Of a stretch of 64,000 bases of DNA, positions 1 to 64,000 are shown one piece after another; the first letter of the stretch is position 1; every line of letters begins with the position of its first letter. Location of the stretch: assembly GCF_900111805.1 (NCBI RefSeq), contig NZ_FOJN01000003.1, positions 248,001-312,000 on the forward strand. Reading direction: 5' to 3'. The stretch comes from Rhodococcoides kroppenstedtii (GTDB lineage: Bacteria > Actinomycetota > Actinomycetes > Mycobacteriales > Mycobacteriaceae). Position numbers and translations under genes: made by a program. Below the pieces are notes generated by a model. The model saw only the letters and a list, made by a program, of their open reading frames with translations. It was not told the DNA's origin and ran no database searches.

Positions 1-185
1 GTGCCTTCCTTCGCGACAGTGGCCTTAAAGCTGCGGTGTAACGGCGTGTGGATCAGAGTGGTCATCTTCGTCAGGTCGGCACTGGAATCGACAAAAGTTG
101 TCTCCACCGACGGTGCGGGCGCGGCGCCCTGCGTCGGCGCCGCCGAACGGCGCGGACCCAAGGAACTCGACTTGTTGAGGCTCAT
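1..185 (-). CDS. Small plasmid partition protein (ParB-like), 3' end outside window
   Basis: The minus-strand frame opens at ATG 185 and stays open to the window edge, giving about 61 residues that begin MSLNKSSSLGPRRS. The start overlaps the ParA stop codon in an ATGA arrangement (stop 182-184), so the two are translationally coupled. The visible part ends in THTPLHRSFKATVAKEG, which resembles the start of the ribbon-helix-helix domain in small ParB/CopG-type partner proteins; most of that domain lies beyond the window. By analogy with type Ib partition loci it would bind the centromere repeats near 0.8-1.0 kb and activate ParA. Family assignment rests on context and a short motif. Confidence 0.6.
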   Translation of the reverse strand, partial: MSLNKSSSLGPRRSAAPTQGAAPAPSVETTFVDSSADLTKMTTLIHTPLHRSFKATVAKEG

Positions 186-766
186 GACATGGACTCCTCG
201 ATCTCGCGGACCACGTCGCTGTAGCCCTCGTCGTGGCGTGGCGTGGTACCGAATGTCGACCTGACTCGCTCTTTCATCGGGATCACGGTGTCGAATCGGG
301 GGACGTCGTTGTCGTCGAACACCTGCTTGGCTTCGTCCAAAAGCCTGGTTCCGAGGCGCGCGGCGGTGATGAGGACGCCGAAGGGAAGCCGGCCTTGGAT
401 CGAGGGGAGCGTCTCCCACACTCGGGCTGTGTCCAGGCCCGTCGCTTGGGTCGGAAGGATAACGAAATCCGATGCGGCGATGGCGGCGTCGATGACCTGC
501 CCGTCGCCGGGCGGGGTATCGATGATGACGACTTGCCCCTCCCCCGCGGTGTACTTGGTCAGCCTCTTCATGTTGGCCACTTCGACCTTGAACGGCAACG
601 GATCGCCACTTTCGGCGGCCCGGTCGGCCCAATCGGTCGCTGATCCCTGCTTGTCCAGGTCGAGCATCACAACTTTGTCGCCGCGTTTGCTGTACGCGGC
701 AGCTAGGTAGATCGCGCTTGTCGTCTTGGCGGTGCCACCTTTGGTGTTCACCATGCTGATGATCAT
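182..766 (-). CDS. parA: ParA-family partition ATPase
   Basis: This is a ParA/MinD-type ATPase of 194 residues, the size of small type Ib partition ATPases that lack an N-terminal DNA-binding domain. The deviant Walker A motif KGGTAKTT is at residues 9-16, followed by VVMLDLDKQGSATDW and the Walker B-like VVIIDTPPGDG. The frame extends upstream to 826, but ATG 766 has a strong GGAGGAGGGG Shine-Dalgarno just upstream and starts MIISMVNTKGG as in relatives. It probably segregates the element by binding nucleoid DNA and responding to the small partner protein encoded immediately downstream. The repeat array directly upstream is the likely site of action and possibly of autoregulation. Confidence 0.9.
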   Translation of the reverse strand: MIISMVNTKGGTAKTTSAIYLAAAYSKRGDKVVMLDLDKQGSATDWADRAAESGDPLPFKVEVANMKRLTKYTAGEGQVVIIDTPPGDGQVIDAAIAASDFVILPTQATGLDTARVWETLPSIQGRLPFGVLITAARLGTRLLDEAKQVFDDNDVPRFDTVIPMKERVRSTFGTTPRHDEGYSDVVREIEESMS

Positions 767-801
767 GCCTCTGCCCCTCCTCCGGTCCAGTACTACCAGC
801 A

Positions 802-1026
802 AGCTGTGTATACAGCTGTACGGCACACGGTTCTACGGAAACCCGGATAGCTGTATCTACAGCAAACCGGCAGCCGTGTACCTGTAATGCCGTGTAACCA
901 TACAACCAGTAAACCGTGTTGCTGTATACCGCATTCACGGTATCACAGCTAACCGTGTACCTGTATATGCAGAAGCCTGTATCTACAGCTTGCTGTATGC
1001 GGCGCCCGGTAATACAGCTATACAGT
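802..1026. repeat. Iteron-like repeat array, candidate centromere (parS/parC) or origin
   Basis: About 225 bp upstream of parA is AT-richer than its surroundings and packed with short related words. Perfect inverted pairs include GCTGTA-TC-TACAGC (850-863) and AGCTGT-GTAT-ACAGCT (802-817). Further GCTGTA or TACAGC half-sites lie at 815-820, 921-926, 984-989, 992-997 and 1013-1018. A second word, CCGTGTA or CCGTGTAC, occurs near 874, 890, 914 and 953, twice followed by CTGTA. Repeats of this kind upstream of a type Ib parA are typical centromeres recognised by the small partner protein; an iteron-type replication origin is the alternative. Confidence 0.7.
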
Positions 1027-1171
1027 TTAGGCGTACGCTGGCTCGGACGCCGGTGCACTCCGGATAGCCAACTCGCTCACTAAAAGGGGCGAGCCGCCGG
1101 CGGCGCTCGGGGCCGGGCTCAAACGGCGCACGCGGAGAGACCTCCGTCCGTACTGACCTCAGTACGTGCGG

Positions 1172-1547
1172 CTAGTTGCAGTCGCGACTTGCCAACCGAC
1201 CGCCAACGCCGTCGAAGAACGCAGACGTACGGGGAAAGCCCGCGGCGGCGTCAGTGGGGCCGTCGAGCATGCCGAGTAAGCGGTTGGCAAGCTGTTCGGT
1301 AGCAGTGTCACGGGTTTCGCCGAGGGCGTGCAGGACGCGTTCCGCCCACGGATCAGGGTTGGGGGGAGTGGAGGATTGCCGCCGCGGCGGCCCGTAACTG
1401 CGCTATGGATGCGGTCGCCGTGAAGGAGCCTTCCGGTGCGGTTGCCATGAACGAGTTGGTGCGAATGTCGTCGAGGACAGCGCGGGCGTAGGTCTCGACT
1501 TCGGCGGCCGCGATCGTCAGGTGCTCCTCGGGGACGCCGGTGAACAT
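1172..1547 (-). pseudogene. Unrecognised small protein, apparently frameshifted at a C6 run
   Basis: The first frame gives 64 residues from ATG 1547 (starting MFTGVPEEHLTIAAAEV) and stops at 1353. Where it stops, another minus frame continues with protein-like sequence NPDPWAERVLHALGETRD and ends at the TAG at 1172-1174. The two are joined across a homopolymer of six G on the plus strand (about 1362-1367); removing one base fuses them into roughly 125 residues. The second part has no good start codon of its own, which favours a frameshift (real or sequencing error) over two genes. It follows the primase gene and could belong to the replication operon. Function not recognised. Confidence 0.5.
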
Positions 1548-1621
1548 GGTCTGTAACGGGCTGTGGGGTGCGGTCGCGGGTTCCTCCTGTGGGTTAGTGG
1601 GTTTCGGTGCGGTCGAGGGTG

Positions 1622-3751
1622 TCAGAGATGGTCGGCAGGTGCAGGACTCGTTGCTGCTCCAAGCTGTACGGCACTACGTCTCGGCGACGCCGTGACCGCG
1701 TCGAGCAGTTCGGGCAGGGCCGCGTAGGGGTCGTGTTCGGGTCTGTAGCGGTGTTCGTCGGCCATGATGGCGTCCCAGAGCCCTTCGTCCGGTGGGGTGC
1801 GGCCGTCGTCGACCGTGACCAGCGGTGGGGGTGGGGGAGCGGTGCGAGCTTCCTCGTGGGCGTCGAGCCATTCGCGCCAGACGATGCGTTCGGCGCGGTG
1901 ACGAACGATGCGGGTGTGGACGGCCGAGGCGAGGCCGTGTCGAGCGGCGAGGGTGTCGAGGTCGGTGGGGCCGCGCTGCACCAGGCCGTCGCCCGTGACG
2001 GTGAGAAGGCCGGCAGTGCGCAGATCCAGGAGGGTTTCGTACCCGCTGCTGCGTCCGATCCGTATGCGCTCGAACAGTGCGTCGACAGTCATAGGGGACT
2101 CCGCCGCTAGGACGGCGTCGTAGAGAACGCGGTGGCGGTACCCGACGACGCTCCACACCGGGTGCACCGCTCCGATCGGCGGAAACGCCGTACTGACCGC
2201 TGATTCGCCTCCTGCGCCCTCGACCCCCTTCGCGGGCACTAGGGCATACCGATCCGCATTCTGGCCGGCCCCGCGCTCGATCAACAGCAGCGGTGAACCA
2301 GGGATGTCGCGCATACGAGCCAGGGTGTCCCACACCGTCGTCTCCGGAAGCAAGCCGGCCGCCGTGGACAACGACCGCCCACCCAATGCCACCACGGGAA
2401 CACCGTCGACGACCTCCCCACCGACGGCAGCCCCCCACGCCAGTGCCTGCACCACAGCGTGTGTGGTCCAGCGATCCCGTCGACCCGAATACACCGAGGA
2501 CACCCACCGTTGAGCGAGAGCAAGCCAGGCCGTCGTTGCCGGATCAACAATGCCCCCGACTTCGTACCCCCCTGTGTGCTTTAACTTGTGCCCGATATCC
2601 CGGACTGGGTCGGGGAGTGTCGATGCGGCCCAGCTCAGGGCGCGGGCGCAGTCACGAGCGATCGCCGCTGCGGGGGCGCGGTAATGCTCGTACGCCCGAC
2701 GTATGCCGGCCCAACCGTCGTCGGTCAAAACACGATCGGTGATGACGGCCGCGGTGTCGCCGGCCAGGACGGCGTGGGTGATGACCGACTGACGCGCCTC
2801 GGACCGCGACGGCCACCGGGTGGTGTCGAGGCGGCCGGTGGCGGCGAACGCGGCGACCGCCGCCGGCGGGGGAGCGGTGCGGCACAGCCGTGGATGCAGG
2901 CGCGCCGAGCTGCCGGCGCCGACGATGCGCTCGCTCGCCGTGATCGCCGCGACCTCCGCCCGGACCGCCCGACGGTGCGAGCTGGCGGCACGGGTGTTCG
3001 CCGACGTCTCCGTGGCGGCGCAGGAGAGTGGGGCGGTACCGGCGCCGCCGAGAAGTGCGCCCAGACGAGGGAGGAACGCCGGGTCCGAGCCCACGGTCAG
3101 CGTGTCGATCGCATCGTGGAGCTCGCCCGCCAGCTCGCGGACGCCACCTTCCCTGCACGCAGCTCCGGGGACGGTGATGCATCCGGTGGCAGGGTTGGTC
3201 ATCGGAACGATGTCGAGCGTCGGAAGCCGAGCGGCGAGCAAGCCCAGCAGCGGACGAACCTCATCGACGCCGACCGACTGGCCAGCAGCGAGCGGAACCA
3301 GGACGTGGGCGCCGCCGCTGGTGGACGTATCGACCACCGGACGGCCACCGCACTCGCCCAACCAGCCCAACGCTCGGGCGACGTCGGCTTTCACCGCGTC
3401 GCCGCCTCGGGTCTTGGCGTCGAAATCCAACGCCAGCACACGCGCACGACCGCGAACGAACAGCGGAACAGCTGCCGGAACCGGCGGACGTTTCGTCGTC
3501 AACGGCCGCGCCTCGGTGAAACCCTTCGCCACCGAGTCGTACAGGCGCATAGACCGACGAGCAGCCAGCATCGGGGCCAACCGCCGCCACACCACATCGG
3601 GTGTCGGCCGCGCCGGTTCCGGGGACGCGACACGTGCGGAGCTTCTTGGAGCTGCGTCAGGGCGCGATGTATCCTGAGACCTGTCCAGCAAGACAGTCCC
3701 TTCGGGGTCATGCAGTACCGGGAAACGAGTTGGTACCTCGTCTCTCACCAA
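1622..3751 (-). CDS. Plasmid replication primase-polymerase (AEP superfamily)
   Basis: A 709-residue protein with features of archaeo-eukaryotic primases found on actinobacterial plasmids. LALDFDAK near residues 106-113 supplies the acidic metal-binding pair, VDTSTSGGAHVLVPL (about 140-154) matches the SxGxH-type nucleotide-binding motif, and DIVPM near residue 190 could supply the third catalytic acid. The C-terminal half has helical regions that may hold helix-turn-helix domains. Expected role: initiator or primase for replication of the element, acting near the repeats at 0.8-1.0 kb. The start is uncertain: the frame opens with TTG/GTG at 3751/3748 and has internal ATGs near residues 61 and 68. 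A hairpin lies just upstream. Confidence 0.7.
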   Translation of the reverse strand: MVRDEVPTRFPVLHDPEGTVLLDRSQDTSRPDAAPRSSARVASPEPARPTPDVVWRRLAPMLAARRSMRLYDSVAKGFTEARPLTTKRPPVPAAVPLFVRGRARVLALDFDAKTRGGDAVKADVARALGWLGECGGRPVVDTSTSGGAHVLVPLAAGQSVGVDEVRPLLGLLAARLPTLDIVPMTNPATGCITVPGAACREGGVRELAGELHDAIDTLTVGSDPAFLPRLGALLGGAGTAPLSCAATETSANTRAASSHRRAVRAEVAAITASERIVGAGSSARLHPRLCRTAPPPAAVAAFAATGRLDTTRWPSRSEARQSVITHAVLAGDTAAVITDRVLTDDGWAGIRRAYEHYRAPAAAIARDCARALSWAASTLPDPVRDIGHKLKHTGGYEVGGIVDPATTAWLALAQRWVSSVYSGRRDRWTTHAVVQALAWGAAVGGEVVDGVPVVALGGRSLSTAAGLLPETTVWDTLARMRDIPGSPLLLIERGAGQNADRYALVPAKGVEGAGGESAVSTAFPPIGAVHPVWSVVGYRHRVLYDAVLAAESPMTVDALFERIRIGRSSGYETLLDLRTAGLLTVTGDGLVQRGPTDLDTLAARHGLASAVHTRIVRHRAERIVWREWLDAHEEARTAPPPPPLVTVDDGRTPPDEGLWDAIMADEHRYRPEHDPYAALPELLDAVTASPRRSAVQLGAATSPAPADHL

Positions 3752-3760
3752 ACTCGAGAA

Positions 3761-3796
3761 CCCTCGCCCTCTGCCAAGGGTGGGGGTTTTTCGGTG
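3761..3796. promoter_or_regulatory. Stem-loop between the RHH gene and the primase gene
   Basis: An imperfect inverted repeat pairs AACCC with GGGTT and CCCT with AGGG around a short loop. On the plus strand it is followed by a run of T, so it resembles a rho-independent terminator in that direction. On the minus strand it lies in the leader of the primase mRNA, where it could act as an attenuator or mask translation start. No plus-strand gene ends here, so a leader role is at least as likely. Confidence 0.35.
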
Positions 3797-3844
3797 AATG
3801 GCCTTCGGCGCTGCGTTATGCGTTTATGTGCAGTGCTCTTTCCA

Positions 3845-4045
3845 TCAGACGGCCAGTTTCAGCTCCTCCTGGTTCAGCTCTCGTACGAGATCGGGCCGGT
3901 TGTGCGCGACCGCGATGAGGTCGGCCAAGTACTGACTCACCGACGAACATCCCCGGTCACGCGCAGCTTGCTCAACGAGCGCACTGAGCTCAGGGGCCAC
4001 TCTCGTGCCCATGAGCCGCCGCTCGCCCTTCGACGGCAATGGCAT
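3845..4045 (-). CDS. Ribbon-helix-helix DNA-binding protein, antitoxin- or copy-control-like
   Basis: A 66-residue protein with the pattern of a ribbon-helix-helix domain: beta segment RLMGTRVAPEL, helix ALVEQAARDRGC, and the turn SVSQYLADLIAVA. It resembles CopG/Arc-type regulators and antitoxins. ATG 4045 has a GGAG sequence about ten bases upstream; ATG 4012 (MGTRVAPEL) is the alternative. It lies upstream of the replication primase on the same strand, so it may repress that gene as a copy-number regulator. No toxin-like partner is adjacent, which makes a classical toxin-antitoxin role less likely. Confidence 0.6.
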   Translation of the reverse strand: MPLPSKGERRLMGTRVAPELSALVEQAARDRGCSSVSQYLADLIAVAHNRPDLVRELNQEELKLAV

Positions 4046-4409
4046 CGTTCAGCCTCTCCGCGGACTCCCAATCCGTGTCGCTCATCCTGTTACAGATCGG
4101 CGAGATTTGGCGGACCGACACGCCGGGGCACGTGGTTGCTCTCGTCCACCACTCCCGATCCACCGCGCTTTCGGGTCAAGACCCACGTGTGAGCTACAAC
4201 ACGACCGCCGCACAACGTGAGCTCGGCCGCAACCGATGCCTCAATGGCGTGCAAACAATGGACAAGCAGGCACGCGCGGCTTAGTGTCCTCCAACAGACC
4301 AGAGCGCGCTCTGGCTATTCCCCGGTTCGTGGGCTTCCCCGTATCGGATGACAAAGCTCCGCGCAGCCGCAAGGCACCGCGCTTCGTCATCGACCGGGAG
4401 GTGCCCGAA

Positions 4410-5213
4410 GTGACCGTGACAACCGTGCACCACCTGAACTGCGGCACTTTCAAGCCACTCGGTGTACAGATGGTCACGCACGTGCTGCTCTGCGAAACAG
4501 CCGATGATGGTCTGGTTCTGGTGGATACGGGCATCGGGATGTCCGACGCGGCCGATCCGTCCACCCTAGGTGCCGCCGCAAACCTGTTGTCTCCAGACCT
4601 CACCACGGGGTCCAGCGCATACTGCCAAATCCGAGCCTTGGGCCTCGACCCTGCGGATGTAACCAACATCGTGGCAACCCATCTCGACTACGACCACATC
4701 AGCGGGGCATCGGACTTCCCGCACGCGATGGTCCACCTCACCGAAGTCGAGTTGACGGCTGCGCTGGGGGCCCCGCAGCCGCGCTATCGCCGCGCGCACA
4801 TCGATGCTCTGACGGGAGGTCGGTTCAAGGCCTACGCCGGAACGTGCGATGCGCTGCTGGGCTTCTCCGGCGCATACCCCCTCGCCGGTCTGGACGGCCT
4901 GTGGCTTGTTCCCCTGCAAGGCCACAGCGCCGGGCACGCCGCTGTCGCGGTACGAATCGGCAACCGGTGGATCCTCCACGCCGGCGACGCGTTCTTCCAT
5001 CACAGTGCGATAGGACCTAGCGCACCCACTCACGCCTCGGGCCGCCGCCGGACGAGTTTGCTCGAGAAGCTTCTGGCGGCGGACCGCTCGAGAATCGGCA
5101 CAAACCACCGAAGGCTGTCGGAGTTGGCAGCATCGCACGAGCACGACGTCCAAGTGTTGTGCTCCCACGACCGGTATCTGTTCGACCAATCAACAACGGA
5201 GAGCGCCCCGTGA
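4410..5213 (+). CDS. Metallo-beta-lactamase-fold hydrolase
   Basis: An MBL-fold metalloenzyme of roughly 270 residues. THLDYDHISGA is a variant of the zinc-binding HxHxDH motif in which the second histidine is aspartate, seen in part of the lactonase-like branch. Later ligands are suggested by GHSAGHAA and LHAGDAFFHH. The frame is open from 4236, but GTG 4410 (MTVTTVHHLN) follows a GGGAG site and removes an unconserved N-terminus; GTG 4401 is also possible. The stop overlaps the next gene by GTGA, so the two form a coupled pair. Substrate unknown; a lactone or similar ester is a guess from fold alone. Confidence 0.75.
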   Translation: MTVTTVHHLNCGTFKPLGVQMVTHVLLCETADDGLVLVDTGIGMSDAADPSTLGAAANLLSPDLTTGSSAYCQIRALGLDPADVTNIVATHLDYDHISGASDFPHAMVHLTEVELTAALGAPQPRYRRAHIDALTGGRFKAYAGTCDALLGFSGAYPLAGLDGLWLVPLQGHSAGHAAVAVRIGNRWILHAGDAFFHHSAIGPSAPTHASGRRRTSLLEKLLAADRSRIGTNHRRLSELAASHEHDVQVLCSHDRYLFDQSTTESAP

Positions 5214-6286
5214 GCACCGCCAAGCCCGACTGGCTGCTGATCGAAACACTGGGGGCGACTCGCTGCACGACGGACGGCCCCGAAAACACCTGCGCACCAA
5301 CCGTCATCGCAACTGGGATCGAACCCCGCGACTTCGTGGGCATGATCCGTCGTATCAAGGCTGCGTTCACTGACTCGGCAGTTGAGTCGGTCACAGACGC
5401 TATAGACGCCGTGCTCGTCAATGCCGCTTCCTACGTCGAGCCCGTCGCCGAACCCGGCGCAGCCCGGGCCGTCCATGCTCACCCCGTGCTCGGTCCCGAC
5501 GGAACCGTGTTCGGAATCGAGGTCTGGGTGGGGCGGGGCACACCGCCGCCGCGACTGTCGGTGGGCACATTCGACTTCGACTGTTCCACCGATATACCCC
5601 GACACGGCAACGGGCTCGACCAATCCGTACTGGGTGCGGACAGGACGAACGACGGCGTTCCCCTCACCGTGGCGTCGGTGTGGTCGCGGTTCAGCGTGTT
5701 CGAGAACGAAGCCGGCTACTTCGAGTACGTCCGCGACATCAAGGACGGAGAGAGCTCTTACGGGCGCACTTTTCACACACCGATCCGTCTGGTGGGCCTG
5801 GACGGCGACGACCGCGATGTTCAGATGAGCACCAGGAGTCTTGGAACTCGAATCAACGGAATTGTTCAGGTTCTCCACCGATACGAGGGCAGCGCCGTGA
5901 CCGACCGCCTGATTACCCGAACTGTCGCGGCCCGGTTCAAGCTCGCGACAGGAGCAACGCTGGCGCGTATCGACCTCGACACCGGCATCGTCAAGGAGTG
6001 GTTGTCGGAGTTCAGTAGTCCGTTCGCAGCCGCTCAGGTGAATCCGCTCGATGTCGAGCCTGCCAGCCAAGACCGTTACCGAGTTGCCCTTGATCAGATC
6101 GCAACCGGAGTTGAGCAGCAGACCGAGTTGCAGTTGTTCGTCAGGTTGGACGCGGCGACCCCGTACTCGCCCGTTCAGATCACCCTCTCCGGCGTCGAAG
6201 CCGGCGCACGAGACGCCTCGCGGAACCGGCTCAAGGAAGGACTTCTCGAAGTACACGCCCCACTCGAGGTCGGCGGTGCTTGGTGA
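5210..6286 (+). CDS. Unrecognised sensor-like protein paired with the MBL hydrolase
   Basis: A 358-residue soluble protein beginning MSTAKPDWLLIETLG at GTG 5210, which overlaps the MBL-gene stop and is preceded by GGAGAGC. Two parts can be seen: an N-terminal PAS/GAF-like region (with FGIEVWVGRGTPPPR, GYFEYVRDI and a TPIRLVGLDG segment) and a C-terminal alpha/beta region from about residue 225. It resembles uncharacterised mycobacterial and rhodococcal PAS/GAF-like proteins; no catalytic motif is evident. Tight coupling to the MBL enzyme suggests both act on or sense the same compound. The convergent HTH gene at 6340 could be a third member of this small unit. Confidence 0.5.
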   Translation: MSTAKPDWLLIETLGATRCTTDGPENTCAPTVIATGIEPRDFVGMIRRIKAAFTDSAVESVTDAIDAVLVNAASYVEPVAEPGAARAVHAHPVLGPDGTVFGIEVWVGRGTPPPRLSVGTFDFDCSTDIPRHGNGLDQSVLGADRTNDGVPLTVASVWSRFSVFENEAGYFEYVRDIKDGESSYGRTFHTPIRLVGLDGDDRDVQMSTRSLGTRINGIVQVLHRYEGSAVTDRLITRTVAARFKLATGATLARIDLDTGIVKEWLSEFSSPFAAAQVNPLDVEPASQDRYRVALDQIATGVEQQTELQLFVRLDAATPYSPVQITLSGVEAGARDASRNRLKEGLLEVHAPLEVGGAW

Positions 6287-6339
6287 TCAAGACACACGCC
6301 TACCGGCCGCAAGACCGTTTCACACCGTCAGGGCTGCTT

Positions 6340-6798
6340 TCAGGCGAGGGTTCCGGCAGGTCGGCGACGCGCCCGTTCGTAAGCGGCCCGGTAGACGGGC
6401 TGTTCGACTCCCACCAGCTTCGACAGCACTTCGAGCTTGTCGTCAGTCAGCGGTATGTCTGCTCGCTCGATGCGGCCAACCACGGCGGTCGGCAGCTCTG
6501 CCATCTGGCCGAGTTGAGGTTGCGTCAAACCTCGAAGAACGCGCAGGTCCGAAGGAAATCGTTCATCGAGCGGGACATTCACGACGTCCTCGATGCGGAT
6601 GTCGAGAACCGCTGTGACGGCGGCCAACACGTCTACCTGGGGCGTCCTGATGCCGCTTTCCCACTGGTAGATCGTTGCGGCCGACACGCCAGCAGCACGC
6701 GCCGTCTCCGCAATCGTCAGACCAGCGCCGGAGCGTGCAGCGAGTCGCGACTCCCTGAGGCGCGAGGGGTCGAAACCTCTCAGCACCCGCCGACTCAT
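6340..6798 (-). CDS. XRE-family regulator with two helix-turn-helix segments
   Basis: About 152 residues from ATG 6798 (MSRRVLRGFDPSRL), which has AGGAAT five bases upstream; ATG 6825 is an alternative. A first HTH is clear in LTIAETARAAGVSAATIYQWESG. A second similar region includes LRGLTQPQLGQMAELPTAVVGRIE. Two HTH units in one chain would fit recognition of spaced direct repeats, and just such repeats lie in its own promoter region (6856-6888). It is likely an autoregulated repressor controlling the divergent transcript toward the transfer operon starting at 7.5 kb. That regulatory link is inferred from position. Confidence 0.75.
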   Translation of the reverse strand: MSRRVLRGFDPSRLRESRLAARSGAGLTIAETARAAGVSAATIYQWESGIRTPQVDVLAAVTAVLDIRIEDVVNVPLDERFPSDLRVLRGLTQPQLGQMAELPTAVVGRIERADIPLTDDKLEVLSKLVGVEQPVYRAAYERARRRPAGTLA

Positions 6799-6855
6799 TC
6801 TATTCCTGCGCTCATCAGTGGACACTTTGCCGCATCCCTTCTAGAGTGTTTATCT

Positions 6856-6888
6856 GACAGTCTCATATCGACTGTCTCATAACGACAG
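6856..6888. promoter_or_regulatory. Tandem 14-bp-spaced operator upstream of the XRE gene
   Basis: The heptamer TCTCATA occurs twice (6861-6867 and 6875-6881) at a 14-bp interval and is flanked by related words CTGACAG, TCGACTG and ACGACAG. The array lies between the divergent XRE gene and the region leading into the transfer operon. It is the most likely binding site for the two-HTH regulator. Confidence 0.55.
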
Positions 6889-7513
6889 ACCAGAGGAGTC
6901 CGACAAGACTTTCAGAACCCCCGTGGCTGCGCTCGCTGATTGGGAGTCCGCACGCGCAACCACGGGAGCCACCACAACCAGAAGGCGCTAGGCGCCGGTC
7001 CAGTCGGGCTATTCCAGCCTAAAGGACCGCATCGTTGCCTGACGCCCAGCGAGAGGCGAAGCCCTGATGCACTCGTCCGACCTAGCTGGTCACCCGCTCT
7101 ACCATGTCACCTCATCTCAGCTGTGCACGTCGATATACGAAGGCGCTTCGTCCTTCGACCTGTTGGTGTGCAGCTTGCCGGTACATGGACCTGGCATCGA
7201 CCACGCGTGCGTCGGAGACGACGGCAGCGTGCTCGCGATATGGCCAGTCGAGCGTGGAGCCCGCCAGTTGTTCGGAGAATCCGCTACTCCCGTAGGCCGC
7301 GCTTCCTGACCGTTTGCGCCCGGCATGTCCGACGCGGTCCGGCTCTCTGCATGGACGGCGAATGGACACCTACACCGCACCGCCGCGTCCACCGGAAGGG
7401 GGTCACTACTCCAACTGAATTCACCTGTGCTGGACCGGAAGCCGCACCTTCCGGTCCTCACACGCAAGAACCGATCCGCAATCCGATTCCGAAGCGTTGA
7501 GTTGAAAGGCAGA
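6889..7513. other. Leader region of the transfer operon, mostly non-coding
   Basis: About 620 bp separate the XRE operator from the first clear transfer gene. It contains an inverted repeat CCCGTGG (6920-6926) and CCACGGG (6960-6966) around a 33-nt loop, which could be a leader structure or part of a transfer origin. A possible small gene lies at 7067-7309. I see no other convincing reading frame. Confidence 0.4.
7067..7309 (+). CDS. Possible small hypothetical protein
   Basis: An 80-residue frame starting MHSSDLAGHPLYHV with GAGAGG nine bases upstream of ATG 7067. Composition is more protein-like than competing frames (SFDLLVCSLPVHGPGIDHA), but no family is recognised and there is no domain. 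It sits in the leader before the transfer operon. It may be a real short cytosolic protein or a chance frame. Confidence 0.3.
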   Translation: MHSSDLAGHPLYHVTSSQLCTSIYEGASSFDLLVCSLPVHGPGIDHACVGDDGSVLAIWPVERGARQLFGESATPVGRAS

Positions 7514-8737
7514 ATGTTGAACAGTGACAACAGATCTGGGCGACACCGTAAGCAGAAGACGGTAGCCCGTTCCTCTTTGGTGGTCGCGTCTGCGGCCGCG
7601 GTGGCGGTGGCGTTCGCCGGCCCGGCCTCGGCCGATGAGGTGCAGCCGGGACTGAGCACGACCACCCCGCAGCAGCCGGGATTGTCGACCGCCCCGGCTC
7701 CGGCTCCGACGTACCAGCGTGAGTTCCTGCCAGGGTTCACCCCGTCACCGCAGGTCCAGCAGTCGCAGTGGCGCAGCTACGACGACTACCAGTCCGGCCG
7801 CCAGCAGTCCTCGACCACCACCGCGCCGGTCTACTACGCCCCGGCCCCGCAGCAATCCGCCCCGGCCGCGCCCGCACCGTTCGTCCCGCCGACCCCGCCG
7901 CCCCCGCCGACGGTGCAGCGCACCGTCATCGCCCCGGTCGACGCACCGGAAGGCACCATCCTCATCGGCAGCCAGGCCGTCGCCCGCCCGGACTTCATCG
8001 ACGCCCGCACAGCCGAGCAGTTCAACAACTCCGCCTCCGCACTCCAAGCCGACGGCGCGAACGCCCTGGTGAACGCCGGCCTGGTCGACGCACCGCAGGC
8101 CGACCGCGTCGCGGCCGGCGCCGCGACCGGCATCGTCGTCGGCGGCGCGATCGGTGCCGCCGCACTCGGTGTCCCCGCCACCGCCGTCGGCGCGGTCGGC
8201 GGCGGCCTGGTCGGACTCGGAATCGGCTCCGCCACAGTGCCGTTCGTGTGGTGGGCACCGGGCATCGGCTGGGTCTTCGGCCCCGGCGTCGGTGCCGCCA
8301 TCGGCGCCGGTGTCGGTGCCGCCGCGCTCGGTGTCCCCGCCGCAGTGGTCGGTGCGGGCATCGGCGGGGCGATCGGTGGTGCCATCGGCGCGACCGCGTT
8401 GGGTGGCGAGCAAACCACCATCACCGAACCCGTCCCCGCGCCGCAGCCCGCTCCCTCGCCGGTCACCGAGCAGGTCTCCGACGCGCTCGCCCCGATTCCC
8501 GGTGCGCGCGAGGCGGTGTCCGCTGCCGCTCCGCAGCTCGACTCGGTGGTGGCGTCGATCGACGCCGCCCCCACGGCGGTCGAGACGGTGGCACCGGCAC
8601 TCGATCAGGCCCGCTCGGCCGTGCAGTCGATCCCCGGCGGTGCCGACGCAGTAGCGGCGGCGGCCCCGGTCATCGAGCAAGCCGCCTCGTCCGTCGACGC
8701 CGCTGTTGCTGCGGCGCTCGGCTCGTTCGCCGGCTGA
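7514..8737 (+). CDS. Secreted proline/alanine-rich protein with glycine-zipper segments
   Basis: A 407-residue exported protein that opens the transfer operon. ATG 7514 has GAAAGG upstream and gives a basic N-terminus, a hydrophobic stretch and a likely signal-peptidase site near ASADEV. A proline/glutamine-rich linker (about 50-140) is followed by a small-residue domain with repeated blocks such as GAAALGVPATAVGAVGGG and GAAALGVPAAVVGAG, flanking the hydrophobic sequence VPFVWWAPGIGWVFGPG. Such glycine-zipper segments insert into or associate with membranes. The C-terminal third is alanine-rich helix. Function unknown; position suggests an envelope or mating-pair component. Confidence 0.6.
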   Translation: MLNSDNRSGRHRKQKTVARSSLVVASAAAVAVAFAGPASADEVQPGLSTTTPQQPGLSTAPAPAPTYQREFLPGFTPSPQVQQSQWRSYDDYQSGRQQSSTTTAPVYYAPAPQQSAPAAPAPFVPPTPPPPPTVQRTVIAPVDAPEGTILIGSQAVARPDFIDARTAEQFNNSASALQADGANALVNAGLVDAPQADRVAAGAATGIVVGGAIGAAALGVPATAVGAVGGGLVGLGIGSATVPFVWWAPGIGWVFGPGVGAAIGAGVGAAALGVPAAVVGAGIGGAIGGAIGATALGGEQTTITEPVPAPQPAPSPVTEQVSDALAPIPGAREAVSAAAPQLDSVVASIDAAPTAVETVAPALDQARSAVQSIPGGADAVAAAAPVIEQAASSVDAAVAAALGSFAG

Positions 8738-8843
8738 CTTCCTGGTGCGGCCGGACCGTGAGCACGACGCGATCCGGCCGCATCCGAAAGTCCGCCGACC
8801 ACAAACACTGCCGACCACGAGGCGACGCGAAGGAACGCACCCG

Positions 8844-9704
8844 ATGGCCCGATCCGACCACCGCGACGACGAATGGTTCGCGGCCCTACCGCCCGCGCCG
8901 ACCGCCGTCTCGTCGATTCAGACACCAGCTCCAACCGCCGATGATGCCGATGACGCCGATGCGGACACCGGGCGCATCCTGACCCTGCCCGACCCCGCAC
9001 CCACCGCCCCGGCGTGGCAGTCCGCACTGGCGAGCCTCCCCGCCGCCCCTACAGCGTGGTCGGACGACCCGCAGCTCACACCCGAAACGAAGAGCACCCA
9101 GTCGACCGATCGGCCGGGACGGCTACGCCGCCACCGCTCGTCGCTCGCCGTGGCAGCCTCGATCGGCGCACTCGCCACCATGATCGGCGCGGGCGCCGTC
9201 CTCGTGCTGCCGTCCGCTCCGACCGGCGAAACCGAGGCTGGCCTGGCCGCAGAACTGTCGTCCGCCGGGGTCGACCCGACTGCGGACCCGGCGACGTCGA
9301 CCCCCGACCCCGAGCCGACAGGGCCACTGCCGTTCGAGCAGTGGTGCACCGGTCAGCCGGGCGGAACCGTCGCCGACACCGGCTCGGCGGACCCGGATCT
9401 CGCGGCCATCGCCCGCATCGAGGAGGCGTACTACGGCAGCCGCGACGTCGCCGCCGCTCGCGCCGTCCTCGCCTCCGGTGTCGAGCTGGACGCGGCCGCC
9501 TTCGACGCCGCGGTCGCCGCGATCCCCGTCGGCACCGAGCACTGCGTGCTCACCGCGCCCCGGGGCGCCCCGTCGCAGTACCGAGTCACCGTCGTCGAAC
9601 GGCGACCCGACGGCACCGAGAAACGCTTCGTCAGCTCCATGACCACCGCACCCGCCGCCGACGGGTCCGCCTCGGTCATCGCCGCGATAGGCCCGGCGTC
9701 GTGA
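8844..9704 (+). CDS. Membrane-anchored transfer-operon protein of unknown function
   Basis: A 286-residue protein starting MARSDHRDDEWFAALPP at ATG 8844. An acidic, alanine/proline-rich cytoplasmic part of about 105 residues is followed by one membrane segment (SLAVAASIGALATMIGAGAV) and an extracytoplasmic domain of about 150 residues. That domain has the look of a small alpha+beta fold (EEAYYGSRDVAAARAVLASG, then QYRVTVVERRPDGTEKRF). One-membrane-segment architecture recalls VirB8/TcpC-type components, but no family is recognised. Its stop overlaps the next start by GTGA. Confidence 0.55.
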   Translation: MARSDHRDDEWFAALPPAPTAVSSIQTPAPTADDADDADADTGRILTLPDPAPTAPAWQSALASLPAAPTAWSDDPQLTPETKSTQSTDRPGRLRRHRSSLAVAASIGALATMIGAGAVLVLPSAPTGETEAGLAAELSSAGVDPTADPATSTPDPEPTGPLPFEQWCTGQPGGTVADTGSADPDLAAIARIEEAYYGSRDVAAARAVLASGVELDAAAFDAAVAAIPVGTEHCVLTAPRGAPSQYRVTVVERRPDGTEKRFVSSMTTAPAADGSASVIAAIGPAS

Positions 9705-10555
9705 CCGACCGGGGAGCGTTCCTGGACTGGCTGGGCCCCGCCCCGGATCAGCCCACCGCACCCGCCGACCCTGGCGCCGCTGAGTCGAGTCCTGCACCCG
9801 AGGGAGACACCTCGATCGATCCGCCCCGGGCCGCCGGCCGCGTGGTGACGGTCGCCGGGGCACACGGCGGCTCCGGAACCACCGTGGTCGCGGTCCTGCT
9901 GTCGATGGTCGCCGGAACCACCGGGACCGCCGCGGTGCTCGACGGCACCGTGATCGGCGGGGACCTGCTGCACCGGGCGCCCGCGGACATCGACGTCGGC
10001 TGCACCTGGCACCACTGGGTCACCGACCCGCACCGCACACCGCCGCCCGGCCGGTGGGTGGCCCTGGGCCGTGACCGCGCCGCTGCCCCTCACGGGTTGC
10101 CGCTGGCGGCCGCGGCGGGGGAGCTGGCCGCCGCGGGACGCACCGTTGTCGTCGACGCCGGAGCGTGCGTCGGGTCTGCGTGGTTCGACGAGCTCGCCGC
10201 GGTGACCGACCACCTGCTCCTCACCGTCGACGACCGACCCGGCGCCGCGAACGCCTCACGGCCGGTGCTCTCGATGGTGCGGTCCCGACTGGGGTCCTCG
10301 CAGATGGGGCGGTCGGTGCAGATCGTCGTGACCTCCCAACGTCCCGGCGTCGACCACGTCACCGGACCCCTCACCGACGCCCTGGCCGGCCGCGTCGCAG
10401 GCGTGCACCACGTGCCCTACGACCCCGAACTCGCCGCCGGTGTCGAGATCGACACCGCCCTGCTGTCGGCGGCGTCGATCGATCTCGCCCACGCCGTCCT
10501 GGCCCACACCGACCCGATCACCGAGACCCCTGCGCACCGGAAGGCCCGACCATGA
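9701..10555 (+). CDS. MinD/ParA-like P-loop ATPase of the transfer operon
   Basis: 284 residues from GTG 9701, which overlaps the preceding stop. After a proline-rich 45-residue N-terminus it has VVTVAGAHGGSGTTVVAVLL, a deviant Walker A of the MinD/TadZ/FleN type (GGSGTT, lacking the usual signature lysine before the second glycine), a later VVVDAGACVGSAWF in the Walker B position and LLLTVDDRPGAA. MinD-like proteins of this kind are common in actinobacterial secretion and conjugation loci, where they may position the apparatus. It is distinct from the partition ParA at 182-766. Confidence 0.65.
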   Translation: MTDRGAFLDWLGPAPDQPTAPADPGAAESSPAPEGDTSIDPPRAAGRVVTVAGAHGGSGTTVVAVLLSMVAGTTGTAAVLDGTVIGGDLLHRAPADIDVGCTWHHWVTDPHRTPPPGRWVALGRDRAAAPHGLPLAAAAGELAAAGRTVVVDAGACVGSAWFDELAAVTDHLLLTVDDRPGAANASRPVLSMVRSRLGSSQMGRSVQIVVTSQRPGVDHVTGPLTDALAGRVAGVHHVPYDPELAAGVEIDTALLSAASIDLAHAVLAHTDPITETPAHRKARP

Positions 10556-12162
10556 CCGACTCCACCACCCGCCCGCGACCGGTCACGGTGTCGCTGCTTG
10601 CCGCCCCGCTGGCGGCGGCGGTGCTGCTGACCTCGGCCGGGACCGCCGCCGCCGCACCCACCACGTCGTCGGCGGGCAGCGGGTGCGACGTGCTGCACGT
10701 GTTCGGGCTGCAAGGCACCGGTCAGTCCGGCGACGCCGCCGCCACCGACGTCGATTCCGGGTTCCTCGGCTCCGCGATCACCATTCCGCTGTCGCTGGCC
10801 GCCGACAACGTCGGACGGACATTGATCCCGTACGCGGCGAGTTTCGGCGGTAAGCCCGGCGACAGCACCGACCTGCCCTACGCGCAGTCCATCGCCGACG
10901 GCCTCGACGCCGGGGCGAAGTTCCTCGCCGACTACGCCGCACGGTGCCCCGGCGCGAAGATCGCCCTGACCGGCTACTCCCAGGGCGCTCAGGTCGCGTC
11001 CGAGCTGGCCCGTCGAATCGGCGCCGGCGACGGGCCCGTTCCCGCCGCCGACGTCGCGGCGGTCTCACTGTTCTCCGACCCCACCCGCCCCGCGAACTCC
11101 CCGGCGTTCCCCGGCTCCCCGACCGGCGAGCGACCCACCCCGCCGCCCGGTGTCGCGGCCGACCTCGATGGACTCGATGTCACCGCCCCGCCCGCCGACG
11201 GCTCCGGCGTGGCCCCGGTCATCAGTGCCGACAGCGCAGCGACTGCCGGTGCTGCTGCTCGGTCGACGTTCGGGTCGCTCAGTGGCCGCGTCGCGCAGTT
11301 CTGCACCGCCGGTGACCTCGCGTGCTCACTGCCCGCCAAGTCCACCATCGCCCGCGTCGTGACGAACATTTCCGGGCAGCTGCACCTGCAGGAGCAGGAC
11401 CCGCAGCGCACCCTGATCGACCTCGCCGGCGCGGTCGGTGGAACCACACTGCGCACGGCCGCCGACGTCGTCAACGACGACGTGAACTTCACCGGAGGAC
11501 AGTTCCGCGTCTCCTCGGGCGGCGACACCGTCCTCGGCCGTCTCGCGGAGAACTCTCAGGCGACCTCCGACACTCCGGAAGCCGACGCGAAGATCGTGCG
11601 CGCCGTCGTCAAAGCCGGGGTCATGGGGTTCGGCGCCGCGGTGACCGTGGCGAAAAAGGTCCTCACCCCGGCGACCATCACCGAACTCGCCACCGTCGGA
11701 CTGGCCAACCCCCCGGCGGCCCTGGCGGTCCTCGGCACCAAGCTCACCGCCGCCGTCGCCTCCCTCGTCCCCCCGGCGACCATCTCCTCGGTCCAGCGGC
11801 GCATCTATTCCGAGGTCACCAAAGGGGTCCAGGAGAACGAGGGACTGCTGACTCTCGCCACCGACGTCCGCTACTGGGACACCGTGCGCCTGCACGGCAC
11901 CTACGACCAGGTGCCGGTCACCGCCGACGGACAAACCCCCGCGAAGTTCACCGTCGAGTGGTTCACCCGCCTCGCCGCCGCTCTCACCGACGACCGCACC
12001 AGCTCGTCCCCGACCGGATCGACCACATCGACCGCGCCGACGGTGCCCTCCGGTGCGGCCCGATCGCAGCTCACGCCGTCCACCACGGCCGGAACCGTCA
12101 CCACCCGCACGTCGCCCCCGGTCACCTCGTCCACACCGGCGGACCCTGTCGCCGGTTCCTGA
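10552..12162 (+). CDS. Cutinase-family esterase with long C-terminal extension
   Basis: A 536-residue exported protein starting at ATG 10552 (ATGA overlap with the previous gene). A signal peptide ends near AAAAPTTS. The cutinase/Culp domain follows, with the nucleophile serine in GYSQGAQVAS (Ser143), early cysteine SGCDVLHVFG and PADVAAVSLFSDPTRP. Beyond about residue 270 is a C-terminal part of about 200 residues with hydrophobic helices, then a Ser/Thr/Pro tail. Relatives hydrolyse lipid esters in the mycolate envelope. Placement inside a transfer operon suggests local remodelling of the outer lipid layer during DNA transfer; this is inference. Confidence 0.8.
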   Translation: MTDSTTRPRPVTVSLLAAPLAAAVLLTSAGTAAAAPTTSSAGSGCDVLHVFGLQGTGQSGDAAATDVDSGFLGSAITIPLSLAADNVGRTLIPYAASFGGKPGDSTDLPYAQSIADGLDAGAKFLADYAARCPGAKIALTGYSQGAQVASELARRIGAGDGPVPAADVAAVSLFSDPTRPANSPAFPGSPTGERPTPPPGVAADLDGLDVTAPPADGSGVAPVISADSAATAGAAARSTFGSLSGRVAQFCTAGDLACSLPAKSTIARVVTNISGQLHLQEQDPQRTLIDLAGAVGGTTLRTAADVVNDDVNFTGGQFRVSSGGDTVLGRLAENSQATSDTPEADAKIVRAVVKAGVMGFGAAVTVAKKVLTPATITELATVGLANPPAALAVLGTKLTAAVASLVPPATISSVQRRIYSEVTKGVQENEGLLTLATDVRYWDTVRLHGTYDQVPVTADGQTPAKFTVEWFTRLAAALTDDRTSSSPTGSTTSTAPTVPSGAARSQLTPSTTAGTVTTRTSPPVTSSTPADPVAGS

Positions 12163-12210
12163 CCACCCTCACCGTCACTGCCCGGCCACCGCAGAAAGGA
12201 GGACGCACCC

Positions 12211-13899
12211 GTGTCGTCGACCCCCAGCACTCGCACCGCCGCCACCACCGCCGCCGCGGCCGTACTCGCCGTCCTCCTCGTGGTGGTGGCGGTCGCGGTG
12301 GTGCTGACCCGCCCGGACGATCAGTGCGCACTCCCCAACGGTGCGGGCGGCGGACCGGTACCCGCTGGTACACACGTCAAGCCGACCGACCCGGCTGCGA
12401 CCACGCTGACATCCGGGTTCGGTCCACGGTGGGGCACCGAGCACCGCGGCGTCGACTACGCCGGACCGATCGGCACGCCGATCTACGCCTTCACCGACGG
12501 AACCGTGCGAGAAGCCGGACCGGCCAGCGGTTTCGGCAACTGGATCATCGTCGACCACATCATCGACGGAAAGCCCTACTCGACCGTCTACGGCCACATG
12601 GAGAGCGACGGAGTACTCGTCACGACCGGCCAGCAGGTCACTGCCGGCCAGGAAATCGGCCGGATCGGCAACGCCGGTCAGTCCACCGGTGCGCACCTGC
12701 ACTTCGAGCTCTGGGACGGCGGACGACTACCGGACGGAGCGGGCACGGCAATCGACCCCGCGCCGTGGACCTCGGCCGCCGTCACGCCGGGCGCAGCCCC
12801 GGCTCCGACCGCACCGAACCCGAACTCCGCCCCCGGCGCCGGTGCGTCCGGGGCGACTACCGGCGGTCTGAACGACAAGCAGCTCGCGATCGCCAAGCAG
12901 ACCGTCGCCATCGGCGAGGCGATGAACGTCCCCGAACAAGGCATCGTCGTCGCCCTGGCAACGGTGTCGCGGGAGTCGACGTTCCAGATGTACGCCAGCT
13001 CCAACGTCCCGGACTCGCTGAACTACCCGCACGACGCCGTCGGCTCGGATCACCTGTCGGTCAACCAGTTCCAGCAACAGGTCACCATCTGGGGCGACAC
13101 CGCCACCCTGATGAACCCCGTCACCGCCAACCGCCTGTTCTACGAGCACCTCCTGGCCGTCCCCGGGTGGAAGTCGATGCCCACCGCCGCCGCCGCGCAG
13201 GCCGTGCAGAACTCGGGTCTACCCGGCGCCTACGCCGAACACGAACCCCTCGCCCGCGCCCTGTACGCGCAGTTCGAAGGCGCAGGCCGCGACCTGTCAC
13301 CGGCCGAGAAGGCCGCACTGGCCGGAGCCGGGTCCTCCGCCTCGGCCACCGCCGTCGTCGACGGCGGATCGGCACCGGACTGCGCGCAGGCCGGGTCGGC
13401 GTCCGGCGGCCCACAGTTCCGCCCCGGCGGACCGTTCGGGGCCAACGTCATCGCCGCCGCGATGCGCTGGCTCGGCACCCCCTACGCCTGGGGCGGCGGA
13501 GACCAGAACGGACCCACGGGCGGCATCAGTGACGGCGGCGGCGCCGCGGACGCACACGGCGACACCGGAAAAGTCGGCTTCGACTGCTCCGGACTGACCC
13601 TGTACGCGGTCTTCCAAGCCTCCGGCGGCGCGATCAGCCTGCCGCACTTCACCGGCGACACCTCCAACCCCGGCCAGCTCTACGACCCACGGGGACAGGA
13701 CATTCCGTTCGACCAGAAACAACCCGGCGACCTGATCTTCTTCGGGTCCGCAGGCAACACCCACCACGTCGGCATCTTCTACGGCGCCCGGAACGGCACC
13801 GAAATGCTGCTCAACGCACCGCAATCGGGCGACGTGGTCTCCATTGCACCGCTCTCGGGATGGGCGGGCGAACAGATGTACGTCAGGAGATTCGGATGA
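12211..13899 (+). CDS. Modular cell-wall hydrolase: M23 peptidase, muramidase-like, NlpC/P60
   Basis: A 562-residue protein from GTG 12211, preceded by AAAGGAGG. One N-terminal membrane segment (about 10-32) anchors three modules. An M23 metallopeptidase (about 60-185) carries HRGVDYAG and HLHFELW zinc motifs. A middle region (about 215-355; ALATVSRESTFQMYASSN) resembles lysozyme/transglycosylase-like domains including the catalytic-type glutamate. A C-terminal NlpC/P60 domain (about 410-562) has GFDCSGLT with the catalytic cysteine and THHVGIFYG with the histidine. It is the VirB1-type component that opens peptidoglycan for the transfer channel. Three hydrolytic modules in one chain is unusual but known in Gram-positive T4SS. 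Confidence 0.85.
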   Translation: MSSTPSTRTAATTAAAAVLAVLLVVVAVAVVLTRPDDQCALPNGAGGGPVPAGTHVKPTDPAATTLTSGFGPRWGTEHRGVDYAGPIGTPIYAFTDGTVREAGPASGFGNWIIVDHIIDGKPYSTVYGHMESDGVLVTTGQQVTAGQEIGRIGNAGQSTGAHLHFELWDGGRLPDGAGTAIDPAPWTSAAVTPGAAPAPTAPNPNSAPGAGASGATTGGLNDKQLAIAKQTVAIGEAMNVPEQGIVVALATVSRESTFQMYASSNVPDSLNYPHDAVGSDHLSVNQFQQQVTIWGDTATLMNPVTANRLFYEHLLAVPGWKSMPTAAAAQAVQNSGLPGAYAEHEPLARALYAQFEGAGRDLSPAEKAALAGAGSSASATAVVDGGSAPDCAQAGSASGGPQFRPGGPFGANVIAAAMRWLGTPYAWGGGDQNGPTGGISDGGGAADAHGDTGKVGFDCSGLTLYAVFQASGGAISLPHFTGDTSNPGQLYDPRGQDIPFDQKQPGDLIFFGSAGNTHHVGIFYGARNGTEMLLNAPQSGDVVSIAPLSGWAGEQMYVRRFG

Positions 13900-14522
13900 C
13901 CCCCACCACCGCCACCCGCACCTTCGGCCGCGGCCGAAGCCGCGGTGTCGCCGCGGCGCTGACCGCGATCACGCTCGCTGCCGCGGCCTCGGGATGTGGA
14001 ACAACCACCGACACCCCACCCGCCCCCGACGGCGGGTCCATGCCGACCTCCACCTCGGCGGCGCCCCCGACGGTGTGCACCGACCTCATCGACCAGTTCA
14101 CCCGCACCGACCTCTGCGACGTCGACGCGGTCCTGTCCGACGCCGCCGCCGCCCTCTACTCCTACCGACCCGCCGAGCAAACCCAGAAGGGCGTGAACAT
14201 CGACTCCGCCGCCACGCTGCTCAACCCTGCCTGGGTCCGCGACCTCGGGGTGTCCTACTCCGCTCTCGCCCCGGTCACCGGCGCCGACTGGGACCGCTGG
14301 GCCGCCGCCGGCACCGTCGTCGACGCCGACGCCGCCGTAACCGCGGACGATCACCCGGCCGACACCGACACCCTCGTCCGCCGCGTCGTCGCCGTGCACC
14401 AGAGCCTGATCGCCCCGGACAGCACCGTCATCGGCGAGTTGCCCCCGATCGCGCTGTACATGACCGCCACCCGCGCCAACCGTCTCGCCGGCTGGGCTGT
14501 CTCCGGGGTGACCGTCCGATGA
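13896..14522 (+). CDS. Transfer-operon lipoprotein
   Basis: 208 residues from ATG 13896, overlapping the hydrolase stop (ATGA). The N-terminus has a basic region, hydrophobic segment and lipobox LAAAASGC, so it should be lipidated and held on the outer face of the membrane. The remainder is a soluble domain beginning TVCTDLIDQFTRTDLCDVDAV with two further cysteines that could pair. No enzymatic motif is visible. It probably belongs to the transfer channel or mating-pair assembly. The stop overlaps the next gene. Confidence 0.6.
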   Translation: MTPTTATRTFGRGRSRGVAAALTAITLAAAASGCGTTTDTPPAPDGGSMPTSTSAAPPTVCTDLIDQFTRTDLCDVDAVLSDAAAALYSYRPAEQTQKGVNIDSAATLLNPAWVRDLGVSYSALAPVTGADWDRWAAAGTVVDADAAVTADDHPADTDTLVRRVVAVHQSLIAPDSTVIGELPPIALYMTATRANRLAGWAVSGVTVR

Positions 14523-15178
14523 CCGCCGCCCACAACCCCGGCCACGCGGGAGACGACAACGCCGCCCCGGCGCCGCGTCTGCCGCTTCCAGGCGCACTCG
14601 CGCCGCCGCCGGAGCGGCGGGCCGCCATCTGGGACGCGCCGGTTCACCGCACCGCCCTGTGCGCCGCCGACCCACTGGTGTGGCTGCTCGGAGCGCACGG
14701 CGGCGCCGCGGTGTCCACCCTGACCGCCTCCCTCGCCTGGGCAGGAGAGACCGGCGGAGCGTGGCCGTCCGGTGGCCACGGCGATTCCCCCCTGGTCGCC
14801 GTCGTCGCCCGCACCCACGTCCGCGGTCTACGCGCTGCCCACGACCGCGCGATGGAATACCGCGCCGCGCTCACCCCGCCCGGGGTGCACCTGCTCGGGC
14901 TGATCCTCGTCGTCGACACCGACCGGCGCCCGGGCACCGACCTCACACGCGAGATCACCCGCGTGTCCTCGGTGTTCGACAACGTCTGGCGTCTCGGGTG
15001 GATCGAACCCTGGCGGCACCTGCTGCCCGAAGAACTGCCGGCCTGGGCACCGACCTCGGAGCTGCCCTCCGACCGCCGCGCCGCCGCAGACGTTCGCCGC
15101 GTCCCGGTCCCCCCGGTGCGCGCGCTGCACGACAGCCTGCTCACCGCCGCCGCCGCAGCCCTACGGAACCCGCAGTGA
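14519..15178 (+). CDS. Cytoplasmic P-loop-like protein of the transfer operon
   Basis: 219 residues from ATG 14519 with ATGA overlap to the upstream lipoprotein gene. LLGAHGGAAVSTLTASL resembles the AxGGxGxST phosphate-binding loop of MinD-type ATPases, but lysine and the canonical Gly-Lys-Thr are absent, so nucleotide binding may be weak or lost. The later LLGLILVVDTDRRPG and PWRHLLPEELPAW segments match a family of small uncharacterised proteins in actinobacterial conjugation regions (possibly DUF6668; recalled, not verified). It could be a degenerate partner of the MinD-like ATPase encoded at 9.7 kb. Confidence 0.5.
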   Translation: MTAAHNPGHAGDDNAAPAPRLPLPGALAPPPERRAAIWDAPVHRTALCAADPLVWLLGAHGGAAVSTLTASLAWAGETGGAWPSGGHGDSPLVAVVARTHVRGLRAAHDRAMEYRAALTPPGVHLLGLILVVDTDRRPGTDLTREITRVSSVFDNVWRLGWIEPWRHLLPEELPAWAPTSELPSDRRAAADVRRVPVPPVRALHDSLLTAAAAALRNPQ

Positions 15179-15285
15179 CCGCCCGCGACAGCGGCGGTGG
15201 CCGCGCACCACCGGCTTCGGACCTACCACCTGCTCACTCGACGTCCCCACGGGCCACACGCTCACCCACCGACAAGGAACAAGCC

Positions 15286-15573
15286 ATGTTGCTGCACAGC
15301 CTCACTGCCACCACCGACTACCTCGCTCAGGTCGGCCCCAACGGGGTCGACGCCCCGCCCGGGGCGGACAAGTACCAGCTGCTGATGAACATCGGTCTGT
15401 GGGTCGCCACCGGCCTGCTCGCCGTGATCGGCGTGTTCGCCGGCGTCAAGTTCGCCATGGGCCACATGGACGGCACCAACACCCGCGGACAGCAATTCGC
15501 GCTCGCCGCGGTCGCGATCGGCGCGGTGTTCTCCGGCACCGCCACCGGCCTCGTCAACACCTTGATGGTGTGA
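15286..15573 (+). CDS. VirB2/pilin-like small membrane protein
   Basis: 95 residues from ATG 15286 (AAGGAAC upstream), with two hydrophobic segments: LLMNIGLWVATGLLAVIGVFAG and FALAAVAIGAVFSGTATGL, separated by a short hydrophilic loop KFAMGHMDGTNTRGQQ. This matches the architecture of VirB2/TrbC-type pilins or small channel subunits of Gram-positive T4SS. An in-frame GTG at 15175 overlaps the upstream stop and would add 37 residues, so a longer form translated by coupling is possible. The next gene overlaps its end. Confidence 0.6.
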   Translation: MLLHSLTATTDYLAQVGPNGVDAPPGADKYQLLMNIGLWVATGLLAVIGVFAGVKFAMGHMDGTNTRGQQFALAAVAIGAVFSGTATGLVNTLMV

Positions 15574-15866
15574 ACGTGGCGGCCACCGTGACCGCAGCCG
15601 CCGAGCTGCTGGCTCAGATTCCGCCGGACACCGGCCCCATCACCCCGCCCACCGAGGTGACCGCCGACCTCGAACAGGTCGGCCGCTGGTTCTTCTGGTC
15701 GGCCATCGCGGCATTGTCGATGCTCGGCGTGGCCGCCGGGGTCTACCTCGCCGTCTCGTTCCGCCGTCACGGAGAGCTCAGTGAGGGCGAACGCCGAGTC
15801 GCGTTCGTCGCGGTGGGGGCGTTGCTCGCCGCGACGTCCGGTGGCTGGGCGGCGGTGATCCTGTGA
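15570..15866 (+). CDS. Second small two-membrane-segment transfer protein
   Basis: 98 residues from GTG 15570, overlapping the stop of the pilin-like gene; GTG 15576 is equally possible. Two membrane segments are predicted: FFWSAIAALSMLGVAAGVYL and RVAFVAVGALLAATSGGWAA. The N-terminal AAELLAQIPPDTGPITPP is likely outside. It may be a partner subunit of the 15286 protein. Its end overlaps the following lipoprotein gene. Confidence 0.55.
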   Translation: MNVAATVTAAAELLAQIPPDTGPITPPTEVTADLEQVGRWFFWSAIAALSMLGVAAGVYLAVSFRRHGELSEGERRVAFVAVGALLAATSGGWAAVIL

Positions 15867-16534
15867 GCACCGTCGTCCGCCGCCGACTGGCGCCCGCGGT
15901 CCTCGCCGCTGCTGTTCTGACCGCCGCCGGGTGCGGCTCCGGCAGCCAGAACCACGACCCCGAGACCGACGGCGCACGGCCGGTGGACCTGTCCGCCGCA
16001 CCCGCCGAGGTGACCTGGCGGCCGTATCAGGGCGTGCAGGTGCCCTATTCCGCCGCCGACGGGCCCACGGCCGACGCCTACTCCGCGGCACCTCGCGGCT
16101 ACACCGACACCCCCCAGGGTGCGGTGCTGGCGGCGATGCAGGGCCAAACGCGCCTGGCCCTCGCCCCGGATGGGGTGTGGACCACGGCGGCCGCCGCGCT
16201 GCTTGCCCCGGGGCCGGGCCGCGACGCCTACGCCGTCGCCCGCGCTGCGGCGTCCATCCGCACCGCCGCCGACCCCGCTACCACCGCCGCGTTCACCGGA
16301 TTCCGCGTCAACGCCTACGGCGACGGCCGCGCCGTGGTCGACCTCGCTACGACCATGCCCGGCGGACAGGTCACCGCCGTTGCGGTGACCCTGACCCGCC
16401 GCAGCGGTGACTGGCAGATCGACCTGCCGTCCCCGGAACCCGATGCGGGAGCCGACGACCCGACCGCCCCGGCACCCACCGATCCGGTCCCGCTGTCGTC
16501 GCTGGACGGGTTCACCGCGTTCTCCGCCCCCTGA
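15863..16534 (+). CDS. Lipoprotein paralogous to the following VirB8-like protein
   Basis: 223 residues from GTG 15863. The N-terminus ends in a lipobox (LTAAGCGSG). The mature part aligns by eye with the product of the next gene: TWRPYQGVQVPYSAADGP here corresponds to MWQRIGATVAPFSTSDGP there, and GYTDTPQGAVLAAMQG to GFAHTPQGAALAGWQI. Both end in a conserved Leu/Gly-rich segment (SLDGFTAF / SLAGWTRW). The shared domain is an NTF2-like or VirB8/TcpC-like candidate. One copy is lipid-anchored, the other carries a membrane helix, so the pair may form a heteromeric channel collar. Confidence 0.65.
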   Translation: MSTVVRRRLAPAVLAAAVLTAAGCGSGSQNHDPETDGARPVDLSAAPAEVTWRPYQGVQVPYSAADGPTADAYSAAPRGYTDTPQGAVLAAMQGQTRLALAPDGVWTTAAAALLAPGPGRDAYAVARAAASIRTAADPATTAAFTGFRVNAYGDGRAVVDLATTMPGGQVTAVAVTLTRRSGDWQIDLPSPEPDAGADDPTAPAPTDPVPLSSLDGFTAFSAP

Positions 16535-16604
16535 CCGACCTCTGCCACCCGCACTGCCCGCACCACCGCCACCGCCGCCGCCGCCGCCGCCGAAAGGATC
16601 GACC

Positions 16605-17471
16605 GTGAAGACCTCGCCGACCCCACCGCCCGAGGACGGGTTCCTCGACGAGCACCCGAAGATCAAGTGGCTCGCCACCTCCCGTACCACCGGCGTCGCG
16701 GCGGTGGCGTTCGTCGGGATCGTGGCGTTGCTCGTCGCGGTGATCGTCGTCCGCGCCAACATCGGCACCGACGACCGCGGGCAGGGAACCGCCCAACTGG
16801 CCACCACGCCCTCGGCTGCGGCGCCGATAACGCCGTCCGCGCCCGGAGGCTCCGGGTTCGGGCCGTCCATCGCCGACGGCTTGGGTCGCGAGATCGCCAT
16901 GCCTGTCGACGAGCAGGGTCAGATCCTGCCGCAGACCCCGCCGCCGGACCGCCCGGCGTTCGATCCGGCGGTGCCGGTGCCCGCCCCGGAGGGCGTGATG
17001 TGGCAACGCATCGGCGCCACCGTCGCCCCGTTCTCCACCTCAGACGGACCCACCCGCATCGACGGGCGACTCGCATTCGGGTTCGCCCACACCCCGCAGG
17101 GAGCAGCGCTGGCGGGGTGGCAGATCACCGCGCGCATGCTGCGCAGCGGCGACGACGTCCGCGAGGCCTACGCACGTCAGATCGTGGCCGATCCCGGCCG
17201 GGAAGCCGCGACCATGAACCGGTTGGAGGCGAGCGGCGAGAGTGATTTCCGGACCGGTAAGGCGCTGATCTTCCCCGAGGCGTTCCGCGTCGCGTCCTAC
17301 AACGAGAACGGCACCTTCGCTGTCGTGCGCTACGCCACCCCCCTCGGCGGCGGAACCTGGTCGGCCGGACAAGCGGCGCTGACCTGGGACGACGGGCAAT
17401 GGAAGCTGCGCGACACCCCCGCCCCGGCGACCACGACAATCTCCTCCCTCGCCGGGTGGACCCGATGGTGA
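16605..17471 (+). CDS. VirB8/TcpC-like membrane protein
   Basis: 288 residues from GTG 16605 (GAAAGG upstream). A cytoplasmic tail of about 30 residues precedes one membrane segment (VAAVAFVGIVALLVAVIVV), a proline-rich linker and an extracytoplasmic domain of about 170 residues. It shares that domain with the upstream lipoprotein. Bitopic topology and position beside VirB6- and VirB4-like genes match the scaffold role of VirB8/TcpC in Gram-positive T4SS. A run of CCG triplets (about 16568-16592) lies just upstream in the short intergenic space. The stop overlaps the start of the VirB6-like gene. Confidence 0.65.
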   Translation: MKTSPTPPPEDGFLDEHPKIKWLATSRTTGVAAVAFVGIVALLVAVIVVRANIGTDDRGQGTAQLATTPSAAAPITPSAPGGSGFGPSIADGLGREIAMPVDEQGQILPQTPPPDRPAFDPAVPVPAPEGVMWQRIGATVAPFSTSDGPTRIDGRLAFGFAHTPQGAALAGWQITARMLRSGDDVREAYARQIVADPGREAATMNRLEASGESDFRTGKALIFPEAFRVASYNENGTFAVVRYATPLGGGTWSAGQAALTWDDGQWKLRDTPAPATTTISSLAGWTRW

Positions 17472-18958
17472 CGCCGATCCTGCGCCGAGCGCTCCGGACC
17501 GCGGCCGCACTGCTGGTCGCCGTCGCGGTACTTCTGCTCGCCGGTACGGCCACCGCGCTGGCGCAGGAACCGGACACCACCGAGACCGCGGAGGACGGCG
17601 GCGGCCTGCTCGACGCCTGCAACTCCCTCTCCGACGGCATCGGCAACATCGGACCGATTCCGGGGATCATCGACGTGCAGAACGGTTGTCGAGCACTGGC
17701 CACCGTCGCCGATCCCTCGGGCGCTGCCGAAGCCGCTGTCGACTGGGCCGCGTCCGGCGCGGTCGGTGAAGCCGCGGAGGCGTTCCTCGAAGGGTTCGGG
17801 CAGGCGGTGAACCTGATGTTCACCTGGTGGCTCGACATTCCGTTGCCCGAGCTGGCGAACCCCGAATCGGTCGGGGTGTTCCACTCGTACTTCTACTGGT
17901 TCAACGCCTCCCTGGTGGCGGTGTCGATCACCGTCGCCGGAATCCGGCTGGCGGGGGCGTCGGCCGCAGCCCGCGATCAACGCGCCACCGAAGCCGGGAA
18001 GATCCTCGTCCGCACCGTGTTCGCGGCGTCGACGTTCGCCCCAGTCCTCGTCGTCACGCACGCCGCGACCGTCGCGATGGGCCGGTGGATCGTCGACGAA
18101 GCCGCCGGCGGCGAGGTCGCCGACGTGCTCGGCAACCTCTTCGACATCACCGCCGTCTCCGGCACTCTCGCCGCCGGGCTGGTGTTCGTGTTCGCCCTGC
18201 TCGGCATCGTCGGCGCGATCGTCCAGGCGGTGTTCATCGTCGTCCAGTACGCCATGCTCATCCTCGTCGTCGGGTTCCTGCCCACGGCCGCTGCCGGGTC
18301 GGGCACCGCCGCCGGTGAGCAGGCGTATCGCAAGATGCTCGGGTTCGCCCTGGCAACGGTGCTGTTCCCGCTGCTTTCGGCCGGCGTCTACGCCCTCGCG
18401 CTGTGGTCGGCGGGCAGCGACGACGCCATGAGCATCCTGTGCGGAATGGCCTTGCTCGCCCTGTCGTGCCTGTGCCTTCCGGTGCTGGTGCGCCTGATCG
18501 TCCCGGCCGTCGCGGCATCCGGTGGCGCGTCGGGGGCCGCTGCTCTCGGCGGTATCGCTCTCGGCACCGGCGCCGTCGCCGGAATGGCCATGAAGGCCGC
18601 CAGCCCCGGCGCCGCCGGCACCGCGGGAGCTGCCGCACCCGCCGCGGGCGGCCAGTCACCGGACCGCCCGACCGGGGCGATGACCAACCCGCCGTCCGCA
18701 CCCGGGCCACGCGGCGGCGGCGCTGCCGGAGCGGCCGGTAGCGGCGGCGCTGGCGCCGGGGGCCGGGCGGCGACCGGCGGCCTCGCATCCGGAGCCGCCG
18801 CGGCCACCGCGGGGCCGGTCGGGGCCATCGCCGCCGGAGCCAAAGCCGGCGCCGCCGCCGTGTCGGGCGCCGTGCAGAGCGTCGAGAGGGCCACCGGAGC
18901 CGCTGCCGGCGAAGGCGAACGCGACTCGCACGGCCGAGCCGGGGGCCGCAGCCGATGA
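17465..18958 (+). CDS. VirB6/TrbL-like polytopic channel protein
   Basis: 497 residues from ATG 17465. A cleavable or signal-anchor N-terminus (LLVAVAVLLLAGTATALA) is followed by an extracellular segment and then about six or more membrane helices between residues 130 and 390, including LVFVFALLGIVGAIVQAVFIVVQ and LGFALATVLFPLLSAGVY. The C-terminal 110 residues are Gly/Ala-rich and soluble. This is the size and layout of the VirB6/TrbL inner-membrane channel component. It is linked by ATGA to a 35-codon ORF that in turn overlaps the next large gene. Confidence 0.75.
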   Translation: MVTPILRRALRTAAALLVAVAVLLLAGTATALAQEPDTTETAEDGGGLLDACNSLSDGIGNIGPIPGIIDVQNGCRALATVADPSGAAEAAVDWAASGAVGEAAEAFLEGFGQAVNLMFTWWLDIPLPELANPESVGVFHSYFYWFNASLVAVSITVAGIRLAGASAAARDQRATEAGKILVRTVFAASTFAPVLVVTHAATVAMGRWIVDEAAGGEVADVLGNLFDITAVSGTLAAGLVFVFALLGIVGAIVQAVFIVVQYAMLILVVGFLPTAAAGSGTAAGEQAYRKMLGFALATVLFPLLSAGVYALALWSAGSDDAMSILCGMALLALSCLCLPVLVRLIVPAVAASGGASGAAALGGIALGTGAVAGMAMKAASPGAAGTAGAAAPAAGGQSPDRPTGAMTNPPSAPGPRGGGAAGAAGSGGAGAGGRAATGGLASGAAAATAGPVGAIAAGAKAGAAAVSGAVQSVERATGAAAGEGERDSHGRAGGRSR

Positions 18959-19062
18959 CCGGCGCCCATCCACACCGAACTTCCCACCCGCGAACCGGAG
19001 GACCTGCCATGACCTCACTGCCGAGAACCACCCACCGCACCGTGTCGGCGGCCGGGCGATGA
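18955..19062 (+). CDS. 35-codon bridging ORF between VirB6-like and VirB4-N genes
   Basis: ATG 18955 overlaps the stop of the VirB6-like gene and its stop TGA (19060-19062) overlaps ATG 19059 of the next gene, so the ORF links the two by ATGA on both sides. An internal in-frame ATG at 19009 has its own CCGGAGG site. The peptide is Arg/Thr/Pro-rich and not recognised. Its likely role is to carry ribosomes across the gap by translational coupling; a functional peptide cannot be excluded. Confidence 0.5.
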   Translation: MTGAHPHRTSHPRTGGPAMTSLPRTTHRTVSAAGR

Positions 19063-20555
19063 GCGCCCCGCAAGCCGAGCGGACCGTCCGCACCTACGCC
19101 GGGTACATCGACGAGCGCCGCACCTACGCCTTCGGACTCACTCCCGTGGCGTTCGGCGCTCTGGCGGCGATCGTCGTGCTCACTCTGGCGGTGATGTTCC
19201 TGGCCGGATCGCCTTTCGTGGCGCTGGTACTCGGCGGTGTCGGTGTGCTGGCGTGGCTTCCGCTGGCGATCCGTGGGCCGCAGGGCAAGTCGGCGTACGA
19301 GCTGGCGTTGCTCGGTCGGCAATGGGGTGCCCAGCGCAGCGCCGGCCGCCACATCTATCGGGCCGGGTCGCTGTCGAATCAAGCCGGGGGCCGCACCCGG
19401 TTGCCGGGCATCGGCGCCGAAACCGAGATGTGGTGGGCCCTCGACGTCAACGGTCACCGCTTCGGGATGATGCGGATGCCCAGCACGCACCAGTACACGG
19501 TGCTGCTGCGCTGCCGGATCGGCGGCGCCGCGGGCAACGACCAGGACGTCATCGACGGTTTCGTCGGCTCGTGGGCGAACTTCCAGACCATGCTCGGGCA
19601 GGTCACCAACATCGCCGCCGTCGCGGTGACCGTGGAAACCCTGCCCGACACCGGCGAGCGGGCACGCGCCAACGTCGAGTCCATCACCGACGCCCTCGCC
19701 CCGGCCGATGCTCGGGCGATCCTGCTCGAACGCCTCTCGGCCGCATCGGAATCGGGTTTTCGGGTGCATGCGCGTGTGGCGATCACCTTCGACGCCGCGA
19801 CCCCCGCCCAGCGCAAGGACCCGATGGCGGCCGCCGAGATGATCGGCGCGCAGCTGCCGGTGCTCTACACCCAGCTCGGGCACACCAACGTTCTCGCGAC
19901 ACCGATGACCGACAGCGAGTACGCCGCCGTCGTGCGCCGCGCGTACGACCCTGCCGCCGAGCCGGACATCGAACGTGCCCTCGCGCTCGGGGAGCACGTC
20001 TGCGACTGGGCCGACGCCGGCCCGGTCACCGCCGAGGAGGACAAGACCACCTACGTCCACGACTCCGGCGTCTCGCGGGTGTGGACGATGACCCGCCCGC
20101 CGTCCGGGTTCCCCACCGAGCGGGTGTTGGTGGGACTGCTCTCGCCGAACTCGCAGATCCCCCGCAAGCGCATCACGCTGCTGCTGCGCCCGTACGCGCC
20201 GGGCGATGCCGCCAAAACGGTCGAGGGCGACTTCAAATCCGCTGTGGGCGCGGTCAACACCGCCCGCGGTATCGGATCCGCCGCCGCCGACATCGCATTG
20301 CAGAACGCCGGGGCAGCGCGGGTCGCCGAAGCCCGCGGACACGGGGTGGTGTCGGTGTCGATGATCGTCACCGCCACCGGCGAGAGCGAGGACCAACTCG
20401 ACACGCTCGACCCGGAGATGGCGTCCCTGATCTCCGGTGCACGCATCACCGCCCGCCCGGCATACCGGTACCAAGCCGCCGCCTGGCTCGCCGGCCTCGG
20501 CATCGGGGTGCTCCTGCCCGATCACGCCACCATCCCGAAGTCGCTGCGCGGCTGA
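19059..20555 (+). CDS. SCO6880/PrgI-type protein, N-terminal half of a split VirB4
   Basis: 498 residues from ATG 19059. Two N-terminal membrane segments (FGALAAIVVLTLAVMFLAG and FVALVLGGVGVLAWLPLAI) are followed by the basic linker and a soluble domain that matches the N-terminal domain of VirB4 proteins as found in the actinobacterial SCO6880 family: MWWALDVNGHRFGMMRMP, TVLLRCRIGG, FPTERVLVGLLSPNSQIP and a conserved C-terminal Ser/Gly region. There is no Walker motif. It combines PrgI/VirB3-like helices with the VirB4 N-domain; the ATPase half is the next gene. Confidence 0.8.
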   Translation: MSAPQAERTVRTYAGYIDERRTYAFGLTPVAFGALAAIVVLTLAVMFLAGSPFVALVLGGVGVLAWLPLAIRGPQGKSAYELALLGRQWGAQRSAGRHIYRAGSLSNQAGGRTRLPGIGAETEMWWALDVNGHRFGMMRMPSTHQYTVLLRCRIGGAAGNDQDVIDGFVGSWANFQTMLGQVTNIAAVAVTVETLPDTGERARANVESITDALAPADARAILLERLSAASESGFRVHARVAITFDAATPAQRKDPMAAAEMIGAQLPVLYTQLGHTNVLATPMTDSEYAAVVRRAYDPAAEPDIERALALGEHVCDWADAGPVTAEEDKTTYVHDSGVSRVWTMTRPPSGFPTERVLVGLLSPNSQIPRKRITLLLRPYAPGDAAKTVEGDFKSAVGAVNTARGIGSAAADIALQNAGAARVAEARGHGVVSVSMIVTATGESEDQLDTLDPEMASLISGARITARPAYRYQAAAWLAGLGIGVLLPDHATIPKSLRG

Positions 20556-20587
20556 CCCGTTCACCCCCGATCTGAGGAGGAAATCCG

Positions 20588-22315
20588 ATGATGCTCCGCT
20601 CACCGCTCGGACCGGTGTCGCTGCGCCGACGCCTGTCGGACCTGACCGGCTCCGGCCAGCTCCGCGCCCCCAAGCACTCCCGCTCGGTCACCGACCCGAT
20701 GAAGTCGGCCGCCGACCGCCGCCGCGCCGCCGCGGCCGCAGCCCGCAAAGCCGAACGGGAAGAAGCCAGACGTGCTGCCCGCGAACGTGATCCGTCCCGT
20801 AAGGACCGGAAGGAGTTCCCGTGGCGCTCGGCGCCGCGGCTCGAGGCGCGCGGGTTCGCCGGTCGCGGCGGTGGCCGCATGGGGGTGGTGGACCGGCCGG
20901 CCAGTTTCCGCGCCACCACCGATCAGGCGTGCGGAATGTGGCCGTTCTACGTCGGCACCGGACAGCCGCAGTCCGGGACTCCTCTCGGCATCGACCCCGC
21001 CACCCGACAAGCGGTCTGCTACGACCCGGTCTCGGCGACCTACCGGCGACCCATCCAGCAGAACACCCCCTCGGCGTTCATCCTGGGCCTGCCCTCACTG
21101 GGGAAGTCGACCGTCGCCCGCATCATCACCAGCGGCGCGATCGCCCAAGGGCAGATCCCGATCATTCCCGCCGACCTCAAGCCCGATCAGGCCAAACTCG
21201 TCGAATCCCTCGGCGGCCTGGTCATCCGCCTCGGGCACGGCGAGGGCTTCGTCAACCCCCTCGACGTCGGCGCGCTCGGCACCATCGTCCCGCTTCTGGG
21301 CGAGTTCCCCGACGCCCAGCGCAAGGTGATCGCTCAGGTCCGCCAGCGCCGCCGCCGCATGGTGCTCGGACTGTGCGAGCTCGAACGCGGCGGGCCGCTC
21401 ACCCAGGCCGAGACGAACGTCGTGGCGGCCGCGCTGCGGGTGCTCGAGGACGATCCGCGGTTCACCCCGGCGGCGCCGCCGCTGTTGTCCGACCTGCACG
21501 CCCTCATCGAGCACGGCTCGCCGGAGCTGCACCGCAAGACCGTCAGCACCGACAATCCCGAGAAGTACGCCGCCAAGGTCGAAGGGCTGCTCGAGACCCT
21601 CATCGGCCTGCTCGACGGCGAACTCGGGGAGGTGTTCTCCCGGCAGACCACCGTCCGCCTCGACCTCGCCGGCGACCGGCCCCCGGTCGCGGTGTGCGTC
21701 GACGTCTCCTCCATCGGCACCGAGGACCCCACCCTGGAAGCGGCGATCATGCTCGCGTGCTGGTCGGATGCGTTCGGCGCCGTCGAAGCCGCCCACGTCC
21801 TCGCCGACGTCGGACTGCGCCCGCAACGCACGTTCCTCGTCGTCCTCGACGAGCTGTGGCGGGTACTGGCCGGCGGGTCGCAGATGGTGCTGCGCGTCGA
21901 CCAGCTCACCCGCCTGACCCGCACCCTCGGTACCGCGCTGCTGATGATCACCCACACCGTCGCGGACCTGGAAACCCTCGCCAACGCCGTCGACATCAAC
22001 CGCGCCAAAGGGTTCATCGAACGCGCCGGAGCCGTCATCGTCGGCGGCCTGCCCGCACAGGAGATGGACAAGCTCGACGGCATCATCCCCTTCACCCGCC
22101 AGGACCGAGACCTGGTGTCGTCGTGGTCGTCGAAAGCGGGAATCGACGACGCCGGCAACGAACTACCGCCGCCCGGACGGGGGAAGTTCCTGCTGCGCAT
22201 CGGCACCGCCCGTAGTCCCGGTGTCGAGTTCGAGACCGTCATCACCGACACCGAACGTCGGCTGAACTACCACGACACCAACGCCCGGTTCTCCCACATC
22301 GGAGCCCGGGCGTGA
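20588..22315 (+). CDS. VirB4-like T4SS ATPase (C-terminal half)
   Basis: 575 residues from ATG 20588 (GAGGAGG upstream). A basic, coiled N-terminal part (about 40-80, rich in Arg/Ala/Glu) precedes an ATPase domain with Walker A GLPSLGKST (about 167-175), Walker B FLVVLDELWR (about 417-426) and downstream arginine-containing motifs (LMITHTVADL). This is the HerA/FtsK-type motor of VirB4 that powers assembly of the transfer channel. It functions with the SCO6880-type protein encoded immediately before it. The end overlaps the next start by GTGA. Confidence 0.85.
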   Translation: MMLRSPLGPVSLRRRLSDLTGSGQLRAPKHSRSVTDPMKSAADRRRAAAAAARKAEREEARRAARERDPSRKDRKEFPWRSAPRLEARGFAGRGGGRMGVVDRPASFRATTDQACGMWPFYVGTGQPQSGTPLGIDPATRQAVCYDPVSATYRRPIQQNTPSAFILGLPSLGKSTVARIITSGAIAQGQIPIIPADLKPDQAKLVESLGGLVIRLGHGEGFVNPLDVGALGTIVPLLGEFPDAQRKVIAQVRQRRRRMVLGLCELERGGPLTQAETNVVAAALRVLEDDPRFTPAAPPLLSDLHALIEHGSPELHRKTVSTDNPEKYAAKVEGLLETLIGLLDGELGEVFSRQTTVRLDLAGDRPPVAVCVDVSSIGTEDPTLEAAIMLACWSDAFGAVEAAHVLADVGLRPQRTFLVVLDELWRVLAGGSQMVLRVDQLTRLTRTLGTALLMITHTVADLETLANAVDINRAKGFIERAGAVIVGGLPAQEMDKLDGIIPFTRQDRDLVSSWSSKAGIDDAGNELPPPGRGKFLLRIGTARSPGVEFETVITDTERRLNYHDTNARFSHIGARA

Positions 22316-22650
22316 GGGGCCGACCGTTCCCGGAGGAAGTGCGCACCGCCGCCGCCCGCATGGTCGCCGACCGCGTCCCGCAGTCCCGCTCAACCTGGGC
22401 CGCCGTCGAAGCCGTCGCCGACCACCTCGGTCTGCATCCGAACACCGTCCGCTCCTGGTACCGCCGCCACCAAGGCGTCACCGACGCCCGGCCGCTCATG
22501 CCCCACGAACAGAACGCCGAAATCACCCGCCTCCGAGCGGAACTCGCCGCCGCACAACAACTGCTTTCGGCCCTCGTCGACACCGCCCACCCCATCCCTC
22601 GCTCCGCCGCCGCGGTGGGCGAGGCCACCACCACCAGGAGCACACCATGA
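22312..22650 (+). CDS. IS3 OrfA-type helix-turn-helix protein embedded in the transfer operon
   Basis: 112 residues from GTG 22312. The N-terminal 65 residues match the HTH of IS3-family OrfA transposases: FPEEVRTAAARMV, AVADHLGLHPNTVRSWYR. A helical, leucine-containing stretch (EITRLRAELAAAQQLLSAL) could dimerise. It overlaps VirB4 at its start (GTGA) and VirD4 at its end (ATGA), and there is no OrfB or terminal inverted repeat nearby. It therefore looks like a domesticated transposase HTH acting as a DNA-binding accessory of conjugation, not an active insertion sequence. Confidence 0.65.
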   Translation: MRGRPFPEEVRTAAARMVADRVPQSRSTWAAVEAVADHLGLHPNTVRSWYRRHQGVTDARPLMPHEQNAEITRLRAELAAAQQLLSALVDTAHPIPRSAAAVGEATTTRSTP

Positions 22651-24638
22651 GCACACGAGGCGCGAAGAACCCGGACGCCGGGATCGATCCGATGCTGGCC
22701 ATCGCCGGCACCGCGATCACCGTCGCGGCCCTCGCCTACGGCGGCGCCGAAGCGGCCCTGCACCTCGGCGGACCGCTGTCGGGTCTCGAGCAGGACGTGC
22801 CGGGATCACCGTTCGCCCTCGCGAAGGGCCTGGCGAACGGGACCATCGTGTGGCCGACCGGGGCGACGATCATCGCCGCCGCCTTCGGCCTGCTCGGGTT
22901 GGTCGTCATCGTCGCCGGCACCGTGTGGGCGATGAAACGGCGGCGACGGGTCACCCGCGTCGACGACGCCGGGCGCTACCTCGCCCGCCCGCGGGAGATG
23001 GCGCGGCTGACGGAGACGGCGCTGCGCCGGGAGATCGAACGCCTCGGCACACCGTTGGTGGCAGGTCAGCTGCCGGGCGCTCCCCTCGGCCGCGTGGTGT
23101 TGGGGCCGAACCGATTCGGAATCACCCTCTATGCCGGGCCGGAGGACTGCGCAGTCCACGTCTGGGGACCGCGGATGGGCAAGACGAGCTGCGTGGTCAT
23201 CCCGCAGGTTCTCGCCGCACGGGGAGCTGTGCTGACCACCTCCAACAAGCGTGACGTCGTCGACGAAACACGCGCCTACCGAGCCGAGAAGGGTTCGGTG
23301 TGGGTGTTCGACCCGCAGGGCGTCGCCCAAGAAGTGCCCCGGTGGTTCTTCGACCCACTGTCCTGGGTGCGCGCGGCGAAGCCCTCCACGACGAAGGGTG
23401 TGCACGACGAACTCGTGGCGACCGAACGTGAAGCGGAGCTGACGCGCCTGCTCGGCCGCGACACCGTCGACCGGATGACCCAATCGGCTCAGGAGATGAA
23501 GGCCGCGACGCTCTCCGGGATCTTCGCCGACTCGATCAACGGCGACAGAGCACGTCGCGATGCGTTCTTCGACCCGACGGGCCAACGCCTGGTCACCGGG
23601 TTCATCCTCGCCGCGGCCATGGAACGGCTCCCCATGCCGGTCATCTACTCCTGGGCCACCAACGAAAACGATCAGACGCCGGTGGCACTGCTGCGCAAGC
23701 ACAAGTTCGACGTGTGGGCGGACACGCTGCTCGCCCAGTACAACGCGCCCGACAAGCAACGCGGCGGCGTCTTCGCGACCGCCGTGAACCTGCTCGCCTG
23801 CTTGGCGTTCGCCGAGGCGCACCCGTGGATCGCCCGCATGGGTCCGCACGACACCCGTCCGGAGTTGGAGCCTGCGGAGTTCGCCGCCGAGGACTCTCCG
23901 ACGCTCTACAGCCTGTCGATGGAAGATTCCGCGGGCGAATGCGGGGCGCTGGTGACGGTACTGACGATCGCGATCACCGACGCCCTGATCGACAAGGCCA
24001 CCGCAACACCGGGCACGCCCTCACTGCCCGGTGGGCGTCTGCGGGTGCCGGCCACCTACGCCCTCGACGAAGCCGCGAACGTCGTGCGCTGGACGCAGCT
24101 ACCGGGTCTGTACTCGCACTTCGGTTCTCGCGGAATCAACGTCACGACGATCCTGCAATCGTTCACCCAGGGAGAGGAATGCTGGGGCAAGGGCGGCATG
24201 ACGAAACTGTGGGGCGCAGCAACGCTGCGTGTCTACGGCGGCGGCGGGACGACCGACGACAGCCACTTCATCGAGAACACCTCCCGCGCGCTCGGCGATC
24301 ACTGGGAGATGAGTCGCTCGGTCTCGACGACGCAATCGGGCCGGTCGACCTCGCAGCAACGCCAGAAGGTTCGCACCTTGGAGGCCGGCGACCTCGAATC
24401 GATGCCCGCCGGGCGGTCAGTGCTGCGGTCGGCGAAATGCCCCCCGGTCGTACTCGAGACGATGCCCTGGTACACCGGCCCGTTCGCGGCGGAGGTCGCG
24501 GCGGCGAAGATCCGCGCCGGTCAGGACCCGACGGTCGCCCGCAACGACGACGACCCCGAGCCCGATGACACGTCGTCGCTGCTGCCGCGGCCGCCCAAGG
24601 CGGCGGTGGAATACCCGGCCTTGGAGACGGCGTCGTGA
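22647..24638 (+). CDS. Type IV coupling protein (VirD4/TraG family)
   Basis: 663 residues from ATG 22647. Two membrane segments lie near 15-40 and 70-96. The ATPase domain has Walker A GPRMGKTS (about 174-181) and Walker B YALDEAANV (about 470-478), with the coupling-protein signature WVFDPQG and the TTILQSFTQGE region in the position of the conserved Gln/Arg motif. It docks the relaxase-DNA complex to the transfer channel. A relaxase gene is not visible in this window, so the substrate partner must be encoded outside it or supplied in trans. It is coupled by overlap to both neighbours. Confidence 0.9.
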   Translation: MSTRGAKNPDAGIDPMLAIAGTAITVAALAYGGAEAALHLGGPLSGLEQDVPGSPFALAKGLANGTIVWPTGATIIAAAFGLLGLVVIVAGTVWAMKRRRRVTRVDDAGRYLARPREMARLTETALRREIERLGTPLVAGQLPGAPLGRVVLGPNRFGITLYAGPEDCAVHVWGPRMGKTSCVVIPQVLAARGAVLTTSNKRDVVDETRAYRAEKGSVWVFDPQGVAQEVPRWFFDPLSWVRAAKPSTTKGVHDELVATEREAELTRLLGRDTVDRMTQSAQEMKAATLSGIFADSINGDRARRDAFFDPTGQRLVTGFILAAAMERLPMPVIYSWATNENDQTPVALLRKHKFDVWADTLLAQYNAPDKQRGGVFATAVNLLACLAFAEAHPWIARMGPHDTRPELEPAEFAAEDSPTLYSLSMEDSAGECGALVTVLTIAITDALIDKATATPGTPSLPGGRLRVPATYALDEAANVVRWTQLPGLYSHFGSRGINVTTILQSFTQGEECWGKGGMTKLWGAATLRVYGGGGTTDDSHFIENTSRALGDHWEMSRSVSTTQSGRSTSQQRQKVRTLEAGDLESMPAGRSVLRSAKCPPVVLETMPWYTGPFAAEVAAAKIRAGQDPTVARNDDDPEPDDTSSLLPRPPKAAVEYPALETAS

Positions 24639-25273
24639 GCGACGAGTTCGACCTCACCGACCTCGACACCGCGTCCGCACGGCCCGGGGCACTGGACGCG
24701 GCGCCGCTGAGCGGACAGCTCGATGAGCTGGTCGAGCGTGCTGTCGGTGCGCGTCTGGCCGCCGAAGCGGAGGCGATCGCGCAAGCCCAGTTCGAAGAAA
24801 TGCTCACCCCCGAGTTGCACACCGCGCTCGCCGACGCCGTCCGGCGGGCGCTGACCGCGGTGACGACACCGGAGGCAGAACCGGGGGAGCGGGGGAGCGT
24901 TGGGGAGGTGGGCCCGTACTACCCCAACGCCTACCGGTTCTTCACCGAGTTCCTCGCCCCGGCGTACCGACGCAAGACCGTCGACTACCCGGCGATGCGG
25001 TGGTGCCCGAGCTGGTTCTGCCACCCCGAAGCGCGGGCACGAGTCGACGCGCTGTGGCGGGCGTGGGAGTACCTGCGGCTCGACCCGGCCACCGGGATGA
25101 GCGTGTGGTGGAAAGACCACGCCGACCATCACATGGCCAAATTGCTCTCCCCGGACGGCACTTTCAAGGACTGCACCCCCCACCACCGGCAGGTGCACCC
25201 GCTCCCGAGCATCGACATCCCTACCGAGCTGCTGACGCTCGACGACGCCCACCCCGCTGCCACACGGCTCTGA
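24635..25273 (+). CDS. DUF4913 family protein
   Basis: 212 residues from GTG 24635, overlapping the VirD4 stop. After a helical N-terminal region (about 25-80) comes the DUF4913 signature: WCPSWFCHPEARARVDALWRA, YLRLDPATGMSVWWKDHADHHM, LSPDGTFKDC. The conserved Trp, Cys and His residues suggest a small metal-binding or DNA-associated domain. DUF4913 proteins are regularly found beside VirD4 genes on actinobacterial plasmids and integrative elements; their role is not known. An accessory of the coupling protein or relaxosome is a reasonable guess. Confidence 0.85.
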   Translation: MSDEFDLTDLDTASARPGALDAAPLSGQLDELVERAVGARLAAEAEAIAQAQFEEMLTPELHTALADAVRRALTAVTTPEAEPGERGSVGEVGPYYPNAYRFFTEFLAPAYRRKTVDYPAMRWCPSWFCHPEARARVDALWRAWEYLRLDPATGMSVWWKDHADHHMAKLLSPDGTFKDCTPHHRQVHPLPSIDIPTELLTLDDAHPAATRL

Positions 25274-25305
25274 CCACCACCAGCCCACGCTCAGAAAGGC
25301 TCCGC

Positions 25306-26058
25306 ATGTCCGACGAACATCAGACCCTCTCCCGCGACACCGGGATGGTCCTGCGCACCTCGCTGCAGGTCGCGATGCAGGTCGCCGAGGCCCTCGCCCG
25401 CCGCCGCGAGCAGAATCTGCGCGTCGCGGCCGCCGCCTCCGATGCCCGCGCCCGATCCCTTGCCGCGCGGCTGGCCGCCGAGCGGCGGTCGGCGGAAGCG
25501 TTCCTCCAGCGCGCGAACGACCGACGATGGTGGGCCACCGCCACCGATGATCAGATCGTCGACGTCGTCCGCGTCGCCCACACGTGGAAGGACACCTCGC
25601 CCGTAGCCGATCGCGCCGCTACCTCGATCAAGGAGCGGCTGCGGCTGGACAAGGGCGTCGAACTCCCCGGGCTGCATGACACCGTGGCCACCGCCGCGGT
25701 GGCAGCGGCCGTCGAACGCGAACTCGCCGACCGTGCCCGACACGAGACCGTCCTCGACGAGAGCGGACCGGACGGAGCCGTCGCCGACCGCGACGGCGCC
25801 GCCACGCCCTTGGAGAAACCAGCGGTTCCGCTCACGAGCATCGACTGGGACACCCCACAGCGCCGCGCCCACACCGCCTCGACCCTGACTGCGGCCGGCA
25901 TCGACGGTGAGGCCGTCGATGCGCACCTGCTCACCGACACGGCCAACGCCGCCGCTCTGGACGCCGCCTCGATGCGGTCACCGTCGGCTGCGCCCGCAGC
26001 GACCTCAGGAGAGCGCAGCACGGACGTCGACCGGAGCATCGACCACGGCGGCCGGTAG
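25306..26058 (+). CDS. Alanine/arginine-rich helical protein at the end of the transfer operon
   Basis: 250 residues from ATG 25306 (AGAAAGG upstream). Residues 10-75 form a long charged helix likely to be a coiled coil (AMQVAEALARRREQNLRVAA, then SLAARLAAERRSAEAFL). The segment RWWATATDDQIVDVVRVAHTW may be a small separate domain. The C-terminal part is acidic and disordered, with a helical segment RAHTASTLTAAGID. No family is recognised. It closes the operon and could be a mobilisation accessory or DNA-packaging protein. Confidence 0.5.
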   Translation: MSDEHQTLSRDTGMVLRTSLQVAMQVAEALARRREQNLRVAAAASDARARSLAARLAAERRSAEAFLQRANDRRWWATATDDQIVDVVRVAHTWKDTSPVADRAATSIKERLRLDKGVELPGLHDTVATAAVAAAVERELADRARHETVLDESGPDGAVADRDGAATPLEKPAVPLTSIDWDTPQRRAHTASTLTAAGIDGEAVDAHLLTDTANAAALDAASMRSPSAAPAATSGERSTDVDRSIDHGGR

Positions 26059-26201
26059 CCCCGCAGGCAAACTCACCGGCCTGGCGGCAACACCCACCCC
26101 GTCCGCCCGGCCGTGCACAGGGTCGGTCACCGCATCCTGCGCTGAAACCCTGTGATCGACGACAATGAAACCCGGACGGCCGACGTGAAAGAGGGCGACC
26201 G

Positions 26202-26720
26202 ATGCAGACCAGGCACACCGAACCGGGCCGATGCGACACCTCAGCCGTCGCCGCAGCCACCGCGGCGCTGCTGGCTGTGCCGTGGGGCGACGACCTCACC
26301 CCTGCGGACGTGCAGACGGTGGCGTTCGCGCTGCGGTTGGTGCACCGCACCGTCGACGCCGACCGGGAGTTGGCCGGTGCGCTCGATACCGCCCGCAATC
26401 AGGTGTGCCGGGCCGCGGAGAGCTGGTACGTCGCGCTCGGCCGCGACGCCGACACCGCGTCCTGGGAAGCGCGGGCCGCGTTCGACGACCTCTGCGACGT
26501 GCTGCGACTAGCCGACTGCACCTGCGAGGACCCGGCCACTGGGTATCGGGTGCTCGCCGCCGCGGTCGCCGACACTGTGGAGTCCATCGTGCGGTACCTG
26601 CGGGCGCGGTCCGGGCCGCCGGTGCCGTGGGAGGCCGGGCCCGATCAGACCACTGTGCTGCACCTTCGGCGCGCAGCGGCGGAGCTGACGACGGTCACCG
26701 GGGCGTTGAGCGCGCGTTGA
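26202..26720 (+). CDS. Uncharacterised Cys-containing helical protein, copy 1
   Basis: 172 residues from ATG 26202. It is a close paralogue of the protein at 38309-38839. Shared features are an opening RHTxPGRC, a central LCDVLRLADCTCEDPATGYR versus LYEILELSECTCEDPDLGYR, and the end TTVLHLRRAAAELTxxxGA. The sequence is mostly helical and soluble; the invariant CTCEDP could bind metal or form a disulphide. I do not recognise the family. It lies between the transfer operon and lsr2, while the second copy lies in the cargo region. Confidence 0.65.
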   Translation: MQTRHTEPGRCDTSAVAAATAALLAVPWGDDLTPADVQTVAFALRLVHRTVDADRELAGALDTARNQVCRAAESWYVALGRDADTASWEARAAFDDLCDVLRLADCTCEDPATGYRVLAAAVADTVESIVRYLRARSGPPVPWEAGPDQTTVLHLRRAAAELTTVTGALSAR

Positions 26721-26761
26721 CCGGGCCACGAGCGCCCGATTCGGCGGGCCACTCGTCGTGG

Positions 26762-27130
26762 TCAGTTCGCGGCGTCGTAGGCCTCGACGATCTCGGCGGG
26801 AATGCGGCCGCGGGAGTTGACGGTGTAGCCGTTGGCGTTCGCCCATTCCCGGATGGCGCGGGTCTGCGCGGGGTCTCGTTTCGTGGGCGGCGTCGATTCA
26901 GTCGCTGCGGGCGGCTTGGGGGTGGCGGCCTTGCGCTTGCGGCCGCCCACCCGCTCAGCGTGCTGGATGTAGTAGTCGAGCTTGCGGTGGAACTCGGTGG
27001 CGTTCTTGTCCTTGAGGTCGATGCTGTAGTCGACTCCGCTGACGGAAAAGCTGATCGATTCTCCGGTTCCCTCGGCGATGGCGGTCCCGTCGATGTCGTC
27101 GGTCAATTCGATGACGTACTGCTTGGCCAC
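26762..27130 (-). CDS. lsr2: Lsr2 family xenogeneic silencer
   Basis: 122 residues with the two-domain structure of Lsr2. The N-terminal oligomerisation domain includes VIELTDDIDGTAIAEGTG and VDYSIDLKDKNATEFHRKL. A basic Pro/Lys linker leads to the C-terminal DNA-binding domain TRAIREWANANGYTVNSRGR with the RGRIP hook that enters the minor groove of AT-rich DNA. Plasmid-borne copies are thought to keep acquired DNA silent. A second, divergent member is at 43109-43426. Convergent with the gene at 26202. Confidence 0.95.
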   Translation of the reverse strand: MAKQYVIELTDDIDGTAIAEGTGESISFSVSGVDYSIDLKDKNATEFHRKLDYYIQHAERVGGRKRKAATPKPPAATESTPPTKRDPAQTRAIREWANANGYTVNSRGRIPAEIVEAYDAAN

Positions 27131-27339
27131 GAGTGATTGTCCTGTTCGTCGTGATGAATGATGCTTCGTCGAGTTCTACCACGGCTTTTCGCGCACCCAC
27201 GAAGGCCGACGCTGGTTGATGGATGCAACACCCACCGGATCAGAGGTCGCCGGGTCGATTAGTTCAGGATGACCGATACGAATACTTCGGCCCTGAAAGC
27301 AGGAATGCGTATGTCGGTGGGGGAGTGCACAGTGCAGTC

Positions 27340-27486
27340 ATGCGAATCAGAACCCTTGCAGGCCCGCCTCTTCCTCACGAGATCGTCTCTGACACCTGCC
27401 GGGCAATAATGTTGGCGCACAGCACGAACGCCGTGGCGATGGGCGACCGGGACGAGCCGATGGCGACAATGGAAGAAACGTGGTGA
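27340..27486 (+). CDS. Possible short ORF coupled to the next gene
   Basis: 48 residues starting MRIRTLAGPPLPHEIV, ending at a TGA that overlaps the start of the 27483 gene (GTGGTGA). Overlap is the main argument that it is translated. No motif or family is visible. Confidence 0.3.
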   Translation: MRIRTLAGPPLPHEIVSDTCRAIMLAHSTNAVAMGDRDEPMATMEETW

Positions 27487-27785
27487 CCGGCCGTCCCGGC
27501 GTCCCGACGTCGGTCTCTGCCGCGGCAGTCACGGACGCGGCGACGGTGCTCCAAGATCGGGTCGATGTCCTCCTCGACCGGCTCACCGACCGCGTGGTGA
27601 GCGCACCGCAACCCGGCAGCGCCCGGTGGCTGACGGAGTTCCGCCGCCCGTCGATCTCGCCCCGAGAACGCCAGGCGGTGAGATCTGCGATATTGGCGGC
27701 TGCCGGTTACGCCCCGTCGTCGATCCGCGCCTCTGCCGGGCGGCGGGGTACACCGAGAGACCCCGCTCAATTGGCGATGTTCTGA
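27483..27785 (+). CDS. Small hypothetical protein
   Basis: 100 residues from GTG 27483 (27480 is a second in-frame GTG). Largely helical: SAAAVTDAATVLQDRVDVLL, then RERQAVRSAILAAAGYAP. It is soluble and not recognised. It is the last protein-like frame before the chromosome-like or cargo genes begin with the cyclase at 28 kb. Confidence 0.45.
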   Translation: MTGRPGVPTSVSAAAVTDAATVLQDRVDVLLDRLTDRVVSAPQPGSARWLTEFRRPSISPRERQAVRSAILAAAGYAPSSIRASAGRRGTPRDPAQLAMF

Positions 27786-28001
27786 GTTTGGCCGCATTGG
27801 TAGCAAGCTAGGCCGCTGTACAGCTAGCCGCGCGGGTGTGATCGCTGCAAGCTTTGCCGGCGCTCGCTCGACACCACTCAATGGTGCTGGGCGAAATCGC
27901 CCTGATCGAGCGATCAAGATCGTGGCCGATAGTGCGGATTATGTTGCTTTCGGGTGTCGACGCTTCAAGACGCGGTCGTCGAGTTACGAGCTTCGACCCC
28001 G

Positions 28002-29558
28002 TCATAGCTGGTCATTCCTGATCGGGGTCGCTGTTCGGGTGGGCCCTGAGCGTCCACGCAGCACGAGTTCGGCGTCCTTCGTCCATCGGGCCGCTTCGTC
28101 CGCATTCGCCGCGTCCAGTGCTTCTGATGACGCCAGAGCCCGCCGGTCCGTGGTCTTGGCGGCGTCACTGAGGCGGGCGGCCTCGTTCACCGGGTCGCCG
28201 ATCACCGTGTACTCGAATCGTTTCGCCGCGCCGACGTTGCCGGCCAGGCAGGGTCCGTAGGTCACGCCGATGCCGACGTCGAGTCGCCCGCCGAAGGGCA
28301 CCAGGCGCGCGAGGTCGCGGGCGGCTCGCATCGCCGCTCCGGCCGCGTCGGGATGGGGTATCGGAGCGCCGAAGATGACCAGCGCGGCGTCGCCCTGGAA
28401 TTTGTTGACGAACCCGTCGTGGTCGGCCGCCACGTGGACGACGCGGTCGAAGAATCCGTTCAACAGGTCGACGACCTCTTCCGGCGACAGTCGTTGCGCC
28501 AGTGCGGTGGAGCCGACGACGTCGATGAACAGGACACCGACGGGCCGAATCTCACCGCCCAGGGTGGGCTCGTCGGCCAGCGCTCGCGCGGCGACGGCGT
28601 CGCCGACGTGCATGCCGAACAGTTCGCGGACGTGTTCGCGTTCACCGATCGTCGCGGCCATGCGGTTGAAGCCGACTTGGAGTCGGCCCACTTCGGAGCC
28701 GTCGTAGACCGGCACTCGGACGTCGTACGTGCCGTCCTCGACACGCGTCATGGCTGTGGTGATCTGGTCGACGGGATCGGCGATCGATTTCGCGGTGAGC
28801 GTCATGCCGCCGGCGCCCACGGCGAGGGAGATCAGGGACAGGGCCAGGACGGCGCCGGCGATGTCGTCGCCGGGTCGGATGACGATGTGCAGGATGCTCC
28901 CCAGCGCGATCAGCCCGGATCCGAGCAGCGGGATCACCGTCGACAGGCCCCACATCGCCAGCAGGCGGGTGGTGACACCGGGGGCGGTGGCGCGGCCCGG
29001 GACACCGCGCACCATGACCTCGGCGACGATCGGTCGCAGGGTCCGCTCCGCGACCACGTAACCCATCGCGCAGGTCGCCGCGCCGCCGAGGCCGACGGCG
29101 ATCGCGATCACCACCAGCAGGTCGCGGCCTCCGCCGGCGGCGCCGTTGACGACGACGAACACCAGTACGCCGGCCACCCACAGTGTTCCGTTCACCGCCA
29201 CCTGACGGATCGGCAGCCGCAGCGCGGTGCGGTACTCGCGCAGGTAAGGCTCACCGCCGCGGTCGAGCCAGCCGAACAGAGGCTTGGCCGCGCGGACACC
29301 GAGGGCGAATCCGATGACCACGGCGACGGGGAGGTACGCGGCGAAGGTGATGTAGTTGCGGGCCGACAGCACGTCCCGGTAGTCGATCGGCAGCGGGAGG
29401 ACGAAGCGGATCAGCCCGAAGACGATGAACGCTCCGATGACGTTCGCCAGCACCATGCCGAGGGCGTAGAGCTGGACCGGCCTGCGGGTGAACACTGCTA
29501 CCACCATGGCGCGCGTGGAAGCGCTCGATTCCGGCACGACACCGATCCTCACAGACAT
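28002..29558 (-). CDS. Membrane class III adenylate/guanylate cyclase with HAMP domain
   Basis: 518 residues. Six hydrophobic segments in the first 260 residues are followed by a HAMP linker (KSIADPVDQITTAMTRVEDG) and a class III catalytic domain from about residue 325. Metal-binding aspartates are in VLFIDVVGSTAL and FQGDAALVIFG, and the nucleotide/transition-state region is FEYTVIGDPVNEAARL. The layout matches the Rv1318c/Rv1319c/Rv1320c/Rv3645 group of mycobacterial cyclases. Product is predicted to be cAMP. It is divergent from the gene at 29659 across about 100 bp, so the two may share a regulatory region. Confidence 0.9.
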   Translation of the reverse strand: MSVRIGVVPESSASTRAMVVAVFTRRPVQLYALGMVLANVIGAFIVFGLIRFVLPLPIDYRDVLSARNYITFAAYLPVAVVIGFALGVRAAKPLFGWLDRGGEPYLREYRTALRLPIRQVAVNGTLWVAGVLVFVVVNGAAGGGRDLLVVIAIAVGLGGAATCAMGYVVAERTLRPIVAEVMVRGVPGRATAPGVTTRLLAMWGLSTVIPLLGSGLIALGSILHIVIRPGDDIAGAVLALSLISLAVGAGGMTLTAKSIADPVDQITTAMTRVEDGTYDVRVPVYDGSEVGRLQVGFNRMAATIGEREHVRELFGMHVGDAVAARALADEPTLGGEIRPVGVLFIDVVGSTALAQRLSPEEVVDLLNGFFDRVVHVAADHDGFVNKFQGDAALVIFGAPIPHPDAAGAAMRAARDLARLVPFGGRLDVGIGVTYGPCLAGNVGAAKRFEYTVIGDPVNEAARLSDAAKTTDRRALASSEALDAANADEAARWTKDAELVLRGRSGPTRTATPIRNDQL

Positions 29559-29658
29559 GCAGGTCGGCGTGGGACGAACGAGTTCGGCGTGGCCCCCTTC
29601 GTCGGCGGCCGGGCGGTCGTGGGACGCGTTCGAGCACCGTCCCGGTGGTCGTCGTGTT

Positions 29659-30930
29659 ATGGTGGGACGATCGGCCGTCAGGGTTGTTCGAAGGGTGTCG
29701 TCCTTGCCTCATCTGCCCCCGTTTCGCAGCACGATTCGTGGTCCGTGGTTGACCTCGGTGTTCGGCGCAATCCTGCTGGTGGCCTTACCGGTGATCACGG
29801 TGACCGGGTTGCTGTCCTACATCGCTTACGGTCCCGAGTTCGGGCAGGCCCGCCCAGCCGAGGTGGGATGGTTGCGATTGCCGTCGTTCGCGTGGCCGAC
29901 CGATCCGTCCTGGATCTACCGGCTGAATCAGGGCCTGCACGTCACGCTCGGCATCGTCGTCGTGCCGTTGGTGCTCGCGAAGTTGTGGTCGGTGATGCCG
30001 AGATTGGTGCAGTGGCCCCCGGTCCGGTCGCCGGCGCAGGCACTCGAACGACTCACCGTGCTGATGCTCGTGGGCGGTGTGCTTCTCGAGATTGTCACCG
30101 GAGTGCTGAACATTCAGTACGACTACATCTTCGGCTTCGATTTCTACGCGGCGCATTACTTCGGGGCCTGGGTGTTCATCGCGGGGTTTCTCTCCCACGT
30201 GGCGATCAAGGTTCCGGTGATGTGGAGGAGGCTGCGACAGACGTCGCTGTCGGACGTGCTCCGGGAGCGCAATGGTGCGGCCGAAACAAGACCGGACGAC
30301 GAGGTGAGCGCGCCGGAGGGGATCTCCCGACGCGGTGCTCTCGCACTCGTCGCCGGCGGGAGTGGACTGCTGGCCGCGTTGACCATCGGGCAGACCGTCG
30401 ACGGACCGTTGCGGTCTACGGCTCTGTTGCTGCCGCGGGGCCGATCGTACGGCGACGGGCCGAACGACTTCCAGATCAACCGCACCGCCGTCGCCGCGGG
30501 CATCGACCCGGGCACCACCGGTGATTCGTGGCGCGTGGAGCTGTCCGGCATGAGGGCCGTCGGTCTCGATCGCGCGGCACTGGAGGGCATGGAGCAGCAC
30601 ACCGCCGTGCTGCCGATCGCGTGCGTCGAGGGATGGTCGACCACGCAGGAATGGACCGGAGTGCGACTGCGTGACCTCGCGGCACTGGCCGGGGTGTCTG
30701 CAGGTCCCGCGACAGTGAGCTCTCTCGAACAGGACGGCGCGTTCGCCCGGGCAACGCTGGGGGAGCACCAGGTGTGGCATCCGGACTCGCTGCTCGCGCT
30801 GACCGTCAACGGTGAGACGTTGTCGCTCGATCACGGTTATCCGGCGCGGGTGATCGTTCCCGGCCTGCCGGGTGTGCACAACACCAAGTGGGTGGCGCGC
30901 ATCGACTTCGCAGGCGGGGCCGCCCGATGA
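29659..30930 (+). CDS. Cytochrome b561-like / sulfite-oxidase-like molybdopterin oxidoreductase fusion
   Basis: 423 residues from ATG 29659. The N-terminal 200 residues have four membrane segments with histidines placed for haem (QGLHVTLGIVV, YYAAHYFGAWVF-type and FLSHVAIKVP). A fifth hydrophobic segment starts with SRRGALALVAGG. The exported C-terminal domain resembles the YedY/sulfite-oxidase fold: Cys322 in LPIACVEGWS is the expected molybdenum ligand and TGVRLRDLAALAG follows. It should pass electrons between the membrane haem and an extracytoplasmic Moco site. It is coupled by ATGA to the next gene and heads the glycan operon. Start is uncertain (GTG 29695 is possible). Confidence 0.75.
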   Translation: MVGRSAVRVVRRVSSLPHLPPFRSTIRGPWLTSVFGAILLVALPVITVTGLLSYIAYGPEFGQARPAEVGWLRLPSFAWPTDPSWIYRLNQGLHVTLGIVVVPLVLAKLWSVMPRLVQWPPVRSPAQALERLTVLMLVGGVLLEIVTGVLNIQYDYIFGFDFYAAHYFGAWVFIAGFLSHVAIKVPVMWRRLRQTSLSDVLRERNGAAETRPDDEVSAPEGISRRGALALVAGGSGLLAALTIGQTVDGPLRSTALLLPRGRSYGDGPNDFQINRTAVAAGIDPGTTGDSWRVELSGMRAVGLDRAALEGMEQHTAVLPIACVEGWSTTQEWTGVRLRDLAALAGVSAGPATVSSLEQDGAFARATLGEHQVWHPDSLLALTVNGETLSLDHGYPARVIVPGLPGVHNTKWVARIDFAGGAAR

Positions 30931-31421
30931 CACGCCTGTACGGGGCCGGCGCCGCGCACGCCGCCGTCATGGCGGTGTCCTTCCTCCTCGCGGGTGCTGC
31001 CGTGTGGAGTCTCGGGGTGGAGGGGCTGTGGAACCCGGACAGGTGGTGGCAGTCGGTTGCCGTGTGGTTCGTTGGTGCGGCGGTCTTGCACGACGCCGTC
31101 CTGTACCCGTTGTACTCGTTGGCCGATCGAGCAACGCTCCCGACGCGGTCCTGGGCGGTGCGGCGAGTCCCCGTGCGGCAGCACATCAGGGTGCCGGCCC
31201 TCGGCGCCGCGCTGACCTTACTGATTTTCTTCCCGGGGATCCTGCGCACCGACGACACGGCCATCGTCGCGGCCACCGGCATGAATCGCGATCCGTACCT
31301 CGAGCGGTGGCTGTGGCTCGTCGCCGCGATGATCGCGGCGAGCGCGGCGGTGTTCCTGCTGCGGGTGCTCCTGGCCGGGGGCAGTCCTCGCGCTGACGAG
31401 GCCGAATCCGAGCAACGTTGA
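30927..31421 (+). CDS. Small membrane protein coupled to the molybdopterin protein
   Basis: 164 residues from ATG 30927, overlapping the upstream stop. Four membrane segments are visible, including AVMAVSFLLAGAAVWSLG, ALTLLIFFPGIL and LWLVAAMIAASAAVFLLRV. Histidine in VLHDAVLYPLYSLAD is within a membrane helix and might matter for electron transfer. Not recognised; likely a subunit or assembly factor of the oxidoreductase. Confidence 0.65.
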   Translation: MTRLYGAGAAHAAVMAVSFLLAGAAVWSLGVEGLWNPDRWWQSVAVWFVGAAVLHDAVLYPLYSLADRATLPTRSWAVRRVPVRQHIRVPALGAALTLLIFFPGILRTDDTAIVAATGMNRDPYLERWLWLVAAMIAASAAVFLLRVLLAGGSPRADEAESEQR

Positions 31422-31813
31422 CAGTCCTGCCTCGTGCCGTGGCGTTCGGGCGACACCAGCGTGCGGTGCGCCGTTGTGGCGTGGGCGGGAGAACTGGGCC
31501 TGTCGGTTCCGCGAGCGGCCGCAGGCCCGAACGATTGCGGTCGAACACCATCCGCGGGAACGGTCGTCGCGAATATGCATTGCCCCTCCTCGACGGCAGG
31601 GACCTGCACCGGGCAGCGTGAGGCCCGGATTGCATGCGGGTGGAGCCAACGCCTGCAATCGCGCTGACCACACCGTCTGCGCAGCGGTCTCTGCCCAGGT
31701 TCAGGGCGCGTTCTCGGGGTTTGCCCGCGCGCCGAATGGGCACCGAAGACCATTCGAGCTGTGTGAGCCGCCGTATGTCGGCGTCGGGGTTCGATGATTC
31801 ATGAAAGGGCATT
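31422..31813. other. Non-coding gap inside the oxidoreductase-glycan cluster
   Basis: About 390 bp with no convincing reading frame; overlapping frames on both strands are arginine-rich shadows. It probably holds the promoter of the methyltransferase-to-GtrA operon, which starts at GTG 31814 after AAAGGG. No clear terminator or operator was recognised. Confidence 0.4.
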
Positions 31814-32515
31814 GTGACGACGACATCGGCAGGTGAAGATCCCAGCTGTTTCGACGCGTTGTTCGATCCCGCGGTCACCGATGGCGCCTGGTGGGTGCGT
31901 CATCGAGACGGATCCCGACACCAGGTGCCGATCGACCGCTGGCTCGGCGGTGATCGTGCCAACGCGGACGACCGCGCCGTGGACGAGATGGTGCTCGGGT
32001 TGTGTGGGGGTCGGACGATCGACCTCGCGTGCGGACCCGGCCGGCTGGTCGAGGAACTGCGACGTCGAGGAATCTCGGCCATGGGGGTGGACACCTCACC
32101 GGCAGCGGTAGCGCTGGGCCGAGAGCGCGGAGCCAAAACGGTGCTGGCGAACATCTTCGACACGGTCCCGCACGAAGGGCACTGGGACACGGTGCTTCTC
32201 GTCGACGGCAACATCGGTATCGACGGCGACCCCGGCCGTGTCATCGGTCGGGCGTACGAGATCGCGTGCGACAGTGGCTCCGTGCTCGTCGAAGTCGACT
32301 CCCCGGGAACGGGTTCGGTCACCGAGTGCCTTCGTATCGAAGGCCATGGTTCGGTGGGGCCGTGGTACGACTGGGCCCGTATCGACGCCGCATCGCTGAT
32401 CCCCCTTGCTGCCGCGGCCGGACTGGCGTACAGCGAATCCGTGTCGGTCTCCCGGCGGCACTTCGTTCGGTTCGTCAAGCCTCCTCACGACGCGGTCGGC
32501 GGAACCATCGCGTGA
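31814..32515 (+). CDS. Class I SAM-dependent methyltransferase
   Basis: 233 residues from GTG 31814. The SAM-binding glycine motif is TIDLACGPGRLVEEL (about 70-84), followed by the acidic ribose contact in GVDTSPAAVALGRE and DTVLLVDGNIGIDGD. The size and lack of membrane parts indicate a soluble small-molecule or glycan methyltransferase. Stop overlaps the next gene by GTGA. Its place at the head of a glycosyl-transfer operon suggests methylation of a sugar or lipid carrier. Confidence 0.8.
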   Translation: MTTTSAGEDPSCFDALFDPAVTDGAWWVRHRDGSRHQVPIDRWLGGDRANADDRAVDEMVLGLCGGRTIDLACGPGRLVEELRRRGISAMGVDTSPAAVALGRERGAKTVLANIFDTVPHEGHWDTVLLVDGNIGIDGDPGRVIGRAYEIACDSGSVLVEVDSPGTGSVTECLRIEGHGSVGPWYDWARIDAASLIPLAAAAGLAYSESVSVSRRHFVRFVKPPHDAVGGTIA

Positions 32516-33912
32516 CGGACGCCGACACCCGTACTCGGTCGAGCCGCGGTCTCGCAGTGCGCCGGGGGTGGACTCCGCGCGTTCCGGAGCTGATCGGTGC
32601 CGTCCTCGCCGCCGCGTTGGTCGTCGCTGCGGTCGTGGTGGCGCGACGGCGCAACGAGGTCGTCACCCCGCTGCTCGACGGGATGGGGTTCACCTTCGAC
32701 GACTTCGCCGCGTTGGCACCGCTCTTCGGGCAGTGGGGCGCGCACGTGGGGCCGGGGACTCCGGTCGCGGTCGTCGTGGGCGTTCTGGTGGTGATCGCCG
32801 GTCCGTCGGTGGCGTCGCGTCTGTCGTGGTGGCCGCTCATGGCGTCGGCCTGGGCTGCGTCCCTGGTCTGGATCGTCGGCCTCGCAGCGGTGGACGGCTG
32901 GCAGCGGGGCTTCGTCGACCGGCTGACCTCCCGCGATGAGTACCTGTCCGAGGTCGGTGGGATCGACGACATCGGTGCGATGCTGCGCGGCTTCTCCGAC
33001 CGCATCGTCGACGGCCAGTCCGACTCCTGGGCCACCCACGTCTCCGGTCACCCGCCCGGCGCGATTCTGACGTTCGTGTGGCTGGACCGTCTCGGACTCG
33101 GGGGAGGCGCGGCGGCAGCGTGGTTGTGCGTGATCGTCGGGTCGTCGGCTGCTGTCGCCACTGCCGTCGCGGTGGCCGCACTCGTTGGCCGCGATCGTGC
33201 TCGGCGGCTGATCCCGTTCACCGTGGTTGCGCCGAGTGCGATCTGGATCGGTGTCTCCGCGGACGGGTTCTTCACGGGCGTCTCTGCCTGGGGCGTCGCG
33301 CTTCTCGCCGTCGCAGCCACCGGGCGACGCCCGCGACACGATGCCGCGGCCGCCGCGGCGGGTGTCCTGCTCGGGTTCTCGGTCTATCTGAATTACGGGC
33401 TCACCTTGATGGCCCTACCGGCTCTGGCGGTTCTCATCGCCTCCCGCCGCGTCCGCCCCCTGATACCGGCAGTCGGCGGCGCACTCGTCGTCGCCGCCGT
33501 CTTCACCGCGGCGGGTTTCTGGTGGTTCGACGGGTACGTGGCGGTCCAGGAGCGGTACTGGCAGGGAATCGCCTCGGCACGCCCGTTCCAGTACTGGAGT
33601 TGGGCCAACATCGCAGCCCTGGTGTGCGCCGTCGGGCTCGCGGTGCCCGCGGCGCTGTCGCGGGTGGTGTCCCTGCCCCGCCTGCGACGGGCCGAGCCGG
33701 TGACGCTGCTCGTGGCTGCGGCACTGCTGGCGGTGGCCTTCGCCGATCTCAGCAGGCTGAGCAAGGCGGAGACCGAGCGTATTTGGTTGCCGTTCCAGGT
33801 GTGGCTGACGGTCGCCGCGGTCTCGATCGGGGACCGTTCCGTGCGGTTCTGGTTGACGGCTCAGGTTGCGCTGAGCTTGGCGATCAACCATCTGACGTAC
33901 ACGAACTGGTGA
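32512..33912 (+). CDS. GT-C superfamily polyprenyl-phosphate-sugar glycosyltransferase
   Basis: 466 residues from GTG 32512 with about ten membrane segments. The large first loop contains an acidic pair (Asp142-Glu143 in SRDEYLSEVGG) and the motif SGHPPGAI (His180), features of GT-C enzymes that use lipid-phosphate sugars on the outer face. Further helices follow to the end (FWLTAQVALSLAINHL). Together with the GT2 and GtrA proteins of this operon it makes a coherent set in which a sugar is loaded on a lipid, flipped and transferred outside. Acceptor unknown. Confidence 0.7.
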   Translation: MTDADTRTRSSRGLAVRRGWTPRVPELIGAVLAAALVVAAVVVARRRNEVVTPLLDGMGFTFDDFAALAPLFGQWGAHVGPGTPVAVVVGVLVVIAGPSVASRLSWWPLMASAWAASLVWIVGLAAVDGWQRGFVDRLTSRDEYLSEVGGIDDIGAMLRGFSDRIVDGQSDSWATHVSGHPPGAILTFVWLDRLGLGGGAAAAWLCVIVGSSAAVATAVAVAALVGRDRARRLIPFTVVAPSAIWIGVSADGFFTGVSAWGVALLAVAATGRRPRHDAAAAAAGVLLGFSVYLNYGLTLMALPALAVLIASRRVRPLIPAVGGALVVAAVFTAAGFWWFDGYVAVQERYWQGIASARPFQYWSWANIAALVCAVGLAVPAALSRVVSLPRLRRAEPVTLLVAAALLAVAFADLSRLSKAETERIWLPFQVWLTVAAVSIGDRSVRFWLTAQVALSLAINHLTYTNW

Positions 33913-33952
33913 TCAGCGCCGCCGCTTCCCCGAACGAGAACAGGAGCACACA

Positions 33953-35014
33953 GTGCACGTATTACTGACCGGTGCAGCCGGTTTCATCGGTGAACACATC
34001 CACGAGGCCCTTCTCGCCGCCGGGCACGACGTCACGGCGGTCGATGCGTTCCTGCCCTCGGCGCACGGCTCGGCGCCGCGCCGGACGTCGACGGTCACGA
34101 CGGTCGACGTCCGTGACCCCGACGCTCTGGACGGGGTCATGGTGGGGGTCGACGCGGTGTGCCATCAGGCCGCCGTCGTCGGCGCCGGTGTGAGCATGGC
34201 CGATGCCCCCGCCTACGCCAGCCACAACGATCTGGGCACCGCCGAAGTGCTCGCCGCCATGACCCGAGCCCAGTGCCGGAAACTCGTGCTGGCCTCGTCC
34301 ATGGTCGTCTACGGGGAAGGTCGCTACCGCTGCCCGACGCACGGCATCGTCCGACCACGGCACCGGCAACCGTCCGATCTGCGCAACGGCGTCTTCGACG
34401 CGACATGTCCGGAGGGCGGCGAGCAGGTGACGTGGGAGACCGTCGACGAGAGCGCGCCCCTCGAACCCCGGAGTCTCTACGCAGCAAGCAAACTCGCGCA
34501 GGAGAACTACGCCCTCGCCTGGTCCCTGGCGACGGGTGGAACGGTCACGGCGCTGCGCTACCACAACGTCTACGGCGACCGAATGCCCCGCGACACACCG
34601 TATTCGGGGGTGGCAGCGATGTTCCGGTCCTCGCTCGAATCCGGAGAGCCGCCGACCGTGTACGAGGACGGAGCGCAGATGCGCGATTTCGTCGATGTCC
34701 GAGACGTCGCCGCCGCCAACGTCGCCGCACTCGACAGGGCCGGCGAGGGGTTCGTGGCCTGCAACGTCTGTTCGGGACACCCGGTCTCGATCGGCGACGT
34801 GGCTCGTATCCTCTGCCGCGCGCACGGCGGGGGCATCGAACCGAAGGTGACCGGACAGTTCCGGCCCGGGGACGTGCGCCACATCGTGGCCGGCGCCGAC
34901 CTGGCCGACGACGTTCTCGGTTTCCGAGCCGCCATCGGTCCAGAGGAGGGGCTGACGCGTTTCGCCTTCGCCCCGCTCCGTGCGGCGTCCGACGGCTCGG
35001 CTCCGGTGGTGTGA
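33953..35014 (+). CDS. NAD-dependent epimerase/dehydratase (extended SDR)
   Basis: 353 residues from GTG 33953. The Rossmann motif is TGAAGFIGEHIHEAL (about 6-20), the active-site pair is YAASKLAQ (Tyr and Lys near 178-182) with serine in LVLASSMVVYGEG, and DFVDVRDVAAANV is the usual sugar-nucleotide epimerase motif. An insertion with four cysteine/histidine residues (RYRCPTHGIV, FDATCPEGGE) between about 122 and 160 is atypical and could bind a metal. It should convert an NDP-sugar for the neighbouring transferases. Confidence 0.85.
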   Translation: MHVLLTGAAGFIGEHIHEALLAAGHDVTAVDAFLPSAHGSAPRRTSTVTTVDVRDPDALDGVMVGVDAVCHQAAVVGAGVSMADAPAYASHNDLGTAEVLAAMTRAQCRKLVLASSMVVYGEGRYRCPTHGIVRPRHRQPSDLRNGVFDATCPEGGEQVTWETVDESAPLEPRSLYAASKLAQENYALAWSLATGGTVTALRYHNVYGDRMPRDTPYSGVAAMFRSSLESGEPPTVYEDGAQMRDFVDVRDVAAANVAALDRAGEGFVACNVCSGHPVSIGDVARILCRAHGGGIEPKVTGQFRPGDVRHIVAGADLADDVLGFRAAIGPEEGLTRFAFAPLRAASDGSAPVV

Positions 35015-35673
35015 CGATGACCGATCCGTCCGATGTCACCGTCGTGTTCCCGTGCCGCAACGAAGCGCAGTCCCTACCGGGTGTTCTCGGCGCCGTGCCC
35101 GACGGCTATCACCGATTGGTGGTCGACAACGGTTCCACCGACGGCACCGCAGACGTGGCCCGCGCACACGGGGCCGACGTGGTCGCGGAGGCGGTGCCCG
35201 GGTACGGCTCCGCCGTGCACGCCGGCGTCACCGCCGCGCGAACGACGGTCGTGGCCGTCATGGACGGGGACGGGTCGATGGACCCGGCGGAACTGCCCGA
35301 CCTCGTGGCGGCGCTGGGTGCCGCGCAGCTCGTGGTCGGGCGGCGCCGCCCGGTGCACCGCAGCGGGTGGCCCTGGCACGCCCGCCTGGGCAATGCGGTG
35401 ATCGCTCGGCGTCTGCGCTCGCGACTGCACATCGATGTCCACGACATCGGCGCTGTTCGGGTGGCCCGCCGCGACGATCTGCTCGCCCTCGACATTCGCG
35501 ACCGACGTTCCGGCTATCCGCTGCAGCTGCTGGTCCTTGCTGCTCGCGCGGGGTGGGTGATCGCGGAACGCGACATCACCTACCGTCCTCGGACCGGGGG
35601 CGTGTCGAAGGTGTCGGGGTCCGTCCGCGGCACCGTCGTCGCCGTCTACGACTTCGCGAAGGTGATCCCGTGA
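35011..35673 (+). CDS. GT2-family glycosyltransferase, polyprenyl-phosphate-hexose synthase-like
   Basis: 220 residues from GTG 35011 (overlapping the epimerase stop; ATG 35017 is the alternative). GT-A motifs are VVFPCRNEAQSLPGV, VDNGSTDGTADVA and the catalytic-metal motif MDGDGSMDP. There are no membrane segments. The length matches the soluble catalytic part of dolichyl/polyprenyl-phosphate hexose synthases; the usual membrane part would be supplied by the separate GtrA protein at the end of the operon. Confidence 0.8.
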   Translation: MTMTDPSDVTVVFPCRNEAQSLPGVLGAVPDGYHRLVVDNGSTDGTADVARAHGADVVAEAVPGYGSAVHAGVTAARTTVVAVMDGDGSMDPAELPDLVAALGAAQLVVGRRRPVHRSGWPWHARLGNAVIARRLRSRLHIDVHDIGAVRVARRDDLLALDIRDRRSGYPLQLLVLAARAGWVIAERDITYRPRTGGVSKVSGSVRGTVVAVYDFAKVIP

Positions 35674-36362
35674 TCGACGCGACGCTGCTCGTCATCGCGA
35701 AAGCGCCGGTCCCGGGTTTCGCCAAGACTCGGCTGATGGCGTCGATGACCGCCGTGGACGCCGCATCCGTCGCGGCGGCCGCTCTGCTCGACACACTGGC
35801 AGCGGCGCGGCAGGCCCCGTTCGCTCGTAAGGTCGTCGCGATGACCGGCAACCTCGACGACGCCGTACGCAGCCGGGACATCAGGAAGTCGCTGGCCGAC
35901 TTCCATGTCGTCGATCAGCGCGGGGACGACTTCGCGGAACGGCTGATCCATGCGCACCACGACGCCGCCGGGTCCGGCCCCGTCGTGCAGATCGGTATGG
36001 ACACCCCGCAGGTTCAGTCGGCGATGTTGGCCGGCGTCGGCGAAGCGCTGGCACCGTCGTCCGCAGTTCTGGGCCGCGCCGAGGACGGGGGGTGGTGGGT
36101 GCTCGGACTGCACGACGCATCCCGAGCACGCGCGTTGCGAGCTGTGCAGATGTCCACCGACCGGACCGGAGACGACACCGAGAACGCCTTGCAGCGAGCC
36201 GGACTCGTCGTCGGCGACGCACCGACTCTGCGCGACGCCGACGAACTCGACGATCTCGCCCCGATTGCACGACTGTGCCGCCCGGACAGCGAATTCGCCC
36301 GCTCCGTGGCCGCGCTGACCGGACCCCTCGTCGACGAGTCGCGATCAGTGGGAGATCGGTGA
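35670..36362 (+). CDS. DUF2064 (TIGR04282-type) GT-A transferase
   Basis: 230 residues from GTG 35670, overlapping its upstream neighbour. LLVIAKAPVPGFAKTRL is the typical N-terminal nucleotide-binding motif of the DUF2064 family, and GMDTPQVQSAML plus EDGGWWVLGL match its conserved acidic and tryptophan segments. Members are called arsenosugar-biosynthesis glycosyltransferases in some genomes, but the radical SAM and ArsM partners of that pathway are absent here. In this operon it is more likely a nucleotidyl- or glycosyl-transferase supplying the lipid-linked sugar route. Confidence 0.8.
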   Translation: MIDATLLVIAKAPVPGFAKTRLMASMTAVDAASVAAAALLDTLAAARQAPFARKVVAMTGNLDDAVRSRDIRKSLADFHVVDQRGDDFAERLIHAHHDAAGSGPVVQIGMDTPQVQSAMLAGVGEALAPSSAVLGRAEDGGWWVLGLHDASRARALRAVQMSTDRTGDDTENALQRAGLVVGDAPTLRDADELDDLAPIARLCRPDSEFARSVAALTGPLVDESRSVGDR

Positions 36363-36757
36363 CCGGCCCCTGGTACCGCAGCGTGCTGTTCCGGTTCTAC
36401 CTCGTCGGTGGCGCGAGTGCAGTGGCGTACCTGGTGCTGTTCGTCGCGTTCCGCACCGTCATGTCGTCTCAGGTAGCGAACGTGCTCGCGCTCCTGCTTT
36501 CCGCGCTCGCGAACACCGCGGCCAATCGGCGATTCACCTTCGGAATACGGGGGACCGGCGGCATCGTCCGCCACTACGCCCAGGGGCTCGTCGTGTTCGC
36601 GCTCGGCCTGGCGGTGACCAGCGGCTCACTGGTTGCTCTGCACGGGTGGGTGCTCGACCCGTCACGTGCTGTGGAGGTGGCCGTCCTCGTTGCCGCGAAC
36701 CTCATGGCCACGGTGGTGCGCTTCGTCGGTCTGCGGAGGGTGTTCACCGAGCACTGA
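36359..36757 (+). CDS. GtrA-like flippase
   Basis: 132 residues from GTG 36359, overlapping DUF2064. Four membrane segments are evident: LFRFYLVGGASAVAYLVLFV, VLALLLSALANTAANRRFTF (with the family NRRFTF motif), QGLVVFALGLAVTSGSLVAL and VAVLVAANLMATVVRFVGLR. GtrA proteins are thought to move polyprenyl-phosphate sugars across the membrane. It is the last gene of the run, and a strong hairpin follows at 36801. Confidence 0.85.
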   Translation: MTGPWYRSVLFRFYLVGGASAVAYLVLFVAFRTVMSSQVANVLALLLSALANTAANRRFTFGIRGTGGIVRHYAQGLVVFALGLAVTSGSLVALHGWVLDPSRAVEVAVLVAANLMATVVRFVGLRRVFTEH

Positions 36758-36800
36758 TCGGCCGGGCCCGAACAGGCCCGGATCGCACGGCGTCGGCACC

Positions 36801-36825
36801 GGCTACACCGCGGCGCGGTGTAGCC
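36801..36825 (+). terminator. Hairpin terminator after the glycan operon
   Basis: Perfect 11-bp inverted repeat GGCTACACCGC (36801-36811) and GCGGTGTAGCC (36815-36825) with a 3-nt loop, 44 bases after the gtrA stop. There is no T-run, which is common for actinobacterial terminators. Confidence 0.65.
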
Positions 36826-37001
36826 GCCGTTCGTGTCGGGAGCGAGCAGGAAGGCCGGCAACGACCGACCGTCGGCCGAAGGCGCAGTCGCCGTTCGGCG
36901 AAGCAGGCGCCTGGTTTCGTCGTCGACCGTAAGGTGGCACGCAGGACGCGACGTCGGGGGACGAGACCCCCGGCGCGCCGATTTCCCTGGAGGCCCGTGC
37001 C

Positions 37002-37094
37002 ATGTCCTACATCCTGTTCGACACCTTGTTGCCGTATATCGGTGAGCACGCCGCGTCGTACTGGGCGCACCTTCTGGTGGTCTCACCCATCTGA
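37002..37094 (+). CDS. Possible 30-residue hydrophobic peptide
   Basis: ATG 37002 is preceded by TGGAGG at eight-base spacing. The peptide starts MSYILFDTLLPYIGEHAASY and ends LLVVSPI; it is hydrophobic enough to associate with the membrane. It lies upstream of the DDN-like gene. Ribosome-site quality is the main evidence; no family is known. Confidence 0.35.
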   Translation: MSYILFDTLLPYIGEHAASYWAHLLVVSPI

Positions 37095-37173
37095 CCCCGG
37101 CCAGCGGCTGACGCCGGATGCGCTGACGTGTTGGCCAGAGTCGGAACACCCCCGACGTCGATATGGAGCACCT

Positions 37174-37614
37174 ATGAGTCACGCACTGCAGGACCGTCGC
37201 CCACCCAAGTGGCTCGTCGACCGTGTCGCAAATCCCCTCGTGCGCCGACTCGCTCCCAGTCGGTTGGGGCGACACCTACCGGTAGCGGTGCTCACCGTCA
37301 CCGGGCGGCGCACCGAGCGCCGCTCCACCGTGCCCGTGGGCGTGCACGAGATCGACCATCACCGCCTGGTTTTCACCGACGCGCCATGGAGGGTCAACTT
37401 TCGCGGCGGCGCACCCGCGCAGCTGCTCTACGCCGGTGAGCGCAGCACGGTGAACGTCACCCTGGTCGAGGATCCCACCGAAGTGGGCAACTTGTTCCGC
37501 GCTGCTTTCGCCGCCGGCATCACTCCCGCCCACATCGCCCTACGCATCCCCACCGGCCATACGCCCAGCGACGAAGAACTAGCCGCACAACGGAACGTCC
37601 TTCTGCTGAGTTGA
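37174..37614 (+). CDS. DDN-like nitroreductase/F420-dependent oxidoreductase
   Basis: 146 residues from ATG 37174 (ATGGAGC upstream). The family pattern is clear: PPKWLVDRVANPLVRRLAP, LPVAVLTVTGRRTERRSTVP, DAPWRVNFRGGAPAQLLYAG. This is the small beta-barrel DDN/flavin-deazaflavin oxidoreductase group, which uses F420 in mycobacteria and relatives. Substrate unknown; quinone or lipid reduction is usual for the group. Confidence 0.8.
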   Translation: MSHALQDRRPPKWLVDRVANPLVRRLAPSRLGRHLPVAVLTVTGRRTERRSTVPVGVHEIDHHRLVFTDAPWRVNFRGGAPAQLLYAGERSTVNVTLVEDPTEVGNLFRAAFAAGITPAHIALRIPTGHTPSDEELAAQRNVLLLS

Positions 37615-38308
37615 TAGACGCCACCGGCCGAGTTCATGGCCCTGCAGGGCGTCGACGGGCTGCGCCTGGTGGCCGTGGCTCCGCAACAGACGGAGCGCTC
37701 GGCGGCACCGCCGAAGCTGGTAACGGCGGAGTATGTCGGGCATCCCGCGGCGCCGGCGGCGACGCCTGGTTAAGACAGGTACCGGGTCGACCGCATCTCA
37801 GCTATCAGGAGCGAGTTGTTCGGTGGAGCCCCTTGCGGTCGTAGAGGCGCGCGGCTGGCGCGCCGAGGGCTGCACCGAGCAACAATCCGACGAGAATGTA
37901 GGTCACGCTCGACGGCGTCGGCTCGACCGCCGCAGACGGTTGAGCGTCAAAGCTGTACCGTCGTCCAGATTAGCGCCGTACCGGAGACCCCTTCGGTTTC
38001 GTTGAATGCGAAAAGCGGCAGCATCAGACTGGCCTGTATACCCCGCATCGCGCGGTTGCGACGATCACCGCCGCTACCTGTTCGGACACCACGTCGCCGC
38101 GTGACCCCACGCCGCGTGACCCCACGCCGCGTGACCCCACGCCGAGTCACCTCGGCGCGGTACACCGCCCGAGGACTGAAGCCGGAGGTCCCCTGCGTTG
38201 ACCTGTGGACCGCCTGACCATGACGAGACGAAGAGACAAGGCAAGTCGCGGACGTCCTGCGTCGAACTGCATCCGATGACCGCACGACAGAAACGGAGGC
38301 CTGCGCCG
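37615..38308. other. Region with 15-bp tandem repeats and a degenerate membrane-protein remnant
   Basis: No intact gene. On the minus strand, one frame ends with ASLMLPLFAFNETEGVSGTA (near 37950-38030), and a neighbouring frame continues from about 37950 to 37815 with YILVGLLLGAALGAPAARLY before stopping. Joined by a frameshift they would form the C-terminal half of a small membrane protein, so this may be a decayed gene. Upstream of it are the 38101-38145 repeats. Confidence 0.3.
38101..38145. repeat. Three tandem 15-bp repeats
   Basis: The unit GTGACCCCACGCCGC occurs at 38101-38115, 38116-38130 and 38131-38145 (last base changed), with a decayed fourth copy to 38160. As the unit is a multiple of three, it would add five-residue repeats to any frame crossing it. 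No spacer structure, so it is not a CRISPR. Confidence 0.85.
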
Positions 38309-38839
38309 ATGCACAGTCGCCATACGCGTCCGGGCCGCTGCGGTACTGCGTCGACCGCAGCCTCGACGGCGGCGATCATGTCCGTACGGTGGGACCACTT
38401 TGCTCCGGTCGACCTGCAGACCCTGGTGTTCGGACTGCGTTTGATTCGACATACCGCCGACTTCGGTCCCGACCCGACTCCCGACCTGGCTCGACCGCTC
38501 GACTCGGCGCGCCATCACCTCGTCAGCGCCACCGAACTCTGGTACGGCTCGGCGGGCCGCACCTTCGACGACGCGGCGCGCGAGGCCAAAGCGGTGTTCG
38601 CCGACCTGTACGAGATTCTCGAACTGAGCGAATGCACCTGCGAGGATCCGGATCTGGGATACCGGGTGCTTGCCGCAGCCCTCGCCGACACCGTCGAGAG
38701 CATGGTTCGTTTCCTGCGGACCGTTCAGCAGGGTCCGCCGACGCCAGGGGAAGTCAGGCCCGACGCGACCACGGTGCTGCATCTGCGCCGCGCCGCCGCC
38801 GAGTTGACCAGCGCTATCGGGGCGATTACAAACCGTTGA
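38309..38839 (+). CDS. Uncharacterised Cys-containing helical protein, copy 2
   Basis: 176 residues from ATG 38309 (CGGAGG upstream). It is the paralogue of the protein at 26202-26720, with the same size and the same central CTCEDP motif (SECTCEDPDLGYRVLAAALA) and C-terminal DATTVLHLRRAAAELTSA. The N-terminal and linker parts are more diverged. Having both near an Lsr2-type gene and plasmid-like DNA suggests a family spread with mobile actinobacterial DNA. Function unknown. Confidence 0.65.
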   Translation: MHSRHTRPGRCGTASTAASTAAIMSVRWDHFAPVDLQTLVFGLRLIRHTADFGPDPTPDLARPLDSARHHLVSATELWYGSAGRTFDDAAREAKAVFADLYEILELSECTCEDPDLGYRVLAAALADTVESMVRFLRTVQQGPPTPGEVRPDATTVLHLRRAAAELTSAIGAITNR

Positions 38840-39126
38840 CCGTTCCGGGAAGCCGCGACCGCGACGCTCGTTCACTTACAGCGAACACATTCGACGCAAA
38901 CCGACGTCGGGACTCCCGCCTCCGCGACAGGGAATACAGCTGAACTCACACCAGATTCGGCGATGCACCGACGTGAGGACGAGGCGCGAGCAGGAAAGCC
39001 TTTCGACCACGATCCTATGGCGCCGCCATACTCTCGAAACGCTCTCGAGGTGCGAACTCAAGTGGAGATGACCCGGTCGGAGGGATCCAACAAGGGTTGT
39101 GAGCGTTGTTACACGTCACAAAGTGC

Positions 39127-40257
39127 GTGAGCCGGGCGTTCGTGCACGATGATTCGTTGGTGAACCGGACCGACCCCAACCGACTGCTGTGGCCGTGTGC
39201 CCTTCTCGTGCCGTTGTCGCCGTTCATCGGCGCTGCTTTGGTGGCGACTGTCGGTCCTGGTCTGTTCTGGGCGACCGGCATGCTCCTCGTGGTCGTGGTG
39301 TTGCCGCTCGTCGATGTGGTCGCGGGCACCGATGATCGCAACCCACCGGACTCGATGATGCGTGAGCTCGAACGCGACCGCTGGTATCGGTGGTGTACGT
39401 ACCTGTATCTGCCGTTGCAGTACGGCGCCGTGGTGTTCGCGTGTTGGGCGTGGACGCATGCCGCGATGGGCACCCCGGAGCGCATCGGGTTGGCGTTGTC
39501 GGTCGGCGTCGTGTCCGGCATCGGCATCAACGCCGCCCACGAGTTGGGGCACAAGCGCACGTCGCACGAGCGTGCATTCGCGTTGATCGCGCTGGGACCG
39601 TCCTTCTACGGGCATTTCTACATCGAGCACAATCACGGTCACCATCTCCACGTCGCGACACCGCAGGATGCGGCGTCGTCCCGCTTCGGCGAATCGTTCT
39701 GGGCCTTTCTGCCGCGCTCGATTGTCGGCGGAGCACGTGGAGCGTGGGACTACGAAGCCGCCCGCCTTCGGCGTCGCGGTCACGGACCGATGCACAGAGG
39801 CAATCGAGTGTTGGTCTCGCTCGTCCCCAGCGTCGTGCTGGTCGTCGTCGTGGTCGCACTGTTCGGTCCGGCAGTGTTGCCCTGGCTGGCCCTGCAGGCC
39901 GCACTCGCGGTCGTCTTTCTCGAATCCGCGAACTACCTCGAGCACTACGGCCTGCTCCGTGAGCGTCGCCCTGACGGCACCTGGGTGAAGGTCGCCCCGC
40001 GGCACAGCTGGAACAGCAACCACCGCTTCAGCAATGTCTTTCTGTACCACCTGCAGCGTCACAGCGACCATCACGCCAATCCTCTGCGCCGGTACCAGAC
40101 GTTGAGGTCGATGCCGGACGCGCCGCAACTTCCCGCCGGCTACGCAGCCATGGTGCTCCTGGCCTGGGTGCCGCCGTTGTGGCGCAGAATCATGGACCCC
40201 AGACTTCTCGACCACTACGACGGCCGGATCGAGTTGGTCAACACCGGCCCGCGGTGA
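39127..40257 (+). CDS. alkB: Alkane 1-monooxygenase (AlkB-type membrane di-iron enzyme)
   Basis: About 376 residues with six membrane segments. The histidine boxes are HELGHKRTSH, EHNHGHHLHVATP and LQRHSDHHANP, and the AlkB signature NYLEHYGLLRE is present, so this is an alkane hydroxylase rather than a desaturase. It hydroxylates terminal carbons of medium-chain alkanes using electrons from rubredoxin. No rubredoxin or rubredoxin reductase gene is next to it, unlike typical rhodococcal alkB operons. GTG 39127 is chosen; a TTG at 39106 and GTG 39160 region are alternatives. Confidence 0.9.
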   Translation: MSRAFVHDDSLVNRTDPNRLLWPCALLVPLSPFIGAALVATVGPGLFWATGMLLVVVVLPLVDVVAGTDDRNPPDSMMRELERDRWYRWCTYLYLPLQYGAVVFACWAWTHAAMGTPERIGLALSVGVVSGIGINAAHELGHKRTSHERAFALIALGPSFYGHFYIEHNHGHHLHVATPQDAASSRFGESFWAFLPRSIVGGARGAWDYEAARLRRRGHGPMHRGNRVLVSLVPSVVLVVVVVALFGPAVLPWLALQAALAVVFLESANYLEHYGLLRERRPDGTWVKVAPRHSWNSNHRFSNVFLYHLQRHSDHHANPLRRYQTLRSMPDAPQLPAGYAAMVLLAWVPPLWRRIMDPRLLDHYDGRIELVNTGPR

Positions 40258-40766
40258 CGCGGCCGCACCTCCGTCCGAGACGACAACCGCGCGAACTCCA
40301 ACACCCACAAATTCGAACCCCGAAGATGGCCAACCACGACATGAGCACCACTACGCAACTACCCCTCAGGATGCCGGCCCGTCGCCGACCGGGCAGCGGC
40401 CATCCAGGCGAATTTCGACTCGATCACCCCGCGGGACACCTGGCGCCCACGAAGCTCGAAATGCTCACCGGTGGTGAACAATCACAGAATGGAGACCACC
40501 ATCGGCGAGTGCTCGTGTAGCCGAAGAACCCGATGCGGCAGAGCATCCTCGACGCGATCGGCATCCCCGTTCGGAGCGCTCGACTCGACCGACTCCGGGT
40601 GGGCGCGCAGGCCAGGGTTTCGGAGCCCGGCCTCGAGGCTCCGGTGCTGCCAGGCCGGAGCCAGAGGTGGCCGCCCCGGTTGGGTCGCCGGTTACCTCGT
40701 GGTGGTGCGCACCCGGACCATCGCCCGGAAGGACCCGGCGACGAACCGGACGGATCCGAGCGCAGG
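40258..40766. other. Gap between alkB and pabAB without a convincing gene
   Basis: About 510 bp. Frames on both strands are short and shadow-like. It likely contains the pabAB promoter. No repeat or hairpin was recognised. Confidence 0.4.
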
Positions 40767-42848
40767 GTGACGCGCACTCTTCTGGTCGACAACTTCGACT
40801 CTTTCACCTACAACCTGTTCGACCTGCTGACGGCGGTCAATGGTGAGACCCCCGCGGTCGTTCGAAACAATGTGCCGTACGAGTCGATCGACCTGGCGGC
40901 GTACGACAACATCGTCGTCTCGCCCGGACCCGGTAACCCGGTTCGACCCGACGACTTCGGCGTCTGCACCCGCCTGCTCGCCGAGACGACAGTGCCGTTG
41001 CTCGGCGTGTGCCTCGGGCATCAGGGGCTCGCTGCGGCGCACGGAGGCCGCGTCGCTCGCGCCGAGGTACCGATGCACGGGCGTCTGTCACGTATCCGTC
41101 ACACCGGCGTCGGCTTGTTCGCAGGACTCGATCAGCCGCTGCCGGTTGTGCGTTACCACTCGCTCGCCGTCACCGAGGTGCCCGAGGAGCTGACGGTGAC
41201 AGCATGGACCGACGACGGCATTCCAATGGCCATCGAGCACGTGTCGCGACCGCGCTGGGGCGTGCAGTTTCACCCTGAGTCCATCGCATCTGCCGGCGGA
41301 TATCGGTTGTTGAGCAATTTCCGCGACGAGTCGGTCGGGCGGTCGACCCGGTCGGCGACGCAGTCTCGCCCCGTCACGGTTCGCGGACGCTCCCGGCCGA
41401 CGCCGAAGTTCCTCGTGGAGTTCCGTGAGGTGGCCGCCGCCCCCGATCCGAGAACGGTGTACGACGCGGTCACCGGCGGTGACACCGGCCGCTTCTGGCT
41501 CGACGGCACCGCCAAGACCGACTCCCGGTTCACGATCATCGGCGACTGCCGCGGTCCGCGTGCGGAGTACGTGACTTACGACCTCGACTCCACCACCGTG
41601 CACATCCGCCGCAGCGACGGCACATCGCAGGACATCGTCTCCCCCTTTTTCGACTATCTCGACACCGCGCTACGCCAACGCGTGGTGGACCCGGACCCTG
41701 AACTGCCCTTCGATTTCCACCTCGGATACGTCGGCTACCTGGGGTACGAGCTGAAAGCGGAAACCGGGGGTGTCGCCGCCCACTCGTCCCCGGATCCTGA
41801 CGCGGCCTTGGTGTTCGCAGACCGAGCCGTGGTCCTCGACCACGACGGAGGCAGGGCATTCGCGTTGTGCCTGAGCGAAACTGTCGGTGACGCCGGATCG
41901 CAGCGGTGGCTCGACGACACCGCAGCAACACTCGAGTCTCTACCAGCCGGCGCCGACGGAGATCGCAATCCGTCACCCATCACCACCCGCCCTTCCGAGA
42001 CTGCGCTGACACTGCGTCACAGCCACGCCTCCTATGTGACGCTCGTACGCGAGTGCCTCGAGCAAATTGGTGCGGGCGAAACGTACGAGGTGTGCTTGAC
42101 CAACCTTGTCAGCACCACCGACACCCTCGACGCACTGGAGACTTTTACGCGCCTCCGCCACCTCAGTCCGGTGCCGTACGCGTCGTTGCTCGAGTTCGCC
42201 GGGCTCTCCGTCGTCAGTCTCTCTCCCGAGCGGTTCCTACGCATCGACGGCAACGGCGACGTCGAATCCAAGCCGATCAAAGGTACCCGCCCGCGCGGCC
42301 GAGACACCGACGCCGACGCTGCGCTGCGACACGACTTACGCACCTCGGAGAAAGACCGCGCCGAAAACCTCATGATCGTGGACCTGGTACGCAACGACCT
42401 GTCTCGGGTGTGTGAACCGGGCAGCGTTCACGTCCCGACCTTGTTCGGGGTCGAAACCTTCGCAACGGTGCACCAGCTCGTCTCGACGGTGCGCGGCACC
42501 CTCGGCGGGGCCTCGACAATCGAATGCATCCGAGCGTCGTTCCCCGGCGGCTCGATGACCGGCGCACCCAAGATCCGCACGATGGAGATCATCGACCGAC
42601 TCGAAGGCGGTCCACGCGGGGTGTACTCGGGTTGCATCGGCTACCTGTCGCTCGATGGCAGCGCCGACCTCTCCATCGTCATCCGCACGATGGTGGCCAA
42701 TGCCGACGGTGTGCGCTTGGGCAGCGGCGGCGCAATCACCGCACTGTCCGATCCCGAGGACGAATTCGAGGAAACTATGGTGAAAGCCGCGATCATGCAA
42801 GTGGCACTATCTCGCTCACCTGCGACCTCGCCGCCTCCCGCATGCTAG
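40767..42848 (+). CDS. pabAB: Fused aminodeoxychorismate synthase (PabA-PabB)
   Basis: 693 residues from GTG 40767. The N-terminal glutamine amidotransferase has LLVDNFDSFTYNL, the nucleophile cysteine in GVCLGHQG and HPES. The C-terminal chorismate-binding half has FHLGYVGYLGYELKAE, PGGSMTGAPK and SKPIKGTRPRG. Lysine in PIKGT is the mark of PabB, whereas TrpE has alanine, so the product is 4-amino-4-deoxychorismate for p-aminobenzoate and folate. Fused forms are frequent in antibiotic clusters and some actinobacterial folate genes. No pabC lyase gene is adjacent. Confidence 0.9.
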   Translation: MTRTLLVDNFDSFTYNLFDLLTAVNGETPAVVRNNVPYESIDLAAYDNIVVSPGPGNPVRPDDFGVCTRLLAETTVPLLGVCLGHQGLAAAHGGRVARAEVPMHGRLSRIRHTGVGLFAGLDQPLPVVRYHSLAVTEVPEELTVTAWTDDGIPMAIEHVSRPRWGVQFHPESIASAGGYRLLSNFRDESVGRSTRSATQSRPVTVRGRSRPTPKFLVEFREVAAAPDPRTVYDAVTGGDTGRFWLDGTAKTDSRFTIIGDCRGPRAEYVTYDLDSTTVHIRRSDGTSQDIVSPFFDYLDTALRQRVVDPDPELPFDFHLGYVGYLGYELKAETGGVAAHSSPDPDAALVFADRAVVLDHDGGRAFALCLSETVGDAGSQRWLDDTAATLESLPAGADGDRNPSPITTRPSETALTLRHSHASYVTLVRECLEQIGAGETYEVCLTNLVSTTDTLDALETFTRLRHLSPVPYASLLEFAGLSVVSLSPERFLRIDGNGDVESKPIKGTRPRGRDTDADAALRHDLRTSEKDRAENLMIVDLVRNDLSRVCEPGSVHVPTLFGVETFATVHQLVSTVRGTLGGASTIECIRASFPGGSMTGAPKIRTMEIIDRLEGGPRGVYSGCIGYLSLDGSADLSIVIRTMVANADGVRLGSGGAITALSDPEDEFEETMVKAAIMQVALSRSPATSPPPAC

Positions 42849-43108
42849 GGGAGGCATTCGGCAGCGCCGAACGACTGCTCGGCGCAAGCGATCGTATCGG
42901 TGGGAATTGTGGCAGCGCCTCACGCACTCCTGCCCGACCGGTCCGCCGCCTCACCCGGCAGTACCGTCGGTAGGTGCTCGGAACCCGCCCGGTGTGAGCC
43001 GCTGCCCTCCACGTGGGCGCCGCCCACTCCCGCCGCGTCAGGAACGAGAGGTCGGGTGCCGCGGCGGCAGGCAGCACCTCGAGGCCGGCCAGACAACGGG
43101 CCCGGTCG

Positions 43109-43426
43109 TCACCTGTTGTCGAACGCCTCGACTGCGTCGGTGGGTAGTCGTCCGTGCGCTGCGAGGTCCCACCCATGATTTCTGGCCCACACCCGGATTT
43201 CCGCGCTACGAAGACGACTCTCGACGGTCCGAGAGGCAGGACGCCGTTCCGTCGACACTTCCCGCGCGCGATCGACCCAGTCGGCCAGGAGTCCTTCGAT
43301 GTGGGCGGCGTTCGCCTCGGTGAGGTCGAGTTCGAACCAGCGGTCACCGAACCCGAATACCACGGTGCGATCCGCCGCTTCACCGGTGAAGTCGTCGAGC
43401 GTTTCCACACGCAATTTTGTGACCAT
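43109..43426 (-). CDS. Divergent Lsr2-like DNA-binding protein
   Basis: 105 residues from ATG 43426 (GAAAGG upstream). It follows the Lsr2 plan: N-terminal domain KLRVETLDDFTGEAADRTVV and WFELDLTEANAAHIEGLLADW, a short linker, and a C-terminal domain IRVWARNHGWDLAAHGRLP that aligns with the Lsr2 DNA-binding domain. The RGR hook is changed to HGR, so its affinity for AT-rich DNA may differ. It might form mixed oligomers with the Lsr2 at 26.8 kb. Confidence 0.8.
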   Translation of the reverse strand: MVTKLRVETLDDFTGEAADRTVVFGFGDRWFELDLTEANAAHIEGLLADWVDRAREVSTERRPASRTVESRLRSAEIRVWARNHGWDLAAHGRLPTDAVEAFDNR

Positions 43427-43616
43427 ATGAGCCTTTCGTCGAAACGACCCGACCCGACGCCGTACATCCAATTCTACGGATTGTTCGTCGAAGCTCCATT
43501 TTTCAGTCATCGCGACAACCCGATGGGTTGCCCCGACAAATCGTCCCGTTTGGGCCGTTCATCGGCAACGCCGCCCTTTGAGGGACAGCTGCTACGGCGT
43601 CGTCGGCCGCGTGCGA

Positions 43617-44071
43617 TCAGTGCCTTGTCGGTCGCTCGACCATGCAGAACTTCCACAACCCGTCTTCCCTGACGACACCGACGGCGACGGTCGACGGCGC
43701 GGAGGGTGGGCCCCCGTCTGCGATCGACAATGACACCGGAACGGTTGCGAAATCCCCCGAGATGTTCGCGACGCCGATGTCTCGAACGACAGTCGGCAAG
43801 ACAGGAGGGGCCGCCAAGCGCAGGACGCGCCGGCGCAGGACGCGTCGTTCAGTTCTTGCACGTCGCCGGCGTTCACGGCATCGAAATAGCGGCGCAGCAC
43901 AGCGTCGATCTCGGCTTGATCAACAGCAGCCGACCCGGAGCTCGGCACGCGCGGGGACTGCGTCGAATACCCGAGCGCGATGACGAAGACGACGACCGCG
44001 AGGACACCGGCTGTCCCCGCCACAGCACTGATGTTGCTGCGTCGTTGCCTGCCGCGAGCCACCGCGCCCAT
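43617..44071 (-). pseudogene. Single-pass membrane protein with NTF2-like domain, apparently frameshifted
   Basis: From ATG 44071 the frame reads a basic N-terminus, one membrane segment (VAGTAGVLAVVVFVIALGYS) and an NTF2-like start (IDAVLRRYFDAVNAGDVQEL). Near 43820 this frame turns into arginine-rich noise, while the next frame continues with RDIGVANISGDFATVPVSLS and ends in FCMVERPTRH with a stop at 43617. The junction lies in a 15-bp tandem duplication (GCGTCCTGCGC twice). The intact form would be about 150 residues, like Mce-associated or DUF4878-type proteins. Confidence 0.6.
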
Positions 44072-44079
44072 GCGGGGTG

Positions 44080-44853
44080 TCACCGGTCCGGTTGGCTCGA
44101 CGGTGCGTCGACGGGGGCGCTGGATGGTGATGCGGCGACGCTGACGGCGTGCACGAACTCCGCCGCCACCGTCCGTAGTTTGCGGTTGGTGCGTTGCGAT
44201 TCGGTGGACAGTGCAGCGAACGCTGCGTCGGCGTCGATCGAGCGCAGGGCCATCAGGATGCCTTTGGCCTGCTCGATGGGGGCGCGGTGGTTCATTGCTT
44301 CGTGGAGACCGGCGATCGTCTCTTCGAGGGTTCTGCGTCGGCGCTGTCGGTCGAGGGCGTCGCCCACCGCGTTCGCCAGCAAGTCGAGCACTTGCCCCTC
44401 GTTCTGCGCGCGCAATTCGGCATCGAGGGAGAACAGCGTCAGCGAGCCGACGGGAATCTCGCCGACGTGAATGGGGGCACAGAGCATCGAGCGCACTCCG
44501 ATTTCGCGAGCGGCGGCGCCGAACTCTGGCCACCGCTCGTCCACACGGGTGCAATCCGCTTCGGTGACGCGCCCGGTACGGGCAGCGTGCAGGCACGGAC
44601 CCCCGTTCGTGTCGAATTGCTCGGTGTTGATCGGCTCGATTGAAGGGTCCGAGGCGGCAGCGGTGAACGTTCTCCCGTCGAAGGCGACAGCAATGCCGCA
44701 CTGGTCGGCGGCATCGACACACGAGACCGTCTCACGGACCAGTCGATCGAGCAGTTCGGCGACGTGGTCGTCGCCGTCGCCGAGCCGGGCGATTTCACGG
44801 ACGACACCGCCGATATGCAGATCGACAGACCCTCGGTCGACAGGTGTACTCAT
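44080..44853 (-). CDS. GAF-ANTAR domain regulator
   Basis: 257 residues. A GAF domain spans about 25-175 (GIAVAFDGRTFTAAAS, NGGPCLHAARTG, SMLCAPIHVGEIPVGSLTLF) and an ANTAR RNA-binding domain about 185-240 (HRAPIEQAKGILMALRSIDA, AFAALSTESQRTNRKLRTVA). Such proteins act as antiterminators, binding paired hairpins in leader RNA. The signal sensed by GAF is not predictable. The frameshifted membrane gene follows eight bases downstream and may be in the same operon. Confidence 0.9.
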   Translation of the reverse strand: MSTPVDRGSVDLHIGGVVREIARLGDGDDHVAELLDRLVRETVSCVDAADQCGIAVAFDGRTFTAAASDPSIEPINTEQFDTNGGPCLHAARTGRVTEADCTRVDERWPEFGAAAREIGVRSMLCAPIHVGEIPVGSLTLFSLDAELRAQNEGQVLDLLANAVGDALDRQRRRRTLEETIAGLHEAMNHRAPIEQAKGILMALRSIDADAAFAALSTESQRTNRKLRTVAAEFVHAVSVAASPSSAPVDAPSSQPDR

Positions 44854-45154
44854 TCGGTCATTCCATCACGGGTGCGACCGAGCGGTCCTGTCCGGCATTG
44901 CCGGTGATCGTCCGCCTCGGACGCAGTGGGCGACGGGGGTCGCCGGAGGTTTCGACGAGCCCCCGCCGCTGTTCAGGTGCAGCGGAGCACCTGAGCGTTC
45001 CTGTACCCGCCTGCGGTGGGTCCGAGACGGGCGACGCCGCCCGGATTCTCTGGACCGTTGTTCGGCGCTCGACCAACGGGTGGCTCCGGGTCGCTGTGTA
45101 GTTGGCGTAGTCGTCTGCGGCTCCTCGCCGAAGCGGGGCGAGGACCTGCGCCGT
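44854..45154. other. Gap between GAF-ANTAR and LysR genes
   Basis: About 300 bp upstream of the ANTAR gene and downstream of the LysR gene. No gene is supported; it probably holds the ANTAR-gene promoter. The paired hairpins expected for ANTAR targets were not recognised. Confidence 0.35.
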
Positions 45155-46069
45155 CTACCTGTCGGTCGGGTTCTGCGTTTGCGCGTTGCCGGCGTCGAGT
45201 AGGGCGCTTCGGGGTGCGGAGGTGGTGTGGGCGAGCCACAGCGCTTGTACCGGCGCTTGCGGTGCGTCGGTGATGGGGACGATGCGGACGTGGTCGCCGA
45301 CGGCCGGGCCGGGTGCTTGGGTGACGAACGCGAAGCTGGTGGTGCCGACGACGGCTGTGGCGGGGGTCGTTCCCTGGGTGCTGTTGACGCGGGTGTGGGG
45401 TTCGGAGCCGGCGCGCCGGCACACCGAGAGCAGGTAGTCGGTGTAGAACGACGATCCCGGCGGCGCCCAGACGGTCAAGGGGTACCGGGTCAGTTCCGCA
45501 ATGGTCACCTCCGCTCGGTGGGCGAGGGGATGGTCGGCGGCGAGGGCGGCATGCAGCGGGTCGTAGGAGATGACAGCTCCGGCCAAAGGCGCCGGGGGGA
45601 CGACACCGCGGCGCAGCCCGAGGTCGTACGACCCGCGAAGCACCCCGTCGGTCATGGGAGCCGGATACGCCTGGTGGACCTCGATCGGGAGGTCGGGGTA
45701 CGCCGACCGTACCGGTGCCATCGCCAGGAATACTTCGTCGGCGGTGATGGCGGGAGTGTGGGCGACGACGAACGGGCGCCGAGGCTCCGAGCCGGCGGCG
45801 ACGGCGGAACGCGCCAGTTCGCGGGCGGCCGCCAGAACGGCCGCCGCACCGCGCTGCAGTGTCCGCCCTGCCGGGGTGAGCTCGACGCGGCGACCCGCCC
45901 TGGTGAACACCGGGACACCGAGTTCACGTTCGAGTTGGCGGATCGAGCTGCTCACGGCCTGCTGCGTCAGGTGCAGGTCGGCGGCGGCGGCGGTCATGCT
46001 GCCCGATTCCGCCACGGCAACGAAGTGGGCGAGCCGAGTCAGATTGACGGAGGGCGTACCCGAATCCAT
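45155..46069 (-). CDS. LysR-family transcriptional regulator
   Basis: 304 residues from ATG 46069 (46102 is an alternative). The N-terminal winged HTH is FVAVAESGSMTAAAADLHLT followed by QQAVSSSIRQLERELGVPVF. The effector domain runs from about residue 90 to the end. It is divergent from the SDR gene at 46204 across about 135 bp, the classic arrangement for a LysR regulator controlling its neighbour. The target site candidates lie in that interval. Confidence 0.9.
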   Translation of the reverse strand: MDSGTPSVNLTRLAHFVAVAESGSMTAAAADLHLTQQAVSSSIRQLERELGVPVFTRAGRRVELTPAGRTLQRGAAAVLAAARELARSAVAAGSEPRRPFVVAHTPAITADEVFLAMAPVRSAYPDLPIEVHQAYPAPMTDGVLRGSYDLGLRRGVVPPAPLAGAVISYDPLHAALAADHPLAHRAEVTIAELTRYPLTVWAPPGSSFYTDYLLSVCRRAGSEPHTRVNSTQGTTPATAVVGTTSFAFVTQAPGPAVGDHVRIVPITDAPQAPVQALWLAHTTSAPRSALLDAGNAQTQNPTDR

Positions 46070-46093
46070 GCGTGCAGGATGCCACCGCTCATC

Positions 46094-46103
46094 TGTGATC
46101 ACA
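46094..46103. promoter_or_regulatory. Palindrome in the LysR/SDR intergenic region
   Basis: Perfect 10-bp palindrome TGTGATCACA. The following segment to about 46155 is AT-rich (TTATTGTTGATTGTAAGTTG) and likely contains both promoters and the LysR T-N11-A site. Part of a LysR or CRP-type site is likely. Confidence 0.5.
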
Positions 46104-46203
46104 AGTAGTGCCTGTAGATAGACCGATTATTGTTGATTGTAAGTTGTGATTGGAGTTCTTACGTTGGTGGCCGTACGAGACCACCGAGCAACAAGGACGT
46201 GAC

Positions 46204-46950
46204 ATGACGCTGCAGGGCAAGAACGTGATCATCGCCGGCGGAGCGAAGAACCTGGGCGGGCTGATCAGCCGCACCCTCGCCGGACGCGGAGCGAACGTCG
46301 CCGTGCACTACAACAGCGACGCCACCGCCGCCGCCGCCGAACAGACGGTCGCCGAGATCCGCGAACACGGTGTCAGGGCCGTCGCCCTCCAGGGCGATCT
46401 GACCGACCCGGCGACGGTGACCGAGGTGTTCGACGCCGCGGTGCGTGAGCTCGGCGGACTCGACATCGCCGTCAACACCGCGGGGAAGGTGCTGCGCAAG
46501 CCGATTCTCGACACCACCGAAGCCGAATACGATTCGATGGCCGACATCAACGCCAAAGCGGCGTACTTCTTCATCAAGGAGGCAGGTCGCACACTTGCGG
46601 ACGGCGGCAAGATCGTCACCATCGTCACCGCACTGCTGGCCGCGTTCACCGACGGATACTCCACCTACGCCGGCGGCAAGGCACCTGTCGAGCACTACAC
46701 CCGCGCCGCGGCGAAGGAACTCGCCGACCGCCTCATCTCGGTCAACGCCGTCGCGCCGGGCCCGATGGACACCCCGTTCTTCTACGGTCAGGAAACCGAC
46801 GAGCGGGTGGCGTTCCACAAGAGTCAGGCCATGGGCAACCAACTGACCAAGATCGAGGACATCGCCCCCATCGTCGAATTCCTCGTCGACTCCGGATGGT
46901 GGATCACCGGTCAGACCATCTTCGCCAACGGCGGCTACACCACCCGCTGA
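46204..46950 (+). CDS. Short-chain dehydrogenase/reductase
   Basis: 248 residues from ATG 46204 (ACAAGGA upstream). The cofactor motif is GGAKNLGGLISRTL, a variant of TGxxxGxG, with DIAVNTAGKV in the NNAG position (Asn-Thr-Ala-Gly). The active site uses YSTYAGGKAPVEH (Tyr-x-x-x-Lys); the canonical serine is replaced by threonine in VTIVTALLAAF. The C-terminus FANGGYTTR is typical. The modified glycine motif and Ser-to-Thr change suggest altered substrate use. Regulated by the divergent LysR protein by inference. Confidence 0.85.
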   Translation: MTLQGKNVIIAGGAKNLGGLISRTLAGRGANVAVHYNSDATAAAAEQTVAEIREHGVRAVALQGDLTDPATVTEVFDAAVRELGGLDIAVNTAGKVLRKPILDTTEAEYDSMADINAKAAYFFIKEAGRTLADGGKIVTIVTALLAAFTDGYSTYAGGKAPVEHYTRAAAKELADRLISVNAVAPGPMDTPFFYGQETDERVAFHKSQAMGNQLTKIEDIAPIVEFLVDSGWWITGQTIFANGGYTTR

Positions 46951-47120
46951 CCAGCTTTTTCGAAGCTGCGCGCCGCGCAGCTCATAGCGTGTCGTGCCCG
47001 CCGAAGCGCTCGTCCCGACACGGGATGGGCGCTCCGGCCGGTCACTGGGAGGCGTCTCGTCGTGCGCGACAGGGGGCGCCGGGCCACGCCGTCGCGCATA
47101 GTGACCACACACGAAAGACG

Positions 47121-47149
47121 CCGGGCACGTACCGGATTCACGTGCCCGG
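47121..47149 (+). promoter_or_regulatory. Hairpin in the ltrA leader
   Basis: Inverted repeat CCGGGCACG (47121-47129) and CGTGCCCGG (47141-47149) with an 11-nt loop, 25 bases before the start codon of the LtrA gene. It may be a terminator of the upstream gene or a leader structure controlling LtrA translation. Confidence 0.5.
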
Positions 47150-47174
47150 ACGTCAACCGATCAGGGGGGCTGCG

Positions 47175-48344
47175 ATGTACCCACGCTTCCATTTGAGCGT
47201 CATGCGTCCACGGGACCCGGACGAACCGGGACGGGCCGCCAGCACCCTGGAACTGTTCTTCGACCTCGTCTTCGTCGTGGCGGTGAGCATCGCCGCGGTG
47301 CAACTGCACCATGCGCTCACCGAGAACCACATCCTCCACGCCATCACGTCGTACGCATCGGTCTTCTTCGCCATCTGGTGGGCGTGGATGAACTTCACCT
47401 GGTTCGCGACATCGTTCGGAACCGACGACTGGCTCTACCGGGTCCTGACGTTCGTGCAGATGGCCGGAGTGCTGGTGCTCGCCGCAGGCATCGAGTCGGC
47501 GTTCGTCGACAGCTCGTTCGAACTCGTCGTCGTCGGCTACGCGATCATGCGAATTGCCATGATCGCTCAATGGCTCCGAGCGTCGCGGTCGGCCGGGGAA
47601 GCCCGACGGACCACCCAGCTCTACGCCGCCGGTATCGCCCTCACCCAAGTGCTGTGGCTGCTGTGGCTGCTCGTTCCGACCGGCATCCCCTCGACGGTCG
47701 GCTTCGTGATCCTCGTCGGAGCCGAACTGGCCGTACCGGCGATCGCCGAACGCGCGGGCAACACACCATGGCACCCGCACCACATCACCGAGCGCTACGG
47801 GCTGTTCACACTGATCCTGCTCGGCGAAAGCCTCCTGGCCTCCTCCAACGCCATCATCGAGGCGGTGCACAACGATCAGGAACTCCTGCCGCTTCTCTCG
47901 ATCGCAGTCCTCACCTTCGTCGCCACCGCGGCCCTGTGGTGGATCTACTTCTGGCCACCACACCACCGCACCATCGGCTCACTGGGGAGCACGCTTCGCT
48001 ACGGATACGTACACTACTTCGTCTTCGCCGCCGCCGGCGCCTTCTCGGCCGGTATCGAGGTGGAAATCGACGCGCTCACCCAGCACAGCGCGCTGTCCTC
48101 CTCGCAGGCTTCGTTCACCGTCACCGTTCCCATCGCCGTCTTCGTCGCCGGCATCTGGTGGATCGCACTGCGCGCGAACGCCGACCGCGTCGTCAACATC
48201 GCCGTACCCGCTGGCGCCGCACTGGTGCTGCTCGACCCGGTCCTTCCGATCCCGTTCGCCCTGACCGCAGTCTTCTTGACCGCCCTCGTCGTCGTCATCG
48301 TCGTCCGTCCACCGGTCCAAGCCGACAGCCCGACTCCGGTGTAG
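47175..48344 (+). CDS. ltrA: Low temperature requirement protein A family (LtrA)
   Basis: 389 residues from ATG 47175 (GGGGGG just upstream). About ten membrane segments are present. The family motifs STLELFFDLVFVVAVS, WWAWMNFTWFATSF and ERYGLFTLILLGESLLA are clear. LtrA-type proteins were first noted in Listeria growth at low temperature; the molecular role is not established. The gene stands alone between the SDR and a small NTF2-like protein. Confidence 0.9.
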   Translation: MYPRFHLSVMRPRDPDEPGRAASTLELFFDLVFVVAVSIAAVQLHHALTENHILHAITSYASVFFAIWWAWMNFTWFATSFGTDDWLYRVLTFVQMAGVLVLAAGIESAFVDSSFELVVVGYAIMRIAMIAQWLRASRSAGEARRTTQLYAAGIALTQVLWLLWLLVPTGIPSTVGFVILVGAELAVPAIAERAGNTPWHPHHITERYGLFTLILLGESLLASSNAIIEAVHNDQELLPLLSIAVLTFVATAALWWIYFWPPHHRTIGSLGSTLRYGYVHYFVFAAAGAFSAGIEVEIDALTQHSALSSSQASFTVTVPIAVFVAGIWWIALRANADRVVNIAVPAGAALVLLDPVLPIPFALTAVFLTALVVVIVVRPPVQADSPTPV

Positions 48345-48438
48345 CGTCCCGACGCTCGGAACCCGATACGGATGCTGCTGCCACTCGATCCCCGCCCCGA
48401 CCGGGCCGACGACGTTGCCTGAAAGGACAATAACGACG

Positions 48439-48753
48439 GTGATGATTCGACCTTCGCCCGTCCGACGTCTGATCGACGCTGTCAACGCCGGCGATGCGGA
48501 GGCACTGCTGGAGGCGTTCGACGGCGGCGGTGCGGTCGACGACCGGGGGCGCATGCACCGTGGGCGAAGTGCTATCGCTGCATGGTCGAGCTCAGTGTTG
48601 ATCGGGGCAGGCGTTCGATTGTCCGCTCTGTCTGTCGAGGGGGACGACACCTTCACCGTGGTGGTAGCCGAGGATCGGCGCGGTGGAACCGGGCTGCGGA
48701 CGTTCACCTTCGCACTCGACGGGGAGTCGATTCGACTGATGACCGTCCGCTGA
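48439..48753 (+). CDS. Small NTF2/SnoaL-like protein
   Basis: 104 residues from GTG 48439 (ATG 48442 next to it; AAAGGA upstream). The opening VRRLIDAVNAGDAEALLEAF is the typical first helix of NTF2-like folds, followed by GRMHRGRSAIAAW and strands TFTVVVAEDR and LRTFTFALDG. Such proteins bind small ligands or act as simple isomerases/hydrolases. No catalytic residue can be assigned. Confidence 0.7.
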   Translation: MMIRPSPVRRLIDAVNAGDAEALLEAFDGGGAVDDRGRMHRGRSAIAAWSSSVLIGAGVRLSALSVEGDDTFTVVVAEDRRGGTGLRTFTFALDGESIRLMTVR

Positions 48754-48797
48754 GCGGGTCGGCGCCGCCCGGCGGGCGGTCGGGTGTCGAGTCGGTC

Positions 48798-49226
48798 CTA
48801 TCTCGGGTCGGCGCCGCGTCGGACCACGTGCAGGACGTCGGTGACCCCGGCGATGTCCAACGGTCGCAAAGCGGCACTGTCGGCGGCGAGGACGGTCAGT
48901 GGGGGCGCTCCTGCTCGTTCGCGGTGCGTGTAAGCGCGCAGTAGAGCCGACACCGCAGCCGTCGACATGAATGTCACCCCACGCAAGTCCACCACGACGG
49001 CATCGGACGCCGAGATCGGAACGATGCGGCGAAACAGTGCGTCGGAGGTGTCGAGGTCGAGATCCCCATGCACCGTCACCATCCGGTGACCGTCGGCGTA
49101 ATGCTCCTTGAGAGTCGCGGGCTCACCCGCGGGCCCGTGTTTTCCGATGTCCTGCGTGGAGGTCACCGAGTCGAGTGGCTCCCCGTCGGCGGGTAGCCCG
49201 ATCCTCTCAGCTGGATGGGCGTTCAC
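48798..49226 (-). CDS. STAS-domain anti-sigma-factor antagonist
   Basis: 142 residues from ATG 49226. The STAS core is HRMVTVHGDLDLDTSDALFR, DAVVVDLRGVTFMSTAAVSA, LLRAYTHRERAG. The serine in FMSTAAV is the position phosphorylated by anti-sigma kinases in SpoIIAA relatives. The start overlaps the stop of the upstream STAS gene (ATGA), so the two are coupled. Likely part of a stress-type sigma partner-switching system, though no kinase or sigma factor is nearby. Confidence 0.85.
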   Translation of the reverse strand: MNAHPAERIGLPADGEPLDSVTSTQDIGKHGPAGEPATLKEHYADGHRMVTVHGDLDLDTSDALFRRIVPISASDAVVVDLRGVTFMSTAAVSALLRAYTHRERAGAPPLTVLAADSAALRPLDIAGVTDVLHVVRRGADPR

Positions 49227-49603
49227 GCTGCGGCGTGGGGGGTTCGGCCGTTCGAGTCCGGCACTCCGTGGACAGGCCGAGCATCACGCCGTACACGCGA
49301 CTCGACGGCACCGCGCAGGGGCTCGGCCGGCGGGAGAACGCGAACGTCGCCGCCGTCGGCGAACTCGGTGAGGGCGTCGAGAACTGTTAGGTGCGCCGCG
49401 GTCAAGGCCGTCAAATCCAGGACGACAGTGTCGATGGACCGCAGCACATCCAGTTCGACGCCGAGGCGGAGTAGATCGCGCCTTTCGAGTGCCCCACCCA
49501 CGCGCAGCACGGCGAAGCGAGCGGTGTAGGTCTCGACGGCAATGTCGGCCGTGACCTCGTAGAACATTCTCGTCTTTTCGAGCGGGTCGTGCCTCGCAAC
49601 CAT
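49223..49603 (-). CDS. Second, divergent STAS-like protein
   Basis: 126 residues from ATG 49603. The STAS pattern is weaker: ARFAVLRVGGALERRDLLRL, SIDTVVLDLTALTAAHLTVL, DALTEFADGGDVRVLPPAEP. The phospho-serine position appears to be threonine or alanine (TALTAAHL), so it may not be phosphorylated. Coupling to the canonical STAS gene suggests it is a partner or decoy in the same switch. Confidence 0.7.
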   Translation of the reverse strand: MVARHDPLEKTRMFYEVTADIAVETYTARFAVLRVGGALERRDLLRLGVELDVLRSIDTVVLDLTALTAAHLTVLDALTEFADGGDVRVLPPAEPLRGAVESRVRRDARPVHGVPDSNGRTPHAAA

Positions 49604-49814
49604 GGGGGTGTTCCTCGATTCGATGCGCAGATGCGGCAGCTGTCCGCCGCAGAGAATCACAGGCCACGATGCCGCGCCGATGTCGCGGGCCCACCGCCCG
49701 GCAAATCACGCTTGGGACACGCTGAAATCACGTTTCCATCAAGGGTGAAGCTGCAGGCTGACGGACGCTCGACGCGGCGCGGTCGTCGACCCCGGTGGCG
49801 GCCGAAACAGTCGA

Positions 49815-50189
49815 TCAGTAATGCTCGTCGTGCTCGGGACGGTCGAATCGGTCCCGGTTGGGCCGTGGCTCGAATCTCGTGGTGCCGCAGGAGCGACCGG
49901 GCCGCAGGACTACCGGAATCGCCACCGCGACGGCGACGGCGCCGACGGTGCAGACGACGGCCAGCAACACAGGCAGACGCTCTTCGCTCGATGGTTCCGT
50001 TTCGCCCAGCAAACCCCACACGTAGCCGACATACAGACACAATCCCACCAGGCTCCCGGATATCCCCGACCAGGTGATCACGCGTGCAGCGGGCCGGTCG
50101 GCGAACCGAGGTAGACCGGCGCCCGTCGCGGCCACCATCGACACGCTGAACACGGCGACAACGGACAAGACGACCTGCGCCTCGGTCAT
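49815..50189 (-). CDS. Small membrane protein
   Basis: 124 residues from ATG 50189 (GGGAG upstream). Three membrane segments: VVLSVVAVFSVSMVAATGAG, ITWSGISGSLVGLCLYVGYV and LLAVVCTVGAVAVAVAIPVV, with a charged C-terminal tail. No family recognised. Confidence 0.6.
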   Translation of the reverse strand: MTEAQVVLSVVAVFSVSMVAATGAGLPRFADRPAARVITWSGISGSLVGLCLYVGYVWGLLGETEPSSEERLPVLLAVVCTVGAVAVAVAIPVVLRPGRSCGTTRFEPRPNRDRFDRPEHDEHY

Positions 50190-50345
50190 ATCGACGACTC
50201 CCTTCTTGCCAGTCGGAGTCGAGACCGAGCAGTGACTACACACACCGGCAGTTCGATGGCGTTGAATGCAGCTCCGAGAGGTGTGGCCCGCAGAGATGGT
50301 CGACAACGGCAGCGGTGCACGAGTGAGATCGGCATCGATGTCGGC

Positions 50346-51728
50346 TCACAAATTCCGTCGAGTGTGCGGAAGGACCCGCTTCATCATCGATCGTGCCGCG
50401 GCGACCACCGTTGCCCGGTCGTGGGTGAGAACGAAGTCGAAGCGACGGTCGTCGTCGTCGACACCGACGTCCCCGAGGTCGCGGGCGATCAGCGCTGCGA
50501 AGTAATGGCGCCCGACCACGGTGACGGTCCATTCGTTCGCGAAACGCTCGGTGGGGTCGAGGGCTGCGCTGCGCACTCCCGGCGCCGGCTCGTCCTCGAG
50601 CCCCACTGCGAGGGCGGCGACGAAGGGATGTTTCGCCGCCAGCTCGCCGTAGCGAGCGACCACCTCCGGCGAGAACCATCGGGCGCGCTGGATAGCCGAC
50701 AGAACCACCAGGGGTTCGGATGCGACACGTGCATGGTCCTCGAGGTGCCGCGCCAGGGTGAGCACGAACGCTTTCCGCGCCGTTACCGGGCCGATGCCGT
50801 CGAGCAGATCCGAGGGCACCTGCGGGACGGCCACGTCGGGTGCCGGGCGGCCCGGCCGGAGGGGGAACGGTGTCGAGGCTGGGCGGCTCGGCCGTGCCGA
50901 TCGGCCCACCTGCTTCGCGGTGCCCCAAAACCGGGTCGGTACAAGCGGGAGGGGGCCCGGCTTCCCCAGGAGCCAGCCCTGCCCGAGGGTCGCGCCCAAC
51001 GCGTGGGCGCGGGCGAGGTGTTCGGCGTCCTCGACGCCCTCGGCGAGGATGGTCGCCCCGGTGAATTCGGCGTGCGCGAGCACCGCGGCGATCAAGCGGA
51101 CCTGCCCGGGGTCGGGGTCGGACTGCACCAACACGCGGTCGAGTTTGATGATGTCCGGGGCGACGAAGTCGAGCATGGTCACCGTGGCGTCGTTGGATCC
51201 GACGTCGTCGAGAGCGACCGAGCACCCGAGTCGCCGGGCTGCCTCGACCACTGCAAGCAATGTGGCGGGATCGGAAAGCAGCGCCCGCTCGGTCAGTTCG
51301 ATCACCACGTTGATCGGCCATTCGAAGCCGTCGAGTGTTCTGCGGGCGTAGTCGGGGATGAGGGGGCCGTTGTGTGGCTCGACGTTGACGAACACACTGT
51401 GCGCCGTCGTCAGACCGGCGTCGGCGGCGCCGGCGAGGGCGGCAAGCCGGCACGCCCAGTCGAGTTCTGGAAGAACGCCGCGGGCCGCGGCGGAGGAGAA
51501 CACCTGGCCGACGTCCACGTCGGGCACGGTGGGCCACCGCGCCAGCGCTTCGAAGCCCACCACCTCACCGGTGTTCAGAGCCACGATCGGCTGGTAGACC
51601 GAACGCACCGACCACACCTCGGCGAGAACCGCCTCGACCGCCGACCCGGAGGTGTCGATCGCCGCTCGTTTCGAGTCCGCGACGCTTTCGCCCGGGCCGT
51701 GGGGACGGCGTCCATCGTCCGGCAGCAC
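50346..51728 (-). CDS. EAL-DICT protein, likely c-di-GMP phosphodiesterase
   Basis: About 460 residues from GTG 51728 (GGAAGGGGG upstream); the frame is open to 51887. The EAL domain (about 45-290) keeps the key residues: FEALAR, the asparagine in VFVNVEP, IELTER, LDDVGSND, IIKLDR, AEGVED and GQGWLLG, so it should be an active phosphodiesterase. The C-terminal part is a DICT-type sensory domain (FVLTLARHLEDHARV to FANEWTVTVVGRHYFAALIA). This pairing is known in actinobacteria. The signal is unknown; DICT is proposed to sense light or redox-related input. Confidence 0.85.
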   Translation of the reverse strand: MLPDDGRRPHGPGESVADSKRAAIDTSGSAVEAVLAEVWSVRSVYQPIVALNTGEVVGFEALARWPTVPDVDVGQVFSSAAARGVLPELDWACRLAALAGAADAGLTTAHSVFVNVEPHNGPLIPDYARRTLDGFEWPINVVIELTERALLSDPATLLAVVEAARRLGCSVALDDVGSNDATVTMLDFVAPDIIKLDRVLVQSDPDPGQVRLIAAVLAHAEFTGATILAEGVEDAEHLARAHALGATLGQGWLLGKPGPLPLVPTRFWGTAKQVGRSARPSRPASTPFPLRPGRPAPDVAVPQVPSDLLDGIGPVTARKAFVLTLARHLEDHARVASEPLVVLSAIQRARWFSPEVVARYGELAAKHPFVAALAVGLEDEPAPGVRSAALDPTERFANEWTVTVVGRHYFAALIARDLGDVGVDDDDRRFDFVLTHDRATVVAAARSMMKRVLPHTRRNL

Positions 51729-51887
51729 ACGGCCCCCTTCCCGGGCGGACCCGCACGTGAGATTCGCCGCCGCACCGGGACGGGCGGCCTCTCCTTCCAC
51801 CGTACGGTGTCTTTGCAAGGGTGGAACGGGCGATACACGAGACTGCGGGAAGGTTCCTCGGAAAGGCGGGAAACCGGCGAAGGACAC

Positions 51888-52291
51888 TATTCATAAGCAC
51901 CCTCACGGGATACTGACAGGGTGATTCGCTACCGCACTCGCTGCAGGGACACTTCGACGTCACGCGGCGTTTGCGGTGGCCTCTTGCGTCCGGTCGATCC
52001 GGCGGACCCTGACGGGCTCTGGCGATGCTCGGTCGATCCCGACCACGACATTCGCGGCGGAGGCAGTAAGCACGTCGCCGTCGAACGTGGCGGTTCGTAA
52101 CAATTGTGCGATAGCCGGCCGCATTCCTACCACGGTCTCCGGACGGCCGATTTTTCCACTCGATTGGATTCGGCCTCGATTGTCGAAAGCAGGCTTGCGG
52201 TTCCGCGATCGACCATTGCAGCCACTTCGTTCCGAACCAGTCGAGGCGGCTCGATCATCACGTGCGTCCTCCCTCCCAACATCACTGCGAC
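51888..52291. other. Junction downstream of fadD32 without a recognised gene
   Basis: About 400 bp between the EAL gene and the end of fadD32, where pks13 would be expected in relatives. A minus-strand GTG/ATG frame from 52262 (MIEPPRLVRNEVAAMVDRGT) runs 43 codons, and another ends at 51960 (VLTASAANVVVGIDRASPEP); neither is recognised. No tRNA or att-like direct repeat could be identified by eye. Confidence 0.4.
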
Positions 52292-54195
52292 TCACAGTGC
52301 GTCTGCCTCGGGGGCGTCGGGGAACGCGGTCTGCTGGTATCCACCGCGCAGCGTCCCCTCGATGTACGCCGCCTTGCAGGCGCGACGGGCGATCTTGCCG
52401 CTGGAGGTGCGCGGAATCGACCCCGCGGGCACCAGCAGCACGTCGCGTGCGGTGACGCCGTGGCGAGCGGAGATCGCGGCCCGCACGGTGTCGGCGATCG
52501 GCTGCGGGTCGGCCTTGCCGGCACCCGGCGCACGCTCGGCGACGTGACGAGCTGCTCGGACGCATCGCCCGGATCGCGGCTCAGACCACCCGCGCCGAAC
52601 TCGAAGACGACGTCGGGGAGCTGGTTCGCCGGCACGGCGAACGCCGCGACGAAGCCCGGACGCAGGGCCGAGCTCGACTCCTGGGCCGAGTACTCGAGGT
52701 CCTGCGGGTAGTGATTGCGACCGTCGACGATCACCAGGTCCTTCACGCGACCGGTGATGTAGAGCTCGCCGTCCACGTAGACGCCGTAGTCGCCGGTCCG
52801 CATCCAGTTCGCGTCCTCGGCGACGCCGTCGGCGTGGCTGCCCTCGGAGAGCCGGGAGACGAGCTTGTTGTGGAACGTCTCCGACGTCTCCTTGCTCCGG
52901 CCCCAGTACCCGCGTCCGATGTTCTCCCCGTGCAGCCAGATCTCACCGACGTGACCGTCGGCCACCTCGGCGGCGGCGTCGGCGTCGACGATCGCGGCCC
53001 ACTGGCTCCGCGCGACGTAGCCGCAGGATACCTGCGGAATGGCGTTGGGGGCCGACTCGTCCACGCGGACGATGCGGCCGGCGTTGAGCTCGGTGCGGTC
53101 GACGTGGATGACCTTGGCTTCGTCCGAATGCTTGGTCGAGGACACGAACAGGGTGGCCTCGGCCATGCCGTAGGACGGCTTGATGGCGGTCTTGGGCAGC
53201 CCGTACGGCGCGAAGGCGTCGTTGAACTTCTTCATCGACGTGGTGGTGACCGGCTCGCTGCCGTTGATCAGGCCGATGACGTTGGACAGGTCGAGCGTGT
53301 TGCCGTTCTTGGGCAGTCCGCGCTGCGCGGCGTGCTCGAACGCGAAGTTCGGCGCCGCGGCGAAGGTGCCCGCGCCGTCCGACACCGCAGCGAGCTCCTT
53401 GATCCAGCGCCACGGCCGCTGCACGAACGCGCGCGGGCTCATGATGGTGATGTACTTGCCGCCCAGCGCGGGCAGGATCACCGTGAGCAGGCCCATGTCG
53501 TGGAAGAGCGGCAGCCAGGTGACGCCGCGCGAGTCCTCGTTGAGCTCGATGGCGTCGACCATCTGCAGGGCGTTGACGCCGACGGCGCGGTGCGTGATCT
53601 CCACACCGGCGGGCGTCCGCGTGGACCCGGACGTGTACTGCAGGTACGCGATGTCGTCGATCGACGCGTCGGGCTCGGTCCAGCTGTCGCCCACGGTGTC
53701 CGGGATGGCGTCCACGGCGATGATGCGCGGACGCTTGGCGGCGGGCAGCGCGCGGAAGAACTGACGCACCCCGGCCGCGGAATTGGTGGCGGTGAGAATG
53801 GCCGACGGCTCGCAGTCGCCGAGCACCGCGTGCAGGCGGTCGCTGTGGCCGGGCTCGTCGGGATCGAACAGCGGAACCGCGATGGCACCGGCGTAGATGG
53901 CACCGAAGAAGGAGACGACGTAGTCCAGGCCCTGCGGTGCGAGGATCGCCACCCGGTCGCCCGGGGAGGTGACCTGCTGCAGACGGGCACCGACCGCGCG
54001 CAGACGAGCACCGAACTGCGCCCAGGTGAGCTCGTGTACCTCGCCCTCCCGCTCGCGGGAGTAGTCGATGTACCGGTAGGCGAGAGCGTCACCGTTCTCG
54101 GCGACGTTCTCTTCGACGTGGCGCACCAGCGTCAGACCCTCGCGGATCCGGATCCGGCCGGTTTCGTCGACGAAGTCGTCGAACGAGTCTTTCAT
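52292..54195 (-). CDS. fadD32: FadD32-type long-chain fatty acyl-AMP ligase, apparent -1 frameshift near 52545
   Basis: Starts at ATG 54195 (GGAGGAG upstream), [20 protein letters not shown]. It has the adenylate-forming motifs [24 protein letters not shown] and [20 protein letters not shown]. It activates the long meromycolic chain as an acyl-AMP for loading on Pks13. Near 52545 the frame changes: after GDASEQLVT it reads nonsense to 52282, while the correct C-terminus ([20 protein letters not shown], then [11 protein letters not shown]) continues in the next frame to 52292. One missing base would explain it. The gene is essential in relatives, so a sequencing error or a second intact copy is likely. 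pks13 does not follow. Confidence 0.85.
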
Positions 54196-54228
54196 CTCAT
54201 CTCCTCCGAGGCGCTGAGCACCGTGTGT

Positions 54229-54340
54229 CCGTGGCGCAGCCACACCGTCTCCACGTGGCGCCGCCACATCATGTCGCCGTGGCGCCGCCACACCATGTCT
54301 CCGTGGCGCCGCCACACCATGTCTCCGTGGCGCCGCCGAG
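54229..54340. repeat. Tandem palindromic repeats in the fadD32 leader
   Basis: A unit of about 24 bp, CCGTGGCGCCGCCACACCATGTCT, is exact at 54277-54300 and 54301-54324. Diverged copies are at 54229-54250 and 54251-54276, and a truncated one at 54325-54340. Each holds the dyad GTGGCG-C-CGCCAC. They lie 35-145 bases upstream of the fadD32 start and would form a row of hairpins in its mRNA leader. Confidence 0.85.
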
Positions 54341-54441
54341 CGAGCGCGTCGCGCGTGGTCGTACTGGGGTGGGAATGCCGACAATCGGCGCCCGACAATT
54401 GTCGACGCAGCCGACGATAGGGTACAGACCGTGCGCTCATG

Positions 54442-55431
54442 TCATTCCCCCGCCAGCAGCGGAATGACCGGCGCGAACGCTTCCATCTGAGTGGGGAAAA
54501 CGCCGACGTAGGACATGCCGGTGGCGGCGCGGACCCCGCGCACCTGCTCGGCGATCTCCTCGAACGACCCGATTGCGATGTAGGGCGAGCGCAGGACGTC
54601 CTCGACGGTCAGCTTGACGTCGACGTCCATGTTGGGCGGGAAACCGTTGTCGAGTGCACCGAGCACCATCTCCGCCGTCTGTTCCCGGTCGTCCGAGATC
54701 AGAATGGTCGTGATCGTCCAGTTCAGCTCGATGTCGGCGAAGCGGTCGCCTGCGGCGCGGCGGATGACCTCGACCCGCTCGATGCTCTTCTCCATCGTGA
54801 TCTCGGAGAGCTTGAGCTTGCCCTCCTTGGTGGTGCTGGGCACCAGCGAGATGATGTCGGCGTGCTTGGCCGCCAGAGCGAGCATGCGCGGTCCGCCGCC
54901 GCCGACGGCGATGGGCGGACGGGGGCCCTGCCGCGGACGCGGGCTGCCCTGCAACCCTCGGACCTGGTAGTGCTTGCCCTCGAAAGTGCATTCCTGGCCC
55001 CGCAGCAGCACGTCGAGAATGGTGAGCGACTCGTCGAGCTTCTCGATGCGGACACCCGGGCTCTCGTACGCGATGCCCGCCTTGTCGTACTCCTCTTTCA
55101 TCCACCCCGCGCCGATGCCGAACTCGAGCCGACCGCCCGAGATCTGATCGATGGTGGTGGCGTCCTTGGCCAGGACCGCCGGATGGCGGAAGCCGTTGGC
55201 CAGCACCGCCGTTCCGAGCCGGATCTTGTCGGTGGCCACCGCCAGCGCACCGAGCGCGGCGATCGGACCCACCTGATTGCCCAGGTGATCGGGGATCATG
55301 AAGCTGTCGTAGCCGAGTTCCTCGGCCTTCTGTGCCAGCTTCACGAAGCGACGCGCGCCGCCCTCGTCCGGGTTGCCTTCCCCGCCGGCTGCGAAGCGGA
55401 ACGGGCGCACAGGCGCAGCGGCAGCTGTCAT
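54442..55431 (-). CDS. LLM-class F420-dependent oxidoreductase
   Basis: 329 residues from ATG 55431 (MTAAAAPVRPFRFA); the frame is open to 55521. Motifs of the luciferase-like F420 group are present: AEELGYDSFMIPDHLGN, LGTAVLANGFRHPAVLAKDA, TIDQISGGRLEFGIGAGWMK and GGGGPRMLALAAKHADII. It resembles the TIGR03621 family. It lies between the cutinase gene and fadD32, an insertion into an otherwise conserved cell-envelope gene order. Substrate unknown. Confidence 0.85.
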   Translation of the reverse strand: MTAAAAPVRPFRFAAGGEGNPDEGGARRFVKLAQKAEELGYDSFMIPDHLGNQVGPIAALGALAVATDKIRLGTAVLANGFRHPAVLAKDATTIDQISGGRLEFGIGAGWMKEEYDKAGIAYESPGVRIEKLDESLTILDVLLRGQECTFEGKHYQVRGLQGSPRPRQGPRPPIAVGGGGPRMLALAAKHADIISLVPSTTKEGKLKLSEITMEKSIERVEVIRRAAGDRFADIELNWTITTILISDDREQTAEMVLGALDNGFPPNMDVDVKLTVEDVLRSPYIAIGSFEEIAEQVRGVRAATGMSYVGVFPTQMEAFAPVIPLLAGE

Positions 55432-55651
55432 TCGGTCGGGTCTCCTGTGCTGACGGTCGGGGCGCTCGGGCAGGGTCTCGCGGTGGTCCTCGCGACAGTC
55501 CCGCCGAACGGCCGAGGACACCGGGGCGAGAACCGAGGAGCCACTCTAGCCGTTACCGGCTCGAGACCAAAAGCGCCTGTGACACGCACACACGACGGTG
55601 CGGGAGACCTTGTCCTCACGCCAGTCCGTCACACGCGGATCGCGTGCCACC

Positions 55652-56638
55652 TCACGAATGGGCCGGTGTCGGCGCCGAGTCGATGAGCCCGGCAGCCCAG
55701 TCGCGTGTCCATTCGACCGCCGTCGTACCGGCGTCGTCCACGACGTACGACGCGTAGCTCCCGTGGACGGGGTTGCCGGCCGCCCCCGCGAGGGCACCGA
55801 GCGACGACGGGATGTTGCGCAGCGACATCGCCTGCGGCGGCGCGGCGCAGATGAGGTCGCCGGGCGCGCAGATGCTGTAGGTCCGATCGGCCAGGGCCCC
55901 GAAGCCACCGCGCCGCTCTCCCGTCATCGTGATGCCGGGGACGTCGAGACCGCCGAGGGCGACCTCCGCACCGACTCCGTCGACGGGTGGACCGACCTGC
56001 TGGGCACTGACACCGTCCCGTCGCCCGTCGGCGATGAGCGTGACGCCGAGGACGCGGTCGGCCGGCACCGGGCCGTCGCCGGCCCCGATCGCCGCGGCGA
56101 GGTCGCCGACGATCACCGCACCCTGCGAGAACCCGGCGAGCACGTACGACGTCAGCGGGCAGTCCGAGTAGCGCTGCGCCAGAACGTCGTTGGCCCGGGC
56201 TGCACCCTCCGAACGACTGACGTTGTACGACGCCTGCCCGTCCGGCGGGAAGGCGATGGGATTGGAGAACTGGGCGACGTACGGGACGGTGTAGACCTCG
56301 GCCCGGTTCGGCGGGAAGCGGTTCTGCAGTTCGGACGTCACCTTCAGCATCAACGACGCCGGGTTGGCAGTGGGTGCGTAGGGGTCGTCGCCCGCGTTGG
56401 ATTCCCAGGTCCCGGGGACCGACAGGACCATCACGTCGGGACACGACGCCGGCTGCGAGGTGGGCGGTGCGGCGTCGGGCTCTCCCGGACGACCACGGTC
56501 CGGCGTGGTCAGCCGGCCGGCGAGCAGGTACCAGAGCAGCAGGACGACCAGCAGCACCACCAGGACGATCGCAACCACGACGGCCAGCATCCGGAGCGGT
56601 GATCGGCGGCGGGCGGCGCCCCGCCCTCGCGACGACAC
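55652..56638 (-). CDS. Rv3802c-type cutinase-like lipase/thioesterase
   Basis: 328 residues from ATG 56638. One N-terminal membrane anchor (MLAVVVAIVLVVLLVVLLLW) leads to an exported alpha/beta-hydrolase with VMVLSVPGTWESN, nucleophile serine in AGFSQGAVIVG, aspartate/cysteine region YSICAPGDLICAAP and histidine in NPVHGSYASYV. Position beside mycolyltransferases and fadD32 matches Rv3802c (Culp6), an essential envelope lipase in mycobacteria. The DUF732 gene lies directly upstream. Confidence 0.9.
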   Translation of the reverse strand: MSSRGRGAARRRSPLRMLAVVVAIVLVVLLVVLLLWYLLAGRLTTPDRGRPGEPDAAPPTSQPASCPDVMVLSVPGTWESNAGDDPYAPTANPASLMLKVTSELQNRFPPNRAEVYTVPYVAQFSNPIAFPPDGQASYNVSRSEGAARANDVLAQRYSDCPLTSYVLAGFSQGAVIVGDLAAAIGAGDGPVPADRVLGVTLIADGRRDGVSAQQVGPPVDGVGAEVALGGLDVPGITMTGERRGGFGALADRTYSICAPGDLICAAPPQAMSLRNIPSSLGALAGAAGNPVHGSYASYVVDDAGTTAVEWTRDWAAGLIDSAPTPAHS

Positions 56639-56644
56639 GTCCGT

Positions 56645-57184
56645 CTACCCGCAGTAGGTCGACCGCGCCGCGTCGATGTACTTCTGCGCGGTGGCGGCGG
56701 CGTCCTCGGCACTGATCTCGGTGCCGCTGGCCGACGCCTCGGCGCCGACGTTGGCGGTGACGAAGGTCGAGATCTGATCCGCGGCGACGCCCTCGCTCTG
56801 CGCCGCGCAGATGTAGTTGGCGGTGCCGATCGCGATGTCGCCGTTGCCCGCGACGGTCACGCCGTCCGCACGCAGGCGGTCGAGGAACGCGTCGGAGCGT
56901 GGATCGCGCGGAACCTCGGTGGGGCCCGGGTAACCGCTGGGCACGGCCTCCTGCTCCTCGGCGGCCGCGCCGGACGAGGCGGCACCGGAGGTGGTGGTCG
57001 CGGCGCTGCTCGAGCTGGACGGGCCGGTCGAGGGCGCCTCGCTGGTCGCCTCGGCGGTCGTCGACGCGGACGGCGTGGGGGTACTGCTGGCCGACGAGTC
57101 GTCGCCGCCACAGGCGGTCAGCAGTGCCCCGGCGGCCGTCGCCAGCAGGACGGGCGCGAGGAAGGAAACGACTCTCGATGTCAC
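56645..57184 (-). CDS. DUF732 lipoprotein
   Basis: 179 residues from GTG 57184 (GAGGA upstream). Signal sequence with lipobox GALLTACGG, a Ser/Thr/Ala-rich spacer of about 75 residues, and a C-terminal DUF732 domain (DAFLDRLRADGVTVAGNGDI, ANYICAAQSEGVAADQIS) with two cysteines (C in YICAA and STYCG) likely paired. Function unknown; widely found in mycolate-forming bacteria. Its stop is seven bases before the cutinase start, so they are probably co-transcribed. Confidence 0.8.
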   Translation of the reverse strand: MTSRVVSFLAPVLLATAAGALLTACGGDDSSASSTPTPSASTTAEATSEAPSTGPSSSSSAATTTSGAASSGAAAEEQEAVPSGYPGPTEVPRDPRSDAFLDRLRADGVTVAGNGDIAIGTANYICAAQSEGVAADQISTFVTANVGAEASASGTEISAEDAAATAQKYIDAARSTYCG

Positions 57185-57320
57185 GTGCGGGTCCTCTTCG
57201 GGTCGAGACGGGTGCCGAGCGCAGCACACGCTACCGACCGGGGCTGAGAGAACTCTGTGCTCTCTCTCCGACAACCACTGTCGACTACCGACGGTCGTCG
57301 TCGCCCCGGTCGGTCGCGCG

Positions 57321-59186
57321 TCAGGGAACGATCTGGACGTTGCCGTCGCGCACGGTGACGAAGCCGTTCTGGAAGTTCTGCTGAACGCCCCCGGGAATCG
57401 GGAACTCGTCACTGGTCACGTACCCCAGCCGCCCGTTCTCGTAGCCCACGCTCTTCCACGCGTCGAAGATCGGTCCGTTGCGGATCACCCAGGCACCGGT
57501 GGCCGGCGACCAGTAGATGTTGCCGCCCTCGAACTGGGTGAAGCGGCCGTTGTCGCGCACGGCGATCTCGTTGGTGCGCGCGAAGCCGAGAGGCCCGTTC
57601 TCCCACCCGGTCTGGCCGTACTTCTCCATGATCTTCCCGAGCACCGCATGCGTGCCGGTGTCCGGCGAGAAGTACATGGCGCCGATCTCGAAGCCCTGCA
57701 CCGCACCCGGGCGGTTGGGGGTCGCGACCTCGTCGCGCAGCGGGTACCCGAGCGGTCCGCGCTCGTAGCCCTGACGCGCCCATTCGTCGAGGATCGCGCC
57801 GCGGACGGCGTGCGCGCCGGTCTGCGGCGTCCAGTAGACCATTCCGTTGCGGAAGGAGTTGTAGCGTCCGCGGCCGTCCGGCACGCCCAGTTCGCCGGAG
57901 GTCGGCATGCCGAGCACGCCGGCCGGTCCGCCGAGTCCGGAGTACGCGCCGCCGATGGCACCGGCCACCACGTGCGTCCCGCTGTCGGAGGTGAAGATGC
58001 GCCCGACGCGGAAGTCCTGCGCGCGCCCGCCGGGGACGTCGTACTCCGCCGTCAGGCAGTCACCGAGCCACCCGTTGGCGCTGGCCGCGCCCCCGATCGC
58101 GCCGCCGACCGAGCAGGCGGGCTTGTCCGCCTCGACGCCCAGCGCGGTGGCGATCTGCGGCCAGGCCTGCTTGACCTCGAACTGCCAGTAGCTCCACGCG
58201 TGCACGCCGGACGGCCGATAGTTGATGGTGGCCGGGATGCCCAGCTTCGTCAGCTTGGTGGCGAAGGTCTGGGAGGTCAGTCGCGAGAGGATCTCGAGAC
58301 CCATGCCGGCGTAGTTGGTGCTGATGCCGGGGATGTCGGACGGCTGGTCGTACGGTCCGGCGGCACCGCTGCCGCTCGAGACGTAGAGGCTGGTGCCCTT
58401 CAACTTCTCGGCGAGGACGTACGGATCGTGCTGGGCCCACAGGTCACCCGACGGCACTCCCCACATCGACCCGACGTCGAAGCCGCCAGCGTCCTGCATC
58501 GCGTAGCCGATCGCCTGCGGCATACCGAGCGTCGAGGTCGAGAGGATGCCGGAGAACGAGCCCGCGAACTTGAAGAAGCCGGGGTTGCGCGCGGCCAGCG
58601 TCATGGCCGCGGTACCGCCCATCGACAGTCCGGCGACGGCGCGGACGTCCGTCGACCGCCAGTCGCGCTCGAGGATCGGGGGGAGCTCCTTGGTCAGGAA
58701 GGTCTCCCACTTGTAGTTGCGTCCGTTGTTCTGCTCGACCCAGTCGGAGTAGAAGCTCGACTGGCCGCCGACCGGCAGGACCACGTTGACGTTCTTGTCC
58801 GCGAACCACGTCTCGGCGTCGGTCTCGGCGGTCCAGCCGTTCTCGACGTCGGTCGCGCGCATGCCGTCGAGCAGCCACAGCGTGGGGAACGACGCCCCCG
58901 GGCTGCGGTTCCAGTCCCGCGCGAGCAGGATCTGGACCTGGATCGGCACACCCATGGACGGCGAATTCACCCACACCGCGACGCGGCGATCGGTGAGCCA
59001 GTCGACGCGAGCGACGGACGCGCCGGCGTCGTTCTGCGCCCGCACGGGTGCGGCCTGCACCGGCGCGGCGGCTGCGGGCACCGCGAGGGCGGTCGTGGTC
59101 GCGCCGCCGACGAGCGGCAGCACCAGCGCCAGAGCGACCGCGGACATTCGCAGTCGGCGTCGGCCGGTCGTCCTCGGTACACGCAT
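57321..59186 (-). CDS. Mycolyltransferase (antigen 85 family) with LGFP repeats
   Basis: 621 residues from ATG 59186. A signal peptide (about 1-42) is followed by the esterase-fold mycolyltransferase domain with the nucleophile in VAGLSMGGTAAM and HAWSYWQFEVKQAWP supplying the histidine. From about residue 355 to the end come LGFP-type repeats (GVLGMPTSGELGVPDGRG, GPLGYPLRDEVATP, GPLGFARTNEIAVRDNGR, GRLGYVTSDEFPIPGG) which are thought to bind the cell wall. It transfers mycolic acids to trehalose and arabinogalactan. The long form corresponds to the wall-anchored type known in Corynebacterium and Rhodococcus. Confidence 0.92.
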   Translation of the reverse strand: MRVPRTTGRRRLRMSAVALALVLPLVGGATTTALAVPAAAAPVQAAPVRAQNDAGASVARVDWLTDRRVAVWVNSPSMGVPIQVQILLARDWNRSPGASFPTLWLLDGMRATDVENGWTAETDAETWFADKNVNVVLPVGGQSSFYSDWVEQNNGRNYKWETFLTKELPPILERDWRSTDVRAVAGLSMGGTAAMTLAARNPGFFKFAGSFSGILSTSTLGMPQAIGYAMQDAGGFDVGSMWGVPSGDLWAQHDPYVLAEKLKGTSLYVSSGSGAAGPYDQPSDIPGISTNYAGMGLEILSRLTSQTFATKLTKLGIPATINYRPSGVHAWSYWQFEVKQAWPQIATALGVEADKPACSVGGAIGGAASANGWLGDCLTAEYDVPGGRAQDFRVGRIFTSDSGTHVVAGAIGGAYSGLGGPAGVLGMPTSGELGVPDGRGRYNSFRNGMVYWTPQTGAHAVRGAILDEWARQGYERGPLGYPLRDEVATPNRPGAVQGFEIGAMYFSPDTGTHAVLGKIMEKYGQTGWENGPLGFARTNEIAVRDNGRFTQFEGGNIYWSPATGAWVIRNGPIFDAWKSVGYENGRLGYVTSDEFPIPGGVQQNFQNGFVTVRDGNVQIVP

Positions 59187-59370
59187 GGGGCTCTCTCGCT
59201 TCCTCGGGTGGCAACGCGGACGGCGGGCTCGGATCCCGGGGGACCCGGGAACAACAGCGCCGTCGGCGTGGTCGGTAGTTCCGATTTCTACACGTCGCGC
59301 GGCCTCTTTCCTGAGAGGCTCGCTGTGACGGATGGTGCGAATGTTACTCGGTGACGGGGTCCGGACAGAC

Positions 59371-59404
59371 GAACGACCCCGACACCGCGGTGTCGGGGTC
59401 GTTC
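59371..59404 (-). terminator. 34-bp perfect palindrome between the two mycolyltransferase genes
   Basis: GAACGACCCCGACACCG and its exact complement abut with no loop, 26 bases past the stop of the upstream mycolyltransferase gene. A very stable hairpin would form in the transcript (with a few central bases unpaired). It most likely terminates or trims the mRNA. Confidence 0.75.
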
Positions 59405-59429
59405 GTCGGAGTTCCGTTCGGGACTCGGG

Positions 59430-60479
59430 TCAGCCGATGTTGGCCCGCAGATCGGGCATCATCTGCACGATCTGGTCGAACCAGTAGCCCCACCGGTGCG
59501 TGCCCTGACCCGGGAAGCTGTAGGTCACGTTGTTCGCGCCGATGGACGCCATCCGCACCTGGAATGCGCGGCTGTTGGCCAGTGCCAGAGCCTCGAGGCC
59601 CATGCCGTTGGCGGTGTTGTAGTAGTCGAGCAGCGAGGCCGGGCGGTCGTAGACGCCGGGCAGACCGCTGGCGGCCGAGACCCACACGCGGGTGCCGTTG
59701 TCACGCAGACGCGGGGCGAAGACGAACGGGTCGTTGCGCAGCCACGCCGGATCCCAGGGCGGTCCCCACATGGAGTCGACGTTGTAACGGCCGGCGTCGA
59801 GCATGGCCACGCGGATCGCCTCACGCATGCCCGGAGCCGAGATGTTCAGGTAGCCGGACAGCGATCCGGCGTAGCTGAACTGGTTCGGGTGGTAGGCCGC
59901 CAGCGTCAGTGCGGCGGAGCCGCCCATCGACAGGCCGACGACGCCGACGTTCGACCGCGCGAAGCCCAGATCGGGGCCCGCGAGGCGGTTGGGGAGGTTC
60001 TGCGTCAGGAACGTCTCCCACTTGTACGTGGTGCGCTGCCCGTTGAAGTTCGAGGGGGCGTACCAGTCCGAGTAGAAGCTGGACTCGCCGCCGACCGGCT
60101 GGACCACGTTGATGTTGTTGTCCGAGAGGAACGAGCCCGCGTTGGTCTCGTGCTCCCAGCCGCTGATGTCGTTGGTCGCCCGCAGACCGTCGAGCAGGTA
60201 GACGACCTTGTTGGTGTTGCCGTCGGCCGCACGCCAGACGCGGCTCTTGATCGGGCCCATGGACGAGTCGGTCCACACGTCGAAGCCGGCGCGCACCTCG
60301 GCGTTCGCGACCGGACCGGTGCCGACCACGGCGAGGCCGAGCGGCACGGCCGCGGCCATCACCAGGGAGACGACGGCACGACGCATACGGCGGCCGACTC
60401 GGGGGGTGCGAAGGCGAGTTGCCTTTCGCGGCTGAGCGCTGGCATCACCAGCGGCTTCGGTCACGAACCCGTCACGCAT
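59430..60479 (-). CDS. Mycolyltransferase (antigen 85 family), short form
   Basis: 349 residues. A signal peptide (about 30-60, AVVSLVMAAAVPLGLAVVG then VANAEVRAG) precedes the catalytic domain. The nucleophile is in VGLSMGGSAALTLAAY; the histidine lies in FPGQGTHRWGYWF. QPVGGESSFYSDWY and WETFLTQNLPNRL are typical of antigen 85. No LGFP repeats. It is the paralogue of the 57321 gene and acts in mycolate transfer on the cell surface. The start may be later (MRRAVVSLVMAAA). Confidence 0.92.
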   Translation of the reverse strand: MRDGFVTEAAGDASAQPRKATRLRTPRVGRRMRRAVVSLVMAAAVPLGLAVVGTGPVANAEVRAGFDVWTDSSMGPIKSRVWRAADGNTNKVVYLLDGLRATNDISGWEHETNAGSFLSDNNINVVQPVGGESSFYSDWYAPSNFNGQRTTYKWETFLTQNLPNRLAGPDLGFARSNVGVVGLSMGGSAALTLAAYHPNQFSYAGSLSGYLNISAPGMREAIRVAMLDAGRYNVDSMWGPPWDPAWLRNDPFVFAPRLRDNGTRVWVSAASGLPGVYDRPASLLDYYNTANGMGLEALALANSRAFQVRMASIGANNVTYSFPGQGTHRWGYWFDQIVQMMPDLRANIG

Positions 60480-60774
60480 ACATTCGGCCTCTCACCATCA
60501 CACGTGCGGCCGGTCGGCCACACCGCTTCGTTCCGTTCGATCGGGCGACGTTCCCGTTTCGCTTCACGAACGCCGTCCCTCGGTTTCGTCCACTGCGCGC
60601 ACGTCACCCGGTGGGCGCGTTCGCACGTCGACGCACATCATCTCTGCATATCCCCCGCGACGATGACAGCGTTACACAACCGAGATGCAAGATTCCAGCC
60701 GGTCGCGTCATGACATCGCACGGTCGACGGCGAAACAGCACCACGCGACACGCCGTGTGTGACGTAGATCTCAC

Positions 60775-62649
60775 TCACGACGTCGGCCCGGTCGGCGTGC
60801 GCTCGGGCGGCGGGGTCAGGCCGCACCGCTCGATCTCGTACTTCGGCACCCGATCGATCCGGTAGGCCGCGAAGTCGAACGCGTGCTTGAGGTTCTGCAC
60901 GAACCGCGCGCGCGTCAGCTCCGAGCGGTAGGACGTCAGCAGCGCCTCGGTGTCCGGACAGGTCAGCGCGACCTTCGCCTGCGCGACCCAGTCCTCGTCG
61001 AGGTAGAAGGGCAGGAAGGGGTGCACGTCGACCATCCCCGTGTCGGCGACCACCCAGTCCGGGAACAGGTTCTTGTCGTGGCCGATCCGGCCGTTCTCGA
61101 GCCGCTCGGTGTGCGCCGCCAACGGGTACGCCAACCCCATCTGGTCGAGCACGCGCACGTCGAGTCCGACGTTCATGCTCGTCATGCCCAGGTTGAGGAA
61201 GAACACCACGTGCTCGGCCCCGCCCTCGGGGATCGGCAGCGGCGGCGGCACCACGTCCCAGCTGGTGAACTGCGCCGACGGCAACAACAGGCCGCCGTCG
61301 GGCGTGCGCTCGATCGCCTCGACCATCGCTCGCATGCGCGGGTAGTCGAGGTAGTCGCTTGCCAGGATCGGATGCCGATGCCCGGTGTTGACGGAGTAGA
61401 AAGCACGCTCGTCGACGATCCCGCTGCGGCCGACCTGGGTGCCCTGCGGCATGGCCACCGTGAACGCCGCGGCCACGGCCCACACCAGCACGCCCACCCA
61501 CACGAGCAGGGCGCTCACCAGCGCGATCGGGCCGCGGCGCAACGGGACGGGAATGACCGCCACGGGCAGCAGCAGCAGGAACAGCGCCGGCAGCAACGTC
61601 CGCCCGTGCATGAAGTCGCCCCCCACCCGCACGGCGTAGACCACCGACAGCAGACCGGAGAACAGCGCGAACGCCACCACCGCCGAGGGCGTCCGCAGCC
61701 GCTCGAGACCGCGCACACGGTCGGAGCGCACGCCCGAGCGCGGTACGACGATCGCCCACACCGCGGCGGCCACGCCGACGAGGAGCAACGGCACCCACAG
61801 CGCATACGGCCCCACCAGATTGCCGAGGTAGGTCAGCCCCTGGTCCCACTTGGCGCCGCCGGCGTCCTTCGAGACCGCCGTGTTGGGGTACGGCAGCGCG
61901 TAGTAGCCCATGCGCCAGATCTGGTAGCCGACAGGTGTCGCCCCGGCGACCACCACGATCGCCGCGCGCCGCGCCCACGACTGCGGCACCGCAACCACCA
62001 CGAGCAGCGCGAGCGCACCGACCAAGACCAACTCCGGACGCACCAGCGGCGACAGTCCGCCCCAGAAGGCCAGGAACAGCACCGACCCGAGGCCGGGCCG
62101 GGTGGACCGGTCCGCCCACCGCAGCATCGCCCACCACAGCACGGCGATCCAGAAGATCACCAGACAGGTCTCGAGTCCCGACGTCGCGAAGTCGCGAGCC
62201 GGGGGAACCGCGATGTAGACGACGGCGCCGGCGGGCAGCAGCACCACCGCGCGACCGGTGTGCAACCGCATCGTGCCGAGCATCGCGACGACCACCGCGG
62301 CCGTGGTCAACACCAGGGCGATGCTCAACACCACGTACTCGAGGCGCACGTCGGTGAGCCAGGAGAAGAACCACACCACGTAGGTCCACGCGGTGCTGGT
62401 GTTCGCCTCGACCCGCTCGCCCGCGTTGAAGACCGGTCCGTTGCCGGCCAGCAGGTTGCGCACGGTCCGCAGCACGATCAGACCGTCGTCGGCGATCCAG
62501 CGTCGCTCCCACGCACCGAGGAACGCCACGACGCCGACGACCAGCACGCCGACGAACCCGACGACGCGCGCCCAGCGCGGCCCCGAGGTCTCGTCGGGGT
62601 CGGCCGACTCCGTGTGCGTCGTCCCCCTAGGCGAGGTAGACAGCGACAC
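60775..62649 (-). CDS. aftB: AftB-type terminal arabinofuranosyltransferase (GT-C)
   Basis: About 624 residues from GTG 62649; the frame is open to 62730. About ten membrane segments precede a soluble C-terminal domain. The acidic pair of the first loop is in RRWIADDGLIVLRTVRNLLA and FNAGERVEANTST follows; VYAVRVGGDFMHGRTLLP is also conserved. It adds beta-1,2-linked arabinofuranose to arabinogalactan using decaprenyl-phosphoryl arabinose. The start overlaps the end of the ubiA gene, which makes a lipid precursor for it. Confidence 0.9.
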   Translation of the reverse strand: MSLSTSPRGTTHTESADPDETSGPRWARVVGFVGVLVVGVVAFLGAWERRWIADDGLIVLRTVRNLLAGNGPVFNAGERVEANTSTAWTYVVWFFSWLTDVRLEYVVLSIALVLTTAAVVVAMLGTMRLHTGRAVVLLPAGAVVYIAVPPARDFATSGLETCLVIFWIAVLWWAMLRWADRSTRPGLGSVLFLAFWGGLSPLVRPELVLVGALALLVVVAVPQSWARRAAIVVVAGATPVGYQIWRMGYYALPYPNTAVSKDAGGAKWDQGLTYLGNLVGPYALWVPLLLVGVAAAVWAIVVPRSGVRSDRVRGLERLRTPSAVVAFALFSGLLSVVYAVRVGGDFMHGRTLLPALFLLLLPVAVIPVPLRRGPIALVSALLVWVGVLVWAVAAAFTVAMPQGTQVGRSGIVDERAFYSVNTGHRHPILASDYLDYPRMRAMVEAIERTPDGGLLLPSAQFTSWDVVPPPLPIPEGGAEHVVFFLNLGMTSMNVGLDVRVLDQMGLAYPLAAHTERLENGRIGHDKNLFPDWVVADTGMVDVHPFLPFYLDEDWVAQAKVALTCPDTEALLTSYRSELTRARFVQNLKHAFDFAAYRIDRVPKYEIERCGLTPPPERTPTGPTS

Positions 62650-63532
62650 CCACCACTCCGATCCACGCGATGGCGAGCAACTGGAGCACTCGATCGCCGA
62701 GGGCGATCTCCTCGGGCTCGCCGGCTTCACCGCCGTCGACGTCGACGGCGTATCGAAGGATAGCGACGGTGAACGGAACCATCGAGATGGCGAACAGGGT
62801 GCTGTCGTTCTTCGCGTCCTGGTCGAAGGCCCACAGCCCGTAGCAGATCACGACGGCGGTGGCGCTCAGCGTCCAGACGAAACGCAGGTAGGTGGTGGTG
62901 TAGTTCTCGAGCGACCGGCGGATCTTGGCGCCGGTGCGTTCGGCGAGCTGCAGTTCGGCGTAGCGCTTGCCGGCCGCCATGAACAGCGACCCGAAAGCCA
63001 TGATGAGCAGGAACCACTGCGAGAGCGGGATGTCCGCGGCCACACCGCCGGCGATCGCCCGCAGCAGGAAGCCCGACGAGACGATGCAGATGTCGAGCAC
63101 GGCCTGGTGCTTGAGCCCGAAGCAGTACGCGAGCTGCACCCCGATGTAGACGGCCATCACCACGGCGAGGTTCCAGTTGGCCAGGAACGACAGCGCGATC
63201 GACCCGCCGAGCAGCACGACCGCCATGGCGTAGGCCAGCTGTACCGGCAGGACACCGGCCGCGATCGGCCGGAAACGCTTGGTCGGGTGAGCGCGGTCGG
63301 CCTCGACGTCCATCGCGTCGTTGACCAGGTAGATGCCCGACGCCGCCATGCAGAACACCACGAACGCGAGGGCGACGGGCACCAGCACCGACCCCTCGGT
63401 GACCGACCCCGCGGCCAGCGGTGCCGCCAGCACCAGGACGTTCTTCACCCACTGACGGGGCCGCACTGCCTTGACGATGCCGGCCGCCAGATTCGCCGGC
63501 GGGCGGCCGACCTCGGTGGGTTCCTCGCTCAT
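62627..63532 (-). CDS. ubiA: UbiA-type decaprenyl-phosphate phosphoribosyltransferase
   Basis: 301 residues from ATG 63532, overlapping the upstream PAP2 gene. About nine membrane segments. The first Asp-rich motif is YLVNDAMDVEADRAHPTKRF; the second region is YCFGLKHQAVLDI with the later QLAERTGAKIRRSLENY. In mycobacteria this enzyme (Rv3806c) makes decaprenyl-phosphoryl phosphoribose, the first step toward the arabinose donor used by AftB. Confidence 0.93.
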   Translation of the reverse strand: MSEEPTEVGRPPANLAAGIVKAVRPRQWVKNVLVLAAPLAAGSVTEGSVLVPVALAFVVFCMAASGIYLVNDAMDVEADRAHPTKRFRPIAAGVLPVQLAYAMAVVLLGGSIALSFLANWNLAVVMAVYIGVQLAYCFGLKHQAVLDICIVSSGFLLRAIAGGVAADIPLSQWFLLIMAFGSLFMAAGKRYAELQLAERTGAKIRRSLENYTTTYLRFVWTLSATAVVICYGLWAFDQDAKNDSTLFAISMVPFTVAILRYAVDVDGGEAGEPEEIALGDRVLQLLAIAWIGVVGVAVYLA

Positions 63533-64000
63533 GACGCCGCCTTCTCGAGTCGAACCGCGACCGCTGCGCTCACGGCGCCGAGAGCGGCACCGCTGAGCAC
63601 GTCGGACGGGTAGTGCACGCCCAGGACCAGCCGCGAGAGCAGCATGGTGGGCACCAGAACCGGGGCGACCGGGAGCCCGGAGGCTCGCCCGATCAGCACC
63701 GCGGCCGCCGTCGTCGACGTCGCGTGCGACGACGGGAAACTGAACTTGCTCGGGACGCCGACGCCGATCCGGACGTCGGGATGCGTCGGCCGGCGACGCC
63801 GTACGACACGCTTGACCGCGATGGAGGCCGCGTGCGCTCCGACGGCCCCGACGACGACGGTCGTCCACTGCGGGCGTCGGGACCGGTCGAGTGCCGCGCC
63901 GAGACCGCCGACGGCAATCCAGCCGAGAGCATGTTCGCCGAGATGCGACAGACCGCGCGCGGTGCGCACGGCGCCCGGCAGCGCGCCGACGGTCCGTTGG
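63529..64000 (-). CDS. PAP2-type phosphatase, 5' end outside window
   Basis: At least 157 residues; the frame remains open to the window edge (QRTVGALPGAVRTARGLSHL). Conserved PAP2 motifs are KRVVRRRRPTH, FSFPSSHATSTTAA and SRLVLGVHYPSDVL. Position next to ubiA corresponds to Rv3807c, proposed to dephosphorylate decaprenyl-phosphoryl phosphoribose phosphate. Coupled to ubiA by ATGA. Confidence 0.9.
   Translation of the reverse strand, partial: QRTVGALPGAVRTARGLSHLGEHALGWIAVGGLGAALDRSRRPQWTTVVVGAVGAHAASIAVKRVVRRRRPTHPDVRIGVGVPSKFSFPSSHATSTTAAAVLIGRASGLPVAPVLVPTMLLSRLVLGVHYPSDVLSGAALGAVSAAVAVRLEKAAS

Follow-up and report, generated by a model that had tools for sequence, protein, structure and literature searches.

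How a conjugation channel passes through the mycolate layer bears on the spread of resistance and virulence plasmids in Rhodococcus, Corynebacterium and Nocardia. The question is raised here by a DNA-transfer (T4SS) operon of Rhodococcoides kroppenstedtii, in which an initial annotation had noticed a cutinase-family protein with a GYSQG motif next to a wall hydrolase and had proposed that the two form a dedicated envelope-piercing pair. The operon is on the + strand of the window G000:C14:248001-312000, by which we mean the whole stretch of 64,000 nucleotides that was analysed; both coding sequences are indeed there, separated by an intergenic gap of 48 bp. The genes considered are the following:

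9707..10555 (+), gene 5' of the cutinase, with a weak likeness to ParA/CpaE-type ATPases (TIGR03815) and an ATGA overlap with the cutinase start
10552..12162 (+), T4SS-associated cutinase, 536 aa (Cutinase family PF01083, 49.6 bits, cut-off 25.9)
12211..13899 (+), three-module wall hydrolase, 562 aa, with an N-terminal membrane anchor followed by M23, GH184 and NlpC/P60 modules
13896..14522 (+), lipoprotein-like gene (AAASGC in the translation), overlapping the hydrolase stop
19059..20555 (+), SCO6880-family T4SS protein (NF042935, 388 bits, cut-off 60)
20588..22315 (+), VirB4-like ATPase (weak CD1110/TraC VirB4 matches; the same place is kept in related loci)
22647..24638 (+), TraG/TraD-type coupling ATPase (PF12696, 91 bits; PF02534, 48 bits)
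24635..25273 (+), DUF4913 gene, a conserved operon member (PF16259, 109 bits)

With SCO6880, the VirB4-like protein and the coupling ATPase all in the operon, the system is an actinobacterial T4SS of the SCO6880 class. Judging from the overlap of its ATG with the preceding stop codon, the cutinase is translationally coupled to the upstream gene.

The cutinase is predicted to be exported by a signal peptide of about residues 1-36, ending between AAA and AP, and matches PF08237 as well as PF01083. The parts of the protein on which the argument depends were placed as follows:

10978..10980 (+), predicted catalytic Ser143 in GYSQG (aa 141-145), invariant in alignments A1 and A3
11314..11316 (+), predicted catalytic Asp255 (C-TAGDLAC), invariant, within the conserved disulphide C251-C258
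11326..11892 (+), helical insertion of ~190 residues, aa 259-447, between Asp255 and His448, placed from the spacing in homologues and the AlphaFold helices
11893..11895 (+), predicted catalytic His448 (HGTY); H448 and Y451 are invariant, H278 is not
12004..12159 (+), S/T/P-rich, low-confidence tail, aa 485-536 (pLDDT <50 for 494-536)

S143, D255, H448 and Y451 are invariant in nine plasmid homologues and in 43/43 rows of alignment A3, and both cysteine pairs (C45, C132, C251, C258) are invariant too, so that the protein has the triad and cysteines of the cutinase family. The alternative candidate for the catalytic His, H278, was rejected because this position varies among homologues. Since H448 is invariant and H278 variable, the catalytic His is located far downstream, and the extra sequence sits inside the cutinase fold: about 193 residues separate Asp from His, against ~12 in usual cutinases (PMC7022511), for which a short spacing is customary though not obligatory. 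Nearly all of 79 database homologues have an Asp-to-His spacing of 188-197 aa, the exceptions being four at 147-148 and two at ~232. The "long C-terminal extension" of the initial annotation is thus mostly this insertion of ~190 aa between Asp255 and His448, and the true extension is only the S/T/P-rich tail of about 50 residues. An AlphaFold model built on the 43-row alignment (mean pLDDT 76) predicted the core (45-260 and 455-485) confidently and the insertion helices (265-442) with moderate confidence, and placed a final core helix at 463-484 with pLDDT 95-98; phmmer put residues 457-474 onto the C-terminal helix of MSMEG_6394, without significance. On these sequence grounds, the protein is a variant of the cutinase family with ~190 aa inserted.

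The neighbouring hydrolase agrees with its first description as a three-module M23/muramidase-like/NlpC-P60 protein, two modules being recognised by Pfam and the middle one by matches to GH184 structures:

12439..12726 (+), M23 metallopeptidase module, aa 77-172 (PF01551, 105 bits, above the Pfam cut-off), with H78-x3-D82 and H162-x-H164
12823..13254 (+), GH184-type muramidase module, aa 205-348 (phmmer, 8b2h E 4e-22 and 8b2e E 4e-19)
13474..13863 (+), NlpC/P60 module, aa 422-551 (PF00877, 56 bits, above the Pfam cut-off), with C459 and H519

Read from the translation and the alignments, the catalytic residues are kept in all three modules. In the middle one, E255 aligned to the catalytic Glu41 of KsGH184, which has been shown by mutation to be essential (PMC10394673). 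The GH184 muramidases KsGH184 and TtGH184 resemble this module, catalytic Glu included; they are, however, fungal proteins, single-domain or SH3-linked, whereas the module in the window is the middle one of three.

To evaluate whether the two enzymes follow the mycolate layer, the order was surveyed in 399 genomes, 129 of which have an SCO6880 T4SS, 19 of them within the mycolate family and 110 outside it. A linked cutinase was found in 18/19 of the mycolate T4SS-positive genomes versus 0/110 of the T4SS-positive relatives without mycolates, so that, far from being common in T4SS of bacteria lacking mycolates, the esterase shows the opposite distribution. The 18 include one divergent member (G398) and two genomes (G021, G318) in which one copy and the T4SS are on separate draft contigs, linkage being taken from the other copy or from presence in the genome. 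Pks13, the mycolate condensing enzyme, scored above its cut-off in 19/19 of the mycolate-family T4SS genomes and in 0/110 of the others. Fisher's exact test gave p = 4e-21 for the link between cutinase and mycolates, a value to be read with the mycolate hosts forming one clade and the genomes not being independent. Full-length members were confined to the mycolate family also in a class sample of 297 genomes, and 164/165 of the plasmid records with the cutinase come from mycolate genera. In 20 T4SS loci of non-mycolate hosts chosen from the order survey, no match to the cutinase HMM was found. The VirB4 of most of these loci belongs to the same class, with identities up to 44%, and the wall hydrolase or its modules are retained in most. 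The hydrolase is therefore general to this class of T4SS and the cutinase its mycolate-specific part. The proposed dedicated pair therefore holds for the cutinase, which is tied to mycolate hosts, and not for the hydrolase, which also serves in non-mycolate T4SS. By its distribution among the genomes compared, the cutinase is an addition made in the mycolate lineage to actinobacterial conjugative T4SS of the SCO6880/VirB4 class, one protein that sets the T4SS of mycolate hosts apart from those of the same class elsewhere and for which catalytic residues and an inserted lid can be predicted.

Two records were examined as irregular hosts. One, publicly filed as "Kitasatospora arboriphila NRRL B-24581" (L100, L126) and a candidate non-mycolate exception, was discarded as it has a full-length Pks13 (2771 bits) and its insertion cutinases nest among Williamsia; the record is probably mislabelled. 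The match figures of a "Mycobacterium sp." MAG (L084) are essentially those of a Rhodococcus fascians locus (L083), and it was taken as contamination or mislabelling. We also observed that a protein of the Cryobacterium plasmid pA26BH1 is nearly the same as one of R. fascians pA21d2. Moreover, mycolate hosts have a second, more distant subclass of SCO6880 T4SS (VirB4 26-29%; L128, L136, L138, L140, L141), which has no cutinase and resembles the T4SS of non-mycolate hosts.

From gene content, motifs, residue invariance, hosts, synteny and selection we infer, with a probability of about 60%, that the cutinase is an exported, lid-bearing esterase that opens the mycolate layer for the T4SS, added in the mycolate lineage. 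The substrate, the role of the lid, the site of action and the part of the window copy in transfer would then be as follows. The core fold would comprise residues 45-260 and 443-484, with the triad S143-D255-H448, and the insertion, placed as the acyl-binding linker of LysB proteins, would by analogy most likely be a lid or an acyl-binding domain, allowing the enzyme to attack long-chain mycolate (or phospholipid) esters. The mycolate layer may in this way be loosened at the exit of the transfer channel, be it that of the donor, that of the recipient or both, and the peptidoglycan beneath may be opened by the wall hydrolase, as in the T4SS of non-mycolate bacteria. It counts against this explanation that the cutinase is missing from two T4SS of the close class in Corynebacterium (G441, G504).

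Corynebacterium is also the genus in which the catalytic residues are not always kept. SCO6880 is present in 26/242 Corynebacterium genomes, and 20 of the 26 have a linked cutinase, a triad-less one (G486) included. The catalytic His is lost in 11/23 Corynebacterium sequences, and 7 of the 11 have lost the Ser too, with motifs such as GVGQG, GNAQG, GEADG and similar in its place, while the triad is intact in the 12 others. All the His-less sequences (L134, L169, L171, L174-L180, L182) form one clade with support 100/99, as would be expected if the His was lost once and the Ser decayed afterwards. Their open reading frames are intact (545-668 aa) and stand ~6 kb from SCO6880. For the triad-less pair G267/G558 we obtained dN 0.092 and dS 1.139 over 614 codons (dN/dS ~0.08), a constraint of the same order as in a triad-intact pair (dN 0.222, dS 1.943); by this measure the triad-less Corynebacterium cutinases are under purifying selection. 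That catalytic loss tracks the loss of mycolates was ruled out, since only the triad-less copy of G486 is in a host without Pks13 and the remaining ones are in hosts with Pks13.

The fact that the triad was lost and the gene nevertheless kept in place under selection points to a role of the cutinase besides catalysis, for example structural or lipid-binding, and shows that ester hydrolysis is not obligatory everywhere. Judging from the triad-less copies, binding of mycolate lipids, or a place in the apparatus at the mycolate layer, is probably a further function of the protein. It is conceivable, though doubtful, that the cutinase-fold protein is a dedicated scaffold or lipid-docking piece of the T4SS at the mycolate layer, usually also an esterase, and a structure-only pseudoenzyme in one Corynebacterium lineage. 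Taken further, the structural or lipid-binding role would come first, as a channel collar, an anchor or an adhesin in the mycolate layer, with catalysis secondary or dispensable. The His-less clade with its intact frames near SCO6880, and the constraint on G267/G558, favour such a function, but the triad, invariant in every row of A3 and in the 12 other Corynebacterium sequences, requires selection for catalysis, and we regard a primarily structural role as rather unlikely. The natural, catalytically dead versions allow catalytic and structural roles to be told apart by mating tests.

Which esters such an enzyme would attack can be approached through its relatives. The LysB mycolylarabinogalactan esterases of phage D29 and its relatives are, like the window cutinase, built on a cutinase-type fold in which an additional domain separates the catalytic Asp from the His. 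In LysB-D29 this linker domain, of 83 residues between D166 and H240, is described as an acyl-binding site, and LysB proteins are reported to match both PF01083 and PF08237 (PMC7022511), as does the cutinase studied here. On the other hand, the linker is 83 aa long against ~190 for the insertion, and LysB is a phage lysis protein. LysB-D29 was matched in the PDB search with E 1.2e-3, the sequence likeness to phage LysB is marginal (E ~2e-3 over 65-109 aa), and most of the named best matches among predicted viral folds were lysin B proteins from phages of Gordonia, Rhodococcus and Mycobacterium; a scan of viral contigs with the cutinase found no relatives. Insertion and linker have their position in the fold in common, which does not imply homology of the two domains.

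The nearest solved structures are instead of the Culp6 type, Rv3802c (5w95) and MSMEG_6394 (3aja), which are chromosomally encoded and have the same core and disulphide cysteines as the window cutinase but no insertion; against the Culp6 equivalog model NF050160 the cutinase scored 64.5 bits, the cut-off being 570. Rv3802c (Culp6) acts both as a phospholipase A and as a thioesterase (PMC10865251). That the closest characterised relative is a phospholipase/thioesterase, and not a shown mycolate hydrolase, counts against the explanation preferred here and would agree with an enzyme that remodels membrane phospholipids or acyl carriers at the mating site, rather than mycolate esters. We consider this unlikely, because Culp6 lacks the ~190-aa insertion and a phospholipid substrate would not explain the absence of the cutinase from the 110 non-mycolate T4SS genomes.

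The surroundings of the cutinase were compared in the 79 database loci. SCO6880 or VirB4 is near the cutinase in 44/79, and SCO6880 stands 4.3-8.6 kb 3' of it in 44 loci; another operon protein is near it in 17 further loci, mostly short contigs. In 13/79, chiefly from Nocardia, there is no operon protein within ~8 kb or more, and a Nocardia subclade (L111-L127) has insertion-bearing cutinases without T4SS genes of the same class within ~9.5 kb, which counts against the preferred reading. Some of these Nocardia cutinases have a shorter insertion, of ~148 aa.

A hydrolase could be detected in 23 of the database loci, <2 kb from the cutinase in 5 and ~8-9 kb downstream, beyond VirB4, in 18, so that the adjacency is a local arrangement and not a general one; the window shares it with plasmids of Rhodococcus sp. 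NBC_00294 and with pRErm46 of Rhodococcus (Prescottella) equi. In the latter (pRERM170c/160c) the order is the same, with the cutinase (~51-53% identical to that of the window), then the murein endopeptidase (~57% identical to the hydrolase), then the same T4SS genes; pRErm46 is a plasmid, whereas the window copy is on a chromosomal contig. The authors of pRErm46 already proposed an envelope-opening role, citing a result on pFiD188, and the basic idea is to that extent already in print. What is new here is the lid within the fold, the almost exclusive association with the mycolate layer and the inactive copies kept by selection; in the literature searched, we found no earlier description of the inserted domain, of a survey against non-mycolate T4SS or of the pseudoenzyme clade.

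The result cited is that a cutinase promotes the conjugation of pFiD188 (Francis et al. 2012, as cited in PMC6794481). In the cutinase of pFiD188 (Rhodococcus fascians D188), the Ser, the Asp, the His and four Cys are kept, together with a long Asp-His insertion, and genes of a DD-metalloendopeptidase and an ATPase are nearby. It is, however, very divergent from that of the window (23% identity, with an unsure position in the tree), and the T4SS genes differ, with no SCO6880/VirB4 match. The gene behind the published result is presumably the pFiD188 cutinase CDS compared here. That the cutinase is an unrelated secreted lipase, co-inherited with the operon on plasmids of the mycolate lineage and without a role in transfer, is very improbable: the mycolate hosts are one clade, so that the host association could be descent alone, and the insertion-bearing Nocardia clade is outside T4SS loci, but linkage in 18 of the 19 genomes, a distance to SCO6880 that is kept in 44 loci though other operon genes move, the translational coupling and the pFiD188 result, as cited in PMC6794481, all speak against it.

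Some further observations concern the DNA around the operon. The distance between Pks13 and Culp6 is ~4 kb in the related genomes G334 and G160 but ~115 kb here, and the intervening DNA is plasmid-like (window 1-26000 together with G000:C14:184060-248000); the T4SS element has the look of a conjugative plasmid that integrated, or else the assembly is misjoined. A stretch of 12.8 kb (L185:7098-19901, corresponding to G000:C14 ~229.9-242.7 kb) is 97.7% identical to the Rhodococcus fascians D188 plasmid NZ_CP015237 and, judging from this identity, is a recent transfer. Finally, a second, Culp6-like and chromosomal cutinase is encoded at 55652-56638 (-), beside antigen 85-like esterases (window 55652-60479), one of which has LGFP repeats.
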